Source: an uncultured Rickettsiales bacterium (GTDB lineage Bacteria; Pseudomonadota; Alphaproteobacteria; UBA8366). From it: DNA of 64,000 bases. Positions within the stretch are counted from its first letter, which is position 1; the number at the start of each line of letters is the position of its first letter. Position numbers and translations under genes: made by a program. The stretch spans positions 11,487 to 75,486 of the forward strand of contig CAJWTF010000003.1 in NCBI GenBank assembly GCA_913046825.1, given 5' to 3'. The notes under the pieces are model-generated. The model had not been told where the DNA came from and did not search any database. It saw only the letters and a list, made by a program, of their open reading frames with translations. This document shows, piece by piece, positions 1-64,000 of this stretch.

Positions 1-211
1 GCGGGTGAATATGGACGTGGCGGTCGATCAAGCCTGGCATCAGAGTACGCCCGCCAAGATCGATCTCCAGCGCACCGTCTGCATTGATCGCACCGTGTTC
101 CACGGCGGCGAACCTGCCATCCCGGACCAGGACCTGGTACCCGCCCTTTAGGGTACCCGACTCGACATCGAGCAAAGCGAAGTTTTTGAAGAGAACGCTG
201 GAATCAACCAT
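1..211 (-). CDS. Amidohydrolase family protein, N-terminal part (cut by window edge)
   Basis: The reverse strand reads an N terminus from ATG at 211 that runs off the window edge. About 70 residues are visible. They form the small beta-sandwich typical of imidazolonepropionase/dihydroorotase-type amidohydrolases and then a G-x-x-L-M-P-G-L-I-D-R-H-V-H segment. That HxH pair is the family's first metal-binding motif at the start of the TIM barrel. Members hydrolyse amide, lactam or ester bonds in cyclic or acyl substrates using one or two zinc or iron ions. The remaining metal ligands lie outside the window, so the substrate cannot be inferred. The gene is upstream of nothing else on its strand here and follows the helicase gene by 63 bp. 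Confidence 0.8.
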   Translation of the reverse strand, partial: MVDSSVLFKNFALLDVESGTLKGGYQVLVRDGRFAAVEHGAINADGALEIDLGGRTLMPGLIDRHVHIHP

Positions 212-274
212 GCGCCTGCCTACCCGTGGTGTCGAATCAGGGTAGGCAGGCAGCAGCCGAAGTCAATCATGCGG

Positions 275-1543
275 CTATGCCGCTTTCGGGCGATTTCCGC
301 TACGGTTGCGGCGGCGCTTGCCATTGCCGCCGTTCGGGCGCTTGGATTGCGGTTTGCCGTGTGGCCGGGGCCGATGTGATTTTGGCTCATCTTGATTGGC
401 TGCGCTGGCACTTAGCTCATGCTCGACCACGTCGATGGAGCGTTTGATCAAGCGTTCGATGCCGCGCAGATAATCGCGTTCCGCAGGGTCACAGAACGAC
501 AGTGCAATCCCTTCGGCACCAGCGCGGGCCGTCCGGCCGATCCGGTGGACGTAGCTCTCCGGCTCATTCGGTAGCTCAAAGTTGATAACGTGGGTCACGC
601 CGTCGACGTCAATACCGCGCGCGGCGATGTCGGTGGCGACCAGCACGCGGACCTGGTTCGATTTGAACCCGTCGAGTGCTCGTTGGCGTGCCGCTTGCGA
701 TTTATTGCCGTGAATGGCGGCCGCTTCGATTCCCGCCTGTCCCAATTGCTTGGCGACCCGGTTTGCGCGGTGTTTTGTTCGCGTGAACACGATCACCCGG
801 TATAGCGCATTGTCAGCCAAAAGTTCGGTCAGCAAAGTGCCCTTTTTCGACGCGGGCACGTGATACACGTGCTGTTCAATCCGGTCGGCGGTGACCGCCT
901 TCGACGCGATATCGATGCGCACTGGTTCATACAAAATATCGCTCGCGAGGCGTGCCACTTCCTGCGGCATTGTCGCCGAGAACAGCAACGTTTGCCGATC
1001 ATCCGATGTCGCGCGCACTATCTTGCGGACATCCTTGATGAAACCCATGTCGAGCATGCGGTCCGCTTCGTCGAGTACCAGATGCTCCACATCGCCAAGA
1101 TGCACGTGACCTTGGTTCATCAGATCAAGCAGGCGTCCCGGCGTGGCGATCAAGATATCGACGCCTCGGGCCATAGCCTTCACTTGCGGGTTCTGGTTGA
1201 CGCCGCCGAGGATGACCGTATGCCGGAGGCCGAGAAATTGAGAGTAGGCTTTCACGGAATCACCGATTTGCAGGGCAAGTTCCCGCGTTGGAGCGAGGAT
1301 CAGCGCCTGAGCACCTTTCGGGGAGGGTTTTTGCCCATCATTGGTCAGGTGTTGCAGGATCGGCAAAACGAAAGCCGCGGTCTTGCCGCTGCCCGTTTGC
1401 GCGATGCCAAGCAGGTCCGAATTATCGAGCAATTGCGGAATGGCTTTTTCCTGGATTGGTGTCGGTGTTGTGTAATTTTGTGCTGTTAAGGCACGAATAA
1501 TAGGCTCGATCAGGCCGAGCTCGGAAAAACTAGTTGTCGTCAA
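275..1543 (-). CDS. DEAD-box ATP-dependent RNA helicase, RhlE-like
   Basis: A 422-residue RNA helicase that unwinds RNA with ATP hydrolysis, probably in RNA decay or ribosome assembly. Counted from the chosen start, the Q motif is near residue 30, Walker A AQTGSGKT at 48-55, PTRELA at 85-90, DEAD at 158-161 and SAT at 189-191. The C-terminal domain carries ARGIDVDGV and [10 protein letters not shown]. The tail is basic and rich in Arg, Lys, Gly and Asn, a common RNA-binding extension. The frame is open upstream to 1765. I place the start at TTG 1543 because AAAGGA lies 9 nt upstream and the following residues match the usual RhlE N terminus (F-x-x-L-G-L). Residues upstream of that point look non-coding. 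Confidence 0.9.
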
Positions 1544-1553
1544 AACGTAAGTA

Positions 1554-1559
1554 TCCTTT
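1554..1559 (-). promoter_or_regulatory. Ribosome binding site selecting a TTG start
   Basis: On the minus strand AAAGGA ends 10 nt before TTG at 1543. It is the reason for rejecting the longer frame that opens at 1765. The stretch between 1544 and 1773 is then the helicase 5' leader and promoter region. I see no other gene in it. Confidence 0.6.
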
Positions 1560-1773
1560 GCGTCAAATCGACGTCGCTGTAGCGAGCGCAAATCTGCCGC
1601 GTCGCCGTCATCCACGCGCAATTGGAAGAAACGGTATGAGAAAAATAGGAACGGCCCAGATTCGTTGCTTTGTTCTTTTTTCAAAAATCGCAGCGCTGTT
1701 GCGCGATCTTGGGCATTAAAACGATTCATGCTCCTTCCGAGTCGCGAAGTCAAGGGGAAGGGCACTAAGTATT

Positions 1774-3396
1774 TTATTTTCCTAAATTTTTTGCTTCTTC
1801 GCGTAGCTCAACCTTGCGGATCTTGCCGGAAGCGGTCATCGGGAAATCGTCCACGAAAACCACGTGATGGGGGATTTTGAAGCTCGCCAATTTTCCTCGG
1901 CAATGAGCGATCACGGCGTCTTCGTCCAACTGTGATCCGGGGATAAGTTGAACGTAGGCGATGCCAACTTCGGTCAAACGCGGGTCCGGCATGCCGACGA
2001 TGGCGACTTGATGGACTTCCGGGTGTTCCAGCAGCAATCCTTCGGCTTCCATCGGGTCGACATTCTCGCCGCCGACTTTCAGCATGTCTTTATAGCGGCC
2101 TAGAAACCGCATGTAACCGTTGGGCAGCCAGACCGCGGAATCGCCGGTCTTGAACCAGCCGTCCGTGTCATACGCTGCCGCCGTCTCTTCTGGTTTCTTG
2201 TAGTATCCCAGCATCAGGCTGTAGCCTCTGACCTGCAGCTCACCGGGCTCACCGACGGTTTGTTCGGCGCCGGTCTCCGGGTCGAGGATGCGTAACTCGT
2301 AGCCTATCCCAATTGCGCCAGAGGAGGCACATCGGCTCTCTTCGTCGTCGTCGAGTGTGCCAATCCCTGCTCCAACCCAGATTTCCGTCATGCCATAGCC
2401 CGTAACCGATTGCAGGGGCGCCAACACGCGATTACCGCGTTTCGCCACAGGAGTGGCACTATGCATACCTGCGGCGAACAGGCCGGTACGCAAACTGGAG
2501 ATATCTCGCGATTTGGTCTCCTGAGCTTCGGTCAGAGCCTTGAGATGTGCTTCGAACCCGTGCATCACGCTCGCGGATTCTTTCGCCACCAAGTCGAGGC
2601 ATTCGTCTGGATCGAACGTTTCCGTCACGATCTGGCGGGCACCTGTTATTAACGACATCAGGGCACCTTCGGAATATCCGAAGGCATGAAAGAGCGGTAA
2701 ATAGTTCAAGATCGTGTCGTTGGAATCGATCGCCATCCGGAACCCGCGATCCCCAATGTTTCGGATCAGTTTATGCGAATGCACGACCCCCTTCGGGAAT
2801 CCCGTCGTACCCGATGTGTACATAATGATGACCGGGTCATCCGGGTCGACGGATTGGGCGCGCTGCTCCAATTCCGCGTCCGTGACGCTCTCTCCCGATC
2901 TTGTCACATCCGTCCACGCGGCTGCGCCACCGGAGCCTGGGTCGCCCAGAATGAGTACGCGACGCAGTTTGGGAAAATTGGGGTCGTCAATCGCCACGTC
3001 ACTGTCCGGCAGATCGACGACTTCACGCACCATGGCCAGATAGTTGATCGGCCCGGATTGATCGTGGGTGATCAACATTCTGCTGTCCGATTGGCGCAGG
3101 ACGTAGTCCAGGTCGTTGGTGCGGAACCGCGTGTTGACCGGCACCATAACCGCGCCAATCTTGGCGAGGCCGAACGCGATGAACATCCAATCGGCCCGGT
3201 TATTGAGCCAAAGTGCTACATGGTCGCCCTTCTCCACGCCGGCCGCCATCAATCCTTTCGCGGCGCGGTCGATCTCCAAGGCTTGTTCGTCGAAGCTGTA
3301 TCGTTCGTCCTCGAAGACCAATGCTTCCCGGTCGCCGTATTTGCGCGCCGCGTCATCCGCGAGATCGCCGAATTTCCGCTTTGTGTACCAATCCAT
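1774..3396 (-). CDS. AMP-forming acyl-CoA synthetase (ANL superfamily)
   Basis: A 540-residue enzyme that activates a carboxylic acid with ATP through an acyl-adenylate and transfers it to CoA. The P-loop-like A3 motif [11 protein letters not shown] lies near residue 195. GYGMTE (A5 motif) and GWFKTGD (A7) follow, and then the hinge motif with [11 protein letters not shown]. The C-terminal A10 motif A-S-G-K-I-R-K holds the catalytic lysine. The length is normal for fatty-acyl- or aryl-CoA ligases. The start at 3396 is a clear ATG. The gene diverges from the ThDP enzyme at 3519 across a 122 bp gap, so the two may share a control region. The acid substrate is not identifiable from sequence alone. 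Confidence 0.93.
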
Positions 3397-3518
3397 CTGT
3401 AATCGTATCTCCCTAGGAATGATTTATGCGCGGTATAGTAAAATTGCCACGGTACTGGTGAGGTGACTTAAAACGGCTAGTTAGAGTGTCTGGCTGAAGC
3501 GTAATCTGGAGCGACCAT

Positions 3519-5180
3519 ATGAAAGTTTATGAAGCGGTATTGGAGCAACTCTTTGGGGCCGGGGTGACACATTTCGCCGGTATGGTGGGTTCGACCTCGG
3601 CACCTTACGCCTCTGCCCTCGCGTCCCAAAACCAAGCCCGCTACGTCGGCATTCGCCACGAACAAGTGGCGGCGGCGATCCTCGATGCGACGGCGCGCCT
3701 AAGCGGCAAGCCTGGTGTCTTGATGGTGCATGGTGGCTCCGGTCTGCTAGCGGCCAGCCTTGGGGTTGCGTCGGCAGCCTTGGATTCGACGCCGATGGTC
3801 GTCTTAAGCGCGACACAAGAGCGAAAGGCGATGGAGAACGGTTGGTGGCAAACACTGGACGTCCAGAAACCGGTCGGCGATTTCGTTAAATTTCAAACCC
3901 GTGTCGAGCGGCCTGATCAAGCGGTTGCGGCGGTGCGGGACGCGCTCCGGGAAAGTGTTAGCGGCAAGCCTGGCGTGGCGCAGATCGATATTCCGATAGA
4001 TGTCTCGGTGGAGGATTTGGGTGAGGGGAATGTGCCGGCACCAGTAAAGGCGATCGCTCCCATGTTGCGGCCTTTCCCCGATCCGGACGCGGTAGCCCAG
4101 GTTGTCGACTTATTGAGGAACGCGGAGCGCCCCGTCATCTTGATCGGTGGCGGCGCCAATTATTCCGACGCGGGGGCGGCGATCCTGGCGCTCGCCGAGA
4201 TGCTTCAGGCACCGGTCGTCAATTCCCCAACGTCGCGCGGTGTGCTGCCGGAAACTCATCCCTTGGTGCTTGGGGCGTCTGGCATCATCGGCTACGAGCC
4301 AATCGGCGACGCCATTCGGGAAGCGGATATGGTGTTGGCCATCGGGTCTCGCTTGTCCGATTTGCAAACCTCACGCGGCGAATTACTGCCGGAAGGTGCG
4401 CCGCTCATTCAAATCGATATCGATCCGACGGCGATTGGGCGCGAATATCCGGTGACAGTCGCTGCTGTCGCGGACGCAAGGGCGTTCACGGAAGCACTCA
4501 ATCAAGCATTGGATAGGACGCCGTTAGATGTGCCGGACGCACGTCGAAATTGGGCAGTATCCCTCGACCAGCGATATGCGGCCTGGCGTGCCGACTGGAT
4601 CGCGTCGGAGCCCGACAACGGTCAGGTGCAACCGCAGGAAATCGTCGCGGCCCTGCTCGAACAACCACCGGAGACGATCTTCACCCATGGAGCGGGAGAT
4701 CACGGGTTCTACGGCTTCATGGCGGCGGTCGATCCGCCGGGCACGCATTTGGTCTCGACCCGGCTTGGCGCCATGGGTTGTGCCCTCGGCCTCGCGATGG
4801 GTGCGAAGTGGGAGCGTCCAGACCAACCGGTCATCGCCTGTGTTGGCGACGGTGATCTGATGCTGCAGCTCGGCGACCTTGAAACCATGGCGCGGGAGCG
4901 GTTGCCGGCGGTGCTGGTCGTTTTCAACAATTTTCGTCTCGGCTCGCAACGCAAGCGAGTCGAGGCTTACGGTCCAGTCATCGGTGTCGATCATGGTAAT
5001 CCCGATTTCGCCAAGCTCGCCGAATTGTTCGAGTGTCGGGGATTTCGCGTCGACACTCCCGGCCAATTCGCAGGTGCCTTAAAAGAGGCACTGGCGTCGG
5101 GCGAACCTTGTATCATCGATGTGATCGTCGATCCGGAAGCCCGCCCGCCGCGTATTCAGATGAGCCGAGAAGCCCGTTAA
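3519..5180 (+). CDS. Thiamine diphosphate-dependent enzyme, acetolactate-synthase-like
   Basis: A 553-residue protein with the three-domain order of the ThDP decarboxylase/ligase superfamily. The N-terminal pyrimidine-binding domain has the catalytic glutamate in IRHEQVAA (Glu48). A central Rossmann-like domain follows with VILIGGGANY. The C-terminal pyrophosphate domain has the Mg-ThDP motif G-D-G-D ending in N-N near residues 447-476. Family members act on 2-keto acids or acyl-CoAs (acetolactate synthase, oxalyl-CoA decarboxylase, sulfoacetaldehyde acetyltransferase). No FAD-specific feature lets me choose among them. GGAGCGACC precedes the ATG. The cupin gene starts 13 bp downstream, so the two are probably cotranscribed. 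Confidence 0.9.
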   Translation: MKVYEAVLEQLFGAGVTHFAGMVGSTSAPYASALASQNQARYVGIRHEQVAAAILDATARLSGKPGVLMVHGGSGLLAASLGVASAALDSTPMVVLSATQERKAMENGWWQTLDVQKPVGDFVKFQTRVERPDQAVAAVRDALRESVSGKPGVAQIDIPIDVSVEDLGEGNVPAPVKAIAPMLRPFPDPDAVAQVVDLLRNAERPVILIGGGANYSDAGAAILALAEMLQAPVVNSPTSRGVLPETHPLVLGASGIIGYEPIGDAIREADMVLAIGSRLSDLQTSRGELLPEGAPLIQIDIDPTAIGREYPVTVAAVADARAFTEALNQALDRTPLDVPDARRNWAVSLDQRYAAWRADWIASEPDNGQVQPQEIVAALLEQPPETIFTHGAGDHGFYGFMAAVDPPGTHLVSTRLGAMGCALGLAMGAKWERPDQPVIACVGDGDLMLQLGDLETMARERLPAVLVVFNNFRLGSQRKRVEAYGPVIGVDHGNPDFAKLAELFECRGFRVDTPGQFAGALKEALASGEPCIIDVIVDPEARPPRIQMSREAR

Positions 5181-5193
5181 AGGAGAGAACAAT

Positions 5194-5571
5194 ATGCCTC
5201 GCGCACATACCGAATTCTACGAAATCGATATGGAGAATGGCTGGGAGGATATTCCGGGCTACCCGAAAGGCTGCACGCGCAAGATTCTTTCCAGCGATCT
5301 GGATGAAGACGCCAAGCACGGCCATCGCACCCGCCTCATCCGCATTGCGGCGGGCGCCTACACGAATGAACCCTTCGTCCATGATCATTGGGAGGAAGTC
5401 TTCTTGTTTAGCGGCGACCTTGTGGTGGGATGCGATGCGAACGGCGAAGGTGGCGAAATCTTCTCCGCACCAACTTACGCGATCCGGCCTGGTGGCATAT
5501 TGCACGGTCCGTTTGCCTCGCGTTCAGGCTGTATCATGTTCGAGACACATTATTACGAGCGTAAGAAATAG
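5194..5571 (+). CDS. Single-domain cupin protein
   Basis: A 125-residue small beta-barrel protein. The first cupin motif contains His63, His65 and Glu69 (H-D-H-W-E-E-V) and the second has His104 in G-G-I-L-H-G. Together these would bind a divalent metal. The layout resembles small ChrR/acetylacetone-dioxygenase-type cupins. An AAAGGAGAG ribosome binding site lies just before the ATG, and the gene sits 13 bp after the ThDP enzyme. It may process or sense the substrate or product of that enzyme. This is inference from position, since cupins have many activities. Confidence 0.85.
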   Translation: MPRAHTEFYEIDMENGWEDIPGYPKGCTRKILSSDLDEDAKHGHRTRLIRIAAGAYTNEPFVHDHWEEVFLFSGDLVVGCDANGEGGEIFSAPTYAIRPGGILHGPFASRSGCIMFETHYYERKK

Positions 5572-5618
5572 ATACGTTCTGCAGCGGATATTTGTGCCCG
5601 CTGCGGCACCCTAAAAAT

Positions 5619-5658
5619 ACCGTCGTTCCGGGGCGGCCAGCGAAACTGGAATGACGGT
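5619..5658. repeat. Short palindromic intergenic repeat
   Basis: The arms ACCGTCGTTCC and GGAATGACGGT are inverted copies with one G-T wobble and enclose a short GC-rich loop. The arms match the outer arms of the longer palindrome at 26254-26381, so both appear to belong to one dispersed family. The site lies 47 bp after the cupin stop and may also act as a transcript end, although no T-tract follows. Confidence 0.6.
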
Positions 5659-5666
5659 GTTTGGGA

Positions 5667-5926
5667 TTATTTCGTGCCCGCCAATATTTCCGCCAATCTG
5701 TCCTTGTCTATGTAATCCCGCTGGCCATCTCCGAAGAATCGTTTTCCGTCTTTATCGAAGACGAAATTGCCGGGACGTCAACCAACGGCGAGAATGCATT
5801 GACTATTTTTGGTGTCTCGCGGATGACTTTGATGGCGGGATGGAGCTTCTCCACCATGCGCTGTAAGCGGCCTTCAGATGCATATCCATAGCGCCTTCTG
5901 TTTAGGCGAGGGCAACCACGTTCAAT
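5667..5926 (-). pseudogene. Decayed redoxin (TlpA/peroxiredoxin-like) C-terminal remnant
   Basis: On the minus strand three short pieces in different frames together resemble the C-terminal half of a thioredoxin-like redoxin. The pieces are L-N-V-V-A-L-A followed by a stop, then E-G-R-L-Q-R-M-V-E-K-L-H-P through A-F-S-P-L-V-D-V-P, then N-F-V-F-D-K-D-G-K-R-F-F to a TAA at 5669-5667. The V-P then F-V-F-D-K-D-G pattern is the cis-proline strand of TlpA-like proteins. At least one stop and two frameshifts break it, and the CxxC half is missing. It fills the 374 bp gap between the cupin gene and the oxygenase gene. The identification rests on motif recognition only. Confidence 0.5.
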
Positions 5927-5945
5927 GAGTTTTCGTCTTTTCCCT

Positions 5946-6932
5946 TCAGGTATTCACAACCGCGAGATCGTCTTGATCGGCGGCGTTATAATTCGCGTCA
6001 TACCACCATGTCATATAGTTGCTATAGGTGATAGGCGGGAACCGCGCCGGGTGCTCGGTGTCGATGCAAGTTGGCAAACAGTCAATAAGCGTGTCGAGGT
6101 GTGGGCCGAGGAAGAACGGTATAGCATATCGGTGTTGGTCGACCGGCGGCAGAGCTCGGTGCGGGGTCGAGAGATAACGGCCATTGGTCCAGCGGTGTAG
6201 GGTGTCGCCCGTGTTAACGACAAAAGAATTTGGCACATGCGGAACGTCCTGCCACGCACCCGGTTTCGTCGCGATTTGCAGACCGGGAACGCCGGATTGC
6301 GGCAGAAATGTCATGAAGTTCACATCGGTGTGCGGTGCGATGCCATAGAGCCCGTCTTCCCGGTCCACTGGTGGGTAGTGCGATAGCCGGAAAGAGAACT
6401 GACTTTCCTCAAAGGCGGTGCCAAAGAATTCTGCATCGAGATCGAGCGATAGGGCGAGCGCAGGCAGCAAACGTTTTGTCATGACGTCGACCGCATCGGT
6501 ATATTCGATGACCGTCTCGCGAAAGCCAGGCAGATTGTCCGGCCATTGATTGGGACCGGCAAAGCGGCGATCCGCCAGCAGCAAGGGATCGTCCGCGGAG
6601 CGCTCTCGTTTCAAGAAAAAGGCTTCGTTGGCGTCCGGTTTCACCGATTTCTCGCTGACACGCGACGTGCGGACGTTGTAACGGCCTTCGGCCATATAGC
6701 CGTTATTGTGCGCGTTCATGCGCAGAGCGTGTTTTGTTTCCATCGGTTGGTCGTGGAAGCGTTTGGCTTCGGTGAAGGTACGCTCGATCAAGTCTTGCGG
6801 GACGCCGTGATTGGCGATGATGAGGAATCCGGTCTCCTCGAGCGCGCGATTAAGTAGTGGTGCGATCTCGAGCGCGCCCGCGAGGCCGTTCTTCAACGGC
6901 GCTAGATCGATCAAGGGGATTTCAGTTTGCAC
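5946..6932 (-). CDS. 2-oxoglutarate/Fe(II) oxygenase, isopenicillin N synthase-like
   Basis: A 328-residue non-haem iron oxygenase of the IPNS/flavanone-hydroxylase type. The DIOX_N domain opens with IPLIDLAPL and FLIIANHGV. The iron triad is His201, Asp203 (HTD) and His258, and Arg268 in H-R-Y-A-I-P-F-F holds the 2-oxoglutarate carboxylate. It probably hydroxylates or oxidises a small molecule. The start is GTG at 6932 with GGAGAG upstream. The gene ends just before the redoxin remnant. It diverges from the cupin gene at 7030 with 97 bp between them. The substrate is unknown. Confidence 0.9.
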   Translation of the reverse strand: MQTEIPLIDLAPLKNGLAGALEIAPLLNRALEETGFLIIANHGVPQDLIERTFTEAKRFHDQPMETKHALRMNAHNNGYMAEGRYNVRTSRVSEKSVKPDANEAFFLKRERSADDPLLLADRRFAGPNQWPDNLPGFRETVIEYTDAVDVMTKRLLPALALSLDLDAEFFGTAFEESQFSFRLSHYPPVDREDGLYGIAPHTDVNFMTFLPQSGVPGLQIATKPGAWQDVPHVPNSFVVNTGDTLHRWTNGRYLSTPHRALPPVDQHRYAIPFFLGPHLDTLIDCLPTCIDTEHPARFPPITYSNYMTWWYDANYNAADQDDLAVVNT

Positions 6933-7029
6933 GCGAAACTCTCCGTCTCTCAGATCAAAATTGTGCGTCCTTGCCGGTCGGCAGACAAGCGTCTTAAGCT
7001 GTGGCTTCGCATTTCGAGGGAGAGGGACG

Positions 7030-7530
7030 ATGAGTGACTTGGAAGCCAGCCGGGGTCATGCGGTGGTAATGCAGCCGGGCGAGGGGCCGTCATATTGGCA
7101 GCCGAAACCAGCTAATGGATTCTCCAGTCCGAAGCTGTATCCGGAGCTGACCAAATTTGGTGGATTCTCGATGGGCTATCAATCCATCGCGCCGAACAGC
7201 AATATCCGATCCCATTCCCATACTGATCAGGTAGAATTGCAGATTTGTTTCTCAGGTCGGGGCCATGTGGACGTCGACGGGGAACGCCATGAGTTGGTGC
7301 CGGGCACCGCGTGTTTTCTCGGGCCGGATGTGGTGCATGAGATTTTCAATGATGGCGACGAGGACATGGTTCAGCTCTGGGTGATAGGCCCGGCCGGGCT
7401 CGAAGATTTTTTCAAATCCATTGGGCGCGACCGGGCGCGGGACGACGAGACGCCGGCGCATTTCGAACGCCCGGAAGGCGTCCGTGCCGTGGAGCAGGCG
7501 ATGGGGTTCGATAAAATTGACGGCGATTAA
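7030..7530 (+). CDS. Cupin domain protein
   Basis: A 166-residue protein with one full cupin domain. Motif 1 has His62, His64 and Glu69 (S-H-S-H-T-D-Q-V-E), and motif 2 has His103 in P-D-V-V-H-E-I-F. The metal site therefore looks complete. The start is ATG 7030, chosen because GAGAGGG lies close upstream and the frame before it lacks protein-like content. It overlaps the convergent MFS transporter stop by 4 bp (7527-7530). It may be a dioxygenase, an isomerase or a sugar- or amine-binding cupin. Nothing in the sequence decides this. Confidence 0.85.
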   Translation: MSDLEASRGHAVVMQPGEGPSYWQPKPANGFSSPKLYPELTKFGGFSMGYQSIAPNSNIRSHSHTDQVELQICFSGRGHVDVDGERHELVPGTACFLGPDVVHEIFNDGDEDMVQLWVIGPAGLEDFFKSIGRDRARDDETPAHFERPEGVRAVEQAMGFDKIDGD

Positions 7531-8753
7531 GCGCTACTACCCTTGCGGAGTTGGAGCACGGTGAGCACGGCGAGACCGTACATCACGGCAGTGGCCAGGA
7601 ATACCCACCGGTATTCACCACCGTCCATCATCCATCCGAAGATGATTGGGCCAATCGCGCCGCCGAAATCGAGCCCGGAATAAACGAATCCGAAGGTCTT
7701 ACCGGAGGCGCCCGTGGGGGCGGCTCCCTTGACCAAAATATCGCGGGACGGCTGCGAGAAGCCGCTGCAAAAGCCGACGCCGCAAAAGAGCGCGATGATT
7801 GTGACCATCGATAAGTCGAACCAACCGATGCATGCCATGAGAACGGCGGCGAGTGCGAGGCTGCCGCTCGCAATAGTAGCCGGATAGCGGAACCGGTCCG
7901 CCAATTCACCGCCGATCAGAATGCCGACGGCGCTACCGCCGAGATAGGCCGTGATACCAGCCGCGGCTAGATAGAGAGGCGCGTTGTAGATTTCGACCAA
8001 GGCGGTGACGGAGAAGCTTTGTAGTCCCGCTAGCGCGCCCGCCGCCAATGCGAAATAAAAGAAGGCGGCGACCAATGGCTTGTTGGTGAGGAGACCTTTA
8101 TAAAACGCAGCGTCAGCGCTCTGGCCGCTTTCCCTTTCGGCCATTGCCGTTGTGCGCGGCATTTCAAGCGCCGAGCGAAACCGGTAGATGATGATAGCTA
8201 CGACGAGGCCGAGCAATCCGGCGACCACCAAACCGGCACGCCAACCCGCGATGCTGGCAATGCCGTAATAGACGATAACGGGGGCGAGGAAATACCCGCA
8301 GGTGCCGCCGAATCCATGCAGTCCGAAGGCCCGGCCGAGGCGACTGGGGTGCACCTTGGCAGAGAGAATCGACAAATCTGCAGGATGGAAAACGCAATTG
8401 CCGAGGGCGGCCAGCACCGCGAGTGGGATTAACACCCAATAGGCAGGCACGAAGCCCATCAACAACACGGCGGAGGACATTGTGACGATGCCAAACAGCA
8501 TCAGTCGGTCGCCGCCATATCGGTCGACCAAAATGCCGACGAAAGCTTGGCAAAGGCCCGAGACGCCGTAGAACACCGAGATGATCAGCCCTAACGCCGT
8601 GTAACTGACGCCGAATTCCTCTTTCAACAATGGAAACAGGGGTCCTAAGATCACCTGGTAAAAATGCGAGAGGAGATGGGCGAGGGCAACGAGGCCGATG
8701 ACCAGCGTGTCGGAGCGTCCCGCAAGATGTGGCGCGGTCATTGGCAAAACCAT
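7527..8753 (-). CDS. Major facilitator superfamily transporter
   Basis: A 408-residue membrane protein with about twelve hydrophobic segments in two halves. A D-R-Y-G-G-D loop lies between segments 2 and 3, the position of the classic MFS signature. The GxLxG patterns and the second-half loop D-R-F-R-Y fit the same family. The opening (ALAHLLSHFYQVILGPLFPLL) resembles fosmidomycin-resistance and monocarboxylate-type carriers. It should sit in the inner membrane and move a small organic anion or drug by proton coupling. It converges on the cupin gene and diverges from the PfpI gene at 8872. Confidence 0.9.
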   Translation of the reverse strand: MVLPMTAPHLAGRSDTLVIGLVALAHLLSHFYQVILGPLFPLLKEEFGVSYTALGLIISVFYGVSGLCQAFVGILVDRYGGDRLMLFGIVTMSSAVLLMGFVPAYWVLIPLAVLAALGNCVFHPADLSILSAKVHPSRLGRAFGLHGFGGTCGYFLAPVIVYYGIASIAGWRAGLVVAGLLGLVVAIIIYRFRSALEMPRTTAMAERESGQSADAAFYKGLLTNKPLVAAFFYFALAAGALAGLQSFSVTALVEIYNAPLYLAAAGITAYLGGSAVGILIGGELADRFRYPATIASGSLALAAVLMACIGWFDLSMVTIIALFCGVGFCSGFSQPSRDILVKGAAPTGASGKTFGFVYSGLDFGGAIGPIIFGWMMDGGEYRWVFLATAVMYGLAVLTVLQLRKGSSA

Positions 8754-8871
8754 GGGTCAGAAAATTAAAGAAGCGGTGTTCTACATAGGTATATAAAACC
8801 TTCGCGCTTCCCAAGGGGGATTTTTTCATTAAGGTCGCGGGCACGGAATTTACATCGTTTGGGAGAGAGCC

Positions 8872-9507
8872 ATGGCCGAGAACATTAAAGTCCAGACCGT
8901 CGCACATGTCGTCTTTGAAGGGTTTACGACGCTGGACATTTACGGCCCGGTTCAGGCCTTCGCGAGCTGCCGCGTTCCGGACGGCGACGGCGGATGGCTG
9001 CGGTATTTCAACCAATTCACCATGGGCGATACAGCGACCGGCATGAAATCTGGCGAAGGGCCGACGACATCGGCGGATTACAGTTTCGAGGATGCACCGG
9101 ATTTCGATATCTTGCTGATCCCTGGCGGATTTGGCACCCGCGCTGTGGTCTCTGACAACGCTTTGTTGGAAAAAATTGCGGCAATGAGTGCCAAAGCGAA
9201 AGTCACCGCGACCGTATGTACTGGCTCCGCCGTGCTTGCGCGGACCGGCTTGCTCGACGGGCGACCCGCGACCTCAAACAAGGTGGCGTGGGATTGGGTG
9301 CTGGAGCAGGGCCCGAAAGTCGATTGGAAGCGCCAGGCGCGCTGGGTCGATGACGGCGATATCGTCACCTCATCCGGTGTCTCTGCCGGGATCGATATGG
9401 CGTTGGATTTGATCGCGCGCTTGCACGATGAGGAGACAGCGGTCAATTCAGCGCGGTTCATGGAATACATCTGGAACCGCGATCCGTCGAACGATCCGTT
9501 TGCCTGA
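8872..9507 (+). CDS. DJ-1/PfpI family protein, isonitrile-hydratase-like
   Basis: A 211-residue class I glutamine-amidotransferase-like protein. The nucleophile elbow is T-V-C-T-G-S-A with Cys116. The N-terminal F-E-G-F-T-T-L-D-I-Y-G-P with Asp22 is the hallmark of the isonitrile hydratase and GlxA-sensor branch. There is no DNA-binding domain, so it is more likely an enzyme than a regulator. GGGAGAGAG precedes the ATG. It is the first gene of a plus-strand run that continues with the phosphotriesterase homologue 1 nt later. Confidence 0.88.
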   Translation: MAENIKVQTVAHVVFEGFTTLDIYGPVQAFASCRVPDGDGGWLRYFNQFTMGDTATGMKSGEGPTTSADYSFEDAPDFDILLIPGGFGTRAVVSDNALLEKIAAMSAKAKVTATVCTGSAVLARTGLLDGRPATSNKVAWDWVLEQGPKVDWKRQARWVDDGDIVTSSGVSAGIDMALDLIARLHDEETAVNSARFMEYIWNRDPSNDPFA

Positions 9508-9508
9508 G

Positions 9509-10561
9509 ATGACCAAATTGTCGCGCGAGGACTTGACGGGAAAGGCGCAGACCGTCCTTGGATTGATCGATCCGACGGAGCTTGGGCCGACCCTAATGCA
9601 CGAGCATCTGCTTTGGGATATCCGCACGCCGAAGATGCAGGCGGACCCGGATCAGGGGCCGGAAATCAATCTCTGTAACTGTTGGCACGTGAATTACGGG
9701 GCAAGGGGAAAAGTACCCCGCAACTTGGTTCTATTCGACCGGGAAATCGCGACCAAGGAAGTCGCGGAAATGCGGGCGGCCGGCGGGCGCACGATCGTGG
9801 AGTTGACCGTTGGTGGATTGAAGCCCGATCCGGAAGGCTTAGTCGGGATATCAGCAGCGACGGATACTCACATTGTAATGGGATGCGGCCACTATGTGGA
9901 CGAATACCAAGACCCGGCGAACCGGGGCCGCTCCGTTGACGATTTTGCGGCGGAGATGATTGCGCAAATTTATGAGGGAGCATGGGGTAGCAATGTCCGC
10001 GCCGGATTGATTGGCGAAATCGGCTGCCAATCACCTTGGACTGATCTGGAGAAGCGGGTCATGGAAGGCGCCTTGATCGCACAGAAGGAAACCGGGGCCG
10101 CGCTCAACGTGCATCCCGGACGCGATGCGGGCCAGCCGCAGGAGGTGGCAGAGTTTGTGGCTGCGCGCGGCGGGGATATGTCGCGTCTGATCATCAGCCA
10201 TATCGACCGAACCGTCTTCGATGACGAGCGCTTGTTTCGTTTGGCGGATACCGGATGTGTGATTGAGCTCGATCTTTTCGGGCAGGAGCAGTCCTTCTAT
10301 GCCTTGAATTTCAAGGTTGACCTGCCGAATGATGCGGAACGCTTGCGCTGGATCAGACGGCTAATCGAACGCGGACATCTCGACCAAATCGCGATCTCGC
10401 ACGATATCTGTTACAAGACGCGGCTCTCCACCTTCGGGGGGCATGGCTATGGCCATATCTTCGAGAACGTGTTGCCGATGATGCGGCGTCGCGATTTCTC
10501 GGAAGCGGAGATCCAGCGCATTACGGTGGAGACGCCGAGACGACTGCTAACTTTTGTTTGA
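9509..10561 (+). CDS. Phosphotriesterase-family metal hydrolase
   Basis: A 350-residue TIM-barrel hydrolase. Metal ligands can be read in order: His31 and His33 (L-M-H-E-H), Glu170 in L-I-G-E-I-G, His202 (N-V-H-P-G), His231 (I-S-H-I-D) and Asp299 (I-S-H-D). Glu170 takes the place of the carbamylated lysine of true phosphotriesterases, as in the PHP (phosphotriesterase homology protein) branch, whose members are usually lactonases or esterases rather than organophosphatases. The start at ATG 9509 lies 1 nt after the previous stop, so translation is probably coupled. An in-frame extension upstream lies inside the PfpI gene and is rejected. Confidence 0.9.
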   Translation: MTKLSREDLTGKAQTVLGLIDPTELGPTLMHEHLLWDIRTPKMQADPDQGPEINLCNCWHVNYGARGKVPRNLVLFDREIATKEVAEMRAAGGRTIVELTVGGLKPDPEGLVGISAATDTHIVMGCGHYVDEYQDPANRGRSVDDFAAEMIAQIYEGAWGSNVRAGLIGEIGCQSPWTDLEKRVMEGALIAQKETGAALNVHPGRDAGQPQEVAEFVAARGGDMSRLIISHIDRTVFDDERLFRLADTGCVIELDLFGQEQSFYALNFKVDLPNDAERLRWIRRLIERGHLDQIAISHDICYKTRLSTFGGHGYGHIFENVLPMMRRRDFSEAEIQRITVETPRRLLTFV

Positions 10562-10573
10562 GGGGATGGGACA

Positions 10574-11179
10574 ATGGGAAGATCACAAGAGTTACAAACA
10601 TTCATAGACGCGACGCGTGATGCATTCGCTGCTTCGGGCGCGAGTGCCGACGCCCTGGTCGTGGCGGGAAAAATATTCGGTGCCGCAAATGCCGTGCCGG
10701 GCGAAGAAGCGACACCTGACCCGATCCGAATGCCGGTCTGCGAACATCTCAACCATGCCTTGGAGCGCGCGCGCGGCGAAGATGGACCCATCGCTGCCCT
10801 CGCGGAGGCCTTGGCGGAGATTGCGCCGCGCTTGATGTGGGTAACCCGTCCCAATGGCGAGAACGACGATGACACTTTCAAAGCACGTCACGCCAATGCG
10901 GTTGTCGTCGGCAAGGGCGGGTTGGAAGCTCGTGACGATATCCGTATCGGCATGAGCCTATTAGCACCAGAGACCCGCTATCCGGATCATCGCCACCCGC
11001 CGGAGGAAATCTACACGGTGCTATCACCCGGCGAATGGAAGCAAAACGCGGAGGGTGAATTCCGCGCACCCGGCGTCGGTGGGTTCGTCCACAACGTCCC
11101 CAATATCATCCACGGCATGCGCTCCACGAATGTGCCTCTGCTCGCGGTGTGGAGCCTGTGGTCAGGAGATAACGCATGA
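10574..11179 (+). CDS. DMSP-lyase-like cupin protein
   Basis: A 201-residue protein with a helical N-terminal half and a C-terminal cupin. The run D-H-R-H-P-P-E-E-I-Y-T-V-L (His139, His141, Glu144/Glu145, Tyr147) and the later P-N-I-I-H-G-M-R-S with His180 match the metal and tyrosine pattern of the DddL/DddQ dimethylsulfoniopropionate lyase family. Those enzymes cleave DMSP to dimethyl sulfide and acrylate. The closing L-L-A-V-W-S-L-W is also typical. Lyase activity itself is inferred, since many family members have other or unknown substrates. The gene lies 12 bp after the phosphotriesterase homologue and overlaps the next gene by ATGA. Confidence 0.75.
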   Translation: MGRSQELQTFIDATRDAFAASGASADALVVAGKIFGAANAVPGEEATPDPIRMPVCEHLNHALERARGEDGPIAALAEALAEIAPRLMWVTRPNGENDDDTFKARHANAVVVGKGGLEARDDIRIGMSLLAPETRYPDHRHPPEEIYTVLSPGEWKQNAEGEFRAPGVGGFVHNVPNIIHGMRSTNVPLLAVWSLWSGDNA

Positions 11180-12060
11180 GCCTTAAATCACCGAACGACC
11201 CGAGGGTCACTCATCATTACGCTGATCTCGGCGAAGTATTGCTGCATTACGTGACTGCGGGCGAGGGGCCGCCGGTGGTGTTGATCCACGGCTACCCGCA
11301 GACATGGTGGGAATGGCGACATCAGATACCGGCTCTGGCGGAAAAGTATACCGTGATCGCGCCGGATATGCGTGGCCTTGGCGACAGTTCGCGCCCGGCG
11401 TCGGGCTACGACAAGAAAACCATCGGCAATGATATTTGGCGCGTGGTGAACGAAGTGCTTGGGCACGAGAGCTTCTATCTTGTGGGGCACGATTGGGGCG
11501 GGCCGACGGCTTATGCGATCGCGGCGGCGCATCCGGAAGCGGTGAAAAAGTTGGCCATTATCGATGTGCCGATCCCCGGCTGTGGTGGCGATTTCTCGCA
11601 AGGCGGTCGGCGTTGGCATCATCAGTTCCATATGACGCTAGACCTTCCGGAAGCGCTTACTGCGGGGCGAGAGGATATCTATCTCGCTTGGTTTTATCGC
11701 GCCTTTGCCTATCGCCCGGACGCCATCGACGCGGATGATTTGGCGGAGTATGTGCGCACGTATTCCCAACCAGGTGCGATGCGCGCCGGGTTCAGTCTCT
11801 ATCGGGCGGCGGCACAGGATGTCGTCGACAATCAGGCCAATATCGCGCACCAGAAACTTCCGATGCCGGTACTGACCGTATCCGGAGGGACCAGTTATCC
11901 CCACGGTCGAGGCCGTGGGCCGGAGACGGAAAACTCCTTGAAGCGTGTCGCCGTCGACGTGCGTAGCGAAGTGGTGCCGGATTGCGGCCATTTCGTGCCC
12001 GAGGAAGCGCCGGAGTTTCTTAACTCCCGGTTGCTCGATTTCTTTGGTAAAGGCGACTAA
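11176..12060 (+). CDS. Alpha/beta hydrolase, epoxide-hydrolase/haloacetate-dehalogenase-like
   Basis: A 294-residue alpha/beta hydrolase. The oxyanion-hole motif is H-G-Y-P (38-41). The nucleophile elbow G-H-D-W-G-G puts Asp106 in the nucleophile position, which favours epoxide hydrolase or dehalogenase chemistry over esterase chemistry. The W-W-E-W-R motif just after the HGYP and the cap region of aromatic residues fit the same branch. C-G-H-F-V-P-E-E supplies the catalytic His near the C terminus. The ATG overlaps the stop of the DMSP-lyase-like gene (ATGA), so the two are translationally coupled. Confidence 0.9.
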   Translation: MSLKSPNDPRVTHHYADLGEVLLHYVTAGEGPPVVLIHGYPQTWWEWRHQIPALAEKYTVIAPDMRGLGDSSRPASGYDKKTIGNDIWRVVNEVLGHESFYLVGHDWGGPTAYAIAAAHPEAVKKLAIIDVPIPGCGGDFSQGGRRWHHQFHMTLDLPEALTAGREDIYLAWFYRAFAYRPDAIDADDLAEYVRTYSQPGAMRAGFSLYRAAAQDVVDNQANIAHQKLPMPVLTVSGGTSYPHGRGRGPETENSLKRVAVDVRSEVVPDCGHFVPEEAPEFLNSRLLDFFGKGD

Positions 12061-12070
12061 GGAAAGTTTA

Positions 12071-12886
12071 TTGAAAACACTTCGCGTCAACGATTACGAC
12101 ATGGCCTATCTCGACATTGGGCAGGGATCGTCTTTGGTCTGCGTACACGGCTCGCTGAATGATTTTCGAGCCTGGACGGCGGTATTGAGCCCTCTGTCGT
12201 CGAACCATCGATTAATCGTCCCAAGCCTCCGTCATTATTTCCCCGAGCAGTGGGACGGCCAAGGCGGCAAGTTCAAAATGGCGCAGCATGTGGACGATGT
12301 GATCGCTTTTGTCGAAGGGCTCGGTTTGGGCCCCGTCGACCTGCTTGGCCATTCCCGGGGCGGTCATCTCGCGTTTCGAATGGCGCTGAAGCGTCCGGAC
12401 CTGATCCGTAAGCTGGTTTTGGCGGAGCCGGGTGGCACGCTTGAGGATGCGCTGATGCCGGACAATGCCGATGACGGAGCGCCGGCGGCGGGCTCACGGG
12501 CGCATGTGGCGCAAGCGTCGGAGAAAATCGCGGCAGGCGATCTCGAGGGCGGGTTACGCGCATTTATCGATGGTATTAACGGGCCCGGCGCCTGGGATGT
12601 TCTGCCGGCGGCGGATCGGCAAATGCGGGAAGATAATGCGTATACCCTGTTGGCCCAGATTGACGAAGGCCGCCAGCCTTATACACGGGCGGAAGCGGAA
12701 GCCGTCTCGCTACCGACCCTGTTCGTCGGGGGCGCTGATACGCCCGGTTTGCTGCCAATCGTTCTGCGCGCGTTGGCGGCTCATGTGCCGGGTGCGAAGA
12801 CGCTCATCATTCCCGACGCCGGGCACAGTATGTTCCGACAACAACCAAAAGCGTTCTGCGATGCCGTGCTACCGTTTCTGGACTAG
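12071..12886 (+). CDS. Alpha/beta hydrolase
   Basis: A 271-residue alpha/beta hydrolase with oxyanion motif V-C-V-H-G-S-L, nucleophile elbow L-L-G-H-S-R-G-G (Ser) and a C-terminal D-A-G-H-S-M containing the catalytic His. It differs from its upstream neighbour in having a serine nucleophile, so it is likely an esterase, lactonase or C-C hydrolase. I start it at TTG 12071 because AAGGAAAG lies 5-10 nt upstream, and the first ATG (12101) is already inside the first beta strand. It lies 10 bp after the previous gene and ends the plus-strand run. Confidence 0.85.
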   Translation: MKTLRVNDYDMAYLDIGQGSSLVCVHGSLNDFRAWTAVLSPLSSNHRLIVPSLRHYFPEQWDGQGGKFKMAQHVDDVIAFVEGLGLGPVDLLGHSRGGHLAFRMALKRPDLIRKLVLAEPGGTLEDALMPDNADDGAPAAGSRAHVAQASEKIAAGDLEGGLRAFIDGINGPGAWDVLPAADRQMREDNAYTLLAQIDEGRQPYTRAEAEAVSLPTLFVGGADTPGLLPIVLRALAAHVPGAKTLIIPDAGHSMFRQQPKAFCDAVLPFLD

Positions 12887-13091
12887 GGGAAAAACTTAGT
12901 GCTGCTTGGGAAATCCCGGATGAGAAGAACCCCGCTCCTCGCGTAGTATCCGCACATCACATAAGAGCAGCCGAATGACGACGATAGGCCTCGCTCAAAG
13001 CACCTTGTGGAGTACTGAACTTGACAAAAATATCAACGGTGCCTTCTCCAGAAGACCCGATCACTAAAACTCACCTTTTTAGGTACTTTGA
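12887..13091. other. Intergenic stretch without recognisable gene
   Basis: The run after the hydrolase stop holds no coding sequence, RNA gene or clear terminator hairpin that I can support. A 30-codon frame from ATG 12975 lacks a ribosome binding site and resembles nothing known. Confidence 0.5.
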
Positions 13092-13403
13092 TCCCTGCCG
13101 TCTGCTGTGTCCGCGGAATCGTTTGACGATACGGCCGGCGCCAGATTAGACGCTATCCTGATGGGTTAATTCAATACCCTCGTCGATTATCTGCTGTTCA
13201 AGAAAGCTGAAAACGATCTGATGGCGATCTATGTGCTCGGCGTCATTCATGAGCACGGAACTCTTGTATCGTAAGATTTTCAGACAGCGGCCAAACTGTA
13301 TCTTCAATTGGCGACGCTCGATTGCGTCGGAGCGAAAATGGCGATAGGCGTTTTAAAGCGTAAAATCGCAGCGCGCCGAAACGAAGTGTCTGGTCCGTTT
13401 TAA
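13092..13403 (+). pseudogene. Decayed Sel1/TPR-like secreted protein
   Basis: One frame reads S-L-P-S-A-V-S-A-E-S-F-D-D, which looks like the end of a signal peptide, and continues as helical-repeat sequence. It is broken by TAA at 13167 and TAA at 13272 and then runs D-F-Q-T-A-A-K-L-Y-L-Q-L-A to a final TAA at 13401. The A-x-x-x-L-G-x-x-x-x-x-G then A-A-K-L-Y-x-x-A-A pattern is that of Sel1-type tetratricopeptide repeats. A hydrophobic start (L-T-F-L-G-T-L-I) lies just upstream in another frame, suggesting a frameshift as well. The protein-like composition between stops argues for recent decay. Confidence 0.5.
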
Positions 13404-13416
13404 GTTTTCTTAATCT

Positions 13417-14436
13417 CTAAAGTGATTCTCGCACCGAGCACGCGCCGGCAACCATCGCCTGCATCTTCTGCCGCGCAAGATAGCGTGGGAGGGCGGAGAA
13501 GCCGCAATCTCCAGTAATGGTCAACTTCTCGGGTGGCATGAATTCCAGACAGCGTCGAATACGCGCAGCGACATCTTCCGCACTCTCCAAATGGAAATTC
13601 TTTACGTCGACGACCCCGGCTGCGATCTCGAATTTGTCGGATAGGGGGCCCAGCAATTCGATGTCGGCCATCTGCCGGTTGGCGAATTCCAAGACGAGCT
13701 GATCGCAGTTCAATGCTTCCATCGCGCCCATGATCCGGTCGAAACGCCGATCTGCGAAGGGCCGGCCCGCGTTGTTGCCGAAACAGACATGTACGCCGAC
13801 CTTGCCAGAGAATCCATCTGCGGTGTGATTGATGAGCGCGGCGGCATCCGACAGGTCGAGACCCAAGGGCGGGTGCGGTAATGCGGGCTCGTCGAGTTGG
13901 ATATAAGTGGCACCGGCATCGGCCAGGGCGGCTAGCTCGCCGCGCACCATGGTGACGATCTCATCCAGGACGTCGGCGGTATTGCGGCGGCCGGTCTGCA
14001 ACGGCATGGCGAAGGTCAACGGCCCTGGGATCGCGACCTTCAGTACCCGGTTGGGAGCCAGGTCACGCAGTGCCTTGAAATCCTCTACAACGCCGAAACC
14101 GTTCGGCGCGTGTATCTGGTCGACGGTCTCGAGATGTGGCGCCATGTCGTAGCCGGGAACACCGATCTTTCGGTCCGGCATAATCCGTTTCAATCCCTCG
14201 ACTTGATCGAACATCTCATAGACGAAGCGTTGGCGGCGTAATTCGCCGTCAGTCAAGATATCGATACCGGCATCGATTTGGTCGGAGATCGCGATCCGCG
14301 TTGCATCATCGAGGGCCTCCCGGATATCCGCTTCACCGGCAGATCCGTCGCGCATTTTCTGCCGGAACGCGATGAACCAACCAGGTGCGGCGTAGCTGCC
14401 GACACCCATGGTCGGTAAGAGGGGCAAATCTTTCAT
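13417..14436 (-). CDS. MetE-like cobalamin-independent methionine synthase family protein
   Basis: A 339-residue single-barrel protein of the UROD/MetE superfamily, equal to the catalytic C-terminal half of MetE. The zinc ligands are visible as His216 and Cys218 (H-V-C-F-G-N) and Cys311 (T-G-D-C-G-F-S). D-E-P at 182-184 fits the homocysteine site. The N-terminal barrel that binds methyltetrahydrofolate in MetE is absent, so the methyl donor is probably another compound. It is the last gene of a minus-strand run and follows the flavin oxidoreductase by 23 bp. AAGAGGACATCTT precedes its ATG. Confidence 0.85.
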   Translation of the reverse strand: MKDLPLLPTMGVGSYAAPGWFIAFRQKMRDGSAGEADIREALDDATRIAISDQIDAGIDILTDGELRRQRFVYEMFDQVEGLKRIMPDRKIGVPGYDMAPHLETVDQIHAPNGFGVVEDFKALRDLAPNRVLKVAIPGPLTFAMPLQTGRRNTADVLDEIVTMVRGELAALADAGATYIQLDEPALPHPPLGLDLSDAAALINHTADGFSGKVGVHVCFGNNAGRPFADRRFDRIMGAMEALNCDQLVLEFANRQMADIELLGPLSDKFEIAAGVVDVKNFHLESAEDVAARIRRCLEFMPPEKLTITGDCGFSALPRYLARQKMQAMVAGACSVRESL

Positions 14437-14459
14437 AAGATGTCCTCTTCCGTCCTGAC

Positions 14460-15488
14460 TTAAAGAAACTTCGGCATCACTTTCTCGGTGAACGTCACAA
14501 AGGAATCGTGGCTAAGGGGTGCGATCATCAAATATTCCAGCGGCAATGTTTCTTCCATCTCTTGAAGTTCATCGATCACCTTGGCGGGATCGCCGCAAAT
14601 CGCTACCTCGTCGACATACTTAGCGACCGGGTCGCCGCCGTCCCGAATGGTTTTGTTGATGGCATCCAATTGCATAGTCTTCTGGCCGCCGGCATCCGTG
14701 CCATAAATGTTTTCTTTCTTGCGCAGGTAGGAGCCGAACATGAACTCCGCGCCGCGCCGTCCCACTTCCGTTGCCTTCTCGGCCGTGTCCGCCATGGCGA
14801 GTGTACGCGCCATGGGAATATCCCGCCCTTTGACCGGATGGCCGGCATCGGCAAGTTTGCCTTCATAATGTTTGCGCTTTCCGGCGATTTCCGCGTGTGT
14901 GGCATGAGGATCCATCATGATTGAAAAGCCCTGCTCCCCCGCCCAATCGAGGGCGTTCTCCGACGAGGCGGCGATCCAAACCGGCATCGGATCCTGGCGC
15001 GGTTTTGGTAGCACTTCGACATCTTCGAAATTCCAGAACTCGCCTTTGTAGCTGAACTTATCGTTGCGCCAGGCTTCAAGCACGATCTCGACAGCCTCGC
15101 GGAACCGGGCGTAACTCTCTTTCGGCTCAACCCCGAAGATACGATGCTCGGTCGAATCGAAGCCGCGTCCTGCCCCCCAGTTCACGCGTCCGCCGGAAAG
15201 TTGATCCAACAATGCCACTTCTTCCGCCAAGCGCAGCGGATGGTAGAAGGATGCCAGCGAGATCGCAGTGCCGATGCGGATATTCTTCGTATGGGCTGCG
15301 ATGTGGGTCCCCATCATGTGGACAGAGGGACATACGCTGTAGGTGCTAAAATGGTGCTCGGCTAACCAGACGGCGTCGTAGCCGCTCTCATCCATCATCC
15401 GCATGCGATCGAAGGCGCGGTCATAGACGACTTCCAACGGATTGCGCCGGCCGGGCCAGCTGAAGAATTGTAATACGCCAAATTTCAC
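14460..15488 (-). CDS. LLM-class flavin-dependent oxidoreductase
   Basis: A 342-residue luciferase-like monooxygenase fold protein. The N terminus M-K-F-G-V-L-Q-F-F-S-W-P-G-R, then W-L-A-E-H-H-F-S, then R-I-G-T-A-I and G-R-V-N-W-G-A-G-R-G are the ordered signatures of the bacterial luciferase alpha-like branch. It should use reduced flavin and oxygen to oxidise a small organic substrate. Known relatives act on sulfonates, amines and xenobiotics. It lies between the class III aminotransferase (29 bp upstream) and the MetE-like gene, so the three are probably one transcript. No flavin reductase is nearby. Confidence 0.9.
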   Translation of the reverse strand: MKFGVLQFFSWPGRRNPLEVVYDRAFDRMRMMDESGYDAVWLAEHHFSTYSVCPSVHMMGTHIAAHTKNIRIGTAISLASFYHPLRLAEEVALLDQLSGGRVNWGAGRGFDSTEHRIFGVEPKESYARFREAVEIVLEAWRNDKFSYKGEFWNFEDVEVLPKPRQDPMPVWIAASSENALDWAGEQGFSIMMDPHATHAEIAGKRKHYEGKLADAGHPVKGRDIPMARTLAMADTAEKATEVGRRGAEFMFGSYLRKKENIYGTDAGGQKTMQLDAINKTIRDGGDPVAKYVDEVAICGDPAKVIDELQEMEETLPLEYLMIAPLSHDSFVTFTEKVMPKFL

Positions 15489-15517
15489 AGGCTGTTCCTT
15501 TTGCGTTTCTTGTAGGC

Positions 15518-16891
15518 TTAAGCGTAGCCGAATTTCTTTTCCATGTCGGTGATGGCGCCGTCGACAATTTCAACAATGCGGTCGACCTCGTCTGCCGTAA
15601 TACAGAGCGGCGGCGACAGTGAGATGACCGAAGCCGCGCGCGTAAGCAGATTGCGCGAGAGCAAACCGTCGCCGAGAGTTTTGATCTCTTCGCCGGATTC
15701 CGAAAACTTCTCTTTTGTACCCTTATCCTTGACGATTTCAACCCCGGCAATAAGGCCGAGGCCCCGCACGTCACCGACCGTCGGATGGCTTCGCAGTTCC
15801 TCCAGACCCTTCAACAACCGGGCGCCCATCTTGGCCGAATTATCAACCAACCCCTCGCCTTCGATGATGTCAATATTGGCCATTGCCGCGGCACAGGCGA
15901 CAGCGTGACCCCCATAAGTCAACAGGTGGGAGAGTTTGTTGTCGCCCTCGAATGCTTGCATGACATGGGGGCGGCACATCACGCCGCCGATCGGCGCGTA
16001 GCCGCTGGAGAGGCCTTTCGCCATGGTCATGATATCGCCGACCAAACCCCAATGATTGGAGGCGAACATCTTACCCGTACGTCCAAAACCGTTGATGACC
16101 TCGTCTGTGATCAACAGCGCGCCGTGCTTGTCACAAATTTCACGAAGGCGAGTCCAATACCCATCCGGCGGAATGACAATGCCGTTGGAGGCGGAGATCG
16201 GCTCGGCGATGACGGCGGCGACGGTCTCCGGGTTTTCGTATTCAATCATTTGGCCGATTTGATCGGCGCATAGCAGATCGCAACTTGGGAAAGTCGCTCG
16301 AAAATCACAACGGTAGCAGTTCGGCGGCGAGGCATGAAGGACCCCCGGCATGAATGGGCTGTGATAAGGGTCGCTCACTTGCCGCGTGCCGCTGACGCTC
16401 ATCGCCGCATAGGTACCGCCGTGATAGGAGCCACGCCGCCCGATAACCTTCTGCCGTTTTGGTTGGCCATTGTGATAGTGATATTGCCGCGCGATCTTCA
16501 TCGCGGATTCAACGGCTTCTGACCCACCGGAACAGAAGAACGCAGTGGTCTGGTCACCAGGCGTAATCTCTGCGAGGCGCGTCGCCAGTTGAATCGCGGG
16601 GATCGTGGTGGCTTGGGTCGAACTGGCATAGGCGAGGGTGCCCGCCTGGCGCGCCATCGCGTCGCCGATCTCTTGACGGCCATGGCCGACATTGACCAAC
16701 CAGAGCCCCGCCAACGCATCGATATACTCGTTCCCGTCGATGTCCTTGACCATCACGCCTTTGCCTTCAACGAGGATTCTCTTTCCGGCATCCTCGGCTA
16801 AGGCGTGGAAGGGAGAGCCGTGCATCAGGATGTGTTCGTTGCCTGCCGCCTTCAGAGCGGCTTCGTTCGAAAGTGCCTTCACGTCGGCCAT
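15518..16891 (-). CDS. Class III PLP aminotransferase (omega-aminotransferase type)
   Basis: A 457-residue fold-type I aminotransferase. S-G-G-S-E-A-V-E-S-A (121-130) binds the PLP phosphate, Asp263 in I-T-D-E-V-I-N-G-F-G binds the PLP pyridine nitrogen, and Lys292 in T-M-A-K-G-L-S-S-G-Y forms the Schiff base. A cysteine-rich insert carries Cys192, Cys195, Cys204 and Cys208, as in several pyruvate-dependent omega-transaminases. It would move the amino group of an omega-amine or beta-amino acid to pyruvate or 2-oxoglutarate. It lies 18 bp after the dimethylformamidase-like gene, which suggests that amine released there could be handled here. Confidence 0.92.
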   Translation of the reverse strand: MADVKALSNEAALKAAGNEHILMHGSPFHALAEDAGKRILVEGKGVMVKDIDGNEYIDALAGLWLVNVGHGRQEIGDAMARQAGTLAYASSTQATTIPAIQLATRLAEITPGDQTTAFFCSGGSEAVESAMKIARQYHYHNGQPKRQKVIGRRGSYHGGTYAAMSVSGTRQVSDPYHSPFMPGVLHASPPNCYRCDFRATFPSCDLLCADQIGQMIEYENPETVAAVIAEPISASNGIVIPPDGYWTRLREICDKHGALLITDEVINGFGRTGKMFASNHWGLVGDIMTMAKGLSSGYAPIGGVMCRPHVMQAFEGDNKLSHLLTYGGHAVACAAAMANIDIIEGEGLVDNSAKMGARLLKGLEELRSHPTVGDVRGLGLIAGVEIVKDKGTKEKFSESGEEIKTLGDGLLSRNLLTRAASVISLSPPLCITADEVDRIVEIVDGAITDMEKKFGYA

Positions 16892-16909
16892 GGGGCGAGT
16901 TCCTATTGG

Positions 16910-19087
16910 TTAGGCGGTAAACCGCCGGATAACGTTCTCCATAATGCGGGAGATGTTGTTGTCGTAATTATCATGCGACAGCGATCCGCAAAATGTTATG
17001 GATCCGACTGAGAAGACCGCGCCACCACCGGGGCAATCAAAATAGATCATGTCGGCGCGGACCAGCTCTTCGTGGCTATCCCCGGGGATCGTGGTGTCGT
17101 TGGTGAGCATTTCCTCGGGCACTAACTTGAAATGGTTTTGTGGACTTTCCGACGTTGCCAGAATGACGGCGTTGGGTGGTGTGCCGAGGCGATGATCGGC
17201 GCGGTCCAATTCGAATCCCGCAGCCCCGCCGCCCGAAAGGCCGAAATCTCCGATGACCCGGTCGGGCACGCCCTGGAAAATCCAATTGGTCTCCAGTTTA
17301 TCGGCCCCGGGTCGGCGGCTGTAATAGGTGCCCTGAAACTTTCCTTGTGAGGAGAACCCGAGGCCGCAGAGCGCCTGTGGTGGCCGCCCGTTGCGCCGCC
17401 AGAGGCCACCGTATTCGCCGTCGAACGCGTGATAATATTCGCCGGGCTCAGCCGCCCAGGCCCGAATGCCGTCTTCTGCCCGACGGACTTCGATAATGCC
17501 GTCCTTCTCCGGGTGCAGCGCCACCCGCCAATAGAACCCATTACCGCCGAGATAAACCAGCTTGCCGCCGGTATCGCGATACTCGGTCAAGGCGTCGAGG
17601 GTCTCCGCTGTATGATATTCTGGATGGCTGCAGGTTGTGACAGCCTTATAGGGCTTCAAAAGGTCCGCACCTTCGTGGTGCAATTCCCAATCGGTGATAG
17701 TGTCGTAGGGGATGCCCTTTTCCTCAAGCCAATCGAGCAGATGCGTGTCCGCCGGCAAATGTCGCAAACCCGATCCGTGCTGGTCGTAGATTGGAAAGAA
17801 TCCGGGCCGCACGTTCAACATCGGCCTGTGCCAAGAAACATTGCAGATGCCGGAGCCGTCAGTGTGAAAGTTATAGGTTGAGAGGCCGAATTCCCGATGC
17901 TCATACGGATTATGGGGGAAGGCGCCCCATTCCTTGGCGCGACGGGTCCAGGTGCTGTCAAAATCGCGCCGCGCCTGATTGCCATAAATGGTATAGGTAA
18001 ATGTTGGGATGATGACGCAAAGATCAGCTGTTTGTTTGCCCTTCGGCGGACAGACGACGAAGGGCAGGATTTCCCAATCGTCACCGGACTGCAGCCGTGC
18101 ACCGTAAAGTCCGGTCTTTAGGCCGTCCGGTACCGTGAAGGAAAAATCTGTCTCCCAGTTGCAGTCAGCGATGTCGTCATCATGGAAGTGAATGGCACCA
18201 TAGGTCTCCGGCGCATGCTGCCACCGCATTTCCTCGGCCTGCCAGTTCGAGCCGGTCATGGCCCGGGCCGGGGCATTGTGGACATATCCATGCAGTCCGA
18301 GCGGTCCCATATCGATCACGCGGGTTGTCGAAATGCCGCTGCTGAAATCCCATCGGGCCGACAGGTTCGTCTCCTTCACGGATGGGTCGATGGCAGCGCC
18401 GAATATGCTTGGTGCTTCGATCTTACCGTTGAAATGCCCGGAAACCGGCTCGCCACCCAAAGCAGCTATCAGGATTGGCGCGTCGGCCTCGATCTTCGCT
18501 TCTCCGTCTAATGTCGTCGATTGTCTGACGGTCGATGTGGCCGGTCCGGCGAGTTCCTGTTGGCCGACGAAGACCTTGCCCGTGGAGGCGTCGATGCTTC
18601 CCCAGACTTTGTACCACGTGCGTTCGCGCAACGGCGTCTCGGTGGACAAACGAAGCGCTTCACCTCCTTCCGTTCCGACGATTACCTCAACGCCGTTCGG
18701 GCCCACCGCTACCGCGAGACCCTTACCGGTCTTGGGGTCGAAGCGGCTGATCACCCCCTGGTTTTCTTTCTTCAGCCGCGTCGGCCAAATCGTCGCCGAG
18801 AAAGTGAGGCAATCGACACCGTCGAATGCGCTGCCCGGGACAACCTTGGCGTAGGAGCCGAGGTTAATTTGCTGAACGCGCGCCGGATAAAATCCGGTGA
18901 ATTCCGCGGGTGTATCCACTTCCTTAATGCCGGGGCCCGCCGGGTTCGGATCACCACAGGTAATACGGACCAGTTTTGCCTGATAGGGAGTTGGTGACGT
19001 GCAGGAAACTTTGAAGGCGATGGTGTCGCCGGGGCGGACCGACAGCTTGTCGCTGTATCCGATGAGCGGGATCTTACTTTCTGTCAT
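16910..19087 (-). CDS. N,N-dimethylformamidase large (beta) subunit homologue
   Basis: A 725-residue protein with the architecture of the DMFase large subunit. An N-terminal beta-domain opens with I-P-L-I-G-Y-S-D-K-L-S-V-R-P-G-D. A LamG-like beta-sandwich with W-Y-K-V-W-G-S-I-D follows, and then a large C-terminal domain with T-C-S-H-P-E-Y-H-T and V-Y-L-G-G-N-G-F-Y-W-R. In the known enzyme this last domain holds a mononuclear iron bound by two Tyr and one Glu and hydrolyses dimethylformamide to dimethylamine and formate. The small subunit of about 130 residues that pairs with it is not next to this gene. The amide substrate is therefore uncertain. The start is ATG 19087, and the gene leads a four-gene minus-strand run. 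Confidence 0.85.
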   Translation of the reverse strand: MTESKIPLIGYSDKLSVRPGDTIAFKVSCTSPTPYQAKLVRITCGDPNPAGPGIKEVDTPAEFTGFYPARVQQINLGSYAKVVPGSAFDGVDCLTFSATIWPTRLKKENQGVISRFDPKTGKGLAVAVGPNGVEVIVGTEGGEALRLSTETPLRERTWYKVWGSIDASTGKVFVGQQELAGPATSTVRQSTTLDGEAKIEADAPILIAALGGEPVSGHFNGKIEAPSIFGAAIDPSVKETNLSARWDFSSGISTTRVIDMGPLGLHGYVHNAPARAMTGSNWQAEEMRWQHAPETYGAIHFHDDDIADCNWETDFSFTVPDGLKTGLYGARLQSGDDWEILPFVVCPPKGKQTADLCVIIPTFTYTIYGNQARRDFDSTWTRRAKEWGAFPHNPYEHREFGLSTYNFHTDGSGICNVSWHRPMLNVRPGFFPIYDQHGSGLRHLPADTHLLDWLEEKGIPYDTITDWELHHEGADLLKPYKAVTTCSHPEYHTAETLDALTEYRDTGGKLVYLGGNGFYWRVALHPEKDGIIEVRRAEDGIRAWAAEPGEYYHAFDGEYGGLWRRNGRPPQALCGLGFSSQGKFQGTYYSRRPGADKLETNWIFQGVPDRVIGDFGLSGGGAAGFELDRADHRLGTPPNAVILATSESPQNHFKLVPEEMLTNDTTIPGDSHEELVRADMIYFDCPGGGAVFSVGSITFCGSLSHDNYDNNISRIMENVIRRFTA

Positions 19088-19170
19088 GACATCGCCAATT
19101 CGTTGGTTCGCCTCATATCTTCACTTAGGTTAGTGTATAGGTAATGTCGACGAACCCGAAAGGAGCCGAG

Positions 19171-20487
19171 ATGTCACAGTCTTCCGAAGAGTTGTTCGGC
19201 CACGCGCGCGAACGCCTGGCAGGTGGTGTTTCCCATGAAAGCCGGTTCAAGGGACCCTTCCCGAAATACATCGAGCGTGCCGAAGGGGCGCGAAAGTGGG
19301 AAGTCGACGGTAAGGAATATATCGACTACGCGATGGGCAGCGCCTCCCTGTTGTTGGGTCATGCGCACCCGAAGGTTGTCGCCGCTCTGACGGGGCAGGC
19401 TGCAAAGGGCAGTTTTTTCGCCGATTGCCATCCGTTGGAAATCAAATGGGCCGGATTGATCCAAGAATTAATTCCGTCTGCCGAGCGCGTGCGGTTCGTC
19501 AGTTCCGGCACGGAAGCGACGATGCTGGCGATCCGGATCGGTCGCGCTTATTCCGGTAAGAATAAGATATTGCGCTTCGAGGGGCATTACCACGGCTGGC
19601 ACGAATTCGTCGATCTCGGCATGAACGCGCCCTACGACAAACCGACCTCGCTTGGGATATTACCGGGCACCGTCGATTGTACGGTCGTCGTGAAGCCGGA
19701 TTTGGCAAAACTTGAGGAAGCGCTGAAGAGTGACGACGATATCGGCACGATCATCTGCGAGGTGTCGGGAGCGAACTACGGCAGCGTGCCATTGCCGGAC
19801 GGGTTTTTGCCAGAATTGCGGCGCCTTGCCGACGTGCATAAAGCCGTGTTGATTTTTGACGAAGTGATCACCGGGTTCCGCTGGAGTCCGGGTGGGCGGC
19901 AAGCACGCGATGGGGTGATTCCGGATCTGACCACAATGGCCAAGATCGTAACCGGCGGCATGCCAGGTGGGGCCGTTGGTGGTCGGGTGGAATTCATGCG
20001 CTTGCTCGATCCGTCGGTCGAATTTCGTGGTAAGACGCCGGGTGTCACGCATAAAGGTACCTTTAATGGTAATCCACTGGTCGCGGCGACCGGCGTAGCG
20101 GCTTTATCGGAAATTAAGACTGGTATGCCCAACAAGCTGGCGGATGCAGCGGCGGAACGCTTGCGCACCGGCATGCGGAAAGTCATCCAGCAACATCAGG
20201 TTGCGGGCGCGGTCTATGGCGAAGCATCCACATTCCATCTCTATCTTGGCGAAGGCGTAGCGGATGGCTCGGTCGCCGAGCTGGGGGCTGAGAAAATTCG
20301 TGGCATCAACAAAGGCACCGTGACCGCGATGCAGGGCGGCTTGCGTAAACGCGGCGTCGATCTGATGTCCCATATGAGCGGCGTCACCTCGATGGCTCAT
20401 ACGGATGCGGATATCGATGAGACCTTGGGAGCCTTTGAGGACACGGTGCAAGAGATGATCGGCGCTGGACATATTGGCGGCGCCTAA
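19171..20487 (+). CDS. Class III aminotransferase, glutamate-1-semialdehyde-aminomutase-like
   Basis: A 438-residue PLP enzyme whose motifs follow HemL: S-S-G-T-E-A-T-M (111-118), Y-H-G-W-H near 140, Asp230 in F-D-E-V-I-T-G-F-R, and Lys258 in T-M-A-K-I-V-T-G-G-M-P-G-G-A-V-G-G. HemL itself has K-x-x-G-G-G-x-P in the same place, so a haem role is possible. However, a catabolic aminotransferase or mutase is as likely, because no other haem gene is present. The start is set at ATG 19171, since AAAGGAGCCGAG precedes it. An earlier in-frame ATG at 19144 has no ribosome binding site. It diverges from the dimethylformamidase-like gene. Confidence 0.88.
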   Translation: MSQSSEELFGHARERLAGGVSHESRFKGPFPKYIERAEGARKWEVDGKEYIDYAMGSASLLLGHAHPKVVAALTGQAAKGSFFADCHPLEIKWAGLIQELIPSAERVRFVSSGTEATMLAIRIGRAYSGKNKILRFEGHYHGWHEFVDLGMNAPYDKPTSLGILPGTVDCTVVVKPDLAKLEEALKSDDDIGTIICEVSGANYGSVPLPDGFLPELRRLADVHKAVLIFDEVITGFRWSPGGRQARDGVIPDLTTMAKIVTGGMPGGAVGGRVEFMRLLDPSVEFRGKTPGVTHKGTFNGNPLVAATGVAALSEIKTGMPNKLADAAAERLRTGMRKVIQQHQVAGAVYGEASTFHLYLGEGVADGSVAELGAEKIRGINKGTVTAMQGGLRKRGVDLMSHMSGVTSMAHTDADIDETLGAFEDTVQEMIGAGHIGGA

Positions 20488-20495
20488 TCGGCTGA

Positions 20496-21596
20496 ATGGA
20501 TTCCGTAACGCAATTCGCCCTGGGCGCGATCGTAGGAACGGCCGTGCTCGGCAATAGTATGGGCGTGCGCCGAGCGGCGATCACGGGTGGACTGCTCGGG
20601 ACGCTGCCGGACCTCGACGTCTTCTTGCCTGCCGATGATCCCATCGACAGTTTCGTTGGGCACCGAGGGCCTAGTCATTCGCTGATTGTGCATTTGACTG
20701 TGGCCCCGGTCATCGGAGAGACGTTGGTCCGGTGCCTTCAAAAGCTGAAGAAATATCGTGCGCGAATTTATATTGCGGTCTTTCTTTGCCTGGCGACACA
20801 CGCCCTATTAGACGCCATGACGATATATGGGACGCGGCTGTTTTGGCCCGTTTGGCCGGAACCATTGGGCCTCGGGTCGATTTTCATCATTGATCCGCTC
20901 TATACGCTGCCGCTTCTGATTGTGACCATTTGGGCGTTCTTCAGGCGGAATTGGAGTGTGAGGTTCGGTAAAGCGGTCACATTATCCCTGATGATATCCA
21001 GTCTCTATCTTGGTTGGACGGTCGTCGGGCAGAAAGTTGTTGAGGCGCGGGGTGCGGCATACTTGGCAGGTCGAGGGATCGAACCTCAGTCGATTCTCGC
21101 CGGACCAACGCCGCTAAATTCCATGTTTTGGCGCATGATTGCCGTCGACCGCGATATTTATTACCACGTCTATATGCCGATTCTTGGGAGCGATGAAACC
21201 TTCACGGCATATCGTCATAGCCGGTGGGAGTTGTCGGTTTCCTGCTGGGCGGTCAGAGCTGTTGCGGGAGAGGGGATCGCAGGGATCTTGGCCCGGTTCG
21301 CCGATGGGTTCTATCAAGTAACCCTTCGGGATGCCACCATTCTGGTGTCCGATCTGCGCATGGGTCTTTATCCAGAGTATTCCTTTCAATTCGCGATTGC
21401 CGAGCGTCGAGGCGCGGTCATTGAGGATACCTCGCCGCGACGTATCCGGGGCAATCGCAATCAGCCGGGAGATATGGAGTGGTTGCTGGCTGGTGTTCGG
21501 GGTGCCAGAGCAATTCGCCCAGCGGAGGCGGACCAATTAATCAAGGATATACCGACGCGCTTGGCCCAAGAGAACCGGTTTATCACGGCTTGCTGA
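20496..21596 (+). CDS. Membrane-bound metal-dependent hydrolase (DUF457/YdjM-like)
   Basis: A 366-residue protein with about five hydrophobic segments in the first 170 residues. The conserved run G-T-L-P-D-L-D, then G-H-R-G-P-S-H-S, then H-A-L-L-D-A-M-T-I-Y-G-T-R-L-F-W-P and I-D-P-L-Y-T-L-P is the signature of this membrane family. The acidic and His residues are presumed metal ligands. The C-terminal 180 residues are soluble. The cellular role is unknown, and related proteins are sometimes tied to envelope lipid or the SOS response. It starts 8 bp after the aminotransferase stop. Confidence 0.88.
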   Translation: MDSVTQFALGAIVGTAVLGNSMGVRRAAITGGLLGTLPDLDVFLPADDPIDSFVGHRGPSHSLIVHLTVAPVIGETLVRCLQKLKKYRARIYIAVFLCLATHALLDAMTIYGTRLFWPVWPEPLGLGSIFIIDPLYTLPLLIVTIWAFFRRNWSVRFGKAVTLSLMISSLYLGWTVVGQKVVEARGAAYLAGRGIEPQSILAGPTPLNSMFWRMIAVDRDIYYHVYMPILGSDETFTAYRHSRWELSVSCWAVRAVAGEGIAGILARFADGFYQVTLRDATILVSDLRMGLYPEYSFQFAIAERRGAVIEDTSPRRIRGNRNQPGDMEWLLAGVRGARAIRPAEADQLIKDIPTRLAQENRFITAC

Positions 21597-21661
21597 TCCG
21601 CCATGAGGTCTCCTTTGCATAATAGTATGACCCTTCAAAGTGGAACATCGGGCGTGGCAAC

Positions 21662-22501
21662 GTGAGATATCTTTCAGTCCTAATTGTACTCATGATCGCG
21701 GTCAGCGGATGTAGCCGCTTTAAGCTGCTTTATTCATTTGGCGGGGAGGCGATTCAAAGCGAGACGGAGTTCTATCTCGATCTGAACGAGGAAGAAGAAG
21801 CGGCCTTGGAGCGAAGCGTCGGTGAACTCATCTCATGGCATCGGGCGGAAATGTTGCCTCGCTATGCTGAATTTTTCCGTAATGGTGCGGAGGCAGCCGA
21901 TAGCGGCGCGCTTGATGAACTCCGGGTTAGGTCGGCAATCCAAGAGATGCGGACCCTCCTCAGACAGACGGTTGAGGGTGCCGTACCTCATGTCGCCGCT
22001 GTTCTGGCGGGGCACACCAAACCACGAAAGCTGAACCATCTTCGCGCCCGCATGGCGGAACGCTCCGCCGAACGGCGCGAGGAGCTTGAAGTCCCGAAGT
22101 TGGAATGGCTGGCGGAGAGAACCGAGAGCTCGGTGCGTCGCTTCGAGCGATTTTTTGGCGATTTATCCGAGGCGCAAGTAGCAATGGTGCAGCGTTATTT
22201 TGCCGATACTGCGGGGTCATCAAATCCATGGCAACGGGTGCGCGAGGATCGCCGCCAAGCCTTTCTCGCATTTCTTGCCGGGCGGCCTGATCAAGATCGA
22301 ATCGCGAAGTTTCTGCCTCGAATTCTGCTCCACTCCGACCAAGTCGTTGGGCCCGAATATAAGCTGTTAGCGGATGCTTGGTGGGCCCGGTTTACGGATT
22401 GGATGGTGGAGATGATGGGCTCGCTCGATGCAAAGCAAAGGCTATACTTTTCCACAACGTTGCGGGATTACGCGGATGATATGATCGATCTGTCGAGTTA
22501 A
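21662..22501 (+). CDS. Lipoprotein of DUF6279 type
   Basis: A 279-residue predicted lipoprotein. The signal peptide M-R-Y-L-S-V-L-I-V-L-M-I-A-V-S-G-C carries the lipobox V-S-G-C, so acylation at Cys17 is expected. The mature part is mostly alpha-helical and charged, with D-L-N-E-E-E-E-A-A-L-E and W-H-R-x-E-M-L-P-R-Y, which fit the DUF6279 family. The function is unknown. The start is GTG at 21662. The gene lies 65 bp after the membrane hydrolase and may belong to the same transcript. Confidence 0.8.
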   Translation: MRYLSVLIVLMIAVSGCSRFKLLYSFGGEAIQSETEFYLDLNEEEEAALERSVGELISWHRAEMLPRYAEFFRNGAEAADSGALDELRVRSAIQEMRTLLRQTVEGAVPHVAAVLAGHTKPRKLNHLRARMAERSAERREELEVPKLEWLAERTESSVRRFERFFGDLSEAQVAMVQRYFADTAGSSNPWQRVREDRRQAFLAFLAGRPDQDRIAKFLPRILLHSDQVVGPEYKLLADAWWARFTDWMVEMMGSLDAKQRLYFSTTLRDYADDMIDLSS

Positions 22502-22574
22502 CGCTGTTTGGAACATTGCGCGCTGCCGATAGCACTCTATTTTCTCTGCCAAACAATTTTGGAAGGAAACGACA

Positions 22575-23432
22575 ATGGATTGGACCGAACGCCGCACCCG
22601 ATTTCGGGCGCAGATCGAAGGTGATAAATGCGTGCATCCAGGCTCCGTCTTCGACGCGATGTCGGCACGGATCGCGGAAGATTTAGGCTTCGAGATTGGC
22701 ATGTTCGCGGGCTCGACCGCCTCATTGGCGGTGCTCGGCGCACCCGACCATATTGTGCTCACGCTTCCTGAATTTGCTGGGCAGGCCTATCGAATTTGCC
22801 GGGCCGGGAACCTCGCTATTCTGGTTGATGCGGATCACGGCTACGGCAACGCATTGAACGTCATGCGCACGGTCCAGGAGTTGGAGACAGCGGGTGTGTG
22901 CGCCGCCTCCATTGAGGATACGGACCTGCCGCAACCGTTCGGCGAGCTCGGCAATACGCGTCTTCTGTCCGTCGAAGAAGGTGTGGGCAAAATGAAAGCT
23001 GCTATCGAAGCGCGCCAGGACAAGAATTTTGTCATCGCTGGTCGCACCAGTGCTGCGGCGGTCACTGGGGTCGAAGATTGCATCGTGCGTGCCAAGGCTT
23101 ACGAGCAAGTAGGCGTCGATATGATTTTCCTGGTTGGCGTGAAGACGAATGAAGATCTCGAGAAGATTTGCGGTGAGATCAATATTCCGATCGTCATCGG
23201 CGGTGGCCCTTCCCCCGATCTTCCATATTACGCGAGCCTCGGCGCGCGGATCGCATTGCAGGGCCACAAGCCGATCATGGCGGCGGTGCAAGGGGTCTAC
23301 GACACGTTGAAAGCGTTGCGGGACGGTGTGGCGCACAGTGATGTCGAGTATTTCGCCGATGCCGATTTGATGCGAAAAGTAACGCGCGGCGACGATTACG
23401 ACCGCTGGATGAAAGACTACTTGGGCGAATAG
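22575..23432 (+). CDS. Oxaloacetate decarboxylase-like protein, ICL/PEP mutase superfamily
   Basis: A 285-residue TIM-barrel enzyme. The run V-D-A-D-H-G-Y-G-N-A-L-N-V-M-R-T-V-Q-E-L-E and then S-I-E-D-T-D-L-P is the hallmark of the PA4872-type oxaloacetate decarboxylases in this superfamily. Those enzymes cleave oxaloacetate to pyruvate and CO2 with Mg2+, and some relatives act on 2-methylmalate-type substrates. The Asp pair in D-A-D and the Glu in I-E-D are the expected metal-binding residues. GGAAGGAAACGAC precedes the ATG. It begins a four-gene run with 10 bp to allA. Confidence 0.88.
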   Translation: MDWTERRTRFRAQIEGDKCVHPGSVFDAMSARIAEDLGFEIGMFAGSTASLAVLGAPDHIVLTLPEFAGQAYRICRAGNLAILVDADHGYGNALNVMRTVQELETAGVCAASIEDTDLPQPFGELGNTRLLSVEEGVGKMKAAIEARQDKNFVIAGRTSAAAVTGVEDCIVRAKAYEQVGVDMIFLVGVKTNEDLEKICGEINIPIVIGGGPSPDLPYYASLGARIALQGHKPIMAAVQGVYDTLKALRDGVAHSDVEYFADADLMRKVTRGDDYDRWMKDYLGE

Positions 23433-23442
23433 GAAACCGATC

Positions 23443-23922
23443 ATGGAAATTTCCACGCAACCGCTGACGGAAGAGGCGTTCGCGCCTTTCGGACAGGTCA
23501 TCGCGATGGGCCCGCTCGGGCGTGCGCATTCGACCCGCTATGCCGCCGATGTCGAGAACAAACGAGCGGCGGCGAGGCTCAATGTCTCGATCTCGCAGCA
23601 GATACCGACGCCCCTGCCATTAACGGTGAAGGCGATGGAAATGCATCCCCATTCGGCACAAACCTTCATCCCGACAGAAATCAAACGCTATCTTGTCTTG
23701 GTCTGTCCGAAGGACAGTGACGGCAACCCGGATGTCGGAAATCTGAAAGCGTTTGTGGCGGAGGGCAACCAAGGCATCAATTATCACGCCGACATCTGGC
23801 ATCATCCGTTCACGGTTTTGGATGATCCGGGCGAATGCGTGATGCTGCGCTATGACATGGACGACGACGAGGATACGTTGTGGTTTGTCGTCGATGATGG
23901 ACCGACAATCGTGGAGTCCTAG
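23443..23922 (+). CDS. allA: Ureidoglycolate lyase
   Basis: A 159-residue AllA family protein. M-E-M-H-P-H-S-A-Q-T-F-I-P is the central active-site signature, and Y-H-A-D-I-W-H-H-P-F follows near residue 112. The enzyme splits ureidoglycolate to glyoxylate and urea, the last carbon-releasing step of allantoin and purine breakdown. No allantoinase, allantoicase or urease gene lies in this window, so the pathway partners are elsewhere or this copy serves another ureido compound. It starts 10 bp after the oxaloacetate decarboxylase-like gene. Confidence 0.9.
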   Translation: MEISTQPLTEEAFAPFGQVIAMGPLGRAHSTRYAADVENKRAAARLNVSISQQIPTPLPLTVKAMEMHPHSAQTFIPTEIKRYLVLVCPKDSDGNPDVGNLKAFVAEGNQGINYHADIWHHPFTVLDDPGECVMLRYDMDDDEDTLWFVVDDGPTIVES

Positions 23923-23937
23923 AAAGGGATTAGAGCG

Positions 23938-24930
23938 ATGGCGATGGAGCTTTTATTCGGTGTGCAGACCAACGGAATCCGGCATGCGGAGGCTGATGGA
24001 ATGCCGGATATCGATACCCGGTTTCGCATGGTGAAGGAGGCCGGGGTCCACGACTATATCGATAAAACGCCGGACCCTTATGAGATCGAGGAATTTGAGG
24101 CCGCAAGCGAGAAATACGGATTGCCGGTCCGAGCCGGCGGTTGGTTCTACATGCTCGGGCGCGACGAGGCCTTGTTCGCGCAAAACATCCAAACAGCGGA
24201 ACGGCTCGGATCTCTCGTTCACAATACGCAGATTCTGACAAACCATGCGGACGGCCATCCGGTGACCAATGACGAAGTCATCGCGACCTATTTAAATTTT
24301 GCGGAGATCGGCGATAAACATGGCGTGACGCCGTGCTTTGAAGTCCACGTGAATATGTGGTCGGAAGATTTCCGTAGTGTCGCCGAGGTCGGAGAGGCGG
24401 TCGAGGCGCGGGGTGCTCCGTTCAACATGACGCTCGACCATAGCCATGTGATTTTCAAGATCGACAATCCGGCAGAGCAAGAGATCGGCGATATTCGGGG
24501 CGATGTGGAATCCGGCAAACTGATCCTCGATCCGTTCAAGGATGGGAATGTTAGCGATCAATGGATCGACGCCGGTTGGATAAAACATTGTCACGCCCGG
24601 GCCGCCATCCCGAACAATCCGAAGAATCTCGATACGGTGACTGAATTGGGTAAACCCGGACGGGGCATCCAGTATCCCTTCAAACAACCGGAGCCCGGTC
24701 AGTATCACTCGGAATGGCAGGAAGAAGCGTTGGAGCCCTGGAAGGAAACCATCCGTAGCTTGATGCGCTACCACGCTGCCGACCCCAAAGGGCAACTCGG
24801 GCAAATCTCAACCGAGTTTATTCCGGGGCCGGATTACGGACAGGGCTGCAGATATTCCCTATTTGAGCAAAGTGTGGCGTGTGTCCAATGGATGCGCGAG
24901 ACCTGGATCGATATCAGCGAGGCGGCGTGA
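23938..24930 (+). CDS. Xylose-isomerase-like TIM barrel protein
   Basis: A 330-residue protein whose pattern F-E-V-H-V-N-M-W-S-E-D, N-M-T-L-D-H-S-H-V and H-C-H-A-R-A-A fits the metal-dependent xylose-isomerase-like barrel (AP endonuclease 2 superfamily). Glu and His in the first run and Asp and His in the second are likely metal ligands. The superfamily includes sugar isomerases, epimerases and dehydratases, so the exact reaction is open. It starts 15 bp after allA, and its stop overlaps the next start, so it is part of the same transcript. Confidence 0.75.
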   Translation: MAMELLFGVQTNGIRHAEADGMPDIDTRFRMVKEAGVHDYIDKTPDPYEIEEFEAASEKYGLPVRAGGWFYMLGRDEALFAQNIQTAERLGSLVHNTQILTNHADGHPVTNDEVIATYLNFAEIGDKHGVTPCFEVHVNMWSEDFRSVAEVGEAVEARGAPFNMTLDHSHVIFKIDNPAEQEIGDIRGDVESGKLILDPFKDGNVSDQWIDAGWIKHCHARAAIPNNPKNLDTVTELGKPGRGIQYPFKQPEPGQYHSEWQEEALEPWKETIRSLMRYHAADPKGQLGQISTEFIPGPDYGQGCRYSLFEQSVACVQWMRETWIDISEAA

Positions 24931-25406
24931 GCGAAGCCCAGCGCGACGACTTGTTGATCGTCTATGTCGATGGCGACGCGTGCCCCGTGAAGGATGAAGT
25001 CTACCGGGTTGCGGGCCGTCACAACTTGCTTACCCGCGTTGTTTGCAACAGCTGGCTCCGATTGCCGCAATCACCCTTGATTGCGTTGGAAGTCGTAGCC
25101 GAAGGATTGGACGCCGCGGATAATTGGATCGTCGAGAATATCGGAGCGGCCGACATCGCGATTACCGCAGATATCCCTTTGGCGGCGCGATGTCTGGAGA
25201 AGGGTGCCACCGTCATGGGCCCGACCGGCAAACCGTTCAGCGAGCAAAATATCGGTACGGCCCTCGCAACCCGTGACCTAATGGCGGATTTGCGGGATAG
25301 AGGAGAGATACGCGGTACCAATCCATCCTTCACGAAACAGGACCGTATTCGGTTCTTGGACGCATTGGAGAATGCGGTCCAATCGGCACGACGCGCCGCC
25401 GGGTAG
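24927..25406 (+). CDS. YaiI/YqxD family protein (UPF0178, DUF188)
   Basis: A 159-residue protein with the family's opening I-V-Y-V-D-G-D-A-C-P-V-K-D-E-V, the middle A-D-I-A-I-T-A-D-I-P-L-A and the closing R-F-L-D-A-L-E. The acidic residues in V-D-G-D and T-A-D fit the PIN-like nuclease fold proposed for this family. Its function is not established. The GTG at 24927 overlaps the previous stop (GTGA), which decides the start. The protein has no obvious metabolic link to the genes before it. Confidence 0.9.
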   Translation: MSEAQRDDLLIVYVDGDACPVKDEVYRVAGRHNLLTRVVCNSWLRLPQSPLIALEVVAEGLDAADNWIVENIGAADIAITADIPLAARCLEKGATVMGPTGKPFSEQNIGTALATRDLMADLRDRGEIRGTNPSFTKQDRIRFLDALENAVQSARRAAG

Positions 25407-25463
25407 TCGGGCCACGAGACCGCCCCACATAAATCTCTAACTTGGATATACGGAGTGACACCC

Positions 25464-26225
25464 ATGCCGATTGCTGTTTCCGCCCGGGAAGCCAACGAAA
25501 ATCGTGTTGGGAATACTTTTCCCGAAGTCATCGCGAAGCCGTTTTATCGCAGCCTCTATTTCGGCTCGCCGCCGGCGCGCGGCGGCAGCGCGGACGAGAA
25601 CAAGAAAGCCATGCCGCAGGCGTATCTGATCGAACAACCGGCAAACAGTGAAGTAGCGGCGCATTTCCATGATACCAACCAGTTCCAGGTGTTCGTGCAT
25701 GGTAAGGGAGCCTTCGGCAAAAAGCCCTTCGATGGGGTGATGGTGCATTACGCAAAGGCGCACACGACCTATGGCCCGATCTCCGCGGGCGATGACGGCG
25801 CGCATTACATGACGCTGCGGAACAACTGGGATTCCGGCGCGAAACTCATGCCCGCAAACCGGGACAAGCTGCGTAAGATCAAGCGGCTGCACCGGGTGGC
25901 TGAAGAGGTGCCGGTGCCGGACGCCGCGGCGCTTAAATCCGTCGCCGTGGAGACTGCAGACCTTATCCCGTTGGAAGAAGACGGACTTGGCGCGCGCCAG
26001 TTCAATATCGGACCCGGCCACGAATGTGCAATCACGCTTGAGACCAATGGTGCGGGTGGTTACGCCTATGTGGTCGGAGGTTCCGTTCGCTATGACGGGG
26101 ACGAGTATGAGACCAAATCACTGATTTATCGCGCTCACGATGACGCGCCGCTGTTCGTCAAAGGCGGCACTGAGGGGGCCAGCGTGTTGTTGTTGCAGTT
26201 CCCGCCGGAACCGGACGGCGAATAG
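25464..26225 (+). CDS. Cupin-fold protein, possibly two-domain
   Basis: A 253-residue protein. The first domain has A-A-H-F-H-D-T-N-Q-F-Q-V-F-V-H-G-K-G, a cupin motif 1 in which Gln occupies the usual Glu place. A second beta-rich stretch from about residue 175 (G-P-G-H-E-C-A-I-T-L) looks like another, more divergent cupin. I start it at ATG 25464, because GGAG is 8 nt upstream. The alternative GTG at 25455 overlaps that site. It stands 57 bp after the UPF0178 gene. No substrate can be assigned. Confidence 0.7.
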   Translation: MPIAVSAREANENRVGNTFPEVIAKPFYRSLYFGSPPARGGSADENKKAMPQAYLIEQPANSEVAAHFHDTNQFQVFVHGKGAFGKKPFDGVMVHYAKAHTTYGPISAGDDGAHYMTLRNNWDSGAKLMPANRDKLRKIKRLHRVAEEVPVPDAAALKSVAVETADLIPLEEDGLGARQFNIGPGHECAITLETNGAGGYAYVVGGSVRYDGDEYETKSLIYRAHDDAPLFVKGGTEGASVLLLQFPPEPDGE

Positions 26226-26253
26226 GAAACACCAGATGGTTTTATCCGAACAC

Positions 26254-26381
26254 CGTCATTCCGGGGCGTCTCGAAGAGATGAAGCTGGAATTATTGCCTG
26301 AGCCTTTTATTCGGTGGACGTTATCAGGGGCGAGGCTCAGGCCATAATTCCGGATAACGCTGCTGCGTTCCCGGAATGACG
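26254..26381. repeat. Nested inverted repeat, about 128 bp
   Basis: Outer arms CGTCATTCCGGG (26254-26265) and CCCGGAATGACG (26370-26381) are perfect inverted copies. Inside lie arms at 26285-26304 and 26334-26353 that match at 18 of 20 positions. The whole would fold into one long interrupted hairpin. No coding capacity is seen. The outer arms recur at 5619-5658. Confidence 0.75.
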
Positions 26382-26409
26382 CATAGAGTTAGAGAGGAAG
26401 GAAAACAAA

Positions 26410-27183
26410 ATGTCACGACTGGACGGCAAGATTGCGCTCATCACCGGCGGGGCTTCCGGCTTCGGCGCTTCGACCGGTAAGATTTTCGCGGGCGAAGGCG
26501 CCAAGGTCGTGCTCACCGATAAGAACGTCGACGGCGTGCAAGCGGTGGCGCGGGAGATCGGTAATGCCGCGAGCGCGATGGCCCACGACGTGACTTCGGA
26601 AGACGATTGGAAATGCGTTGTCGAAGAGACCGTCGCGATGCACGGTAAGCTCGACATCCTCATGAACAACGCCGGGGTTATGGGAACTGGCGCTGCGCAA
26701 GATATTGAACACATGAGCCTGGATGAGTGGAAATTCGTCCAGGAGATCAACAGCGACGGTGTCTTTCTTGGATGCCGGGCCGTGATCCAAGCGATGAAGG
26801 AGGGTGGCGGGGGGTCGATCATTAATATTTCGTCCACCGCCGGGTTCCGGGCGACACCGGGGATCGCGGCTTACGGCGCGTCAAAGGGCGCAGTGCGGCA
26901 ATTGACGAAATCGGTCGCGGCCTATTGTGGGCGCAAGGGATACAATATCCGTTGCAACTCGATCCATCCGGGTATGGTACGCACCCCGCTCGGCGAGGCG
27001 GTGCTTAAGTATTACGGTGACTTGGAAGCATCCGCAGAGAAGCGAACCCAATCAGTGCCGTTGGGGCGTCTCGGCGAGGTCGAGGATGTTGCTTATGCGG
27101 CGCTCTATCTGGCGTCGGACGAGGCTCGGTATATCAACAGTAACGAGTTGGTCGTCGATGGCGGCATGCTCGGCGGCGGTTAG
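26410..27183 (+). CDS. Short-chain dehydrogenase/reductase
   Basis: A 257-residue classical SDR. The cofactor motif T-G-G-A-S-G-F-G-A-S is at residues 13-22, N-N-A-G-V is near 88, the catalytic Ser is in I-N-I-S-S-T-A, and Tyr and Lys are in Y-G-A-S-K (about 157-161). The closing V-D-G-G-M-L is also typical. Asp after the second strand (V-L-T-D-K) favours NAD(H). It probably oxidises a secondary alcohol. AGAGAGGAAGG precedes the ATG. A truncated flavin oxidoreductase starts 12 bp after the stop and would have been cotranscribed. Confidence 0.93.
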   Translation: MSRLDGKIALITGGASGFGASTGKIFAGEGAKVVLTDKNVDGVQAVAREIGNAASAMAHDVTSEDDWKCVVEETVAMHGKLDILMNNAGVMGTGAAQDIEHMSLDEWKFVQEINSDGVFLGCRAVIQAMKEGGGGSIINISSTAGFRATPGIAAYGASKGAVRQLTKSVAAYCGRKGYNIRCNSIHPGMVRTPLGEAVLKYYGDLEASAEKRTQSVPLGRLGEVEDVAYAALYLASDEARYINSNELVVDGGMLGGG

Positions 27184-27195
27184 AGAGAGACGACC

Positions 27196-27372
27196 ATGAA
27201 ATTCGGCATTTTCTATGAGTTGCAACTGCCCCGCCCCTGGGAAACGGGTTCGGAACAGCAGCTGTTCAAGAACGCCCTCGATCAAGTGGAATTGGCCGAT
27301 GGGCTGGGCGTCGACTACGCCTGGATGGTTGTCAGTCCAAATACTCGAACCGGAACGCATCACCCTGGCTGA
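27196..27372 (+). pseudogene. Truncated LLM-class flavin oxidoreductase, N terminus only
   Basis: From ATG 27196 the reading frame begins M-K-F-G-I-F-Y-E-L-Q-L-P-R-P-W and continues to D-Y-A-W, the standard first 43 residues of a luciferase-like monooxygenase. After D-Y-A-W the expected E-V-E-H-H-F sequence is missing. The frame reads 15 unrelated residues to TGA at 27370. These last residues are antisense to the 3' end of the convergent MBL gene, whose stop is at 27332. A deletion between about 27325 and 27332 that removed the rest of the gene is the simplest explanation. Confidence 0.75.
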
Positions 27373-28189
27373 CGACCCGGCCTACCGAGGGCAGCGGGAA
27401 GTGGGCGGTCATAACAATTTTGTCCTGATCCGCATGAGCCTCGAGGAATGTCTGCCGTGTGGCGCTGGCCATCGCTTGATCCAGATCGACGGTCGGGCAA
27501 AGCGACGTATAAATGCATTGCAGTGGTGAATGCATCAGGTCGCCCGACATGGTGCCAAGTACGCCGTTCGATGTCATTTGCACCGCGACATGACCCGCCG
27601 TGTGGCCCGGCGTGGGCGTCAACGAGATATTGTCATCGAGGGCGAAATCCATAGCTACCAGCTCCGCCTGTTTGGCTTCCATGATCGGCAGTACGCTCTC
27701 GCGGAAGACGATGTTATTTGATTCCGCGTGGGACTCGTATTCCGGTTGTGAGAAAATGTATTTCGCATTCGGGAATGTCGGGACCCAGCGCCCATCTTCT
27801 AGCTTTGTGTTCCAGCCGCAATGGTCCACATGCAAATGGGTGCAGAAGACATAGTCGATCTCAGTCGGATCGACGCCGGCAGCCTTCAGATTTCTGAGAT
27901 AAGTGTCATCTAGGCGATCATTCCAATCGGGGACCCATTTGAACTTCTTATGGCAACCGACGCAGGTGTCGATCAGGATCGTGTGGTGCTTGGTGCGGAC
28001 CAGATAGGATTGGATCGGTAGGATCATCTTACCGCTGCTGGGAGAGACGGCGTTTGGCAGCAGCCAGTCTTTATGGGCGTCGAACATCTCCGGCGTGAAG
28101 CCGTCGAAGAATTCTTCTAGGGTCATGAACTCGGCCATCTGTTCCAAGACCGACGTCACCTCAATATCGCCCAACTGCCAATCGGCCAT
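27332..28189 (-). CDS. MBL-fold metallo-hydrolase
   Basis: A 285-residue metallo-beta-lactamase-fold hydrolase. C-T-H-L-H-V-D-H-C-G-W gives the HxHxDH zinc motif near residues 118-123. T-P-G-H-T-A-G-H supplies the next His, S-G-D-L-M-H the bridging Asp, and T-A-H-F-P-L-P the last His. The overall form resembles N-acyl-homoserine-lactonase-like and other lactonase or esterase members. The stop lies at the deletion junction of the truncated flavin oxidoreductase gene, but the C terminus R-V-V-S-Q-G-D-A-F-R-F looks natural. It follows trpEG by 70 bp on the same strand. Confidence 0.88.
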   Translation of the reverse strand: MADWQLGDIEVTSVLEQMAEFMTLEEFFDGFTPEMFDAHKDWLLPNAVSPSSGKMILPIQSYLVRTKHHTILIDTCVGCHKKFKWVPDWNDRLDDTYLRNLKAAGVDPTEIDYVFCTHLHVDHCGWNTKLEDGRWVPTFPNAKYIFSQPEYESHAESNNIVFRESVLPIMEAKQAELVAMDFALDDNISLTPTPGHTAGHVAVQMTSNGVLGTMSGDLMHSPLQCIYTSLCPTVDLDQAMASATRQTFLEAHADQDKIVMTAHFPLPSVGRVVSQGDAFRFEYLD

Positions 28190-28259
28190 TTGTATTCCCC
28201 TATATTGCAGACCTCATCCTGAACCAGATTTAGATCGGGCAATATCCTTCGACAGGTGG

Positions 28260-30425
28260 CTACCCCGCCGCCGCGACCGCCATGCCGACCACATTGCGGA
28301 TCACCTGCAAGCCGTGATCGTTTTCCAATGTCAGGATCGATTCGGGATGGAACTGTACCGCCCAGATAGGCAGGCTTTCGTGACAAATGGCCATCGCGAC
28401 ATTGTCGTCGGCGCGGCCCAATACTTTGATGCCGTCGGGAGCTTTGTCCGCGTTGAAGTAGATCGAATGATAGCGCGCCGTGGTAAAGGCGGGCGGTAGG
28501 TCCGCAAACATTGGAGACGGCTCGACGATGACCGTCGACGGTTTTCCGTGCATCGGATAATTGAGGAATTTTAGCTCCGCGCCGAAATATTCTGCGATTC
28601 CTTGCAGGCCGAGGCAGACGCCAAACATCGGTAGGTTCCGTTCCAAGCACGCGCTAATCGTCTCCTTCATGGCGAAATCTGAGGGCTCGCCCGGCCCCGG
28701 TGAGAACACCACGAGGTCGGGCGCGATAGCGTCCAATTGTGCCATATCAAAGCCGAACCGCATGGTCTGGACTTCGGCCCCGGTCTGGCGGAAATAGTTC
28801 GCTAAAGTGTGGACGAAGGAATCCTCGTGATCGATCAGCAAGATGCGTTTACCGGCACCGGTCTGCGCTTGCATCGGTGTTTCCGCGTTATGGCCCGCCG
28901 GGGTCGGCTTGCTGATCGCATCGAGGAAAGCCGAGGCCTTCAGATGAATTTCGTTCTCTTCCTCGTTCGGGTCGGAATCGAATAATAGCGTGGCTCCCGC
29001 GCGGACTGAGGCGATGCCGTCCTTGAACTGGATTGTCCGCAAGGTGAGGCCGGTGTTCATATTACCGTTGGCGAAGGCCGCTCCGACGGCGCCACCATAC
29101 CAGCGACGCGGCGAGCGTTCATGATCCTCGATAAACTGCATTGCCCATTTCTTCGGCGCACCGGTGACTGTGACCGCCCAGGCGTGCGAGAGGAACGCGT
29201 CGAGAGCGTCGTATTCCGATCGCAACGTGCCAACCACGTGGTCGACCGTGTGGATCAACCGCGAATACATCTCGATCTGACGCCGTCCGATAACCTTCAC
29301 CGATCCCGGCTCGCAGATGCGAGATTTATCGTTACGGTCGACATCGGTGCACATGGTAAGTTCCGACTCGTCCTTCTTCGAGTTCAGTAAGGTCAGTATT
29401 TGACTGGCGTCATGGATCGGATCGGTGCCGCGTCGGATGGTGCCGGAAATCGGGCAGGTCTCGACCCGACGACCGTCGACCCGTACGAACATTTCAGGCG
29501 AAGCCCCGACGAGATATTCTTGTTCGCCAATATTCATGAAGAAGCCGTAGGGGGCCGGATTGACCTTCATCAACCGCCGGAAGATGACCGAAGGGGGCTC
29601 CTCGACCGGCTGCCAGGTGTTTACGCCGGGGACGGTTTCGAACAAGTCACCGGACTTGAAGTATTCCTTGGCCTTGCTGACCGTCACACCGTATTCGCCG
29701 GGCTGGTGATCGCTCGCTGTCGGTGCGTGATCGGCGAATTTGAATTCTTCCACGGGGCCGCTCCGCGCCATGCGTGCGGTCGAGTGACCGTCGACTTCGA
29801 ACTCGTAATTATGCCACAGCGCTTCGCCGCGTTGATGGTCGACCAGGAGCAAGCGGTCCGGCAGATAGAGCAGTAGATCGCGCTGATCACCGTCGAGATT
29901 CTGTTTGCGATCCAGCGGCTCGAACTGGAACGCCAGATTATAGCCGAATGATCCGTAGAGGCCGAAGAAAGCTTCTTCTTGCGGCGCGCTAAAGAAATCC
30001 AGGAATTCGCGTACCAAGGAGAAGGTCGAGGGCTGCTTGCTGCGTTGCTCTTCGGGGAAGCGCTCGGTCGATTGCTTGATCTGGACGGTAAAACCGTTGT
30101 CCGTTAGCGCGTGACTCTCAAGGAAGTCCAATTCTGGCAAACGTTTAGCAACGGCGTCGACAAGTATCCGACCGCGGTCGCTGAGCGCCCGCACTCGCGC
30201 GGCGCGGCCTATTGCGGAGACCTCCACCGGAGGATCGATGAAGCCCATATCCCAACGCGTGTATCGTCCCGGATACTCAAAGTCGGAGGAAAGCAGGACG
30301 CCGCGATGCGAGTCGAGCGAGTCGACCAACAGCATACGCGCGCCTTCATAGGTTTCGGCTTCCGTGGTACGGCGCACTGTGACGCCGCCCTTGGTGGTAA
30401 AGTCGTTATTTCCCATATTCGTCAT
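28260..30425 (-). CDS. trpEG: Anthranilate synthase, fused TrpE-TrpG
   Basis: A 721-residue fusion that makes anthranilate from chorismate and glutamine, the first step of tryptophan synthesis. The TrpE part includes L-D-S-H-R-G-V-L-L-S-S near the N terminus, D-V-D-R-N-D-K and T-V-T-G-A-P-K-K-W-A-M-Q. A short linker leads to the TrpG amidotransferase with nucleophile Cys in F-G-V-C-L-G-L-Q-G and His-Glu in Q-F-H-P-E-S. Such fusions are typical of Azospirillum, rhizobia and relatives. The ATG at 30425 follows GAAGGAAG, and an in-frame TTG at 30443 is upstream of that site. Control is by the attenuator at 30485-30605. Confidence 0.95.
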   Translation of the reverse strand: MTNMGNNDFTTKGGVTVRRTTEAETYEGARMLLVDSLDSHRGVLLSSDFEYPGRYTRWDMGFIDPPVEVSAIGRAARVRALSDRGRILVDAVAKRLPELDFLESHALTDNGFTVQIKQSTERFPEEQRSKQPSTFSLVREFLDFFSAPQEEAFFGLYGSFGYNLAFQFEPLDRKQNLDGDQRDLLLYLPDRLLLVDHQRGEALWHNYEFEVDGHSTARMARSGPVEEFKFADHAPTASDHQPGEYGVTVSKAKEYFKSGDLFETVPGVNTWQPVEEPPSVIFRRLMKVNPAPYGFFMNIGEQEYLVGASPEMFVRVDGRRVETCPISGTIRRGTDPIHDASQILTLLNSKKDESELTMCTDVDRNDKSRICEPGSVKVIGRRQIEMYSRLIHTVDHVVGTLRSEYDALDAFLSHAWAVTVTGAPKKWAMQFIEDHERSPRRWYGGAVGAAFANGNMNTGLTLRTIQFKDGIASVRAGATLLFDSDPNEEENEIHLKASAFLDAISKPTPAGHNAETPMQAQTGAGKRILLIDHEDSFVHTLANYFRQTGAEVQTMRFGFDMAQLDAIAPDLVVFSPGPGEPSDFAMKETISACLERNLPMFGVCLGLQGIAEYFGAELKFLNYPMHGKPSTVIVEPSPMFADLPPAFTTARYHSIYFNADKAPDGIKVLGRADDNVAMAICHESLPIWAVQFHPESILTLENDHGLQVIRNVVGMAVAAAG

Positions 30426-30484
30426 GGCATCAGCTTCCTTCAAGTCTTCCTCGACCGTCCGAGCCCCGAGCGATGCCGACGTCG

Positions 30485-30519
30485 AAAAAACAAATGGCTG
30501 CCAGGGTTCCGGCAGCCAT
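30485..30519 (-). terminator. Attenuator terminator of trpEG
   Basis: On the minus strand a perfect 9 bp stem, ATGGCTGCC and GGCAGCCAT, with an 8 nt loop is followed by TTTGTTTTTT. It lies 33 nt after the leader peptide stop and 60 nt before the trpEG start. This is the structure of an intrinsic terminator used for attenuation. Confidence 0.9.
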
Positions 30520-30541
30520 CGAATTCACACATAAGATTTTG

Positions 30542-30565
30542 GGCCGCCGTTTTATGAACGCAGCC
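30542..30565 (-). promoter_or_regulatory. Attenuator segments 1 and 2 (pause and antiterminator)
   Basis: Segment 1 GGCTGC (30565-30560, last Trp codon plus Leu) can pair with GCGGCC in segment 2. Segment 2 CGGCGGCC (30549-30542) can instead pair with GGCTGCCG (30517-30510), the 5' arm of the terminator, with one G-U pair. Ribosome stalling on the Trp codons would free segment 2 for the antiterminator. The pairings were made by eye. Confidence 0.7.
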
Positions 30566-30605
30566 ACCACCAATTTGATTTCGTAATCACAAATGTGTCT
30601 CTCAT
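30552..30605 (-). CDS. trpL: Trp operon leader peptide
   Basis: A 17-residue peptide, MRDTFVITKSNWWWLRS, with three consecutive Trp codons at 30572-30564 and stop at 30554-30552. It lies directly before the attenuator terminator and trpEG. Its role is to couple charged tRNA-Trp level to transcription of trpEG by ribosome stalling. It is too short to be found by ordinary gene calling, but three Trp in a row in this position is decisive. Confidence 0.92.
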   Translation of the reverse strand: MRDTFVITKSNWWWLRS

Positions 30606-30613
30606 GATGGCGC

Positions 30614-30643
30614 TATAGAGCCATAAAGCCGCGCGACGGTCAA
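30614..30643 (-). promoter_or_regulatory. Candidate promoter of trpL-trpEG
   Basis: TTGACC (30643-30638) and CTCTAT (30620-30615) are separated by 17 nt on the minus strand, about 10 nt upstream of the trpL ATG. The short distance leaves little leader before the start codon, so a slightly different -10 register is possible. Confidence 0.45.
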
Positions 30644-30747
30644 TTGGGATTTGGCGGTGCCGAAGTTGTCCGGACCTTTCCCTGTTCAAGGCTCAATCGC
30701 GTTATACCTCACTGGCAGGACATTTACTCCCGAGGGGACTGACCGCG

Positions 30748-31890
30748 ATGGATTACAAGCGTATTTCGGCGGATTGCCACATCGATATGTGCTGGATGCC
30801 GCCCGACTTATTCACGAGCGAGGCCGCCGCCGCGATAAAGGATCGAATGCCGTATGTCACCGACGGTCCGGACGGCCCGTATTGGACCTGCAAGAATGGC
30901 ACGTCTTTCGGCTTGAAGAACGGCTTGGGTCCGGCGGGTGCGAAGTATATTCCGGGAACCCACGCGCGGGCTGATTTGATGGCGGCGACAGGCCTCTATG
31001 ATGATGGTAAGAAGGACATTCGCCGGGTCTCGACGCCGGAACTTCGGCTCAAAGACATGGAGCGCGACAATGTCGACGCGGAGGTGATGTACGGTATTCT
31101 GGGGGCTGCCTCGAAACTGCAAGATCACGACGCCGCGAATGAGATGTACCGCATCTATAATGATTGGTTGGCGGCGGAATTCCTGAAATACCCGGACCGG
31201 CAAATTCCACTGGCCTGTCTGCCGTATGGCGACCCGGATGCGTCGGCAAAGGAAATTTACCGGGCTGCCGATCTTGGTTTGAAGGGACTCGAGCTATCGT
31301 GCTCCTGGGATATGGAGCCGATGTATCATCCGATGTGGAAGCCGATTTGGGAGGCCGTGAACGAAACCGGCTTGCCGCTGCATTTCCACACATTTCCGGC
31401 GGTCCCGATCGATAAATTTGGTGATTACGATCAAATGACCCGCCGAGCGGCGATCTTTACCGTCGTCTCGGGCTTTCAGATGCATCTGATCAACATTGTC
31501 GCGGCGGTGATCGGCGGCGGTGTCTTGGAGACCTATCCGAATGTGCGTATCGCCTTGGGCGAAAGCGGTATCGGCTGGTTGCCTTATGCGCTCGACCGGA
31601 TGGATTTCGAATGGGAAGACCGCTTCCACGACCTCAATCTCAAGATGAAGCCGAGCGATTATTGGAAGCGTCAATGCAAGGCGACATTCCAATATGACAT
31701 GATCGGCGCCCGCATGATCGACGATATTGGCCTTGAGACATTGATGTGGGGCTCGGACTATCCACATGGGGATGGTGTGTGGCCTGATTCAGATAAATAT
31801 ATCGAAGAGCAGTTCGCCGGATTGTCGGCGGATCAAATCCACAAGATCACCTGTGAGAACGCCGGTAAGTTTTACGGGTTGATGAGTTAA
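30748..31890 (+). CDS. Amidohydrolase 2 family protein (ACMSD-like)
   Basis: A 380-residue TIM-barrel protein of the amidohydrolase 2 family. Early D-C-H-I-D (Asp9, His11) takes the place of the usual DxHxH, L-P-L-H-F-H supplies a mid-barrel His pair, and W-G-S-D-Y-P-H-G-D supplies the late Asp. Members decarboxylate or hydrolyse aromatic or carboxylate substrates with one metal ion. The second position of the first motif is Asp rather than His, which occurs in some decarboxylases of the family. It diverges from trpL and is followed 79 bp later by the tandem hydrolases. Confidence 0.88.
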   Translation: MDYKRISADCHIDMCWMPPDLFTSEAAAAIKDRMPYVTDGPDGPYWTCKNGTSFGLKNGLGPAGAKYIPGTHARADLMAATGLYDDGKKDIRRVSTPELRLKDMERDNVDAEVMYGILGAASKLQDHDAANEMYRIYNDWLAAEFLKYPDRQIPLACLPYGDPDASAKEIYRAADLGLKGLELSCSWDMEPMYHPMWKPIWEAVNETGLPLHFHTFPAVPIDKFGDYDQMTRRAAIFTVVSGFQMHLINIVAAVIGGGVLETYPNVRIALGESGIGWLPYALDRMDFEWEDRFHDLNLKMKPSDYWKRQCKATFQYDMIGARMIDDIGLETLMWGSDYPHGDGVWPDSDKYIEEQFAGLSADQIHKITCENAGKFYGLMS

Positions 31891-31968
31891 TAACCTCCCT
31901 GCGTTCGACACTTCGGGCGGGCTTAGGCTCGCCTCTTTGTTGACCGGGGCAATGGGACGAGACTGTTC

Positions 31969-32832
31969 ATGACCGAAGCGAAGACTATTGAGTTTGAATC
32001 CGCTGAAGGATTCCCGATCGCTGCTGATATCTACGGCGATCCGTCCAACGATCCGATATTGTTCATGCATGGCGGCGGCCAAACCCGGCATGCTTGGGGA
32101 GGTGCCGCGGCGGCGCTTGCCAAGCGGGGCTGGTACACGATCAGCATGGATCATCGCGGCCACGGCGACAGCGGCTGGTCGCCTTCCGCCAGCTATGAGT
32201 TGGACGACTTCACTGCTGACTTTCACGCGGTGCAGAAGCAAATCGGGCGCAAGGCGGTGGTTTGTGGCGCATCGCTTGGCGGGCGCACCGCGCTGATGGC
32301 GCTCGGCGAAGGATCGCAAGACCTGACCACGGCGTTGATCTTGGTTGATATCGCACCCAAGACCGAGGCCGCGGGAGTTGCGCGCATTCAGCAGTTCATG
32401 CGCGCTAATCTCGATGGGTTTGCAAATCTGGAAGAGGCGGCGGATGCGGTCTCGGCGTATCGCCATCACCGGTCCCGGCCAAAAGACGTCAGCGGGCTGA
32501 AGAAGAATTTGCGGCTGAAGGATGATGGGCGCTGGTATTGGCATTGGGACCCGAAATATCTTGATCGTAAGGACCGCAACGATCCGATGCATATTGACCG
32601 GGTTCGTATTGCCACACCCAACATCAAGGTGCCGACCTTGCTGATTCGAGGTGGTAGCAGCGATGTGGTCAGCCCGGAAGGGGTGCAGGATTTCCTCACG
32701 CTTCTGCCGACCGCACAATTCATCGATGTCGCCGATGCCGGGCATATGGTGGCGGGCGACAAGAACGACATTTTCACCGACGCGGTAGTCGACTTTCTCG
32801 GCCAGACCTTTGCGGAGCATGCGGCGGAGTGA
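31969..32832 (+). CDS. Alpha/beta hydrolase, first of a tandem pair
   Basis: A 287-residue alpha/beta hydrolase. Oxyanion motif F-M-H-G-G-G-Q-T-R-H, D-H-R-G-H-G-D-S-G-W, nucleophile elbow G-A-S-L-G-G (Ser) and D-A-G-H-M-V with the catalytic His are all present. A conserved middle stretch contains H-R-S-R-P-K-D-V-S-G-L-K-K-N-L-R. Its neighbour at 32832 is clearly the same family with these blocks unchanged, so the pair arose by tandem duplication. The stop overlaps the next start (TGATG). Likely an esterase or peroxidase-type hydrolase, substrate unknown. Confidence 0.9.
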   Translation: MTEAKTIEFESAEGFPIAADIYGDPSNDPILFMHGGGQTRHAWGGAAAALAKRGWYTISMDHRGHGDSGWSPSASYELDDFTADFHAVQKQIGRKAVVCGASLGGRTALMALGEGSQDLTTALILVDIAPKTEAAGVARIQQFMRANLDGFANLEEAADAVSAYRHHRSRPKDVSGLKKNLRLKDDGRWYWHWDPKYLDRKDRNDPMHIDRVRIATPNIKVPTLLIRGGSSDVVSPEGVQDFLTLLPTAQFIDVADAGHMVAGDKNDIFTDAVVDFLGQTFAEHAAE

Positions 32833-33677
32833 TGGAAGCGGAGACAATCAAATTCGAGGCGTCGGGCGGCGTCACTTTGATCGCCGACGCTTGGGGCGAT
32901 CCGGCGGCGGACCCAATCCTGTTTATGCATGGCGGTGGCCAAACCCGACATTCCTGGGGCGGTGCGGCCCGGCTTTTGGCGGAGAAAGGGTGGCGCACCC
33001 TCAGCATCGATTTGCGGGGGCACGGTGATAGCGGTTGGTCGGCGGCGGGCGATTACGAAGCGCACGACTTCGTCGCCGATATCAATGTCGTCTTGGCGAA
33101 GCTCGGACGTAAGGCCGTCCTCGTCGGCGCGTCGCTTGGCGGCCGAACTGCAACATTCGTCGTCGGCACCGGTGCGCCAGACCTCTGCCGTGGTTTGGTG
33201 TTGGTGGATATCACGCCGAAGATCGAGACCAAGGGGGTCGAGCGGATCCTTGCATTCATGAACAGAAATCCGGACGGGTTCGAGACCGTGGAAGATGCCG
33301 CGGACGCGGTCGCTGAATATCGCGAGCATCGCTCCCGCCCGAAGGACGTCAGTGGACTGAAGAAGAACCTGCGGATCGGCGAGAACGGCCGTTGGTTTTG
33401 GCATTGGGACCCGAAATTCCTCGACCGCCGCCACCCGCATGACGAAGTAGCATCGAAGGAAATCAGTGAGGCTGCGTCCCGGATCAAGATTCCAACTCTA
33501 TTGGTGCGTGGCGGGAGCAGCGATGTGGTAAGTCTGGAGAACGTTCAGGATTTCAAACGATTGGTCCCGCACGCCGAATTCGTCGACGTTGCCGAAGCCG
33601 GCCACATGGTTGCCGGAGACCGCAACGACGCGTTTACCGGCGGTGTGGTAGATTTCCTCGAGCGGAATTTCGGCTAG
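32832..33677 (+). CDS. Alpha/beta hydrolase, second of a tandem pair
   Basis: A 281-residue paralogue of the preceding protein. It keeps F-M-H-G-G-G-Q-T-R-H, L-R-G-H-G-D-S-G-W, V-G-A-S-L-G-G-R-T, the H-R-S-R-P-K-D-V-S-G-L-K-K-N-L-R block and E-A-G-H-M-V-A-G-D. More than half the residues look identical by eye. I start it at ATG 32832, overlapping the previous stop. GTG 32829 directly before it is the alternative. The catalytic triad appears complete in both copies, so neither looks degraded. Confidence 0.9.
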   Translation: MEAETIKFEASGGVTLIADAWGDPAADPILFMHGGGQTRHSWGGAARLLAEKGWRTLSIDLRGHGDSGWSAAGDYEAHDFVADINVVLAKLGRKAVLVGASLGGRTATFVVGTGAPDLCRGLVLVDITPKIETKGVERILAFMNRNPDGFETVEDAADAVAEYREHRSRPKDVSGLKKNLRIGENGRWFWHWDPKFLDRRHPHDEVASKEISEAASRIKIPTLLVRGGSSDVVSLENVQDFKRLVPHAEFVDVAEAGHMVAGDRNDAFTGGVVDFLERNFG

Positions 33678-33689
33678 GTTCGCTCGCTT

Positions 33690-33746
33690 TTCGACAAGCT
33701 CAGTATGAGGTCTTGCACGCAAACACCTCATACTGAGCCTATCGAA
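33690..33746. repeat. Palindromic intergenic repeat
   Basis: GCTCAGTATGAGGT (33698-33711) and ACCTCATACTGAGC (33725-33738) are perfect 14 bp inverted arms. The flanks TTCGACAA and TATCGAA extend the pairing with two mismatches. The element lies just after the tandem hydrolases and before the CULT gene. Its sequence differs from the two other palindrome types in the window. Confidence 0.75.
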
Positions 33747-33776
33747 GTATGACCCTCCGTTGCGTTATACCGCCGC

Positions 33777-34142
33777 ATGCTCAAAGACGCCGAAGACACG
33801 CTCATCGAAGACGACGTCACTGACGAAGAGGCGAGCGAAATCTATTGCGCTGCCTGTGGGCACCTCGTCACTCGGACGGATTGACGCCTGACATTCGATG
33901 GCGCGCACGAACACACCCTCTTTAATCCGTCCAGAATTTTGTTCCGGGTTCTTTGCCTGAAGGAAGTGCCGGGGGCCGACACGCCGGGGGAGGCCACAAC
34001 TGAATTCTCTTGGTTCAATGGCCATGCCTGGCGGATCGCGTTCTGTGGCGGGTGTGTCACGCATCTCGGTTGGCGCTTCGAGGGTACCGGTGTCTTCTTC
34101 GGTCTGGTGAAGCCGAAACTGACGATGAGAAAGCCTGGATAG
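33777..34142 (+). pseudogene. CULT-domain (cereblon-like) protein with one in-frame TGA
   Basis: A 121-codon frame matches the bacterial stand-alone CULT domain. Zinc-binding pairs are Cys24 and Cys27 (C-A-A-C) and Cys90 and Cys93 (C-G-G-C). H-E-H-T-L-F-N-P, F-S-W-F-N-G and H-L-G-W-R-F-E-G are family blocks. The three cage tryptophans fall at 79, 85 and 99, with the 6 and 14 residue spacing known from cereblon and MsCI4. Codon 36 (33882-33884) is TGA in T-R-T-D-stop-R-L, where the family usually has Trp. This is the only lesion, so decay is very recent, or it is a sequence error. The gene converges on msrA, with 7 bp between the stops. The natural ligand and role of CULT proteins in bacteria are unknown. 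Confidence 0.75.
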
Positions 34143-34149
34143 AGCGGCG

Positions 34150-34809
34150 CTACTCTGCCGCGACACCGATGCCCACGGGGCACGTCACGCCGGTGCCGCC
34201 GAGGCCGCAATAGCCGGACGGGTTCTTCGCCAAATACTGCTGGTGATAATCTTCAGCGTAGTAGTACTCCGGCGCGTCGAGGATTTCCGTCGTGATATCC
34301 GGGTGCCCGGCCTTGGCGAGTTCCGCTTGATAGGCGGCGCGGGATGCTTCGGCAGCAGCTTTTTGCGCGTCTGAATAGATGTAAATGCCCGAGCGATACT
34401 GCGTACCGATATCGTTGCCTTGGCGCATCCCTTGGGTCGGATTGTGGCCTTCCCAGAATTTTCCGAGCAAAGTTTGAAACGACACTTTCATCGGGTGATA
34501 GACAACCAGAACGACTTCGTTATGGCCGGTGCGGCCCGAACAGACTTCTTCGTAGGTCGGATTCGGCGTGATGCCGGCGGCGTAGCCGACCGATGTTGAG
34601 AAGACGCCTTCCGTTTGCCAGAAGATGCGTTCAGCGCCCCAGAAGCACCCGAGGCCGAAAATGACTTTCTCGGTGCCTTGCGGGAACGGGCCTTTCAGCG
34701 GGTTCCTGTTTAAGAAATGGCTCGCCGGCACCGGCATCTCGGCGCTACGTCCTGGCAGGGCCGTCTCGGTGGTTGGTAGTTCCAATTTTTTAGGCGATGT
34801 GAAAAACAT
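34150..34809 (-). CDS. msrA: Peptide-methionine (S)-S-oxide reductase
   Basis: A 219-residue MsrA that repairs oxidised methionine. [11 protein letters not shown] holds the catalytic Cys, G-H-N-E-V-V and [11 protein letters not shown] follow, and the C-terminal [13 protein letters not shown] provides resolving cysteines. The N-terminal 40 or so residues match the longer MsrA type. The start at ATG 34809 is followed by a natural M-F-F-T-S-P-K-K. An extension upstream is arginine- and proline-rich and is rejected. It diverges from the amine oxidase gene. Confidence 0.94.
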
Positions 34810-34922
34810 GATCGATATTCCCGTGCCTGCGTTTGCTGTCTGGTTGTATATTGGGGATAGGTGAGCCCATCGGCAAGGTTTTGCCGCGTTTGGCCATGTC
34901 ACATTTGCGGGAAGGAACGGAC

Positions 34923-36167
34923 GTGTCGGGGGAGCCGGATGTCGTGATTGTCGGCGCGGGGGCGGCGGGAATCTCCGCTGCGCGCACTCTGTGCGATGCC
35001 GGTCTCGTGGTGGTTGTGCTGGAAGCAAAGGACCGGATCGGTGGCCGCGCCTATACGGATGACGAGAGCGTCGGCATCGCGTGGGACCAAGGGGCGCATT
35101 GGTTGCACGATCAAGGGCGCAACTTTTTCGCGGAGTTTGCCACCGCCCAAGAAATTACGCTGGAGCCAGTTGCCGAAGGTAAGCGGATATGGACCGAGAA
35201 GGGATGGGCGGATACGGGATACGTTCGCGATTACGAAGCCTATTGTGACCTCGTTTTCGACCGCATCCAAAGATTGGGCGTCGCCGCTGAAGATGTAGCG
35301 ATCTCGGATGCGGTGCCCTATCACTTCCAATTTCGCCCAATGTTCGAGTCTTGGTATGCGGCACTCTCCGGCATGGAGCCGGAGCGTAGCTCCGCCTTCG
35401 ACGATTATCGCTATCTGGACGATACGGGAGATCGCCGAGTGCGTTGCGGTTACGGCGCTTTATTGGCGCAATACGGTGAAGGTATTCCTCTTTCTCTCTC
35501 GACCCCTGTGCGGGGGATCGATTGGTCGGGCACGGATGTGGTGGTTGAGACTTCGGGCGGCACGCTGCGCGCGAAAGCTGTCATTGTTACGGTCTCGAAC
35601 AATGTCCTGGCGGCGGACGCGATACGGTTTGCGCCGCGCCTCCCCGGTCCGCTCGTCGAGGCCTTCACAAACATACCGCTCGGTGAGGCGGAGAAAGTCG
35701 CGATTGCATTCGACCGTGATGTCTTCGGGTTGGACGATGCGCATGTTGCCTACGTTCACGCGACGAACGAGGCGGTACGGTTCCAGATACGCCCGTTCGA
35801 TGAGAATATCGCCGTCGCCTATATGGCGGGCCAGTTTGCCAGATCGATCTCCAAGATCGGGGAAGATGAGATGACCGCGTTTGCGGTCGACCGCCTGGTC
35901 GATGCGTTCGGCACCGATATCCGAAATGTAATCACCGCTACGAAAGCGACCGGATGGTGCGAAGACCCGCATATTCGCGGCGGTTACTCGACAGCGCGTT
36001 TGGGTTATGCGGACGATCGCTTCACGCTGGCGGAGCCTGTTGGCGAGCGCCTCTATTTCGCGGGCGAAGCTCACGCGGTCAACGCTTATGGCACCGTGCA
36101 TGGTGCCCACAACTCAGGTGTCGAGACCGCGGAGCGTGTCATCCGACAGCTTAACGGAGCGTCGTGA
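34923..36167 (+). CDS. FAD-dependent amine oxidase family protein
   Basis: A 414-residue flavoprotein. [14 protein letters not shown] near the N terminus and [10 protein letters not shown] form the dinucleotide-binding fold and the GG motif. The C-terminal R-L-Y-F-A-G-E-A-H ... G-T-V-H-G-A fits the FAD-binding end of the monoamine and polyamine oxidase family. It would oxidise an amine or saturated C-C bond. I start it at GTG 34923, preceded by GGAAGGAAC at good spacing. ATG at 34896 has no such site. Confidence 0.88.
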
Positions 36168-36236
36168 TTGAGCATTGGGGTTCGATATGGCGGCTTTGCG
36201 CGCCATACTTATTGCTAAGAATTTTGGAGGATTATC

Positions 36237-37646
36237 ATGGCGCTCGATCAAGTGATGTCGGTTGGAAACGGCGCGACGGAACCTGTCCTGAAACAATTGG
36301 CCGATTGGGCCGGTGACGTCTCGCCGGATTGGCCGGAACTGGCGCTCGAACGGGCAGCACATGCCTTCGGAGATACGGTCGCTTGCATGATCGCGGGAGC
36401 GGATGACGCCAGTCCGGCGAATGTACGGCGCGGTGTGTCCGCTTGGGGCAGCGGTCCGTCCTCGGTCGCGGGGCAAACCGAGAAGTTGCCCGCACCCTGG
36501 GCTGCGATGGCGAATGGTACGGCGGCCCATGCGCTGGATTATGACGACAACGTCCAAGTGGTGTTGGGGCATACCTCTGCAGTTCAGGTGCCGGCGCTTT
36601 TGGCGCTGGGCGAGGCGATCGGGGCGAGCGGTCAGCAATTGGTCGATGCCTATATCGTTGGGTTTGAAATCCAAATGGCCTTGGGGCGGGGTGTGAATTG
36701 GTCGCATTACAATATCGGTTGGCATTCGACCTCGACCATTATCGGTATCGGAACGGCGGGGGCGTGCGCGCGGCTACTCGGCCTTGACCGCCTGGGTATG
36801 GCGCATGCGCTTAGCCTCGGCACGTCGATGGCATGCGGGCCGAAAGCGCAGTTCGGCTCGATGGCGAAATCCTTTCATGCAGGACTCTCCGCCCAGCATG
36901 CGTTGACCGCGGCGCAACTCGCGGCCGCGGGTCTAGAAGGTCGGATGGAAGTTTTGGAAGCACCGATGGGCTTTCTCGAGCTTTTCGGTGGCAATTTTCC
37001 ACCCGGGTGGGAGAAGTCGCTCGAAAGATTCGGCGAGGAGTTGGCAATTCTGGAACATGGTATCGTCCCCAAGCGTCATCCTTGTTGTGCCTCGACCCAT
37101 AAATGTCTCGACGCGGTGCTCGACCTGCGGCGCGAACACGGGTTCACGGCGGATGAAGTCGACAGCGTCCATACGGTCGTCGGCAGTTCCAACAAGCGGA
37201 ACCTCTCCTACGACGACCCGCAAACCGACCGTGAGGCGAAATTCTCGATGCAATATTGCGTGGCGCTTGGTCTGGTACAGGATCATCTACGCATCGCCGA
37301 TTTTGCACCGGAAGCCGTCTTCCGCCCGGAACTGCGGGCGCTGATCCCCCGCATCACCATGGATGCGTTTCCGGTTGAGATGGAACACGCGGCGACGACC
37401 CCGCCGGATCATGAAGTGACCGTGCGTTTAAAGGACGGCCGTGTGCTGGAGACAACTCGAGCCCATCCTCGAGGCACAATCGACGATCCGTTCGACGAGG
37501 CCGATCGTATCGCGAAATTCGCCGACTGTGTGGCTGGAAGATTGAATGAGGCGGAGAGCACGGAGCTGAGCACGCTTCTATCGACTTTCCGCGAATTGGA
37601 AGAGCTGGAGCCTGTCACCCGGTTCTTGCGCTTCGACGCAGGGTAG
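36237..37646 (+). CDS. MmgE/PrpD family protein
   Basis: A 469-residue MmgE/PrpD protein, the family of 2-methylcitrate dehydratase, cis-aconitate decarboxylase and related lyases. H-A-L-D-Y-D-D near residue 98 and K-R-H-P-C-C-A-S-T-H near 280 are the usual active-site blocks, and W-H-S-T-S-T-I follows the first. TTTTGGAGGATT precedes the ATG. The next gene, an aconitase-family large subunit, starts 5 bp later, so both act on related tricarboxylate or branched dicarboxylate substrates (inference). Confidence 0.9.
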   Translation: MALDQVMSVGNGATEPVLKQLADWAGDVSPDWPELALERAAHAFGDTVACMIAGADDASPANVRRGVSAWGSGPSSVAGQTEKLPAPWAAMANGTAAHALDYDDNVQVVLGHTSAVQVPALLALGEAIGASGQQLVDAYIVGFEIQMALGRGVNWSHYNIGWHSTSTIIGIGTAGACARLLGLDRLGMAHALSLGTSMACGPKAQFGSMAKSFHAGLSAQHALTAAQLAAAGLEGRMEVLEAPMGFLELFGGNFPPGWEKSLERFGEELAILEHGIVPKRHPCCASTHKCLDAVLDLRREHGFTADEVDSVHTVVGSSNKRNLSYDDPQTDREAKFSMQYCVALGLVQDHLRIADFAPEAVFRPELRALIPRITMDAFPVEMEHAATTPPDHEVTVRLKDGRVLETTRAHPRGTIDDPFDEADRIAKFADCVAGRLNEAESTELSTLLSTFRELEELEPVTRFLRFDAG

Positions 37647-37651
37647 CTTTC

Positions 37652-38899
37652 ATGGGACACACAATTACTGAGAAAATTCTCGCCGTGCATTCGGGACAAA
37701 GTTCCGTCGTGCCGGGCGATATCGTCATGGCCGATCTGGACCTTGTCGTCGATCTGGACATTGTCTTCGGCATCACTGGCGGACATCAGACGCCGACCCG
37801 AGTATTCGATCCGGACAAGATTGTCGTTGTCGCAGACCACACCGTCCCGGCACCGAGCATCGCCGCCGCCAACGCGATGAAACGGATGCGTCAATTCGTT
37901 GACAAGTTCGGTATCGAAAAATTCTATGACGAAGGGCGGCATGGCATCGCCCATGTGGTCTTGGGCGAAGATGGATTGGCGCTCCCCGGAATGACGCTCG
38001 CCTGTGACGATTCGCATTCCTGCTCCTCAGGTGCCCTCAACTGCCTTGCGCGCGGCTTAGGCTTGGCGGATATGATGTATGCGCTCTGCAAGGGGCAGGC
38101 GTGGTACATGGTCGGGCCGACCGTGAAGCTGATCCTCGACGGCGATCTTGGCGAGCGTGTCTATGCCCGCGATATCCTGCATCACATCGCCCATATTCAC
38201 GGAGCCTTTCCAGGCCGCAATCTGGAATGGGACGGCGACACCATTTCCGCCATGCCGATGCAGGGGAGATTTACCCTGGCGACGCTATCGGCGGAGCTCT
38301 CGGCGGAATTTTCACTATTCCGCCACGATGACGTTCTTGCCTCGTATCTCGATGGCCGGGCGTCGAAACCGTATGAGCCGGTCGACCCTGATCCCAATGC
38401 AACGTATGAACAGACAATCCGGATCGATGTGTCAGATCTGGAGCCGTTAGTGGTCTTACCACACAAGGTCGCGCATAACGCTTGCCCGGCGACTGAGCTA
38501 TCTGAGACAAAAATCGACCAAGCCTTTATCGGGTCTTGCGCCAATGGCCGGATCGAGGATTTTGCCATCGCAGCCGAGATAATGGCCGGCCGCCAAGTTG
38601 CCCCCGGCGTGCGCATGATCGTAACGCCGGGAAGCCAAAGTGTTTTTATGGAAGCCATGGCGAAAGGCTATGTAGCGACCTTGATGGACGCCGGTGCGGT
38701 GGTCACCAATTCCACCTGCGGAGCTTGCTACGGCGGCCATATGGGAGTGCTCGGCGATGGCGAGGTGTGCATCACCGCCAGCACGCGAAATTTCCAGGGC
38801 CGCATGGGCAGCGCCGAGGCGGATATTTATCTGGGATCACCGGCAACGGTCGCGGCTTCCGCCGTACGGGGTGTCATAACCGATCCACGGGAGATTTGA
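37652..38899 (+). CDS. Aconitase-family hydro-lyase, large subunit (LeuC-like)
   Basis: A 415-residue large subunit of the isopropylmalate/homoaconitate/dimethylmalate dehydratase group. D-D-S-H-S-C-S-S-G-A is near residue 115, I-G-S-C-A-N-G-R-I-E-D-F supplies the first cluster Cys, and N-S-T-C-G-A-C-Y-G-G-H supplies the other two for a [4Fe-4S] cluster. V-A-D-H-T-V-P matches the substrate loop. It pairs with the small subunit 3 bp downstream. The link to MmgE/PrpD and the absence of leuB point to a catabolic 2,3-dimethylmalate, citraconate or similar hydration rather than leucine synthesis (inference). Confidence 0.9.
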   Translation: MGHTITEKILAVHSGQSSVVPGDIVMADLDLVVDLDIVFGITGGHQTPTRVFDPDKIVVVADHTVPAPSIAAANAMKRMRQFVDKFGIEKFYDEGRHGIAHVVLGEDGLALPGMTLACDDSHSCSSGALNCLARGLGLADMMYALCKGQAWYMVGPTVKLILDGDLGERVYARDILHHIAHIHGAFPGRNLEWDGDTISAMPMQGRFTLATLSAELSAEFSLFRHDDVLASYLDGRASKPYEPVDPDPNATYEQTIRIDVSDLEPLVVLPHKVAHNACPATELSETKIDQAFIGSCANGRIEDFAIAAEIMAGRQVAPGVRMIVTPGSQSVFMEAMAKGYVATLMDAGAVVTNSTCGACYGGHMGVLGDGEVCITASTRNFQGRMGSAEADIYLGSPATVAASAVRGVITDPREI

Positions 38900-38902
38900 G
38901 TC

Positions 38903-39409
38903 ATGGCTTTGCAAATCGAAGGGACCGCTTGGGTTTTCGGCGACGATATCAACACGGATTTGATATTACCGGGGGCCGCATTTTTGCTGCCGGTAGAGGA
39001 GCAGATCAAATATTGCTTTTCCGCCAATAGGCCCGGCTGGTGCGACGAAGTGCAGCCCGGTGACGTGATCATTGCGGGCACGAATTTTGGCCTCGGATCG
39101 GCGCGGCCGATCGGCAACGTCTTCGCGCGGCTCGGGGTCGCCGGAATCGTCGCTGCTTCCTTCAATGGGTTGGGTCTGCGGAACTGTGTAAATTATGGCG
39201 TTCATGTCCTTCCTTCCCCGGATGCAGTCGGTGCGATTGCCGATGGCGACCGGGTCGCGATCGATTGGGAAGCGGGGACCATCCGAAATTTCACGCAGGG
39301 CAACGACGTCTCGGGTAACCCGGTTCCGAGGGCGCTTCTGGATATCGCGGAGGCGGGCGGTGTCGTGCCGGTCTTGCGGGCGGAAGGCCTGCTGGAAGAC
39401 GCAGAATAA
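38903..39409 (+). CDS. Aconitase-family hydro-lyase, small subunit (LeuD-like)
   Basis: A 168-residue small subunit that forms the mobile swivel domain. D-D-I-N-T-D-L-I-L-P-G near the N terminus and A-G-T-N-F-G-L-G-S-A-R-P carry the substrate-recognising and catalytic Ser loop. The usual length is 160-200 residues. It starts 3 bp after the large subunit stop and is certainly in the same operon. A sulfurtransferase-like gene follows after 60 bp. Confidence 0.9.
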   Translation: MALQIEGTAWVFGDDINTDLILPGAAFLLPVEEQIKYCFSANRPGWCDEVQPGDVIIAGTNFGLGSARPIGNVFARLGVAGIVAASFNGLGLRNCVNYGVHVLPSPDAVGAIADGDRVAIDWEAGTIRNFTQGNDVSGNPVPRALLDIAEAGGVVPVLRAEGLLEDAE

Positions 39410-39469
39410 ATCTTAATTGACCGGAGGCTCTTTTCTCATCCGCCTTCGCACCTTAAATAGACCTCCGTA

Positions 39470-39694
39470 ATGGATGAATTTCTCGATACCAAAGGTTTGG
39501 CCTGCCCGCTGCCGGTACTGAAGACGCGCCGCCTGATGAAGAAAATGGAGCCGGGCAAGGTGCTTACCGTGGAGGCAACGGACCCGGCATCCGTGATAGA
39601 TTTCAATCATTTCTGCAATACGACCGGAAATGAAATGGTCGAGCATACAGAGACTGATGGTGTGTTTACCTATGTGATCCGTTGTAGCGCGTGA
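39470..39694 (+). CDS. TusA-family sulfurtransferase
   Basis: A 74-residue protein with T-K-G-L-A-C-P-L-P-V-L-K, in which Cys12-Pro-x-Pro is the TusA signature. Cys12 would carry a persulfide. In E. coli TusA passes sulfur to tRNA thiolation. Other paralogues feed molybdenum cofactor or sulfur-oxidising pathways. No other tus gene is present. It lies between the hydro-lyase small subunit and a PLP dehydratase and overlaps neither. Confidence 0.9.
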   Translation: MDEFLDTKGLACPLPVLKTRRLMKKMEPGKVLTVEATDPASVIDFNHFCNTTGNEMVEHTETDGVFTYVIRCSA

Positions 39695-39704
39695 TCGGCA
39701 TACC

Positions 39705-40643
39705 GTGAAACCAAAACAATTCCGCGCTGCCATTGAAGAGAGCGCGGGCCGCATCGCGCCTTATATCCGCCGCACGCCGACAGTGAGTTTGGCGGCGGGA
39801 GAAATGGGTTTGGCGTTTCCCGTCACGCTAAAACTCGAGTGTTTGCAACATACTGGATCGTTCAAGGCACGGGGTGCTTTCAATAAATTACTGAGCAACG
39901 AAGTGCCGGCCTCCGGGGTCAATGCGGCGTCGGGTGGAAATCACGGCGTTGCGGTGGCTTATGCGGCGCGGGTTTTGGGCCATAAGGCTGATATTTTCGT
40001 GCCGGAGATTTCAGCGGCCGTGAAAATCCAGCGGCTTCGCGAATACGGTGCTCAGGTGAATATCATCGGTGAGAATTATGCCGAGGCGTTAGCGGCGAGC
40101 GAAGCGCGCGTTGCGGCGACCGGCGCCCTGGTCGTGCATGCCTACGATCAACCGGAAGCCGTGGCGGGGCAGGGCACTACGGCGCGTGAACTGGAGGAGC
40201 AAGAAGGCGAATTCGATACGATCCTTGTAGCCGTCGGTGGCGGTGGATTTATAGGCGGTATCGCGGCCTGGCATCAGGGGAAGACCCGCGTCGTTGGGGT
40301 AGAGCCCAAACTTGCACCGACGCTGCACGCAGCCCGGGAAGCCGGAGTGCCCGTCGATGTCGCGGTTGGCGGGATTGCTGCCGATGCATTAGGAGCCAGA
40401 CGTATAGGCAACTACGGATTCGAAATCGCGGATGCCTATATCGACCAGTTGGCCATGGTCGAAGATACGTCCATTCGCGCCGCTCAATTGCGGCTCTGGA
40501 ATGAGTTGCGGATCATCGCGGAGCCCGCGGGAGCGGCGGCGCTCGCGGCACTGACGTCGGAGGTCTACCGGCCCGAGAAAGACGAACGGGTCGCGGTCAT
40601 GATCTGTGGCAGCAATACCGACCCGTCGATGCTGGCAGCCTGA
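39705..40643 (+). CDS. Threonine/serine dehydratase-like PLP protein
   Basis: A 312-residue fold-type II PLP enzyme. The Schiff-base Lys54 is in H-T-G-S-F-K-A-R-G-A, A-S-G-G-N-H-G is near 84, and the phosphate loop is V-G-G-G-G-F-I-G-G. It lacks the C-terminal ACT regulatory domain of biosynthetic IlvA and so is of the catabolic type, acting on threonine, serine or hydroxyaspartate. The start is GTG at 39705, 10 bp after the TusA stop. Confidence 0.92.
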   Translation: MKPKQFRAAIEESAGRIAPYIRRTPTVSLAAGEMGLAFPVTLKLECLQHTGSFKARGAFNKLLSNEVPASGVNAASGGNHGVAVAYAARVLGHKADIFVPEISAAVKIQRLREYGAQVNIIGENYAEALAASEARVAATGALVVHAYDQPEAVAGQGTTARELEEQEGEFDTILVAVGGGGFIGGIAAWHQGKTRVVGVEPKLAPTLHAAREAGVPVDVAVGGIAADALGARRIGNYGFEIADAYIDQLAMVEDTSIRAAQLRLWNELRIIAEPAGAAALAALTSEVYRPEKDERVAVMICGSNTDPSMLAA

Positions 40644-40710
40644 CCCTTTGCCGATTGGCAATTTCCGACAATCTTAATATCTAGGATATTCCGCGATTTA
40701 GGGAAATGTT

Positions 40711-41541
40711 ATGGCGCTCACTATTACACCGTTATCCGATACCATTGGGGCCGAGGTTGCCGGAGCCGTCCTGTCGCATTCCGCCCCGGCGGGTGATGTA
40801 GCTGCGATCCGGCAGGCGCTGATCGATCATCTGGTCATTGTCATCCGGGATCAATCTCTCGATCCGGAACAACTACTCGCGGCGCTGCGCTTGTTTGGCG
40901 ATACGATGGAGCAGCATCTGACCGACACGCTGATGGAAGCACATCCGGAGATCGCGGTGCTGGACAGTCGCGCCATGCCACCAGACAAACAGGGCCGCGT
41001 TATTCCTTTCGGCGGGCGGGATTGGCACACTGACCACACCAATCACGCGCGACCGCCAAAATACACTGCGCTTTATGCACTGAAATTGCCGCCCGCCGGT
41101 GGCGATACAAGCTTCGCGAACATGCATGTCGCTTATGCGTCCTTGCCGGAAGATGAGCGCGCCGAATTGTCGGGGCTGCAGACGGTCAACAAGATCGAAG
41201 ATTTCGGCTATATCAATGAAGAAGCGCAGGAAAAATTCGGAACACTGCCGATCCATCCGCTGATTCGCACCCATCCGGACACGGGAAAGAAAGCACTCTA
41301 TGTGCATCCTGGCAAGCTCGAGCGGATCGTCGGGCGCGAACCCGACGAAAGCCAAAAATTCATCAACGGATTGCTGGACCGTGTCATTACGCCCGTGAAT
41401 ACCTATCGCCATCAATGGCGGCAAGGCGATCTTCTGCTGACGGATAACCGCGCGGTGCTGCATCTGGCGCACCGGGATTACGATATGGCCGAAGGCCGGG
41501 TGATGCACCGGGTGATCCTGCAGGGCGAGGTGCCGGTTTAA
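40711..41541 (+). CDS. TauD/TfdA-family 2-oxoglutarate dioxygenase (1)
   Basis: A 276-residue Fe(II)/2-oxoglutarate oxygenase. The proximal iron ligands are in D-W-H-T-D-H-T. The distal block is T-D-N-R-A-V-L-H-L-A-H-R-D-Y, and R-V-M-H-R-V-I-L ends with the 2OG-binding Arg. The family hydroxylates taurine, 2,4-D and many other compounds next to a heteroatom. Substrate residues cannot be assigned. The gene has its own leader of 67 bp and ends at a strong palindrome (41548-41645). Confidence 0.92.
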   Translation: MALTITPLSDTIGAEVAGAVLSHSAPAGDVAAIRQALIDHLVIVIRDQSLDPEQLLAALRLFGDTMEQHLTDTLMEAHPEIAVLDSRAMPPDKQGRVIPFGGRDWHTDHTNHARPPKYTALYALKLPPAGGDTSFANMHVAYASLPEDERAELSGLQTVNKIEDFGYINEEAQEKFGTLPIHPLIRTHPDTGKKALYVHPGKLERIVGREPDESQKFINGLLDRVITPVNTYRHQWRQGDLLLTDNRAVLHLAHRDYDMAEGRVMHRVILQGEVPV

Positions 41542-41547
41542 GCAAAG

Positions 41548-41645
41548 CCCCACCCTAACCCTCCCCCGCAAGCGGGAGAGGGGACGTTACTGAGCAGCTG
41601 GTTAAGAATTTCCTCTCCCGCTTGCGGGGGAGGGTTAGTGTGGGG
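41548..41645. repeat. Long palindromic repeat between convergent genes
   Basis: Arms CCCCACCCTAACCCTCCCCC... (41548-41581) and the complementary run at 41612-41645 pair at nearly every position around a 30 nt loop. It lies directly between the stops of the dioxygenase and the convergent aldolase and could terminate both. A shorter relative is at 45446-45477. Confidence 0.8.
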
Positions 41646-41646
41646 G

Positions 41647-42429
41647 TTACCCCATTCCCCGCACGACATCCGCCTGTTCCTTTGCCGCCTTCATCAGGAA
41701 CGGGAAGTCATTGCCTGCCAAGATCATCCGCGCGCCCATGGCGATGTAATCCTTCATGACCGCGGGATCGTAGATACCGCCCATGCCGAGGAACTTGCCG
41801 TGCTTCTCGCAGGCCGCCGCCGCGGTCTCGTAATGCTTGACGACGCGTGCATCTCCTATTTGGCCGGGGATGCCCATCTCCATGGTCAGGTCGCTGGTGC
41901 CGATCAACAGAGCATCGATCCCGTCGATGGCGGCCATGGCTTCCGCGTTCTCGATCGCTTCCTCGGTCTCGAGCATGACGATCAGTAAGGTGGCATTGTT
42001 GATCACCTCCGTCGCTTCGCCGACCGGCGTCGGCACGAAGTCGAGCTGCGGCAGGGAGCCGGTGATGGAGCGTTTGCCGATTGGGGGATACTTCACGTTC
42101 TCAACCATATTCTTGGCCGTCTGAATATCGTCGACATGCGGGACGACGATGCCTTGGGCACCGGTGTCGAGAATGCGGCTGGCGTGAAAATGCTGGAACC
42201 CCGGCACCCGCACGATGGGAGTGATACCGGCATCCTGCGCGGCGATGCAAATTTGGGCCGCGTTATCGATCGACATGGAATTGTGCTCCATATCGATGAA
42301 CAGCCAGTCGTAACCGGCGGTCTTCATCATCCTGCCGATCTCGACGACGCGGGTCATGCGCAGCCCGACACCGATGGCGAGCTCGCCCGCTTCCAGTTTC
42401 TGTTTCGCGACATTGACGATTTCGGCCAT
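41647..42429 (-). CDS. HpcH/HpaI-family aldolase
   Basis: A 260-residue class II pyruvate or ketoacid aldolase. F-I-D-M-E-H-N-S and V-V-P-H-V-D-D are barrel blocks, and M-L-E-T-E-E-A-I-E-N-A-E holds a metal-binding Glu. I-G-T-S-D-L-T-M-E-M-G supplies the Asp. It splits or forms 4-hydroxy-2-oxo acids, and macrophomate and 2,4-dihydroxyhept-2-ene-dioate are known substrates of relatives. It is transcribed after the dioxygenase at 42447, with 17 bp between them. Confidence 0.9.
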   Translation of the reverse strand: MAEIVNVAKQKLEAGELAIGVGLRMTRVVEIGRMMKTAGYDWLFIDMEHNSMSIDNAAQICIAAQDAGITPIVRVPGFQHFHASRILDTGAQGIVVPHVDDIQTAKNMVENVKYPPIGKRSITGSLPQLDFVPTPVGEATEVINNATLLIVMLETEEAIENAEAMAAIDGIDALLIGTSDLTMEMGIPGQIGDARVVKHYETAAAACEKHGKFLGMGGIYDPAVMKDYIAMGARMILAGNDFPFLMKAAKEQADVVRGMG

Positions 42430-42446
42430 GTATTGGGTTCCTTTGG

Positions 42447-43526
42447 TTAAGCGGTTTTGAGTAGTTCGTCTGGTTTGTAGGTGGCACTACGCGGGCGGAC
42501 CCCTTTGCGCGGGCCGTTGAGCGCCTTATTCGCGAAGTCGGCATTCAGCGGTCGGGCTCCATCGTGATTGAGCCAAAGCCGCAGAAGCAGGCGTTTTCGT
42601 TCTTCTTCTTCGTAATCCTCGAAATCACCGCGCGAATGCAGGATCACGGAATTGTTGAGCCATTGAATGTCGCCGGGCTCAAAGATCATGGAAAGTTCAA
42701 CATCTTCGCGAATTGCGACCTCGCCGACGAAATTAATGGCGGCTTGTTCCAATTCAGTGAGCGGAGCGCCGGCTTTCACCGCACCCGCTTCGATGGCTTT
42801 CTGATTGAAACGACAAGCGAGGTATCCCTCGTGCCAACTAAAGGTCGGGATGCGATGAGTGACTTCGTTCGGATCGCCGGTCGGCCCTTTACCGTCGAGC
42901 TCGAAGTGAAAACCTCGATGCAAGGCGGGCAGATATTCCGGATGTTTGTCGAAGACTTCGTTGTAAATCGCCATCGAGCTGCGAATGGTGCTGGCGCCGC
43001 CGGATTTCGCGACGCGCAAACAGACCAAGCCGACAATATCGGTGATGTCGCAATGAGGGCGCAATTCCGCTGAGCTCATACTGCCGCGATGTTCGCTCTT
43101 GGTATAGTCGAACCCATGGTCGCGGATTTCCTGGATCAATTCGCCTTTGATGTTCTGGGACTCTGCCACGCCGATATGCTGGCCGATGCCCCAATAAATT
43201 CGGCGGAGGTCGGCTTCGTCGTAGTTCTCGACCGGAAAGCCCCGCATCAGGACGAACCCACGCCCGTATTCCAACTCATGGACCATCCGCGCCAGCTCGT
43301 CGGCGAAGCCATCCAGGGGGAAATCGTCTTTCGTGACGTCCTGCTCGGCCAAGCCCTTTTCCTTTGAGTGGTGAAGGGCCGCGTCCATTTCCGCCACATG
43401 TTCCGGCTGGATTCGCCAAATCCAAGATGTTTCGTCGCGCAGGTCCTTGCCGTGCCAGGCACAGGCCAAGTCTATGCGGACAGGGTTTTCCGGCGTGCCG
43501 CCAAGTTTACGAGCATCTTCGGTCAT
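42447..43526 (-). CDS. TauD/TfdA-family 2-oxoglutarate dioxygenase (2)
   Basis: A 359-residue oxygenase longer than the others here. H-C-D (R-P-H-C-D-I-T-D) supplies the proximal His and Asp, and L-N-N-S-V-I-L-H-S-R-G-D-F supplies the distal His. The extra N terminus and the HxD spacing resemble the gamma-butyrobetaine hydroxylase-like and clavaminate-synthase-like branch. The gene starts at ATG 43526, diverging from the lyase gene at 43614 across 87 bp. It leads a two-gene operon with the aldolase. Confidence 0.88.
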   Translation of the reverse strand: MTEDARKLGGTPENPVRIDLACAWHGKDLRDETSWIWRIQPEHVAEMDAALHHSKEKGLAEQDVTKDDFPLDGFADELARMVHELEYGRGFVLMRGFPVENYDEADLRRIYWGIGQHIGVAESQNIKGELIQEIRDHGFDYTKSEHRGSMSSAELRPHCDITDIVGLVCLRVAKSGGASTIRSSMAIYNEVFDKHPEYLPALHRGFHFELDGKGPTGDPNEVTHRIPTFSWHEGYLACRFNQKAIEAGAVKAGAPLTELEQAAINFVGEVAIREDVELSMIFEPGDIQWLNNSVILHSRGDFEDYEEEERKRLLLRLWLNHDGARPLNADFANKALNGPRKGVRPRSATYKPDELLKTA

Positions 43527-43613
43527 GATCGATTTCCTCCGCTTCTACTCAAACTATAGTTATTGCGGCAACGGCGCGCTTCAATTTCGCGCGAAATCGA
43601 AAAGGAAAGATAC

Positions 43614-44513
43614 ATGGAACGCTCGACGACGCGATTGCGCGCCCTTCTGAAGGAAAAAGACTTTGTTTATATGCCCGCTGTCTACTATCCGCTCGGCGGC
43701 CGGCTGATTGAGGATATGGGTTTCGATGCGGCCTATGTCGGTGGTTACGTCACCGGTGGCTCGCGGGCCGTGAGTGAGCCATTGCTCACCATGACAGAGC
43801 AAGTGGAGACGGCGGAGCATGTCGCGCGGTCGATTAAGGCACCAGTGATCTGTGATGCCGGCGCCGGGTTCGGCGAGCCGCTTCATGTGACCCGCACGAT
43901 AAAGGAGTTCATCAACGCAGGGGTGGCGGGCGTCCATATCGAAGATCAACTTTTTCCGAAGCGCGCGCATTACCACAAGTATGTGGCGCACGCGATTCCG
44001 GCGGAAGAGCTTGTCGATAAAATCCGCTGGGCCTGCAAATCCCGGGACGAGCACGATCCAGATTTCGTCGTCATCGCGCGCACCGACACTTGTCGTTTCG
44101 ACGGATTGGATGAAGCGGTACGGCGGGTCAATATGTGCGCCGACGTGGGCGCGGATATGGGATTGCTGTTCCCGATGAACGATGAAGAAGCGGAACGAGC
44201 GCCAAAGGAATGCAATATCCCCTTGGTCTATGTGCAGAGCCGCGGTAACCGTGAAGGTCGGCCGACCTATTCGATGGAACGGCTGCGGGACATGGGCTAC
44301 GCCGCCTGTATCGACGCGCAGTTATTCTTGTTGGTGAGCCTGCATTTCACCCGCAAGGCGCTCGAGGAGATGCGCGAGAAGGGCGAGTATTCCGGTATGT
44401 CTTGGGATGAAATGGTGGATGCCCGCCAATCAGTCGAGGATTTGATCGGCCTCGACGCTTACTACGAGATCGAGGAGCAGACGGTGGAAGACAAGAAATG
44501 GGGCAAGCGTTAG
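43614..44513 (+). CDS. PEP mutase/isocitrate lyase superfamily protein
   Basis: A 299-residue TIM-barrel lyase. C-D-A-G-A-G-F-G-E-P and H-I-E-D-Q-L-F-P-K-R-A-H-Y-H-K are the active-site strands. In isocitrate lyase the second strand carries K-K-C-G-H, and in PEP mutase K-x-N-S. Here it reads K-R-A-H-Y-H, so neither known activity fits closely. V-V-I-A-R-T-D-T-C-R-F follows with the conserved Arg and Asp. The start is ATG 43614 with AAAGGAAAG upstream. It is followed by dioxygenase (3), 69 bp later. Confidence 0.85.
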   Translation: MERSTTRLRALLKEKDFVYMPAVYYPLGGRLIEDMGFDAAYVGGYVTGGSRAVSEPLLTMTEQVETAEHVARSIKAPVICDAGAGFGEPLHVTRTIKEFINAGVAGVHIEDQLFPKRAHYHKYVAHAIPAEELVDKIRWACKSRDEHDPDFVVIARTDTCRFDGLDEAVRRVNMCADVGADMGLLFPMNDEEAERAPKECNIPLVYVQSRGNREGRPTYSMERLRDMGYAACIDAQLFLLVSLHFTRKALEEMREKGEYSGMSWDEMVDARQSVEDLIGLDAYYEIEEQTVEDKKWGKR

Positions 44514-44582
44514 GCTCGCTTTTCTCTCTTCAATGGGGCGTTAGGTTACTTGGTATCGATGCGGTGAAATCGGAGAAGTGCG

Positions 44583-45440
44583 ATGAACGACTTATCTGTC
44601 CAATCCATGCGGCGGCTTTCGAAGGCGGGCGGGGTCGAGATTCCCGGGATGGATCTCTCGCGCCAGTTGAGCGAGGCGGAGAAGCAATTGATCCGCGAAG
44701 CGTTCCTCGAGCACCACATTCTGATTTTCCGGGATCAAGATCTTTCGAAGGAACAGCAGACCGCCTATACGGAACAGTTTGGGGAATTGGAGGGGCATGT
44801 TATTCGCCAGCGTGACGGCAGCGCGATGCCAATGGTTCAGCAGATCGAAAATCTCGATGAAGAAGGCAAGCCGACTTATAAACCGCTGACCCACGGCAAC
44901 TACTTCTGGCACACCGACAAATCCTATCACGCGGTCCCATCGCTTGCGACGTTACTGCATGCACAGGAACTTCCGAAGAGTGGTGGCGACACGCAATTCG
45001 CAAATATGTACCTGGCCTATGAAGCATTATCGGATGAGCAAAAGCGGGAATATGCCGACCTTCAGGTCGTGCATAGCTGGGAGGCCAATCGCCGCAATAC
45101 CGGCAACAAACCGGCGAGTGAAGAAGAACGGCGCGAACGCCCTCCGGTCACGCATCCGTTGATTCGGACCCATCCGGAGACTGGTCGCAAGACCCTTTAT
45201 CTCGGCGTACACACGTCACATATCGAGGGACGCGAAGAGGAAGGTCGGAAAATGCTGGAAGACCTTCAGGCTTTTGCGACTCAGGATGAGTTCGTTTATT
45301 CGCATCAATGGCGTGTCGGCGATTTAGCGATGTGGGACAATCGATGCCTATTGCACCGCGCCATTGCCAATTACGGTATGTCGACGGAGCGCCGTATTTT
45401 ACACCGCACGGTAATCAAGGGCGTCGACGTTCCGCATTAG
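44583..45440 (+). CDS. TauD/TfdA-family 2-oxoglutarate dioxygenase (3)
   Basis: A 285-residue oxygenase. F-W-H-T-D-K-S-Y gives the proximal HxD, S-G-G-D-T-Q-F-A-N-M the usual 2OG-Thr block, and W-D-N-R-C-L-L-H-R-A the distal His, with Arg in R-I-L-H-R-T. The block T-H-P-L-I-R-T-H-P-E-T-G-R-K is the family substrate-domain hallmark. It probably shares a transcript with the lyase. It is convergent with dioxygenase (4), 37 bp apart, with a palindrome between. Confidence 0.92.
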   Translation: MNDLSVQSMRRLSKAGGVEIPGMDLSRQLSEAEKQLIREAFLEHHILIFRDQDLSKEQQTAYTEQFGELEGHVIRQRDGSAMPMVQQIENLDEEGKPTYKPLTHGNYFWHTDKSYHAVPSLATLLHAQELPKSGGDTQFANMYLAYEALSDEQKREYADLQVVHSWEANRRNTGNKPASEEERRERPPVTHPLIRTHPETGRKTLYLGVHTSHIEGREEEGRKMLEDLQAFATQDEFVYSHQWRVGDLAMWDNRCLLHRAIANYGMSTERRILHRTVIKGVDVPH

Positions 45441-45445
45441 CGGAA

Positions 45446-45477
45446 CCCCCTAACCCTCTCCCACGCGGGGAGAGGGG
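45446..45477. repeat. Palindromic repeat between convergent dioxygenase genes
   Basis: CCCCTAACCCTCTCCC is followed by ACGC and GGGGAGAGGGG. The stem CCCTCTCCC to GGGGAGAGGG with a short loop matches the arms of the repeat at 41548-41645. It fills nearly all of the gap between two convergent stops, so bidirectional termination is likely. Confidence 0.65.
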
Positions 45478-46335
45478 CTAGACTCGCACCGTTGGACTAT
45501 CACCCGCAATCGTCGTTCGGATCATGACCCGCGCATGTTTGTCGCGCGCGAAGGGACGACCGCGATGGACGACGGCGCGATTGTCCCAGAGAACCACATC
45601 GTTTGCGCGCCAAGTATGCGTATAAACCCGTTCCGGTGCGGTTGCGAAGGCGACTAATTCGTCAATGAGCTGCTTTGCCTCGTCATCGGGCATGCCGACA
45701 ATCGCGCCTGCGTGGGAGCCGACATAAAGCGACTTCTTGCCGGTCTCAGGAATATCTCGGACCATGATTTGCTTCACCGGCGGTAATTCGTCGTACTCGG
45801 CCTGGGTCATCAGCTCAGGGTTGATGCGATTCCGGGACGCCGCGAAATGATGCAACGCGATTTTCCCGTCAATTTTGGCTTTTGTGTCTTCCGGCAGATC
45901 GTCCCAGGCGACGATCATACTCGCGTACTCGGTCTCTCCACCCTCCGGCGGCACGGTCTTGGCGGAGAGCATGGAGGCCAGCGCCGGTGTCGGCTTGAAA
46001 GAGCTATCGCTGTGCCAGAGCGAGTTTGCCTTGTGGACCATGTTGAGGCGATGATCGTCCGGCACCACATTGCCGTCTTCGCCAACATTGCTCAGGATCA
46101 CCAATGGGGTCCCGGCACCGTAGGAGCCGACTTTTGTCGCTTCCAGCGGGCCCAATCTTTTGCTGAATGCAATTTGCTGTTCGTCCGTCAACGGTTGGTC
46201 CGGAAAGACGAGAACCGAGTGACTGGCAAAACCCTCGCGCAGTTTGGCAAATGTCTCGTCGTCCAAGTCATTGGCGAGGTCGATGCCGGTGACACGGGCG
46301 CCGAAACGGGTGTGCAAAGTTTCGAAGTTGATCAT
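45478..46335 (-). CDS. TauD/TfdA-family 2-oxoglutarate dioxygenase (4)
   Basis: A 285-residue oxygenase that opens with I-N-F-E-T-L-H-T-R-F-G. L-W-H-S-D-S-S-F supplies the HxD pair, E-G-G-E-T-E-Y-A-S-M the 2OG-Thr block and W-D-N-R-A-V-V-H-R-G the distal His, with Arg in V-M-I-R-T. It resembles 2,4-D and alpha-ketoglutarate-dependent taurine-like dioxygenases (TfdA branch). It sits 72 bp after the FAD/GcvT gene on the same strand and may be cotranscribed with it. Confidence 0.92.
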   Translation of the reverse strand: MINFETLHTRFGARVTGIDLANDLDDETFAKLREGFASHSVLVFPDQPLTDEQQIAFSKRLGPLEATKVGSYGAGTPLVILSNVGEDGNVVPDDHRLNMVHKANSLWHSDSSFKPTPALASMLSAKTVPPEGGETEYASMIVAWDDLPEDTKAKIDGKIALHHFAASRNRINPELMTQAEYDELPPVKQIMVRDIPETGKKSLYVGSHAGAIVGMPDDEAKQLIDELVAFATAPERVYTHTWRANDVVLWDNRAVVHRGRPFARDKHARVMIRTTIAGDSPTVRV

Positions 46336-46407
46336 AATCGTAGAACCGCCAGCGATATTTATTCTCTATTCAAGATCGGTCGCCCATTGGCGAATGACAA
46401 CTGCAGG

Positions 46408-48855
46408 TCAGTCGCGCAGCCGTGTGCCCGCCGGATCATGGAGGGGTTTCAACGACGCTGTGGCCGCATGCCGGGTGAGCGCTGCTTCGACTTCGAAGCG
46501 TCCACTCGCAATGATATCGTCGATCGTGCTGCCGCCAAGCTGGATATAGCCGATGGCGACGGAGCGGCCGACCGTATGACCGTACGCAGCGGAAGTCGTA
46601 TATCCCAAAATATCGCCGTCGACGAGAATCGGCTCCAATCCCATCAAGATTACATCCGGGTCGTCGACGCTCAGCAGGATACGCCGTCGTCCGACACCAT
46701 CGACCTTTTGCCGCTCGAGCGCTGCCCGGCCGGTGAAGTCGGTATTACTGGAGAGTTTTGTTGCGAACCCCATGCCGGCTTGAAGTGGCGTGTCGTCAGG
46801 GCCGATGTCGTGTCCCCAGGCGCAATAACCCTTTTCGATGCGCAGTCCCGCCATGGCAAAGCTGCCGGCATTCTCTATGCCAAGATCACTGCCCGCTTCG
46901 CGAATTCGGTCGTAGAGCGGCAAAGCGGCCTCGCTCGGTACGTAAAGCTCCCATCCTAGCTCGCCCGCATAGGAGATGCGGGAGGCACGGGCGACGGTGT
47001 CGCCGATCTCGATTTCCCGGTGGGTGAGGTAAGGGAAGCCTTCATTGGTGAAATCATCGGGGCTGAGGCGGGACAACAATGTCCGGGCGTTCGGTCCCAT
47101 CACGCCGATCACCGCATAGGCGCTGGTCAAATCCGTTAAAGTGACGAATTCGTCGGCGGCGATGTGGCGGCGTAATAAATCCATGTCGCGGGTTTGCTGA
47201 ACCGAGCCGGTGACGATCAGGTAAGCGTCGTCCCGTATCCGCAGGGCGACCACATCGCTCTCATACCCGCCGCGGGTGTTCAGGATTGGGGTATAGGTGA
47301 CGCGTCCGACGGGCACATCCATCCGTCCCGCGCAGACCCGGTCGAGAAAAGCCGGGGCATCGCGGCCTTGGATGAGGATTTTGCTGAAGCTGGTTTGATC
47401 GAAGACGGCAACAGCTTCCCGTGCGGCTTTGTGTTCGCGGGCGACGCAATCGAACCAACGGGGTTTGCCGAAGCGAAGTTCTGTGGAGACACCACCGCCC
47501 GCCGGTTGGAACCAACTCGGTCGCTCCCAACCGCCCCGGTCGCCGAATTCCGCACCGAGAGACGCGAGCCTCTCGTGCAGGGGTGAGAGGCGCAAATTGC
47601 GGGCGCTCTCGAACTCATGTCCCGCATAGCCGATGGCGTAGTGCATGGAGAGATTTTCGGCGGCCCGGTCACGGACTGCCGTGAGTGTGTCTCGCACCCG
47701 GGCGAAGCGGCGCACATCGACCGACGAAAGGTCAACGCCGGGATCGCCGTCGACAACCCAATCCGCGAGCGCTTTACCTGCACCGCCGCTACTGGCGACA
47801 CCCATCGAATTCATGCCGCAGCACATGAAGAAGCCGGGCACTTCGGGTGCTTCGCCCATCAGGAATGCCCCATCCAGGGTGAAACTCTCGGGGCCGTTCA
47901 ACAACATCCGCACTTCCGCTGTCTCGAGCGCCGGGATGCGGTGCAAGGCTTCTGCCATGATTGGCTCGAAATGATCCCAATTCTCCCCCAGAAGGTCGAA
48001 GGAGAAATCATTCGGCAGCTGATTCAAATCGACTGGTCTGGCGTTCGGCTCGAAACTACCGACAAGTAGGCCTTGTGCCTCGTCACGGATATACATGTAT
48101 CCATCATGGGCACCGAGCACCGGCATGCCGGTATATATTCCATCGAACGGCTTGGTGATCAGCGCATAATGCTCGCAGGCGTAAAGTGGTGCTGAAATCC
48201 CTGCCATGCTTGCGATTGCGCGCGACCATAGACCGCCGCACAGCGCCACGGCGTCGCAGGCAATAGTGCCATTCTCCGTTTCGACGCCGCTGATGCGACC
48301 GTTGGCGAAGGTGAATCCGGTAACTGGTGTGTCCTCGAATATGCGCACGCCACCGCCGCGAGCGCCTTTGATCAAGGCAGCGCACACATCGCTGGAACTC
48401 ACCCGGCCGTCGCTCGGTGAGAGAATGCCGCCATGCAGGTCATCCGTATTGGCGATGGGCCAAAGCTTCTTGATCTCCGCCGCGTCGATTTCCTCGACCT
48501 CAATCCCGAAGGCGCGGGCGAGCGACGCTTGGCGGCGGATATGGGTCATCCGATCCGCGTTGGCGGCAATGCTAAGACTGCCGCAGCCGATCCAACCGGT
48601 CGATTGTCCGGTCTCCGCTTCCAAAGATTGATAGAGCTCGGCGCTGTATTTCATCAGCGTCGTAAGGCTGGAACTAGAACGGAGTTGGCGGACCTGCGCC
48701 GCCGAATGCCAGGTCGTGCCGCTGGTCAGCTTCGAGCGTTCCAGCAGGATCACCTCTTTTTTGCCCCGCTTTGCCAAATGGTAGGCGGTCGAGCAACCAA
48801 CGATACCGCCGCCGATGACGACGATCTCGGCTGATTGAGGAAGGGCGTCGGACAT
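46408..48855 (-). CDS. FAD-dependent dehydrogenase with GcvT-like domain (DMGDH/sarcosine dehydrogenase-like)
   Basis: An 815-residue two-part protein. The N-terminal DAO domain has I-V-V-I-G-G-G-I-V-G-C-S-T-A and L-T-S-G-T-T-W-H-S-A, where His50 is the usual site of covalent FAD attachment. From about residue 435 the C-terminal half is a GcvT/aminomethyltransferase fold with F-D-Q-T-S-F-S-K-I, G-G-Y-E-S-D-V and G-E-L-G-W-E-L-Y-V-P, which binds tetrahydrofolate. Relatives oxidise dimethylglycine or sarcosine and hand the methyl group to folate. It diverges from hyuA, with 81 bp between starts. Confidence 0.92.
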   Translation of the reverse strand: MSDALPQSAEIVVIGGGIVGCSTAYHLAKRGKKEVILLERSKLTSGTTWHSAAQVRQLRSSSSLTTLMKYSAELYQSLEAETGQSTGWIGCGSLSIAANADRMTHIRRQASLARAFGIEVEEIDAAEIKKLWPIANTDDLHGGILSPSDGRVSSSDVCAALIKGARGGGVRIFEDTPVTGFTFANGRISGVETENGTIACDAVALCGGLWSRAIASMAGISAPLYACEHYALITKPFDGIYTGMPVLGAHDGYMYIRDEAQGLLVGSFEPNARPVDLNQLPNDFSFDLLGENWDHFEPIMAEALHRIPALETAEVRMLLNGPESFTLDGAFLMGEAPEVPGFFMCCGMNSMGVASSGGAGKALADWVVDGDPGVDLSSVDVRRFARVRDTLTAVRDRAAENLSMHYAIGYAGHEFESARNLRLSPLHERLASLGAEFGDRGGWERPSWFQPAGGGVSTELRFGKPRWFDCVAREHKAAREAVAVFDQTSFSKILIQGRDAPAFLDRVCAGRMDVPVGRVTYTPILNTRGGYESDVVALRIRDDAYLIVTGSVQQTRDMDLLRRHIAADEFVTLTDLTSAYAVIGVMGPNARTLLSRLSPDDFTNEGFPYLTHREIEIGDTVARASRISYAGELGWELYVPSEAALPLYDRIREAGSDLGIENAGSFAMAGLRIEKGYCAWGHDIGPDDTPLQAGMGFATKLSSNTDFTGRAALERQKVDGVGRRRILLSVDDPDVILMGLEPILVDGDILGYTTSAAYGHTVGRSVAIGYIQLGGSTIDDIIASGRFEVEAALTRHAATASLKPLHDPAGTRLRD

Positions 48856-48936
48856 AGTTCTTGTTCCTTTGTGGACGCGAGCAACCTTAACTTAAATATA
48901 CGAATATCAGTACTGAGAAAGCCGGAAACAAACTTT

Positions 48937-51012
48937 ATGTCGCGGGAAGATAAAATTGCTCTGGGGATCGATGTTGGCGGCACGTTTACCGATGTGCTGG
49001 CGCTCGACCGGGTGTCCGGGAAGATCGTCTCCGCGTTCAAGGTGCCGTCGACACCTTCGGACCCGGCCGAGGGTGCGATTACTGGGGTCGACCGATACCG
49101 CGAGAGGACCGGGGGCGGGGCGGATGCGGTCTTTCACGGCACTACTGTTGGGACCAATGCGCTGATTACGAAGAAGGCGGCGAAGACCGCGCTGATCACG
49201 ACAAAGGGGTTTCGCGATGTCTTGGCTTTACGCCGCCATGCCCGGCCGCGCCTCTATGATCTGGCGCCAAAAATCTCCCCCGCCTTGGCGCCGAGAGAGC
49301 TGCGTTTCGAGGCTATGGAACGCATGGGCCCGGATGGTGTCGCTATCACGCCTCTGACTGAGATGGAAATCGGAAGGTTGATCGATGAGATCAGAGGGGC
49401 AGATGTGGGAGTGGTTGCGATATCATTATTGCACGCCTATGCGAACGATGAACACGAGCGGGCGTTGGGCGCTGCCCTTCAATCAGCGCTGCCGGAGTTG
49501 TTCGTCACCCTGTCGAGTGATGTCTGCCGTGAGTTTCGAGAGTTCGAGCGCACTAGCACGGTTGTGGTCAATGCTTTTATCGGTCCAGTGGTACAACGCT
49601 ATGTCGACGCCCTGGGCGACAATTTGCGCGCGCGGGAGATCGGTAATCTTTCCATCGTCAAGTCGAACGGAGGCCTGACCTCGGCGGCGAATGCGCGGCA
49701 CTACCCGGTACATCTGATTGAATCAGGACCTGCCGCCGGCATCATTGCGACGGCAGCGCTTGGCGAGGCGGAAGGTCTCGGCGACCTAATTGCTTTCGAT
49801 ATGGGCGGAACGACAGCGAAAGCGGGTGTGGTGGTAGATGGTAGGCCAAAACTCAGCACCGAATTCTATGCGGATCGATTCGTCGATGGGATAGATGTCG
49901 GCGGTTATCCTATTCAAAGCCCGGTCATCGATTTGATTGAGATTGGCGCAGGTGGTGGCTCGATTGCCTGGATCGATGTGGCGGGTGTTCTCAAGGTCGG
50001 TCCGGAGAGTGCTGGTGCTTTACCGGGCCCAGCCTGTTATGGGCGCGGCGGCGAGCAGGCAACGGTGACTGACGCGCATGTTGTCCTAGGGCATATCGCG
50101 GCGGACGGATTTGGCAGCGAGGATTTGGAGATCGACCCAGCGTTGGCGCGCCGTGCCGTCGAGACGGATATTTCCGGGCAACTCGGATGGTCTGTGGAAC
50201 GCGCGGCTTGGGGTATTTTGCGGCTTGCGACGGCGAATATGGCGGAGATGGTGCGACTTGCCACTCTGCGCCGCGGCCTCGATCCTCGCGATTTCAGTCT
50301 GGTGGCGTTCGGTGGTGCGGGTCCGTTGCATGCAGCCGAGATCGCTCGTGAGGTTGGTGTGCCACGCGTATTGATCCCGCCGGTACCAGGCCTCTTCAGT
50401 GCGATCGGCACGCTGCTCGGCGATATTCGCCACGATCTGGTGCAGACCCACTTACGCCGCCTCGATGATTTGCAAATAGGAGAGCTTGATGCGGGATTCG
50501 TGGCGTTGGAAGAGCGCGCTCAGACATTGATCGCGGCCGAAGATGGTGGCGGCGATTGGCGATATGAGCGCTCGCTCGATGCCCGGTTCGAAGGTCAACT
50601 CTTCGAGCTGAACTTGCCCGTGGCGACCGGCACCGCACCGGTGACGGATGACTTGGACGTCGCGTTTCGCGCCGCCTATCGCGAGACCTATGGTTACGAC
50701 TTGCCGGATCACACCGTCCAGTTAGTGAATTTGCGGTTGGTCGCAAGTGGCGGTGTCCGCGATGGCGGTTGGCCGCGTCTTGCGCTTGAGGGGCACGACG
50801 CGGCGGCACGGTCTCGAGAAGTCATCAGCGAGGACGGGTCGCGCCGGGAGGTGCCGGTCTGGCGACGGGATGCGCTGAAGGTAGGCCTGTCCCTTGAAGG
50901 CCCGGCGATAATCGAGGATTTTGGTGCGACGATCCGTTTGCTCGACCGGCAGAGACTAGTGGTCCGCGCTTCCGGCATGTTGGAGTTGAGCGAGCAGGAG
51001 GCGGTGGCATGA
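48937..51012 (+). CDS. hyuA: Hydantoinase/oxoprolinase family protein, subunit A
   Basis: A 691-residue HyuA. A-L-G-I-D-V-G-G-T-F-T-D-V is the ATP-binding motif. F-H-G-T-T-V-G-T-N-A, A-F-D-M-G-G-T-T-A-K and G-G-G-S-I-A-W are the actin-like nucleotide pocket, and F-G-G-A-G-P-L-H-A follows. With HyuB it hydrolyses hydantoins, N-methylhydantoin or 5-oxoproline in an ATP-driven reaction. The start is set at ATG 48937, since the upstream part is not protein-like. Its stop overlaps the HyuB start by ATGA. Confidence 0.92.
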   Translation: MSREDKIALGIDVGGTFTDVLALDRVSGKIVSAFKVPSTPSDPAEGAITGVDRYRERTGGGADAVFHGTTVGTNALITKKAAKTALITTKGFRDVLALRRHARPRLYDLAPKISPALAPRELRFEAMERMGPDGVAITPLTEMEIGRLIDEIRGADVGVVAISLLHAYANDEHERALGAALQSALPELFVTLSSDVCREFREFERTSTVVVNAFIGPVVQRYVDALGDNLRAREIGNLSIVKSNGGLTSAANARHYPVHLIESGPAAGIIATAALGEAEGLGDLIAFDMGGTTAKAGVVVDGRPKLSTEFYADRFVDGIDVGGYPIQSPVIDLIEIGAGGGSIAWIDVAGVLKVGPESAGALPGPACYGRGGEQATVTDAHVVLGHIAADGFGSEDLEIDPALARRAVETDISGQLGWSVERAAWGILRLATANMAEMVRLATLRRGLDPRDFSLVAFGGAGPLHAAEIAREVGVPRVLIPPVPGLFSAIGTLLGDIRHDLVQTHLRRLDDLQIGELDAGFVALEERAQTLIAAEDGGGDWRYERSLDARFEGQLFELNLPVATGTAPVTDDLDVAFRAAYRETYGYDLPDHTVQLVNLRLVASGGVRDGGWPRLALEGHDAAARSREVISEDGSRREVPVWRRDALKVGLSLEGPAIIEDFGATIRLLDRQRLVVRASGMLELSEQEAVA

Positions 51013-52616
51013 GCGAGATTTCGATCCTGCGCGACGACCCTGTTACTTTCGAAGTGGTGCGCGGCGGCCTCTATGCGATCTGTGAGGAAATGAAATCGGT
51101 TATGATGCGGGCGAGTTTCTCGCCGCTGCTCAGCCTCTCAGCCGATCTTTCCTGCGCTATACTCGATCACGCAGGCGATGTGGTGGCACAAGGGAACGAT
51201 ATCCCGGTGCATTTGGGGGCGATGCCATTCTCAGCGACGGGCATCCTAAAGGCATTCCCCTTAGAGACGTGGCAGCCGGGCGACGCTGTGTTGTCTAACG
51301 ACCCGTATTCCGGTGGCTCACATCTGCCGGACATGACGCTACTAACGCCAATCTTCGATAACGAGGGTGTCGTGGGCTTTTCCGCGAGCCGCGTCCATTG
51401 GCCGGATATCGGTGGATCGTCGGCGGGGTCGTCCTCCGTGACGGATGAGATCGTGAAGGAAGGCGTGCGGGTGCCACCTGTGAAGATCATGCGCGCGGGC
51501 GAGCCTGACGAAGGGGTGTGGACACTGCTGTTCGCCAATGTCCGCATTCCAGAAGACCGGGTCGGAGATTTTCGTGCGCAGGCGGCCTGCAATGCGCGGG
51601 GCGTGGCGCGGGTCGAGGAGCAGATCGCGCGCTACGGCGGGTCCGCGATGCGCCGAATTTTCGCGGAGACGCAGGATTACAGCCAACGCATGGTCGAGGC
51701 GGTGCTGGATGACATTCCCGATGGCAGCTTTCGCGCCACCCATCATCTGGACGGCGACGGCTATACCGAGGATTCCGGCAACGGTGATTTCGGCATTACC
51801 GTTGAGATCATCAAGGCCGGTCGGAAACTGCATTTCGATTTTGCCGGCACCAACGCTCAGGCGAGAGGACCGGTTAGCGCGCCCTTCGCCGTCACCGCAT
51901 CGGTCTGTTACTACACAATCCTGGCGTTGGCGGGCGGCTCCGTGCCACCGAATTCGGGCGCCTACAGGGTTGTTGAGATTTCCGCACCGGAAGGCAGCCT
52001 CGTCAATGCGGTCTATCCGGCACCTGTGGTTGCGGCGAACACGGAGACATCTAACCGAATCGTCGATGTCCTGCTCGACGCCCTGGCCCCGGCCATGCCG
52101 GGACGGGGGATCGCGGGGAGCTATGGCTGTGCCGGGGTGTTCGCACTCGGCGGAGTCGATCCAGAGCGGGGCAAGCGCTTCGTGCATATGGAGACCATCG
52201 GCGGCGGCATGGGCGCGTCGCCGCAGGGGCCGGGCATCGACGGGCACCGGGTCCATATGGGCAATACTATGAACCTGCCGAACGAATCGGCGGAAGCGGG
52301 CCTGCCGCTGCGCATTGAAGCCTACGAGTTTGTGGAAGGATCGGGCGGTGTCGGCCGCCATGTGGGTGGCATGGGAGCCCGCAAGGTGATTCGTGCCTTG
52401 GCTGACAATATTGAATTCTCGTTGCTCTACGAACGGGCCCTCAATCCGGCGCAAGGTACGGCGGGTGGTTCGTCGGGCGGTGCCGCGGCCTTTGCGATAG
52501 AACACGTCGATGGATTGCGTACCTCTCTCTCGTCGAAGACACCGGCGGGTCGCCTGATGAAAGGTGAAGCACTTTGGATCGAAACCGCTGGTGGCGGCGG
52601 CTGGGGAAAATCTTAA
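51009..52616 (+). CDS. hyuB: Hydantoinase B/oxoprolinase family protein, subunit B
   Basis: A 535-residue HyuB. P-V-T-F-E-V-V-R-G-G, D-H-A-G-D-V-V-A-Q-G-N-D-I-P-V-H-L-G, N-D-P-Y-S-G-G-S-H-L-P-D-M and a glycine-rich C terminus are the family's blocks. It forms the ring-opening complex with HyuA. The pair lies opposite an FAD/GcvT-type N-methyl amino acid dehydrogenase. Together they would fit degradation of N-methylhydantoin or creatinine through N-carbamoylsarcosine to sarcosine, although an amidohydrolase for the middle step is missing from this window (inference). Confidence 0.92.
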   Translation: MSEISILRDDPVTFEVVRGGLYAICEEMKSVMMRASFSPLLSLSADLSCAILDHAGDVVAQGNDIPVHLGAMPFSATGILKAFPLETWQPGDAVLSNDPYSGGSHLPDMTLLTPIFDNEGVVGFSASRVHWPDIGGSSAGSSSVTDEIVKEGVRVPPVKIMRAGEPDEGVWTLLFANVRIPEDRVGDFRAQAACNARGVARVEEQIARYGGSAMRRIFAETQDYSQRMVEAVLDDIPDGSFRATHHLDGDGYTEDSGNGDFGITVEIIKAGRKLHFDFAGTNAQARGPVSAPFAVTASVCYYTILALAGGSVPPNSGAYRVVEISAPEGSLVNAVYPAPVVAANTETSNRIVDVLLDALAPAMPGRGIAGSYGCAGVFALGGVDPERGKRFVHMETIGGGMGASPQGPGIDGHRVHMGNTMNLPNESAEAGLPLRIEAYEFVEGSGGVGRHVGGMGARKVIRALADNIEFSLLYERALNPAQGTAGGSSGGAAAFAIEHVDGLRTSLSSKTPAGRLMKGEALWIETAGGGGWGKS

Positions 52617-52656
52617 TTATGTATCCAGGTGAACATTACGTGGATTCGGATTTGTG

Positions 52657-53499
52657 ATGGAGACGAATATCCTAGGACCGGGGTTTGCGGTCGAAATTTC
52701 CGGGGCCGACCTCTCCATCGATCTGACGGACACGCAATTCGTCGAGATTAAACGCCTTTGGCTTGAAAATAAGGTCGCGGTATTTCGTGACCAAAATTTG
52801 GAAGATGATGCGCTGGTTGGCTTCACAAAACGTTTTGGGCCACTTTTCGTGCATGTCCGCTCGCAGTTCAATGACGCGGCGCACCCAGAGATCATGCTCA
52901 TTTCGAATATTAAGGAAGATGGCCGAAATCTGGGTGAGCTGGGGAATGGCGATCTGGCGTGGCATTCCGATCAGTCGTATTCCGCTCGTCCCGTCTTCTC
53001 GACATTGATGTATGCCATCGAAATACCGGAGGATGGCGGTGGGACCTGGTTCTGTGATACCGCGCGCGCCTATGAGCGGCTTCCCGAGGGGATCAAGCAG
53101 CGCATTGCCGGTTTACAGCAGAATTTCTCGATCGAAGTTACGGTTGCGACGCAACATGTCGCGCTCACCGAGGAACAGCGTGCGCAAAAACCGCCGGTGA
53201 CCCATCCACTAGTGCGCACACATCCGGAGCTTGGACGAAAGTCACTCTATCTCAGCCCGGCGCACAGTACGGGCATCGCGGACCTGTCGGAAGGAGAGGG
53301 CGCGTCGCTCCTAGCCGAGCTCGAGGACTGGGCGGAGCGGCCGGAATTTACCTATTGTCATGACTGGCGCGTCGGCGACGTGGTGATGTGGGACAACACC
53401 TCAACGATGCATCGCCGCGACGCGTTTTCCCCCAACGCGCGGCGGATGTTGAAGCGCACCGGATTCGAGTTTACCGAGGATCGAGGGGTGCCGTTCTAG
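52657..53499 (+). CDS. TauD/TfdA-family 2-oxoglutarate dioxygenase (5)
   Basis: A 280-residue oxygenase. A-W-H-S-D-Q-S-Y supplies the proximal HxD and D-G-G-G-T-W-F-C-D the 2OG block, and W-D-N-T-S-T-M-H-R-R supplies the distal His. T-H-P-L-V-R-T-H-P-E-L-G-R-K is present. GTG at 52654 precedes the ATG at 52657, and I choose the ATG. The gene follows hyuB by 40 bp with no terminator, so it may share its transcript. Confidence 0.92.
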   Translation: METNILGPGFAVEISGADLSIDLTDTQFVEIKRLWLENKVAVFRDQNLEDDALVGFTKRFGPLFVHVRSQFNDAAHPEIMLISNIKEDGRNLGELGNGDLAWHSDQSYSARPVFSTLMYAIEIPEDGGGTWFCDTARAYERLPEGIKQRIAGLQQNFSIEVTVATQHVALTEEQRAQKPPVTHPLVRTHPELGRKSLYLSPAHSTGIADLSEGEGASLLAELEDWAERPEFTYCHDWRVGDVVMWDNTSTMHRRDAFSPNARRMLKRTGFEFTEDRGVPF

Positions 53500-53637
53500 G
53501 CACTTCTTCCTTGGTGTATTGACATATCGGGCCGCAGAGCGCCTTAATTGTTAATACGTGATGCATTCGTTTGGTGCTACCTGAATAACCGGTACGCCGA
53601 TTAGTTAGTTAACCCCTGACAATGTGTACGTTCAAAA

Positions 53638-53653
53638 GATGCGTCGTCGCATC
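53638..53653 (+). promoter_or_regulatory. Hairpin in cold-shock gene leader
   Basis: GATGCG and CGCATC pair around a TCGT loop in the leader of the cold-shock gene, 43 nt before the start codon. Leaders of cspA genes in other bacteria are structured and change fold in the cold. This one is a candidate, with no direct evidence of function. Confidence 0.35.
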
Positions 53654-53695
53654 ACGCGCGGCGCGTATTCGTTACTCATTCTAAAGGATCTAGCT

Positions 53696-53905
53696 ATGGC
53701 TACTGGTACGGTAAAATGGTTCAACTCAATGAAAGGTTATGGATTCATTGAGCCTGATGACGGCGGCAAAGACGCCTTCGTGCATATCTCCGCTGTCGAG
53801 CGCGCGGGATTGGGTTCGTTGAACGAAGGCCAGAAGGTTTCCTTCGACCTGCAACCGGGTCAAAACGGAAAATCTTCCGCTGAAAACCTTACGATCGTCG
53901 ATTGA
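53696..53905 (+). CDS. cspA: Cold-shock domain protein
   Basis: A 69-residue protein with [16 protein letters not shown] and D-A-F-V-H-I-S-A-V, the RNP1 and RNP2 RNA-binding motifs of the CspA family. It is an RNA chaperone that melts mRNA secondary structure. AAAGGATCTAGCT precedes the ATG at 53696, and the frame upstream of it is not protein-like. A terminator follows at 53913. Confidence 0.96.
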
Positions 53906-53912
53906 TGCGACA

Positions 53913-53946
53913 CGGCCGTCTTCCGAGAGGGGGCGGCCGCTGTTTT
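53913..53946 (+). terminator. Intrinsic terminator after the cold-shock gene
   Basis: CGGCCG and CGGCCG form the base-paired arms around a 15 nt loop, followed by CTGTTTTT. It lies 8 nt after the cold-shock stop. Confidence 0.65.
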
Positions 53947-53994
53947 TCTATTCGTGGCTATTTCTAATAAGCCGCCCGGCGAGGAACAAATAAC

Positions 53995-54177
53995 ATGTCA
54001 CAAGACGGAAAATCCGCCGCCGAAAAACGCTCTGAAGAACGTCAGAGAATGTATAAGCAGGTTCTGAAGGAGCGCGAAAACGTCGACCGCAAGGAACGCG
54101 CCCGCACGGCTGAGTTGCGTGCGCTCCGGTTGGCGAAAGAAGCCGCGGACAAAGAAGCAACTCCAGCGAAGAAATAG
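53995..54177 (+). CDS. Small highly charged hypothetical protein
   Basis: A 60-residue protein of almost only charged and small residues (K, R, E, D, A), with no hydrophobic core. It begins M-S-Q-D-G-K-S-A-A-E-K-R and ends T-P-A-K-K. A continuous helix or coiled coil is likely. GAGGAACAAATAAC precedes the ATG. I do not recognise a family. It lies between the cold-shock gene and the convergent lyase gene, so it might be a nucleic-acid-associated or small stress protein (weak inference). Confidence 0.6.
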   Translation: MSQDGKSAAEKRSEERQRMYKQVLKERENVDRKERARTAELRALRLAKEAADKEATPAKK

Positions 54178-54186
54178 CGCTCGGTG

Positions 54187-55152
54187 CTACTCCGCGGCTT
54201 GCGGGGCGCGGTATTGCGTCAGGCTGCCTGCATGCATGATTGATCCCGGCAAGGGATGGCCGACGATATCCTCAGCCAAGCGTGCCACCTCGATCAGCTT
54301 ATCCAATTCGACCCCGGTCTCGATACTGTGTTCATTGCACAAGAAGACGATGTCCTCGGTGCAGACATTGCCAGCGGCGCCTTGTAGGGCCGCGAACGGA
54401 CAACCGCCCAATCCCGCGACGGAGCTGTCGAAAAGGTCGACTCCCATTTCCAAACCCGCATAGACATTGGCGATACCCATGCCCCTGGTGTCGTGTAGAT
54501 GCAGGCAGATGCGCTTGTCGGGCCAAGTCTCGCGGACTTTGCCGACAACCTGCTTGATGCCGTTTGGCGCCGCCCAGCCCATGGTGTCGGCAAGGCTCAG
54601 GATTTCGATGGGCGTGCCTTCTTCATCTGCGATATCGAGAATTTCCTTTAGGCGTTCAACCACTGTCTGGGGCGCGATGGAGCCCTCAAAATTACAGCCG
54701 AAGGCGGTCATGACCGAGGCGCGGCGGACCGGGAGATCATATTTTTTGTATAGCTTGATCTGACCGCGCTGGACCTCGCGGTTGATCTCGAAGCCGCGGT
54801 TCGTGTTGTGCTTCATGAAGGTCTCGGACGCGGTGGTTGAGATCGAGCCCATATGGGTCAGTTTACCACTGTGGCGCATGGCCCGCTCGATACCCCTCTC
54901 GTTCAGCCAGAGCGCGTGATAGACGACGCCTTCTTTCGCCGTGAAACCTTCGATCACTTCGTCCGCATCGGCCCAACCGGGAACCCGCTTCGGATTCACG
55001 AAAGACGCCACCTGGATTTTCTTCAATCCAGTCTCGGAGAGCGCATCGATCAGTTCGATCTTCCGTTCCGTGGAGATCGGTCCTTTCTCGATCTGAAAAC
55101 CTTCGCGGGGGCCTTCTTCCTGAATATCGACTTTCTTTGGCAGATCACTCAT
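54187..55152 (-). CDS. HMG-CoA-lyase-like protein (HMGL family)
   Basis: A 321-residue TIM-barrel lyase of the hydroxymethylglutaryl-CoA lyase family. D-I-Q-E-E-G-P-R-E-G-F-Q holds the catalytic Arg and Glu of the usual D-x-x-R-D-G-x-Q motif in a modified form. H-L-H-D-T-R-G-M-G has the metal His pair, and G-L-G-G-C-P-F-A has the flexible-loop Cys. It cleaves 3-hydroxy-3-carboxyacyl-CoA to acetyl-CoA and a ketone body. The ATG at 55152 follows AAGGAGAGAGCG, and residues upstream are not protein-like. It ends the AtuA operon. Confidence 0.9.
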   Translation of the reverse strand: MSDLPKKVDIQEEGPREGFQIEKGPISTERKIELIDALSETGLKKIQVASFVNPKRVPGWADADEVIEGFTAKEGVVYHALWLNERGIERAMRHSGKLTHMGSISTTASETFMKHNTNRGFEINREVQRGQIKLYKKYDLPVRRASVMTAFGCNFEGSIAPQTVVERLKEILDIADEEGTPIEILSLADTMGWAAPNGIKQVVGKVRETWPDKRICLHLHDTRGMGIANVYAGLEMGVDLFDSSVAGLGGCPFAALQGAAGNVCTEDIVFLCNEHSIETGVELDKLIEVARLAEDIVGHPLPGSIMHAGSLTQYRAPQAAE

Positions 55153-55291
55153 CGCTCTCTCCTTAGCTCCAACTGCGCTAACATTGTCTTTGTAGGGATA
55201 TGCGTGCGCGGTCGTGAAATATACAGGGCCAATGCGGTCAAATATCCGCCATTGGTCGGCGTCATTAGATTTCGGGCCACACGGTTGCGGA

Positions 55292-55663
55292 TCATCCGTC
55301 GCGCGCTCGCTTCGCCGCGTCCAGTACCTCGGGTGATACACGCACCGTCATGGTCAACGCATGGAATGAGAGGGTCTTGCCGTGACCGTCGAGGTTGAGG
55401 CTGTTGTTGACGCCGCCCTGCAAGACGTTTTCCAGGACGAAGTTGAACGCCTTCAGCTTTGGTAGATCGTAGCGTTGCGCATGGGTAGCGCCCCGGTGGC
55501 GGAACATCTCCAGCATCCGCGCTTCCGTTGCTTGCTCGGCAATTGCGTTATAGGCGCTGTCGTCATAGGGAATGATGCTGACGTTGAGCCGATCGCCTTT
55601 ATCCCCGGTTCGGCCATGGGCAATTTCGTAAAGTGGGACTTCGATGGTGTGATTAGATGTCAT
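55292..55663 (-). CDS. AtuA C-terminal-domain-like protein
   Basis: A 123-residue protein that opens with V-P-L-Y-E-I-A-H-G-R-T-G-D-K-G-D-R-L-N-V-S-I-I-P, typical of the ferredoxin-like C-terminal domain of acyclic terpene utilisation AtuA proteins, here as a separate gene. It closes with L-D-G-H-G-K-T-L-S. It overlaps the AtuA stop by 11 bp and is followed by HMG lyase after 139 bp. It presumably joins AtuA as a second chain. Confidence 0.85.
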   Translation of the reverse strand: MTSNHTIEVPLYEIAHGRTGDKGDRLNVSIIPYDDSAYNAIAEQATEARMLEMFRHRGATHAQRYDLPKLKAFNFVLENVLQGGVNNSLNLDGHGKTLSFHALTMTVRVSPEVLDAAKRARDG

Positions 55664-57029
55664 CTTCGGTCACCAGCCTTACTTTCGGGTGCACATCTTT
55701 GCGGGGCACTAGGACGGAGCCCGTCTTCACCCGCCAGGTCGTGTTTCGCCGCACCCCGCCGCCGCCGGCCGGGCCATCGCAATAGAGCGATTCAACCTCG
55801 CGCGCGACCAAGGCCGCCGTCGCTTCGTCATGGGTGTTGGCGGCCACGCGCATTCGCACTTCCTGAGGTTCGCCGTCAAAGGAAGCGGTCAAATCTCCGC
55901 TGTCGCCGTCATGAATGCTGACCGTGCCGATCAGGTCGGTCCGTAAGTCGCAATCGAGGCCCAGCACGTCGACCCGTTCGCGCATGGTTTGCGCCGCCAG
56001 TTTCGCGCGCGCCAACGCGTTTGGTCCGGCATAGGATATTTCACCCTCACCGAGCCACCCGCCGTCGACGCTGATCGTGACTTTCCATGTGTCCGGCGCG
56101 GGTTTGCCTTTAGCACCACTCACCCGCACCCGGTCCGGTCCGATTTGCTCCACCACAACATTGGATATGTCGAGCGTGACGTCCGGCGTCAGATAACAGC
56201 TCGGGTCGTCCAATTCGTATAGGATTTGTTCCTTTACGGTGCGTGTATTGACCACGCCGCCGCTGCCTTCCGGCTTGGTGATGATCAGGCTTCCGTCTTC
56301 CTGCACTTCCGCGATGGGAAATCCGATTTCCGCCATTCGCGAGACGTTCTTGCGGCCTGGGTCTGCATGGTAACCGCCGGTAATCTGCGAGCCACATTCG
56401 AGCAGGTGACCGGCGAGAACACCCGCTGCCATCATATCCCAATCATCCGTGGCCCATCCGAAATGATGCATTAGCGGGCCAAGTGTCAGCGCCGAATCCG
56501 TAACCCGGCCCGTAACAACGATATGCGGGTTAAGATCGATCGCTTCGGCGATCGGCTTCGAGCCCATATAGACGTTGGCTGCCAGAATGTCGGTATTAGC
56601 GAGATCGAGAGGCTTTTCCTCGCCCCATTGCTGGGTCTGCAGCCCGCGCAGGTTCTCTCGCAGGTCGTCGCCCTCGATCACCGCGACCCGTAGGCCGGAA
56701 ATGCCTTGTTCCTTGGCCAGAGCGTGCAGGCGTTTTGCTGCTCCCATGGGATTGGCGGCGCCGAAGTTACCGATGATCGGCACGCCGCTCTCGACACAGC
56801 GCTTCAACACTGGGCCGACGAACCCAGCGAGATCAGGCGTATAGCCCTTCTCCGGGTTGGCGCGGCGTTCGCGCTGCGCCATGGCGAGGGTTCGCTCCGC
56901 CAAGGTTTCGTAAAATAGGGCGGCGGGTTGGCCGGACGCTATCAAGGAGTCGATGACCGGGCCGCCCGCATCCATCCGATCGCCGGAGAAACCGGCGGCA
57001 TTACCGATATGCATATTCTCTTTGGTCAT
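55653..57029 (-). CDS. Acyclic terpene utilisation AtuA family protein (DUF1446)
   Basis: A 458-residue protein of the AtuA family. G-N-A-A-G-F-S-G-D-R-M-D-A near the N terminus, then Y-E-T-L-A-E-R-T-L-A, V-V-T-G-R-V-T-D-S-A-L-T-L-G-P and C-G-S-Q-I-T-G-G-Y are family blocks. AtuA is required for citronellol and geraniol breakdown in Pseudomonas, but its reaction is not established. Here it lies with an HMG lyase and a duplicated unknown protein and no other terpene gene, so another branched acid pathway is as likely. Its start overlaps the preceding stop by 4 bp. Confidence 0.9.
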   Translation of the reverse strand: MTKENMHIGNAAGFSGDRMDAGGPVIDSLIASGQPAALFYETLAERTLAMAQRERRANPEKGYTPDLAGFVGPVLKRCVESGVPIIGNFGAANPMGAAKRLHALAKEQGISGLRVAVIEGDDLRENLRGLQTQQWGEEKPLDLANTDILAANVYMGSKPIAEAIDLNPHIVVTGRVTDSALTLGPLMHHFGWATDDWDMMAAGVLAGHLLECGSQITGGYHADPGRKNVSRMAEIGFPIAEVQEDGSLIITKPEGSGGVVNTRTVKEQILYELDDPSCYLTPDVTLDISNVVVEQIGPDRVRVSGAKGKPAPDTWKVTISVDGGWLGEGEISYAGPNALARAKLAAQTMRERVDVLGLDCDLRTDLIGTVSIHDGDSGDLTASFDGEPQEVRMRVAANTHDEATAALVAREVESLYCDGPAGGGGVRRNTTWRVKTGSVLVPRKDVHPKVRLVTEDDI

Positions 57030-57880
57030 ATTAACCCCTTGCCCAATCGGCGTCGTAACGCCCCTATGGCGAAATCCTGACAGCTCATACCTGCACGCGC
57101 GCCCCAGGCGGCTGCCAATTCGTTGACGTGACTGATCATTCCGGTGTTCCAGATCGAGCGTGCGTCTCCAATACGGGCGGATTCGTGGCCCACAGTGGCA
57201 CCCGCCACGCCTTGCTCGTCCATGACCGGCAAACGGCTAATACCGGCTCGGTTGCGGCCCACACCCGCATCGTGGAACACGGCGGCGCGTACTGGTTGAT
57301 AGATGGCTTGCCCGCTGGCGCGATTGGTGGCCAGGATCGCGCCATGTGACCCGATGATGACAACTCGTCCGGCATCTTCGGGGATCAGCAGTGAGGCTGA
57401 ATCCAGACCCCAAATCTCGGCTTCCCATAGCTCCGCACGGAATTTGTAACGCCCTTCGGAATGCGCCGGGGCACTACCTTCGAATGCTGGTGCCGCCCGC
57501 ATTTTGCGGGCGCAATTCACGGCGGGCTCTCCGACGGCACAGCCGACGGCTCCTGCCGCTGCGTTGGTGTAACTGATGACGCCTCGCGACAGCATATCCT
57601 CACCGTCGCCGATGCAACCGGTCGAATGGGCGACCGTGGCGGCTGCAATGCCAAGGTCTTGCAGATATTCGAGGCTGCCGATGCCCGCTTTGTCACGACC
57701 GACGCCGGCATCGTTCAGGATAATCCCGCGCGGCCCGGCGGACGCCGCCAGATAACCCGCGTAGACCCCACCGTGACTGCCCGCCAGGATGACTGAACCC
57801 GCGTGTTCCGGTTTCGGTTTCGTCACCGTGTCCAGAACCCAGATGGGGATATCGTTATCGGATGCGTTGCGTTCGGCCAT
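57026..57880 (-). CDS. Unrecognised protein with two internal repeats
   Basis: A 284-residue protein with an internal duplication. Repeat 1 (about residues 29-123) and repeat 2 (about 172-271) share G-S-H-G, D-A-G-V-G-R followed by A-G-I, G-(I/V)-A-x-A-T-V-x-H, I-G-D and I-S-(Y/H)-x-N-x-x-A-A in the same order. There are His, Asp and Asn residues in each that could form paired active sites. I know no family name for it. The stop overlaps the AtuA start, so it belongs to this operon. No signal peptide or transmembrane segment is apparent. Confidence 0.8.
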   Translation of the reverse strand: MAERNASDNDIPIWVLDTVTKPKPEHAGSVILAGSHGGVYAGYLAASAGPRGIILNDAGVGRDKAGIGSLEYLQDLGIAAATVAHSTGCIGDGEDMLSRGVISYTNAAAGAVGCAVGEPAVNCARKMRAAPAFEGSAPAHSEGRYKFRAELWEAEIWGLDSASLLIPEDAGRVVIIGSHGAILATNRASGQAIYQPVRAAVFHDAGVGRNRAGISRLPVMDEQGVAGATVGHESARIGDARSIWNTGMISHVNELAAAWGARAGMSCQDFAIGALRRRLGKGLI

Positions 57881-58033
57881 GGTCTCGCTACGTCATAATT
57901 GTTTCCCAAAGAGATATAGCGCGTCGACCCAGTTTGCGTCACGCTGTCTTGAGTGCCGCATTTCGATTTTGAGCACGCACGAAGTACGTATTTAATGGTC
58001 GATCAACGACCAATTGAAAAGGAATCATACGCT

Positions 58034-58480
58034 GTGACCAAACGAAAGGCGAAAGCGGTTGGTATTAACCATGTGGCGTTGGAAGTAGACGATATCGATG
58101 CCGCCTTGGCGTTCTATGGGCGCTTCCTCGATTTCGAATTGCGCCATCGCAGCAATACCATCGCTTTCATCTATTTCGGCGATCAATTCATCAATTTCTC
58201 CCGAGGCCGAGAGCAACGACCGGATAATGCCCGTCATTTCGGCATCGCGGTCGACGATAAGGAATTGGTCCGTGAAACGCTGATCGAAATGGGAGTGGAG
58301 TTAATCGATAGTCGGTTTCTCGATTTCCTAGATCCATGGGGAAATCGGGTCGAGATCACGATCTATACCAATATTCAATTCTCCAAGGACCCACATGTCC
58401 TAAGGGGGATGGGTCTCTCGCATTTAGAAAAAACCGACACTGCGCTCGAAGAATTGCGCAAAAAGGGCATGGCGCCTTAG
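58034..58480 (+). CDS. VOC-family metalloprotein (glyoxalase/dioxygenase fold)
   Basis: A 148-residue protein from the chosen GTG. I-N-H-V-A-L-E-V-D-D-I-D-A-A-L-A-F-Y-G-R is the first VOC beta-alpha-beta-beta-beta module and H-F-G-I-A-V-D-D-K the second, with metal ligands His and Glu (N-R-V-E-I-T). I start at GTG 58034, since AAAAGGAA lies about 10 nt upstream. ATG at 57995 is in frame but lacks a site. It probably isomerises or cleaves a small organic molecule. Confidence 0.75.
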   Translation: MTKRKAKAVGINHVALEVDDIDAALAFYGRFLDFELRHRSNTIAFIYFGDQFINFSRGREQRPDNARHFGIAVDDKELVRETLIEMGVELIDSRFLDFLDPWGNRVEITIYTNIQFSKDPHVLRGMGLSHLEKTDTALEELRKKGMAP

Positions 58481-58494
58481 TTTCGACAGCGGGC

Positions 58495-58923
58495 CTATTG
58501 TCGGTATTTCTTCGGCGGTTGCGGATTGTTTGCAGGGTTGGTGTCGTGCTTGGTCAGCTTATCCAGCAGTCCACTGGCCGCCAGCGGCTGCAGATCCGCT
58601 TCGAGGGGATCGGCTTTCGCCTGGTCATAGACTTCGTCTCCATCGACATAGAGCGTGAAGGCCTTCAAATATTTCGCTTTTTTAACTGGGTCGTCGATAG
58701 TGTCCTTGGTCCATTGGTAAAGCGGGTATTGATCGATGCCCTCTTTCTCCGCCGCGTCGCAGTACCCCGCGAAGGCGTCATACTGACAGCTCAGCACGGC
58801 GTTATGTTTGGCGAGGATATCGCCGAGGGGCTCCAAGCTGGCATCGTTCGCATCCCGTCGCGCGGCCGCGGACCGCTCGTCGTCCAAAGTAATCCGAATC
58901 TGATATTGCCAATCGACACTCAT
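58495..58923 (-). CDS. Hypothetical protein
   Basis: A 142-residue protein with no family I recognise. It begins V-D-W-Q-Y-Q-I-R-I-T-L-D-D-E and is mixed alpha/beta, with a C-terminal proline- and asparagine-rich tail ending P-P-K-K-Y-R-Q. Composition and codon use look like a real cytoplasmic protein. It is convergent with the VOC gene, 14 bp apart. Confidence 0.7.
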   Translation of the reverse strand: MSVDWQYQIRITLDDERSAAARRDANDASLEPLGDILAKHNAVLSCQYDAFAGYCDAAEKEGIDQYPLYQWTKDTIDDPVKKAKYLKAFTLYVDGDEVYDQAKADPLEADLQPLAASGLLDKLTKHDTNPANNPQPPKKYRQ

Positions 58924-59122
58924 GACCGCACCTCAATGAATTTACACTAAAGTATTTTGGCAGCCGGGCGTGGTTTCGCAACCGGTGCTATGTCTTTTTG
59001 CCGCGATTTCTTCGTCAGAGGTCTCGGAAGATTCCTCCTTGCCGAATAGGTCTCTTTCGCACGGGTCGCCACGCTACATATAAAACAAAGCGACGAGGCG
59101 CCTAAATGAGGGGGAATCGGAA

Positions 59123-60196
59123 ATGCCAAGTGGTGAGACAATCGAACGATTTCACATAAGACGGCTATCGATCACGCCGGCGATCTCTTTACCTGAACGT
59201 TTGTCGGATGTGAAGGGTTTGGACGTTGTCTTGATTGAAGCTTGGGGCGAGAGCGGTCGCGTCGGTTATGGGGATGCGCTTCTGCTTCCGGGCGAGACAC
59301 CCGAGACGATCGAGCAGGCCTGGATGATTGCCTGTAAGTTAGCGGAGGTCAGCGTCGGCATGGCGATGGCGGATGCAATCGATCTCTACGCACCTTCGCA
59401 TTCGGTGGCCCCTCATACGGTGACCGCGCTGACGGTGGCGGTAGAGGTCGCAGCTGGCGCATTTGTATTTGACACGCCGCTTTCGGTGCCGTTGGTCGGT
59501 GTGCTTGACGCGAGCGACCCCGTAATATTTGACGATTCGTTGGCGGAAGTCGTGCAAGCGGGATATGACACCGCCCGCTTGACCCTGTCCGGAGACCTCG
59601 CCGTCGACCGTGAGGCAATCATACAGGCGCAAAGCGCCTTAGGCGGATCAATGGGATTGCGCCTCGATGGCGATCAAGCGTTTACGCCGGAGGATGCTTT
59701 CTCATTTGTGCGTTCGCTCGACCCATCGGGAATCGAGTGGTTGGCGCAGCCGTGCGTGGCCGGAGACTGGGAAGCTGCCACCACTGTGAAAGACGCTTCG
59801 GAGATCCCGATGGTGGTCTCTGGATTTCTCTATAATACCGAAGATATAGAGATAGCGGCGGCGATGGGTGCGGCGGATATAATCGGCCTCAAGCTCGGTC
59901 AAATGGGTGGATTTTCCACTCTTCAGAGAGTGTTGAACACCGCAGGGGAAAATGGTTTGGGTGTTTATCTCGGCGGGGGATTGCAGAGTGATTTATCGAC
60001 ATTTTGGGAGGCAAGCGCCCTTGCGTCACATGCCTCCGTAATCTCCAATCTCACAGGAATTGGCATTGCCCTTGAGCCGTTATTGGCATCAGGAATCAGC
60101 CGGGTGAACGGTTCGGCTTCGGTGGAAGTCGACGGACAGCCCGTGCTATCCCCTGACACGTTGGAGCAATGCTGCGTCCAGGAGCTAGCGTTCTAG
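59123..60196 (+). CDS. Enolase-superfamily protein lacking usual metal ligands
   Basis: A 357-residue mandelate racemase/muconate lactonizing enzyme-like protein. The capping domain and barrel are present, with L-R-L-D-G-D-Q (Asp182) and G-L-K-L-G-Q-M-G-G (Lys257) in the usual places. However, the strand that normally reads (I/V)-E-(Q/E)-P is L-A-Q-P (Ala208), the strand that normally ends D-E is V-V-S-G, and the catalytic K-x-K strand reads R-L-T-L. Two metal ligands and the base lysines are therefore missing by this alignment. The fold should be intact, but activity of the usual type is doubtful. Confidence 0.8.
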   Translation: MPSGETIERFHIRRLSITPAISLPERLSDVKGLDVVLIEAWGESGRVGYGDALLLPGETPETIEQAWMIACKLAEVSVGMAMADAIDLYAPSHSVAPHTVTALTVAVEVAAGAFVFDTPLSVPLVGVLDASDPVIFDDSLAEVVQAGYDTARLTLSGDLAVDREAIIQAQSALGGSMGLRLDGDQAFTPEDAFSFVRSLDPSGIEWLAQPCVAGDWEAATTVKDASEIPMVVSGFLYNTEDIEIAAAMGAADIIGLKLGQMGGFSTLQRVLNTAGENGLGVYLGGGLQSDLSTFWEASALASHASVISNLTGIGIALEPLLASGISRVNGSASVEVDGQPVLSPDTLEQCCVQELAF

Positions 60197-60202
60197 GGTC
60201 GC

Positions 60203-61093
60203 TTAGGCTGCAGGACGATCGCCGATTTGGGTGCGGTGCATGACCCGGCGTTGTCCTGCGTCAAAGGAGTCACGGCGGTGCATTACCGTCCGGTTGTCCC
60301 AGAACACCACGTCTCCGACCTGCCATTGATGATGCCATGTATGCTCCTCACGGGTCGTGTGCTGCCAGATTTCATCGAGCAGCGCTTCCGATTCGTCGAC
60401 CGACATTCCCATGATGTATGCGTTTAGACGGCGACCGAGATAGAGGACCTCGCGGCTACTTTCGGGATGCGTGCGAATGATTGGGTGAATGGCGCCTGGG
60501 CATTTGCTGACATCAATGACTTCATCCATGCCCGCGCGCAGAAAGCCGCCGCTCGTCATGCTCGAATCGTGTTTGATCGACAGACCTTCGAGTTTGGCGC
60601 GCAAATCAGCGGGCAAGGCGTCCAGCGCCATATACATATTGCAGAAACCCGTATTGCCGCCGTGATCCGGAATTTCCAGCGAATAGAGAGCGCTGCCGAT
60701 TGGCGGAACATCGACATAATTCATGTCGGTGTGCCAGATTGCTTCGCCATCGCCGAGGCTTCCGATCGGCACACCGTTCTCTTTGACGTTGGAGATCACC
60801 ATGATCTCCGGTAGCCCATTGACCGCCTGTTGGCCGTTCTCCTGCGGCGGTGCCAGGTCGAGATCGCCGAAGAGCTGGCTAAAGGCGACAAGCTCTGCAT
60901 CGCTGATGTTTTGATCGCGAATCAGCACGACGAGATTGTCGATCAGAGCATTGCGGATTAACCGGTAGGTATCGTTGTCGACATTCGCAAGGTCGACCCC
61001 TCGAATTTCCGCGCCCAGCGCATCCGAGGCCGGAATGATCGTGAGATTTCCGTAGCGGGAAGAATCCGTTGCCTGTGTGGTTTTAGTTTCCAT
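60203..61093 (-). CDS. TauD/TfdA-family 2-oxoglutarate dioxygenase (6)
   Basis: A 296-residue oxygenase. I-W-H-T-D-M-N-Y gives the proximal HxD, H-G-G-N-T-G-F-C-N-M the 2OG-Thr block, and W-D-N-R-T-V-M-H-R-R the distal His, with Arg in R-V-M-H-R-T. The start is ATG 61093. GGAGGT lies 5-10 nt upstream, inside the last codons of the IclR gene. The gene is therefore probably cotranscribed and coupled with that regulator. It is convergent with the enolase-like gene (6 bp between stops). Confidence 0.92.
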   Translation of the reverse strand: METKTTQATDSSRYGNLTIIPASDALGAEIRGVDLANVDNDTYRLIRNALIDNLVVLIRDQNISDAELVAFSQLFGDLDLAPPQENGQQAVNGLPEIMVISNVKENGVPIGSLGDGEAIWHTDMNYVDVPPIGSALYSLEIPDHGGNTGFCNMYMALDALPADLRAKLEGLSIKHDSSMTSGGFLRAGMDEVIDVSKCPGAIHPIIRTHPESSREVLYLGRRLNAYIMGMSVDESEALLDEIWQHTTREEHTWHHQWQVGDVVFWDNRTVMHRRDSFDAGQRRVMHRTQIGDRPAA

Positions 61094-61097
61094 TGTC

Positions 61098-61874
61098 CTA
61101 ACCTCCATGTTCGTTCGTTATTGCCGTGCCGATATCTTCGGCTGCGGATTGCAATTGAGAGAGTTTCGTGAGGGCGGCTGTCGGCGCCAGACGGGCGACA
61201 GGGGCGTGGACCGCGAGCCCCGCAATAGCGTTTCCATCATGTCCGTGTATCGGCACCGCGAGGCCCATCATGCCGGTGGTGTTTTCCTGATCGTTAAGTG
61301 CATAACCTTGCCGGCGAATGTTTTTGAGCTCGTCGAGCAGCCGATTGGGGTCAGTGATTGTTTGTTCGGTAAATGTTTGTAGAGGCAGACTTTCCACGAG
61401 GCGGCGCCGCGAACGGCTATCGAGAGAGGCCAGCAGCATTTTACCGATCCCGGTGCAATGCGCGGGGACACGGCTGCCTGGTTGCAGCTGCATCCGCAAT
61501 GGCCAATCGCATTCGACCCGTTCAAGGTAGATGACTTCGGGGCCGTCCAGCATGCCGACATTGCAGGTCTCGCCCAAGGCCCCGACCAGGCGCTGGAGAA
61601 TGGCGCGAACCGTTGCCGTTTGCAGGCTCTGCTCCATGGTGCGTTCGCTCAATCGCCGCAGCCGCCGCCCCGCGGTATATCCATCGCTACCTGGTGCGCG
61701 CTCCAGCAATCCTTCATCGACGAGTTGCCGAACGATACGATGCACGGTTTGTTTGGGTAGTCCTAACCACATTGCGAGCGCGCCGATGCTGACCGGACTG
61801 GTGCGGTCGATGACCGTTTCCAATACCGTTATCGCTTTTCCCAGGGCGGAACTTGTCTGACCATCGCGGGGCAT
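61098..61874 (-). CDS. IclR-family transcriptional regulator
   Basis: A 258-residue regulator. The N-terminal winged helix-turn-helix runs I-G-A-L-A-M-W-L-G-L-P-K-Q-T-V-H-R-I-V-R-Q-L near residue 30. The C-terminal GAF-like effector domain has G-E-T-C-N-V-G-M-L-D and P-A-H-C-T-G-I-G-K-M. It probably controls its own operon, which includes dioxygenase (6), in response to a small aromatic or carboxylic effector. A candidate operator lies upstream at 61923-61941. Confidence 0.92.
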   Translation of the reverse strand: MPRDGQTSSALGKAITVLETVIDRTSPVSIGALAMWLGLPKQTVHRIVRQLVDEGLLERAPGSDGYTAGRRLRRLSERTMEQSLQTATVRAILQRLVGALGETCNVGMLDGPEVIYLERVECDWPLRMQLQPGSRVPAHCTGIGKMLLASLDSRSRRRLVESLPLQTFTEQTITDPNRLLDELKNIRRQGYALNDQENTTGMMGLAVPIHGHDGNAIAGLAVHAPVARLAPTAALTKLSQLQSAAEDIGTAITNEHGG

Positions 61875-61922
61875 GAGCCTCTCCTCCAGCGCGAATTATC
61901 CAGACCAGCTTATTCAAAACAA

Positions 61923-61941
61923 CAAAAATTTCGTATTTTTG
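61923..61941. promoter_or_regulatory. Candidate operator upstream of the IclR gene
   Basis: CAAAAAT-TTCGT-ATTTTTG is a perfect 7 bp inverted repeat with a 5 bp spacer. It lies 49 bp before the IclR gene start in an AT-rich stretch. IclR proteins bind short palindromes near their own promoters. Whether this one is bound is untested. Confidence 0.4.
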
Positions 61942-61978
61942 AGATAAATCGTCCCAATTTATAGAAATTATGTCGTCT

Positions 61979-62530
61979 TTAAATATTATTGCGGCGTATC
62001 TGCTCCCGCAGAGTCTGAAGACGTTTGTGAATGCGGGACAGATGCGGATTGGCCGTCAGTGCCAACGCGTATGCCTTGGCTGCGGCTGCGTCATTGCCGA
62101 GAACTTCGTAGCACATGCCGAGGCCCGCCAGAGCGCCGAAATGCCGAGGCTCCAGAGCCAAGACCTTTTGAATGTCATCAATTGAGGCTTGTATCCGCCC
62201 CATCGTATAGAGCACGGTCGCGCGTTTGTTCCATCCTTCGGCAAATCCCGGTTCGTGCTTTACCAATTGGTCGAAATGATCGAGCGCGATATCGAGGCGC
62301 TGCACTTGCATCGCCAGGATCCCCCGTCGGATCAACTCATTGGAAATACCGTCGCCAGATTCGATCCAGATCGACCAGATCTCCGACGTAATCTCGGAAG
62401 CGTCGGCTTTGATGTCATCGGCATTCAGGCGTTCGAAAAGACCCTCGAGACGGGGATCCTTCTGGTCGGCCTGAGCCGGAGCGACGATGGTCGCGAAGGC
62501 GAAGCCGAGTATGAGCAGAACAAATCGCAT
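61979..62530 (-). CDS. Secreted tetratricopeptide-repeat protein
   Basis: A 183-residue protein. The signal peptide M-R-F-V-L-L-I-L-G-F-A-F-A-T-I-V-A-P-A-Q-A is followed by several TPR units, such as W-N-K-R-A-T-V-L-Y-T-M-G-R-I-Q-A-S-I-D-D and F-G-A-L-A-G-L-G-M-C-Y-E. I start at ATG 62530, where the signal peptide begins. It should act in the periplasm as a protein-binding scaffold. The role is unknown. Confidence 0.82.
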   Translation of the reverse strand: MRFVLLILGFAFATIVAPAQADQKDPRLEGLFERLNADDIKADASEITSEIWSIWIESGDGISNELIRRGILAMQVQRLDIALDHFDQLVKHEPGFAEGWNKRATVLYTMGRIQASIDDIQKVLALEPRHFGALAGLGMCYEVLGNDAAAAKAYALALTANPHLSRIHKRLQTLREQIRRNNI

Positions 62531-62621
62531 GTTTGAAGGATGACGTCTCAGAATGATTGGGGCAAATCGCAATTGCGTTGGTTGTCGAACTTCGCCAAAT
62601 TGGTGTCATGACGAGCGGGCG

Positions 62622-63545
62622 ATGACAGCGGCGCAACATTTCTCCACCGACCCCACCGATGCACGGCGGTTGTTCCTGTCGGCTTGCCTGGATGCCCGGC
62701 TTCCGGTGGCGTCGTTCGAGGCGCCGCGGTCGAACCGGGACGAGCTGCCGGTCCATATCGATGTAGCCCATGCAGGACAAAGCAACGCGCCGACGGTTTT
62801 CGTTGTTTGTCCCGGAACACGCATGGCAGAGGGTCTGTGCGCGTCCGGTATCCAAACGTCGCTTCTCCGAACCGGATTGCAGATCGAAATGCCGGGTCCG
62901 ATTGCCATGGTATTGGTACATTCGGTAGTGCCGGCTGCATTCGAAGCGGCGGCATGGGACGGTCTGATCGAGCAGAGCGCCGTGGAGACCAAATGGGACG
63001 ATTCGTTGTTAGCTGCGGCTGAAGTCCGCTTCAACGTGGATCGGCAGCAAGAGAAGACGGTGACGCCGGAGGATCGTGAACGTCAGCAATGGTGTCGCCA
63101 AGTACTTGCAAATGTCGCGGAACGGTTCTTGTCGCGGGCCCAACATTTGGTTTTTCTCGACGTGCACACCGGCTCGGGACCCTATGGTGAGGCGGAAGTT
63201 GTCTCGTGCCACATGCCGGGATCGCAGGATGAAAAGCGAGCCTTGGAGCTGTTTGGTGCCCGTGCGGCGGCGGAAGGTGTTGCAATTTCTAATTTTCAGG
63301 GTCCGGTTGCACGCGGCCTGGTCTCGTCCTTGCCGGATCGTAAGTCGACCTCACTGGTCGTCGAATTTGGATGTTATTCGTTGACGACAGTCTTGGATTC
63401 GCTGTTGAGCCGGCACGAAGTCACAGGCGCCGGTGGCGAACGGTTCGACGGATTGTGCTACCCGGACGCAGCCGATTGGCGCGATCTGGTGTGGGAGGGG
63501 GCGGCCGAGATACTCCGTCTCGGGTTCCAAATCTATCGATCGTAA
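62622..63545 (+). CDS. DUF2817-type carboxypeptidase-like protein with altered metal motif
   Basis: A 307-residue protein of the DUF2817 family, which has the M14 zinc-carboxypeptidase fold. F-L-D-V-H-T-G-S-G-P-Y-G near residue 185 supplies one conserved His. The first motif, usually H-G-x-E-G, reads C-P-G-T-R-M-A-E-G (Arg67, Glu70), so the zinc His is replaced. The start is ATG 62622. Activity as a zinc hydrolase is uncertain, and a non-catalytic or different-metal role is possible. Confidence 0.7.
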   Translation: MTAAQHFSTDPTDARRLFLSACLDARLPVASFEAPRSNRDELPVHIDVAHAGQSNAPTVFVVCPGTRMAEGLCASGIQTSLLRTGLQIEMPGPIAMVLVHSVVPAAFEAAAWDGLIEQSAVETKWDDSLLAAAEVRFNVDRQQEKTVTPEDRERQQWCRQVLANVAERFLSRAQHLVFLDVHTGSGPYGEAEVVSCHMPGSQDEKRALELFGARAAAEGVAISNFQGPVARGLVSSLPDRKSTSLVVEFGCYSLTTVLDSLLSRHEVTGAGGERFDGLCYPDAADWRDLVWEGAAEILRLGFQIYRS

Positions 63546-63645
63546 GGCATTACGTGCTGAGCGCCCGACTTGGCCTTAGCGGGGTTTAAACCCCGGCCAG
63601 TACAGCCCAGAATGACTTATTGGTATTGGACAACGAACGATGATG

Positions 63646-64000
63646 CTAATTGGCAAGGCATTGGCGCACGCTCAAATGAGGTGAGGCATCCACCGCTTTC
63701 CCGCAATTCCGATATAATTTGCCGATCCATTGCTTCACCTCCGCGTCGGGCTGTGCGTTACCTGCCTTCTTCCAGGCGGATTGACGCTCCGTCTGATTTG
63801 CCGGGGAAGTTTTGGACAACTCGTTCATTAGGCGATTGACCATGTGGACGGCTTTTGTCCGGGATTCGCTGTTTTCGAAAAAGCGGGCGGCAATATCCCG
63901 ATGTGGTCCGATGGCGGTATCCAGGCCGACGTTCGCCGGTGCTTCGACGGGCAGCATGGACGCACGTTCAGTGTTCCGATATCGAGGGTGACGACCGCAG
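63646..64000 (-). CDS. Hypothetical protein (start may lie outside window)
   Basis: A minus-strand reading frame of about 118 codons is open from the window edge to a stop at 63646. The visible part includes L-P-V-E-A-P-A-N-V-G-L-D-T and H-M-V-N-R-L-M-N-E-L-S-K-T. The first internal ATG is at 63957. No family is recognised, and the frame could be chance, but its composition is protein-like. About 100 bp between the DUF2817 gene and this frame hold nothing I can identify. Confidence 0.4.
   Translation of the reverse strand, partial: CGRHPRYRNTERASMLPVEAPANVGLDTAIGPHRDIAARFFENSESRTKAVHMVNRLMNELSKTSPANQTERQSAWKKAGNAQPDAEVKQWIGKLYRNCGKAVDASPHLSVRQCLAN

Follow-up and report, generated by a model that had tools for sequence, protein, structure and literature searches.

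A 64,000-nt stretch of DNA from an uncultured Rickettsiales bacterium (hereafter "the window") most probably carries a chromosomal gene, recently inactivated, that encoded a CULT protein of the single-domain MsCI4 type. The frame, at positions 33777-34142 of the forward strand, runs for 121 codons to a TAG stop at 34140-34142 and is interrupted by a single in-frame TGA; it contains no second internal stop and no frameshift. The gene is a pseudogene of the CULT family unless the TGA is read through or reflects a base error. Recent inactivation is supported by an intact homologue with TGG at the affected codon (locus L001), by evidence that this DNA uses TGA as a stop, by a pN/pS like that of the neighbouring msrA, and by an upstream side that differs from that of L001. 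The positions that an earlier note had assigned to the zinc cysteines (C24/C27, C90/C93), the cage tryptophans (W79, W85, W99) and the TGA at codon 36 hold (Table 1). The same note had counted only one lesion, which is true of the frame itself, but the upstream context is also unlike that of the intact homologue.

Table 1. The interrupted CULT gene, its parts and its immediate surroundings (positions in the window)
Feature	Position	Strand	Remarks
alpha/beta hydrolase gene	32829..33677	+	upstream; unlike the upstream neighbour in L001
palindromic repeat	33690..33746		25-nt arms, 88% complementary; between hydrolase and CULT genes
CULT-domain (MsCI4-type) gene remnant	33777..34142	+	121 codons before the stop, a single TGA among them
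first CxxC (C24, C27)	33846..33857	+	zinc pair
in-frame TGA	33882..33884	+	codon 36; aligned to TGG of L001
open frame remaining 3' of the TGA	33939..34142	+	TTG start, 67 aa
cage Trp W79	34011..34013	+	
cage Trp W85	34029..34031	+	
second CxxC (C90, C93)	34044..34055	+	zinc pair
cage Trp W99	34071..34073	+	
msrA (methionine sulfoxide reductase A)	34150..34860	-	convergent with CULT gene; syntenic in L001; provisional start codon

Protein searches used the frame with its TGA read as tryptophan. When compared with PDB sequences by phmmer, the frame matched MsCI4 of Magnetospirillum over residues 19-116 at E-values of 5e-28 to 1e-27 (1.2e-27 for PDB 4v2y), and chains named "Protein cereblon", mostly over residues 47-104, at 1e-9 to 4e-8. 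These matches, together with 71 homologues in a set of 5.8 billion proteins, show that the CULT similarity is not due to chance. No NCBIfam model reached its cut-off against the frame. An AlphaFold model of the read-through frame, built on a 44-row alignment (A1), has a mean pLDDT of 85.5, with residues 1-16 below 50, and displays the beta-tent fold of the CULT family; the best solved Foldseek matches of this predicted model are MsCI4 structures (4v2y: E 5e-11, TM 0.79/0.90, 44% identity). In A1, C24, C27, C93, W79, W85 and W99 are invariant and C90 is nearly so. The CULT identity and cage spacing proposed by the earlier note were thus borne out: the frame has two CxxC pairs, three cage tryptophans at spacings of 6 and 14, and similarity to solved CULT proteins. 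An uninterrupted frame, another family character, is lacking owing to the TGA at codon 36.

A tryptophan had also been expected at the site of the TGA, and the alignments agree. Tryptophan occupies position 36 in 37 of the 43 other rows of A1 and in all 15 relatives of the close clade that reach this position (P0051 and P0073 begin after it), and codon 36 of the intact, syntenic homologue in L001 is TGG. Neither a lack of CULT similarity nor a lack of tryptophan or of alignment around codon 36, both of which were looked for, was found. Of the 28 CULT genes that whole genomes yielded, just four have a tryptophan aligned here, which indicates that Trp36 is a feature of a subfamily and not part of the cage. 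Selenocysteine at codon 36 would fit poorly with the relatives, which have tryptophan, not cysteine, at the site.

The genome collection yielded a single relative, L001 (PAZH01000022.1, a Rhodospirillaceae MAG), whose uninterrupted CULT gene encodes a protein (P0007) 77% identical to the read-through frame. DNA similarity between the window and L001 extends from codon 1 of the CULT gene rightwards through msrA and the FAD amine oxidase, MmgE/PrpD, LeuC-like and LeuD-like genes; leftwards, it ends at the CULT start. The gene upstream in L001 encodes a QueE-like radical SAM protein (best NCBIfam E-value 1.3e-13, below cut-offs), and ends 4 nt short of the CULT ATG. In contrast, the window has no QueE-like gene, as judged from a tblastn search that returned no match to the L001 protein anywhere in it. 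Two adjacent alpha/beta hydrolase genes in the window (31969-33677) are 62% identical, an apparent tandem duplication. The repeat between the hydrolase and CULT genes belongs to a dispersed palindrome, since two related genomes, G001 and G005, contain 62 and 68 copies, respectively, of a slightly degenerate form of its half-site, and the reversed control does not occur at all; the half-site is absent from G004 and G007, which belong to the family of G001. As RNA, the palindrome is predicted to fold strongly (z -6.75). Around the CULT gene (33500-34300), a simple scan showed neither an intrinsic terminator nor a sigma-70-like promoter.

Two further ideas about the neighbourhood were discarded. 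A conserved partnership with msrA was rejected because, among 28 CULT loci, msrA adjoins the CULT gene solely in L010, which comes from the genome of L001, and lies about 7 kb away in L076. A phage or plasmid origin was rejected because, at the sensitivities used, no CULT match was found in phage or plasmid records and none was confirmed in viral contigs. Plasmid DNA matches to the window, where features were named, fall over the msrA and hydrolase stretches.

Comparison with L001 gave a pN/pS of 0.17 for the CULT gene, at 76% identity over 120 codons; because synonymous sites are near saturation, this value tells just of long past constraint. The same comparison gave 0.18 for msrA, 0.32 for the amine oxidase gene, 0.19 for MmgE, 0.09 for LeuC and 0.12 for LeuD. 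When the CULT gene is split at the TGA, pN/pS is 0.11 before it and 0.20 after it. Judging from these alignments, the gene was long under selection before the lesion arose.

Damage to CULT proteins is not confined to the window. In a tree of 41 rows from 73 proteins, the window falls in an 18-row clade (starred in the tree; support 99/97), where it groups with P0002 and P0015 at weak support (83/63). P0002 is the closest relative (89% identity, 55 member sequences) and is full length, with Trp36. Among the 17 relatives in the clade, eight lack, or are changed at, one or more of the seven residues that make up the zinc site and the cage. C90 is replaced by serine in P0009; C27 is replaced by glycine in P0030 and P0055, both short, and by tyrosine in P0071, which later runs out of frame. 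The last third of P0015 is out of frame, as read from the protein. W79 is replaced in P0051 (by leucine) and in P0073, both of which lack the N-terminal part, and P0021 is short. Contig ends may have cut P0021 and P0055. Throughout, the lesions of relatives were read from translated proteins, several of them on contigs shorter than 2.5 kb that may be cut or mis-sequenced. Outside the clade, damage was seen in one of 55 proteins (54 plus P0011), the short P0065; the difference from 8/17 gives a Fisher p of 1.6e-5, and setting aside P0021, P0055 and P0065, rows that are simply short, leaves 6/15 versus 0/54 (p 4e-5), although both p-values are too small because the rows are related.

The window departs from four of 33 otherwise conserved positions (G53R, F61L, A64V and I111V), P0002 from three, and P0003 to P0008 from none to two; P0010 and P0012 keep the seven key residues and each break six. 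I111V is common in the clade, G53R is common to the window, P0002 and P0012, and A64V to the window and P0015. Since G53R and A64V are both found in relatives, they do not date the TGA.

A control search with P0024, from another branch, returned 72 matches, 68 complete and four incomplete; three of the latter lack N-terminal sequence but keep those key residues that they still cover, and the fourth, P0120, is out of frame. The two lists overlap: 22 of the 72 matches, including P0005 of the window's clade, are also among the window's 71. On a like-for-like basis, excluding the query itself, damaged proteins at or above 58% identity number 7/17 for the window query and 4/39 for P0024 (p 0.012, with a cut-off set after the lists were known); at a 60% cut-off, the numbers are 7/17 and 1/22 (p 0.013). 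The clade's excess of damage therefore shrinks but remains under this control, and part of it reflects how readily fragments close to the query are detected. The damaged rows sit on several branches, which, if the lesions are real, makes several separate loss events likely. The gene may be fading in the window's branch, where some relatives have an intact copy and others an apparently damaged one. The stronger proposal, that CULT was lost repeatedly and independently in one alphaproteobacterial clade, by nonsense, frameshift, zinc-cysteine and cage-tryptophan changes, and stayed intact in the other genomes examined, is possible but doubtful. If it were true, bacterial CULT proteins would look like condition-dependent readers of a ligand or of damage, whose benefit is lost in a particular niche, and comparing clade genomes that keep a working copy with those that do not could lead to the natural partner or ligand.

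CULT genes were found in one of 11 genomes of the family of L001, in seven of 43 of its order, in at least four of 385 sampled from its class and in at least 21 of 398 sampled from its phylum; in the last two samples, at most 11 candidates per genome were scored, so misses are possible. In one other class, that of G454, 20 of 48 genomes have the gene. All 28 distinct CULT genomes keep the seven key residues and have no internal stop. The earlier note had called described bacterial CULT proteins few, which is fair for those in print. In databases they are not rare, as shown by the 71 and 72 homologues from the two queries and by the class of G454, and some records are named "cereblon family protein". 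One member of the family of L001, G007, encodes an MmgE/PrpD protein (G007:C74:1036-2406, L028) 81% identical to that of the window, compared with 77% for G001. No CULT match was found in G007, whose contig ends 1,035 bases before the MmgE/PrpD gene and whose genome may be incomplete.

The earlier note had left three options for the TGA: a very recent death of the gene, read-through and an assembly error. Recent inactivation is favored. An assembly or sequencing error, which would leave the gene intact and functional in the organism, comes next and is unlikely. The lesion is a single one of substitution type in a frame long under purifying selection, the closest relative is full length with Trp36, and the 28 genome copies elsewhere are intact; one wrong base in a living gene would give almost the same picture. 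However, the five neighbours aligned to L001 are free of stops and frameshifts, the upstream context is altered as well, and damage seems to recur in the clade, with the caveats of short contigs and protein-level reading given above. Read-through by a near-cognate tRNA-Trp, yielding a functional amount of full-length protein, is more improbable still. Among bacterial stops UGA is the leakiest, and the residue usually inserted by leak-through is tryptophan, the very one that relatives have at codon 36. The low pN/pS, both before and after the stop, is likewise consistent with read-through, but would be expected for any recent lesion. Moreover, none of the 71 homologues reaching the site shares the stop, with the proviso that proteins cut there would be too short to find, and the window contains no Rfam RNA family at gathering scores.

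The presence of TGA at a tryptophan position could also mean that the organism reads TGA as tryptophan. Two neighbouring genes argue otherwise: the FAD amine oxidase gene ends in TGA in the window and in TAA in L001, and the LeuC-like gene ends in TGA in the window and in TAG in L001, each at the same C-terminal end. Furthermore, at 23 positions where L001 has tryptophan in msrA and the FAD amine oxidase, MmgE/PrpD, LeuC-like and LeuD-like genes, the codon in the window is TGG in 22 cases, CGG in one and TGA in none. From these two observations, TGA is a stop here, and reassignment of the code was rejected as far as the 64-kb window shows; we give it almost no credence. We place no weight, as proof of the code, on a count over 13 genes of the window (63 TGG, no in-frame TGA, six genes with a terminal TGA), since most of the frames derive from an ORF list in which TGA was a stop from the outset. 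It is very improbable, finally, that the 3' fragment is a new short functional protein. Two stretches are still open, 35 codons before the TGA and 67 codons from the TTG at 33939, and the latter keeps C90/C93 and the three cage tryptophans. P0051, a 67-residue gene call from another metagenome, begins at the same residue, but has leucine at W79. The fragment lacks C24/C27 and the first strands of the sheet, and only three proteins matched its product. With the first CxxC missing, it should not form the zinc site.

Under recent inactivation, the course of events can be outlined conditionally. By analogy with its family, the ancestral protein would have bound small cyclic-imide or ureide-like ligands in a tri-Trp cage on a zinc-pinned beta-tent. 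Constraint on the gene may then have been relaxed or lost in the window's lineage, perhaps with the change of upstream neighbour. The nonsense change at codon 36 would end the product after residue 35, past the first CxxC; neither fragment should build both zinc site and cage, and the gene would be effectively null, apart from a trace of normal protein from possible low UGA leak-through. Related lineages apparently damaged CULT by other lesions, and its function thus seems dispensable or useful only under some conditions in the clade.

The titles and abstract openings listed by literature searches name no role for bacterial CULT proteins and mention no decayed copies. MsCI4 binds uracil and uridine (PMC4287342), and in eukaryotic cells the ligands bound by cereblon include C-terminal cyclic imides (PMC13001092); in excerpts, PMC4287342 and PMC4449219 discuss ligands and do not give a bacterial role. 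Gene neighbours offer modest leads. At four of the 28 loci (L077, L078, L082 and L090), a BatD-type gene, assigned by a Pfam match tested for L078, lies directly upstream of CULT on the same strand (the four BatD-type genes are 44-81% identical), accompanied upstream, also on the same strand, by a VWA/TPR gene. At four others (L081, L085, L089 and L093), a rhodanese-type gene, with Pfam tested for L081 and L085, lies directly downstream on the same strand (the four rhodanese-type genes are 73-82% identical). Together with msrA in the window and L001, these neighbours weakly suggest redox or protein-damage biology. Recurring CULT neighbours in other genomes are the first pathway candidates. A protein joining 2Fe-2S and guanylate/adenylate cyclase domains is encoded beside the CULT gene of G169 (L096:1963-3675).

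The CULT family is already known, and the broken gene of the window is ordinary gene decay and a modest evolutionary clue, not a new kind of system. A clade with intact and broken copies would nonetheless give a natural loss-of-function series for a protein whose relative MsCI4 serves widely in crystallography as a substitute for cereblon (the 4v2y sequence is shared by 47 PDB entries). MsCI4 (MGR_0879, Magnetospirillum gryphiswaldense; 4v2y) is likewise a single-domain bacterial CULT protein with two CxxC pairs, the 6/14 tryptophan spacing and the same predicted fold; the window's gene differs in its interruption at codon 36. W79, W85 and a conserved Y83 are named in MsCI4 (PMC4449219), whereas residue 83 of the window is histidine, as it is in P0002, P0003, P0006, P0007, P0008 and P0010. 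Gly53, nearly invariant in A1, is arginine in the window. The Yippee-Mis18 domain (PF03226), whose beta-tent fold is related to CULT (PMC4287342), matches residues 74-104 weakly, at 16.8 bits, below the Pfam gathering cut-off of 26.6. The thalidomide-binding domain of animal cereblon is homologous, with the cage conserved (E 2.7e-8 over residues 47-104 for 4tz4, the human protein; PMC4287342). Unlike animal cereblon, to which identity is about 25% in structural matches, the window's gene has neither a LON domain nor an E3 ligase context.
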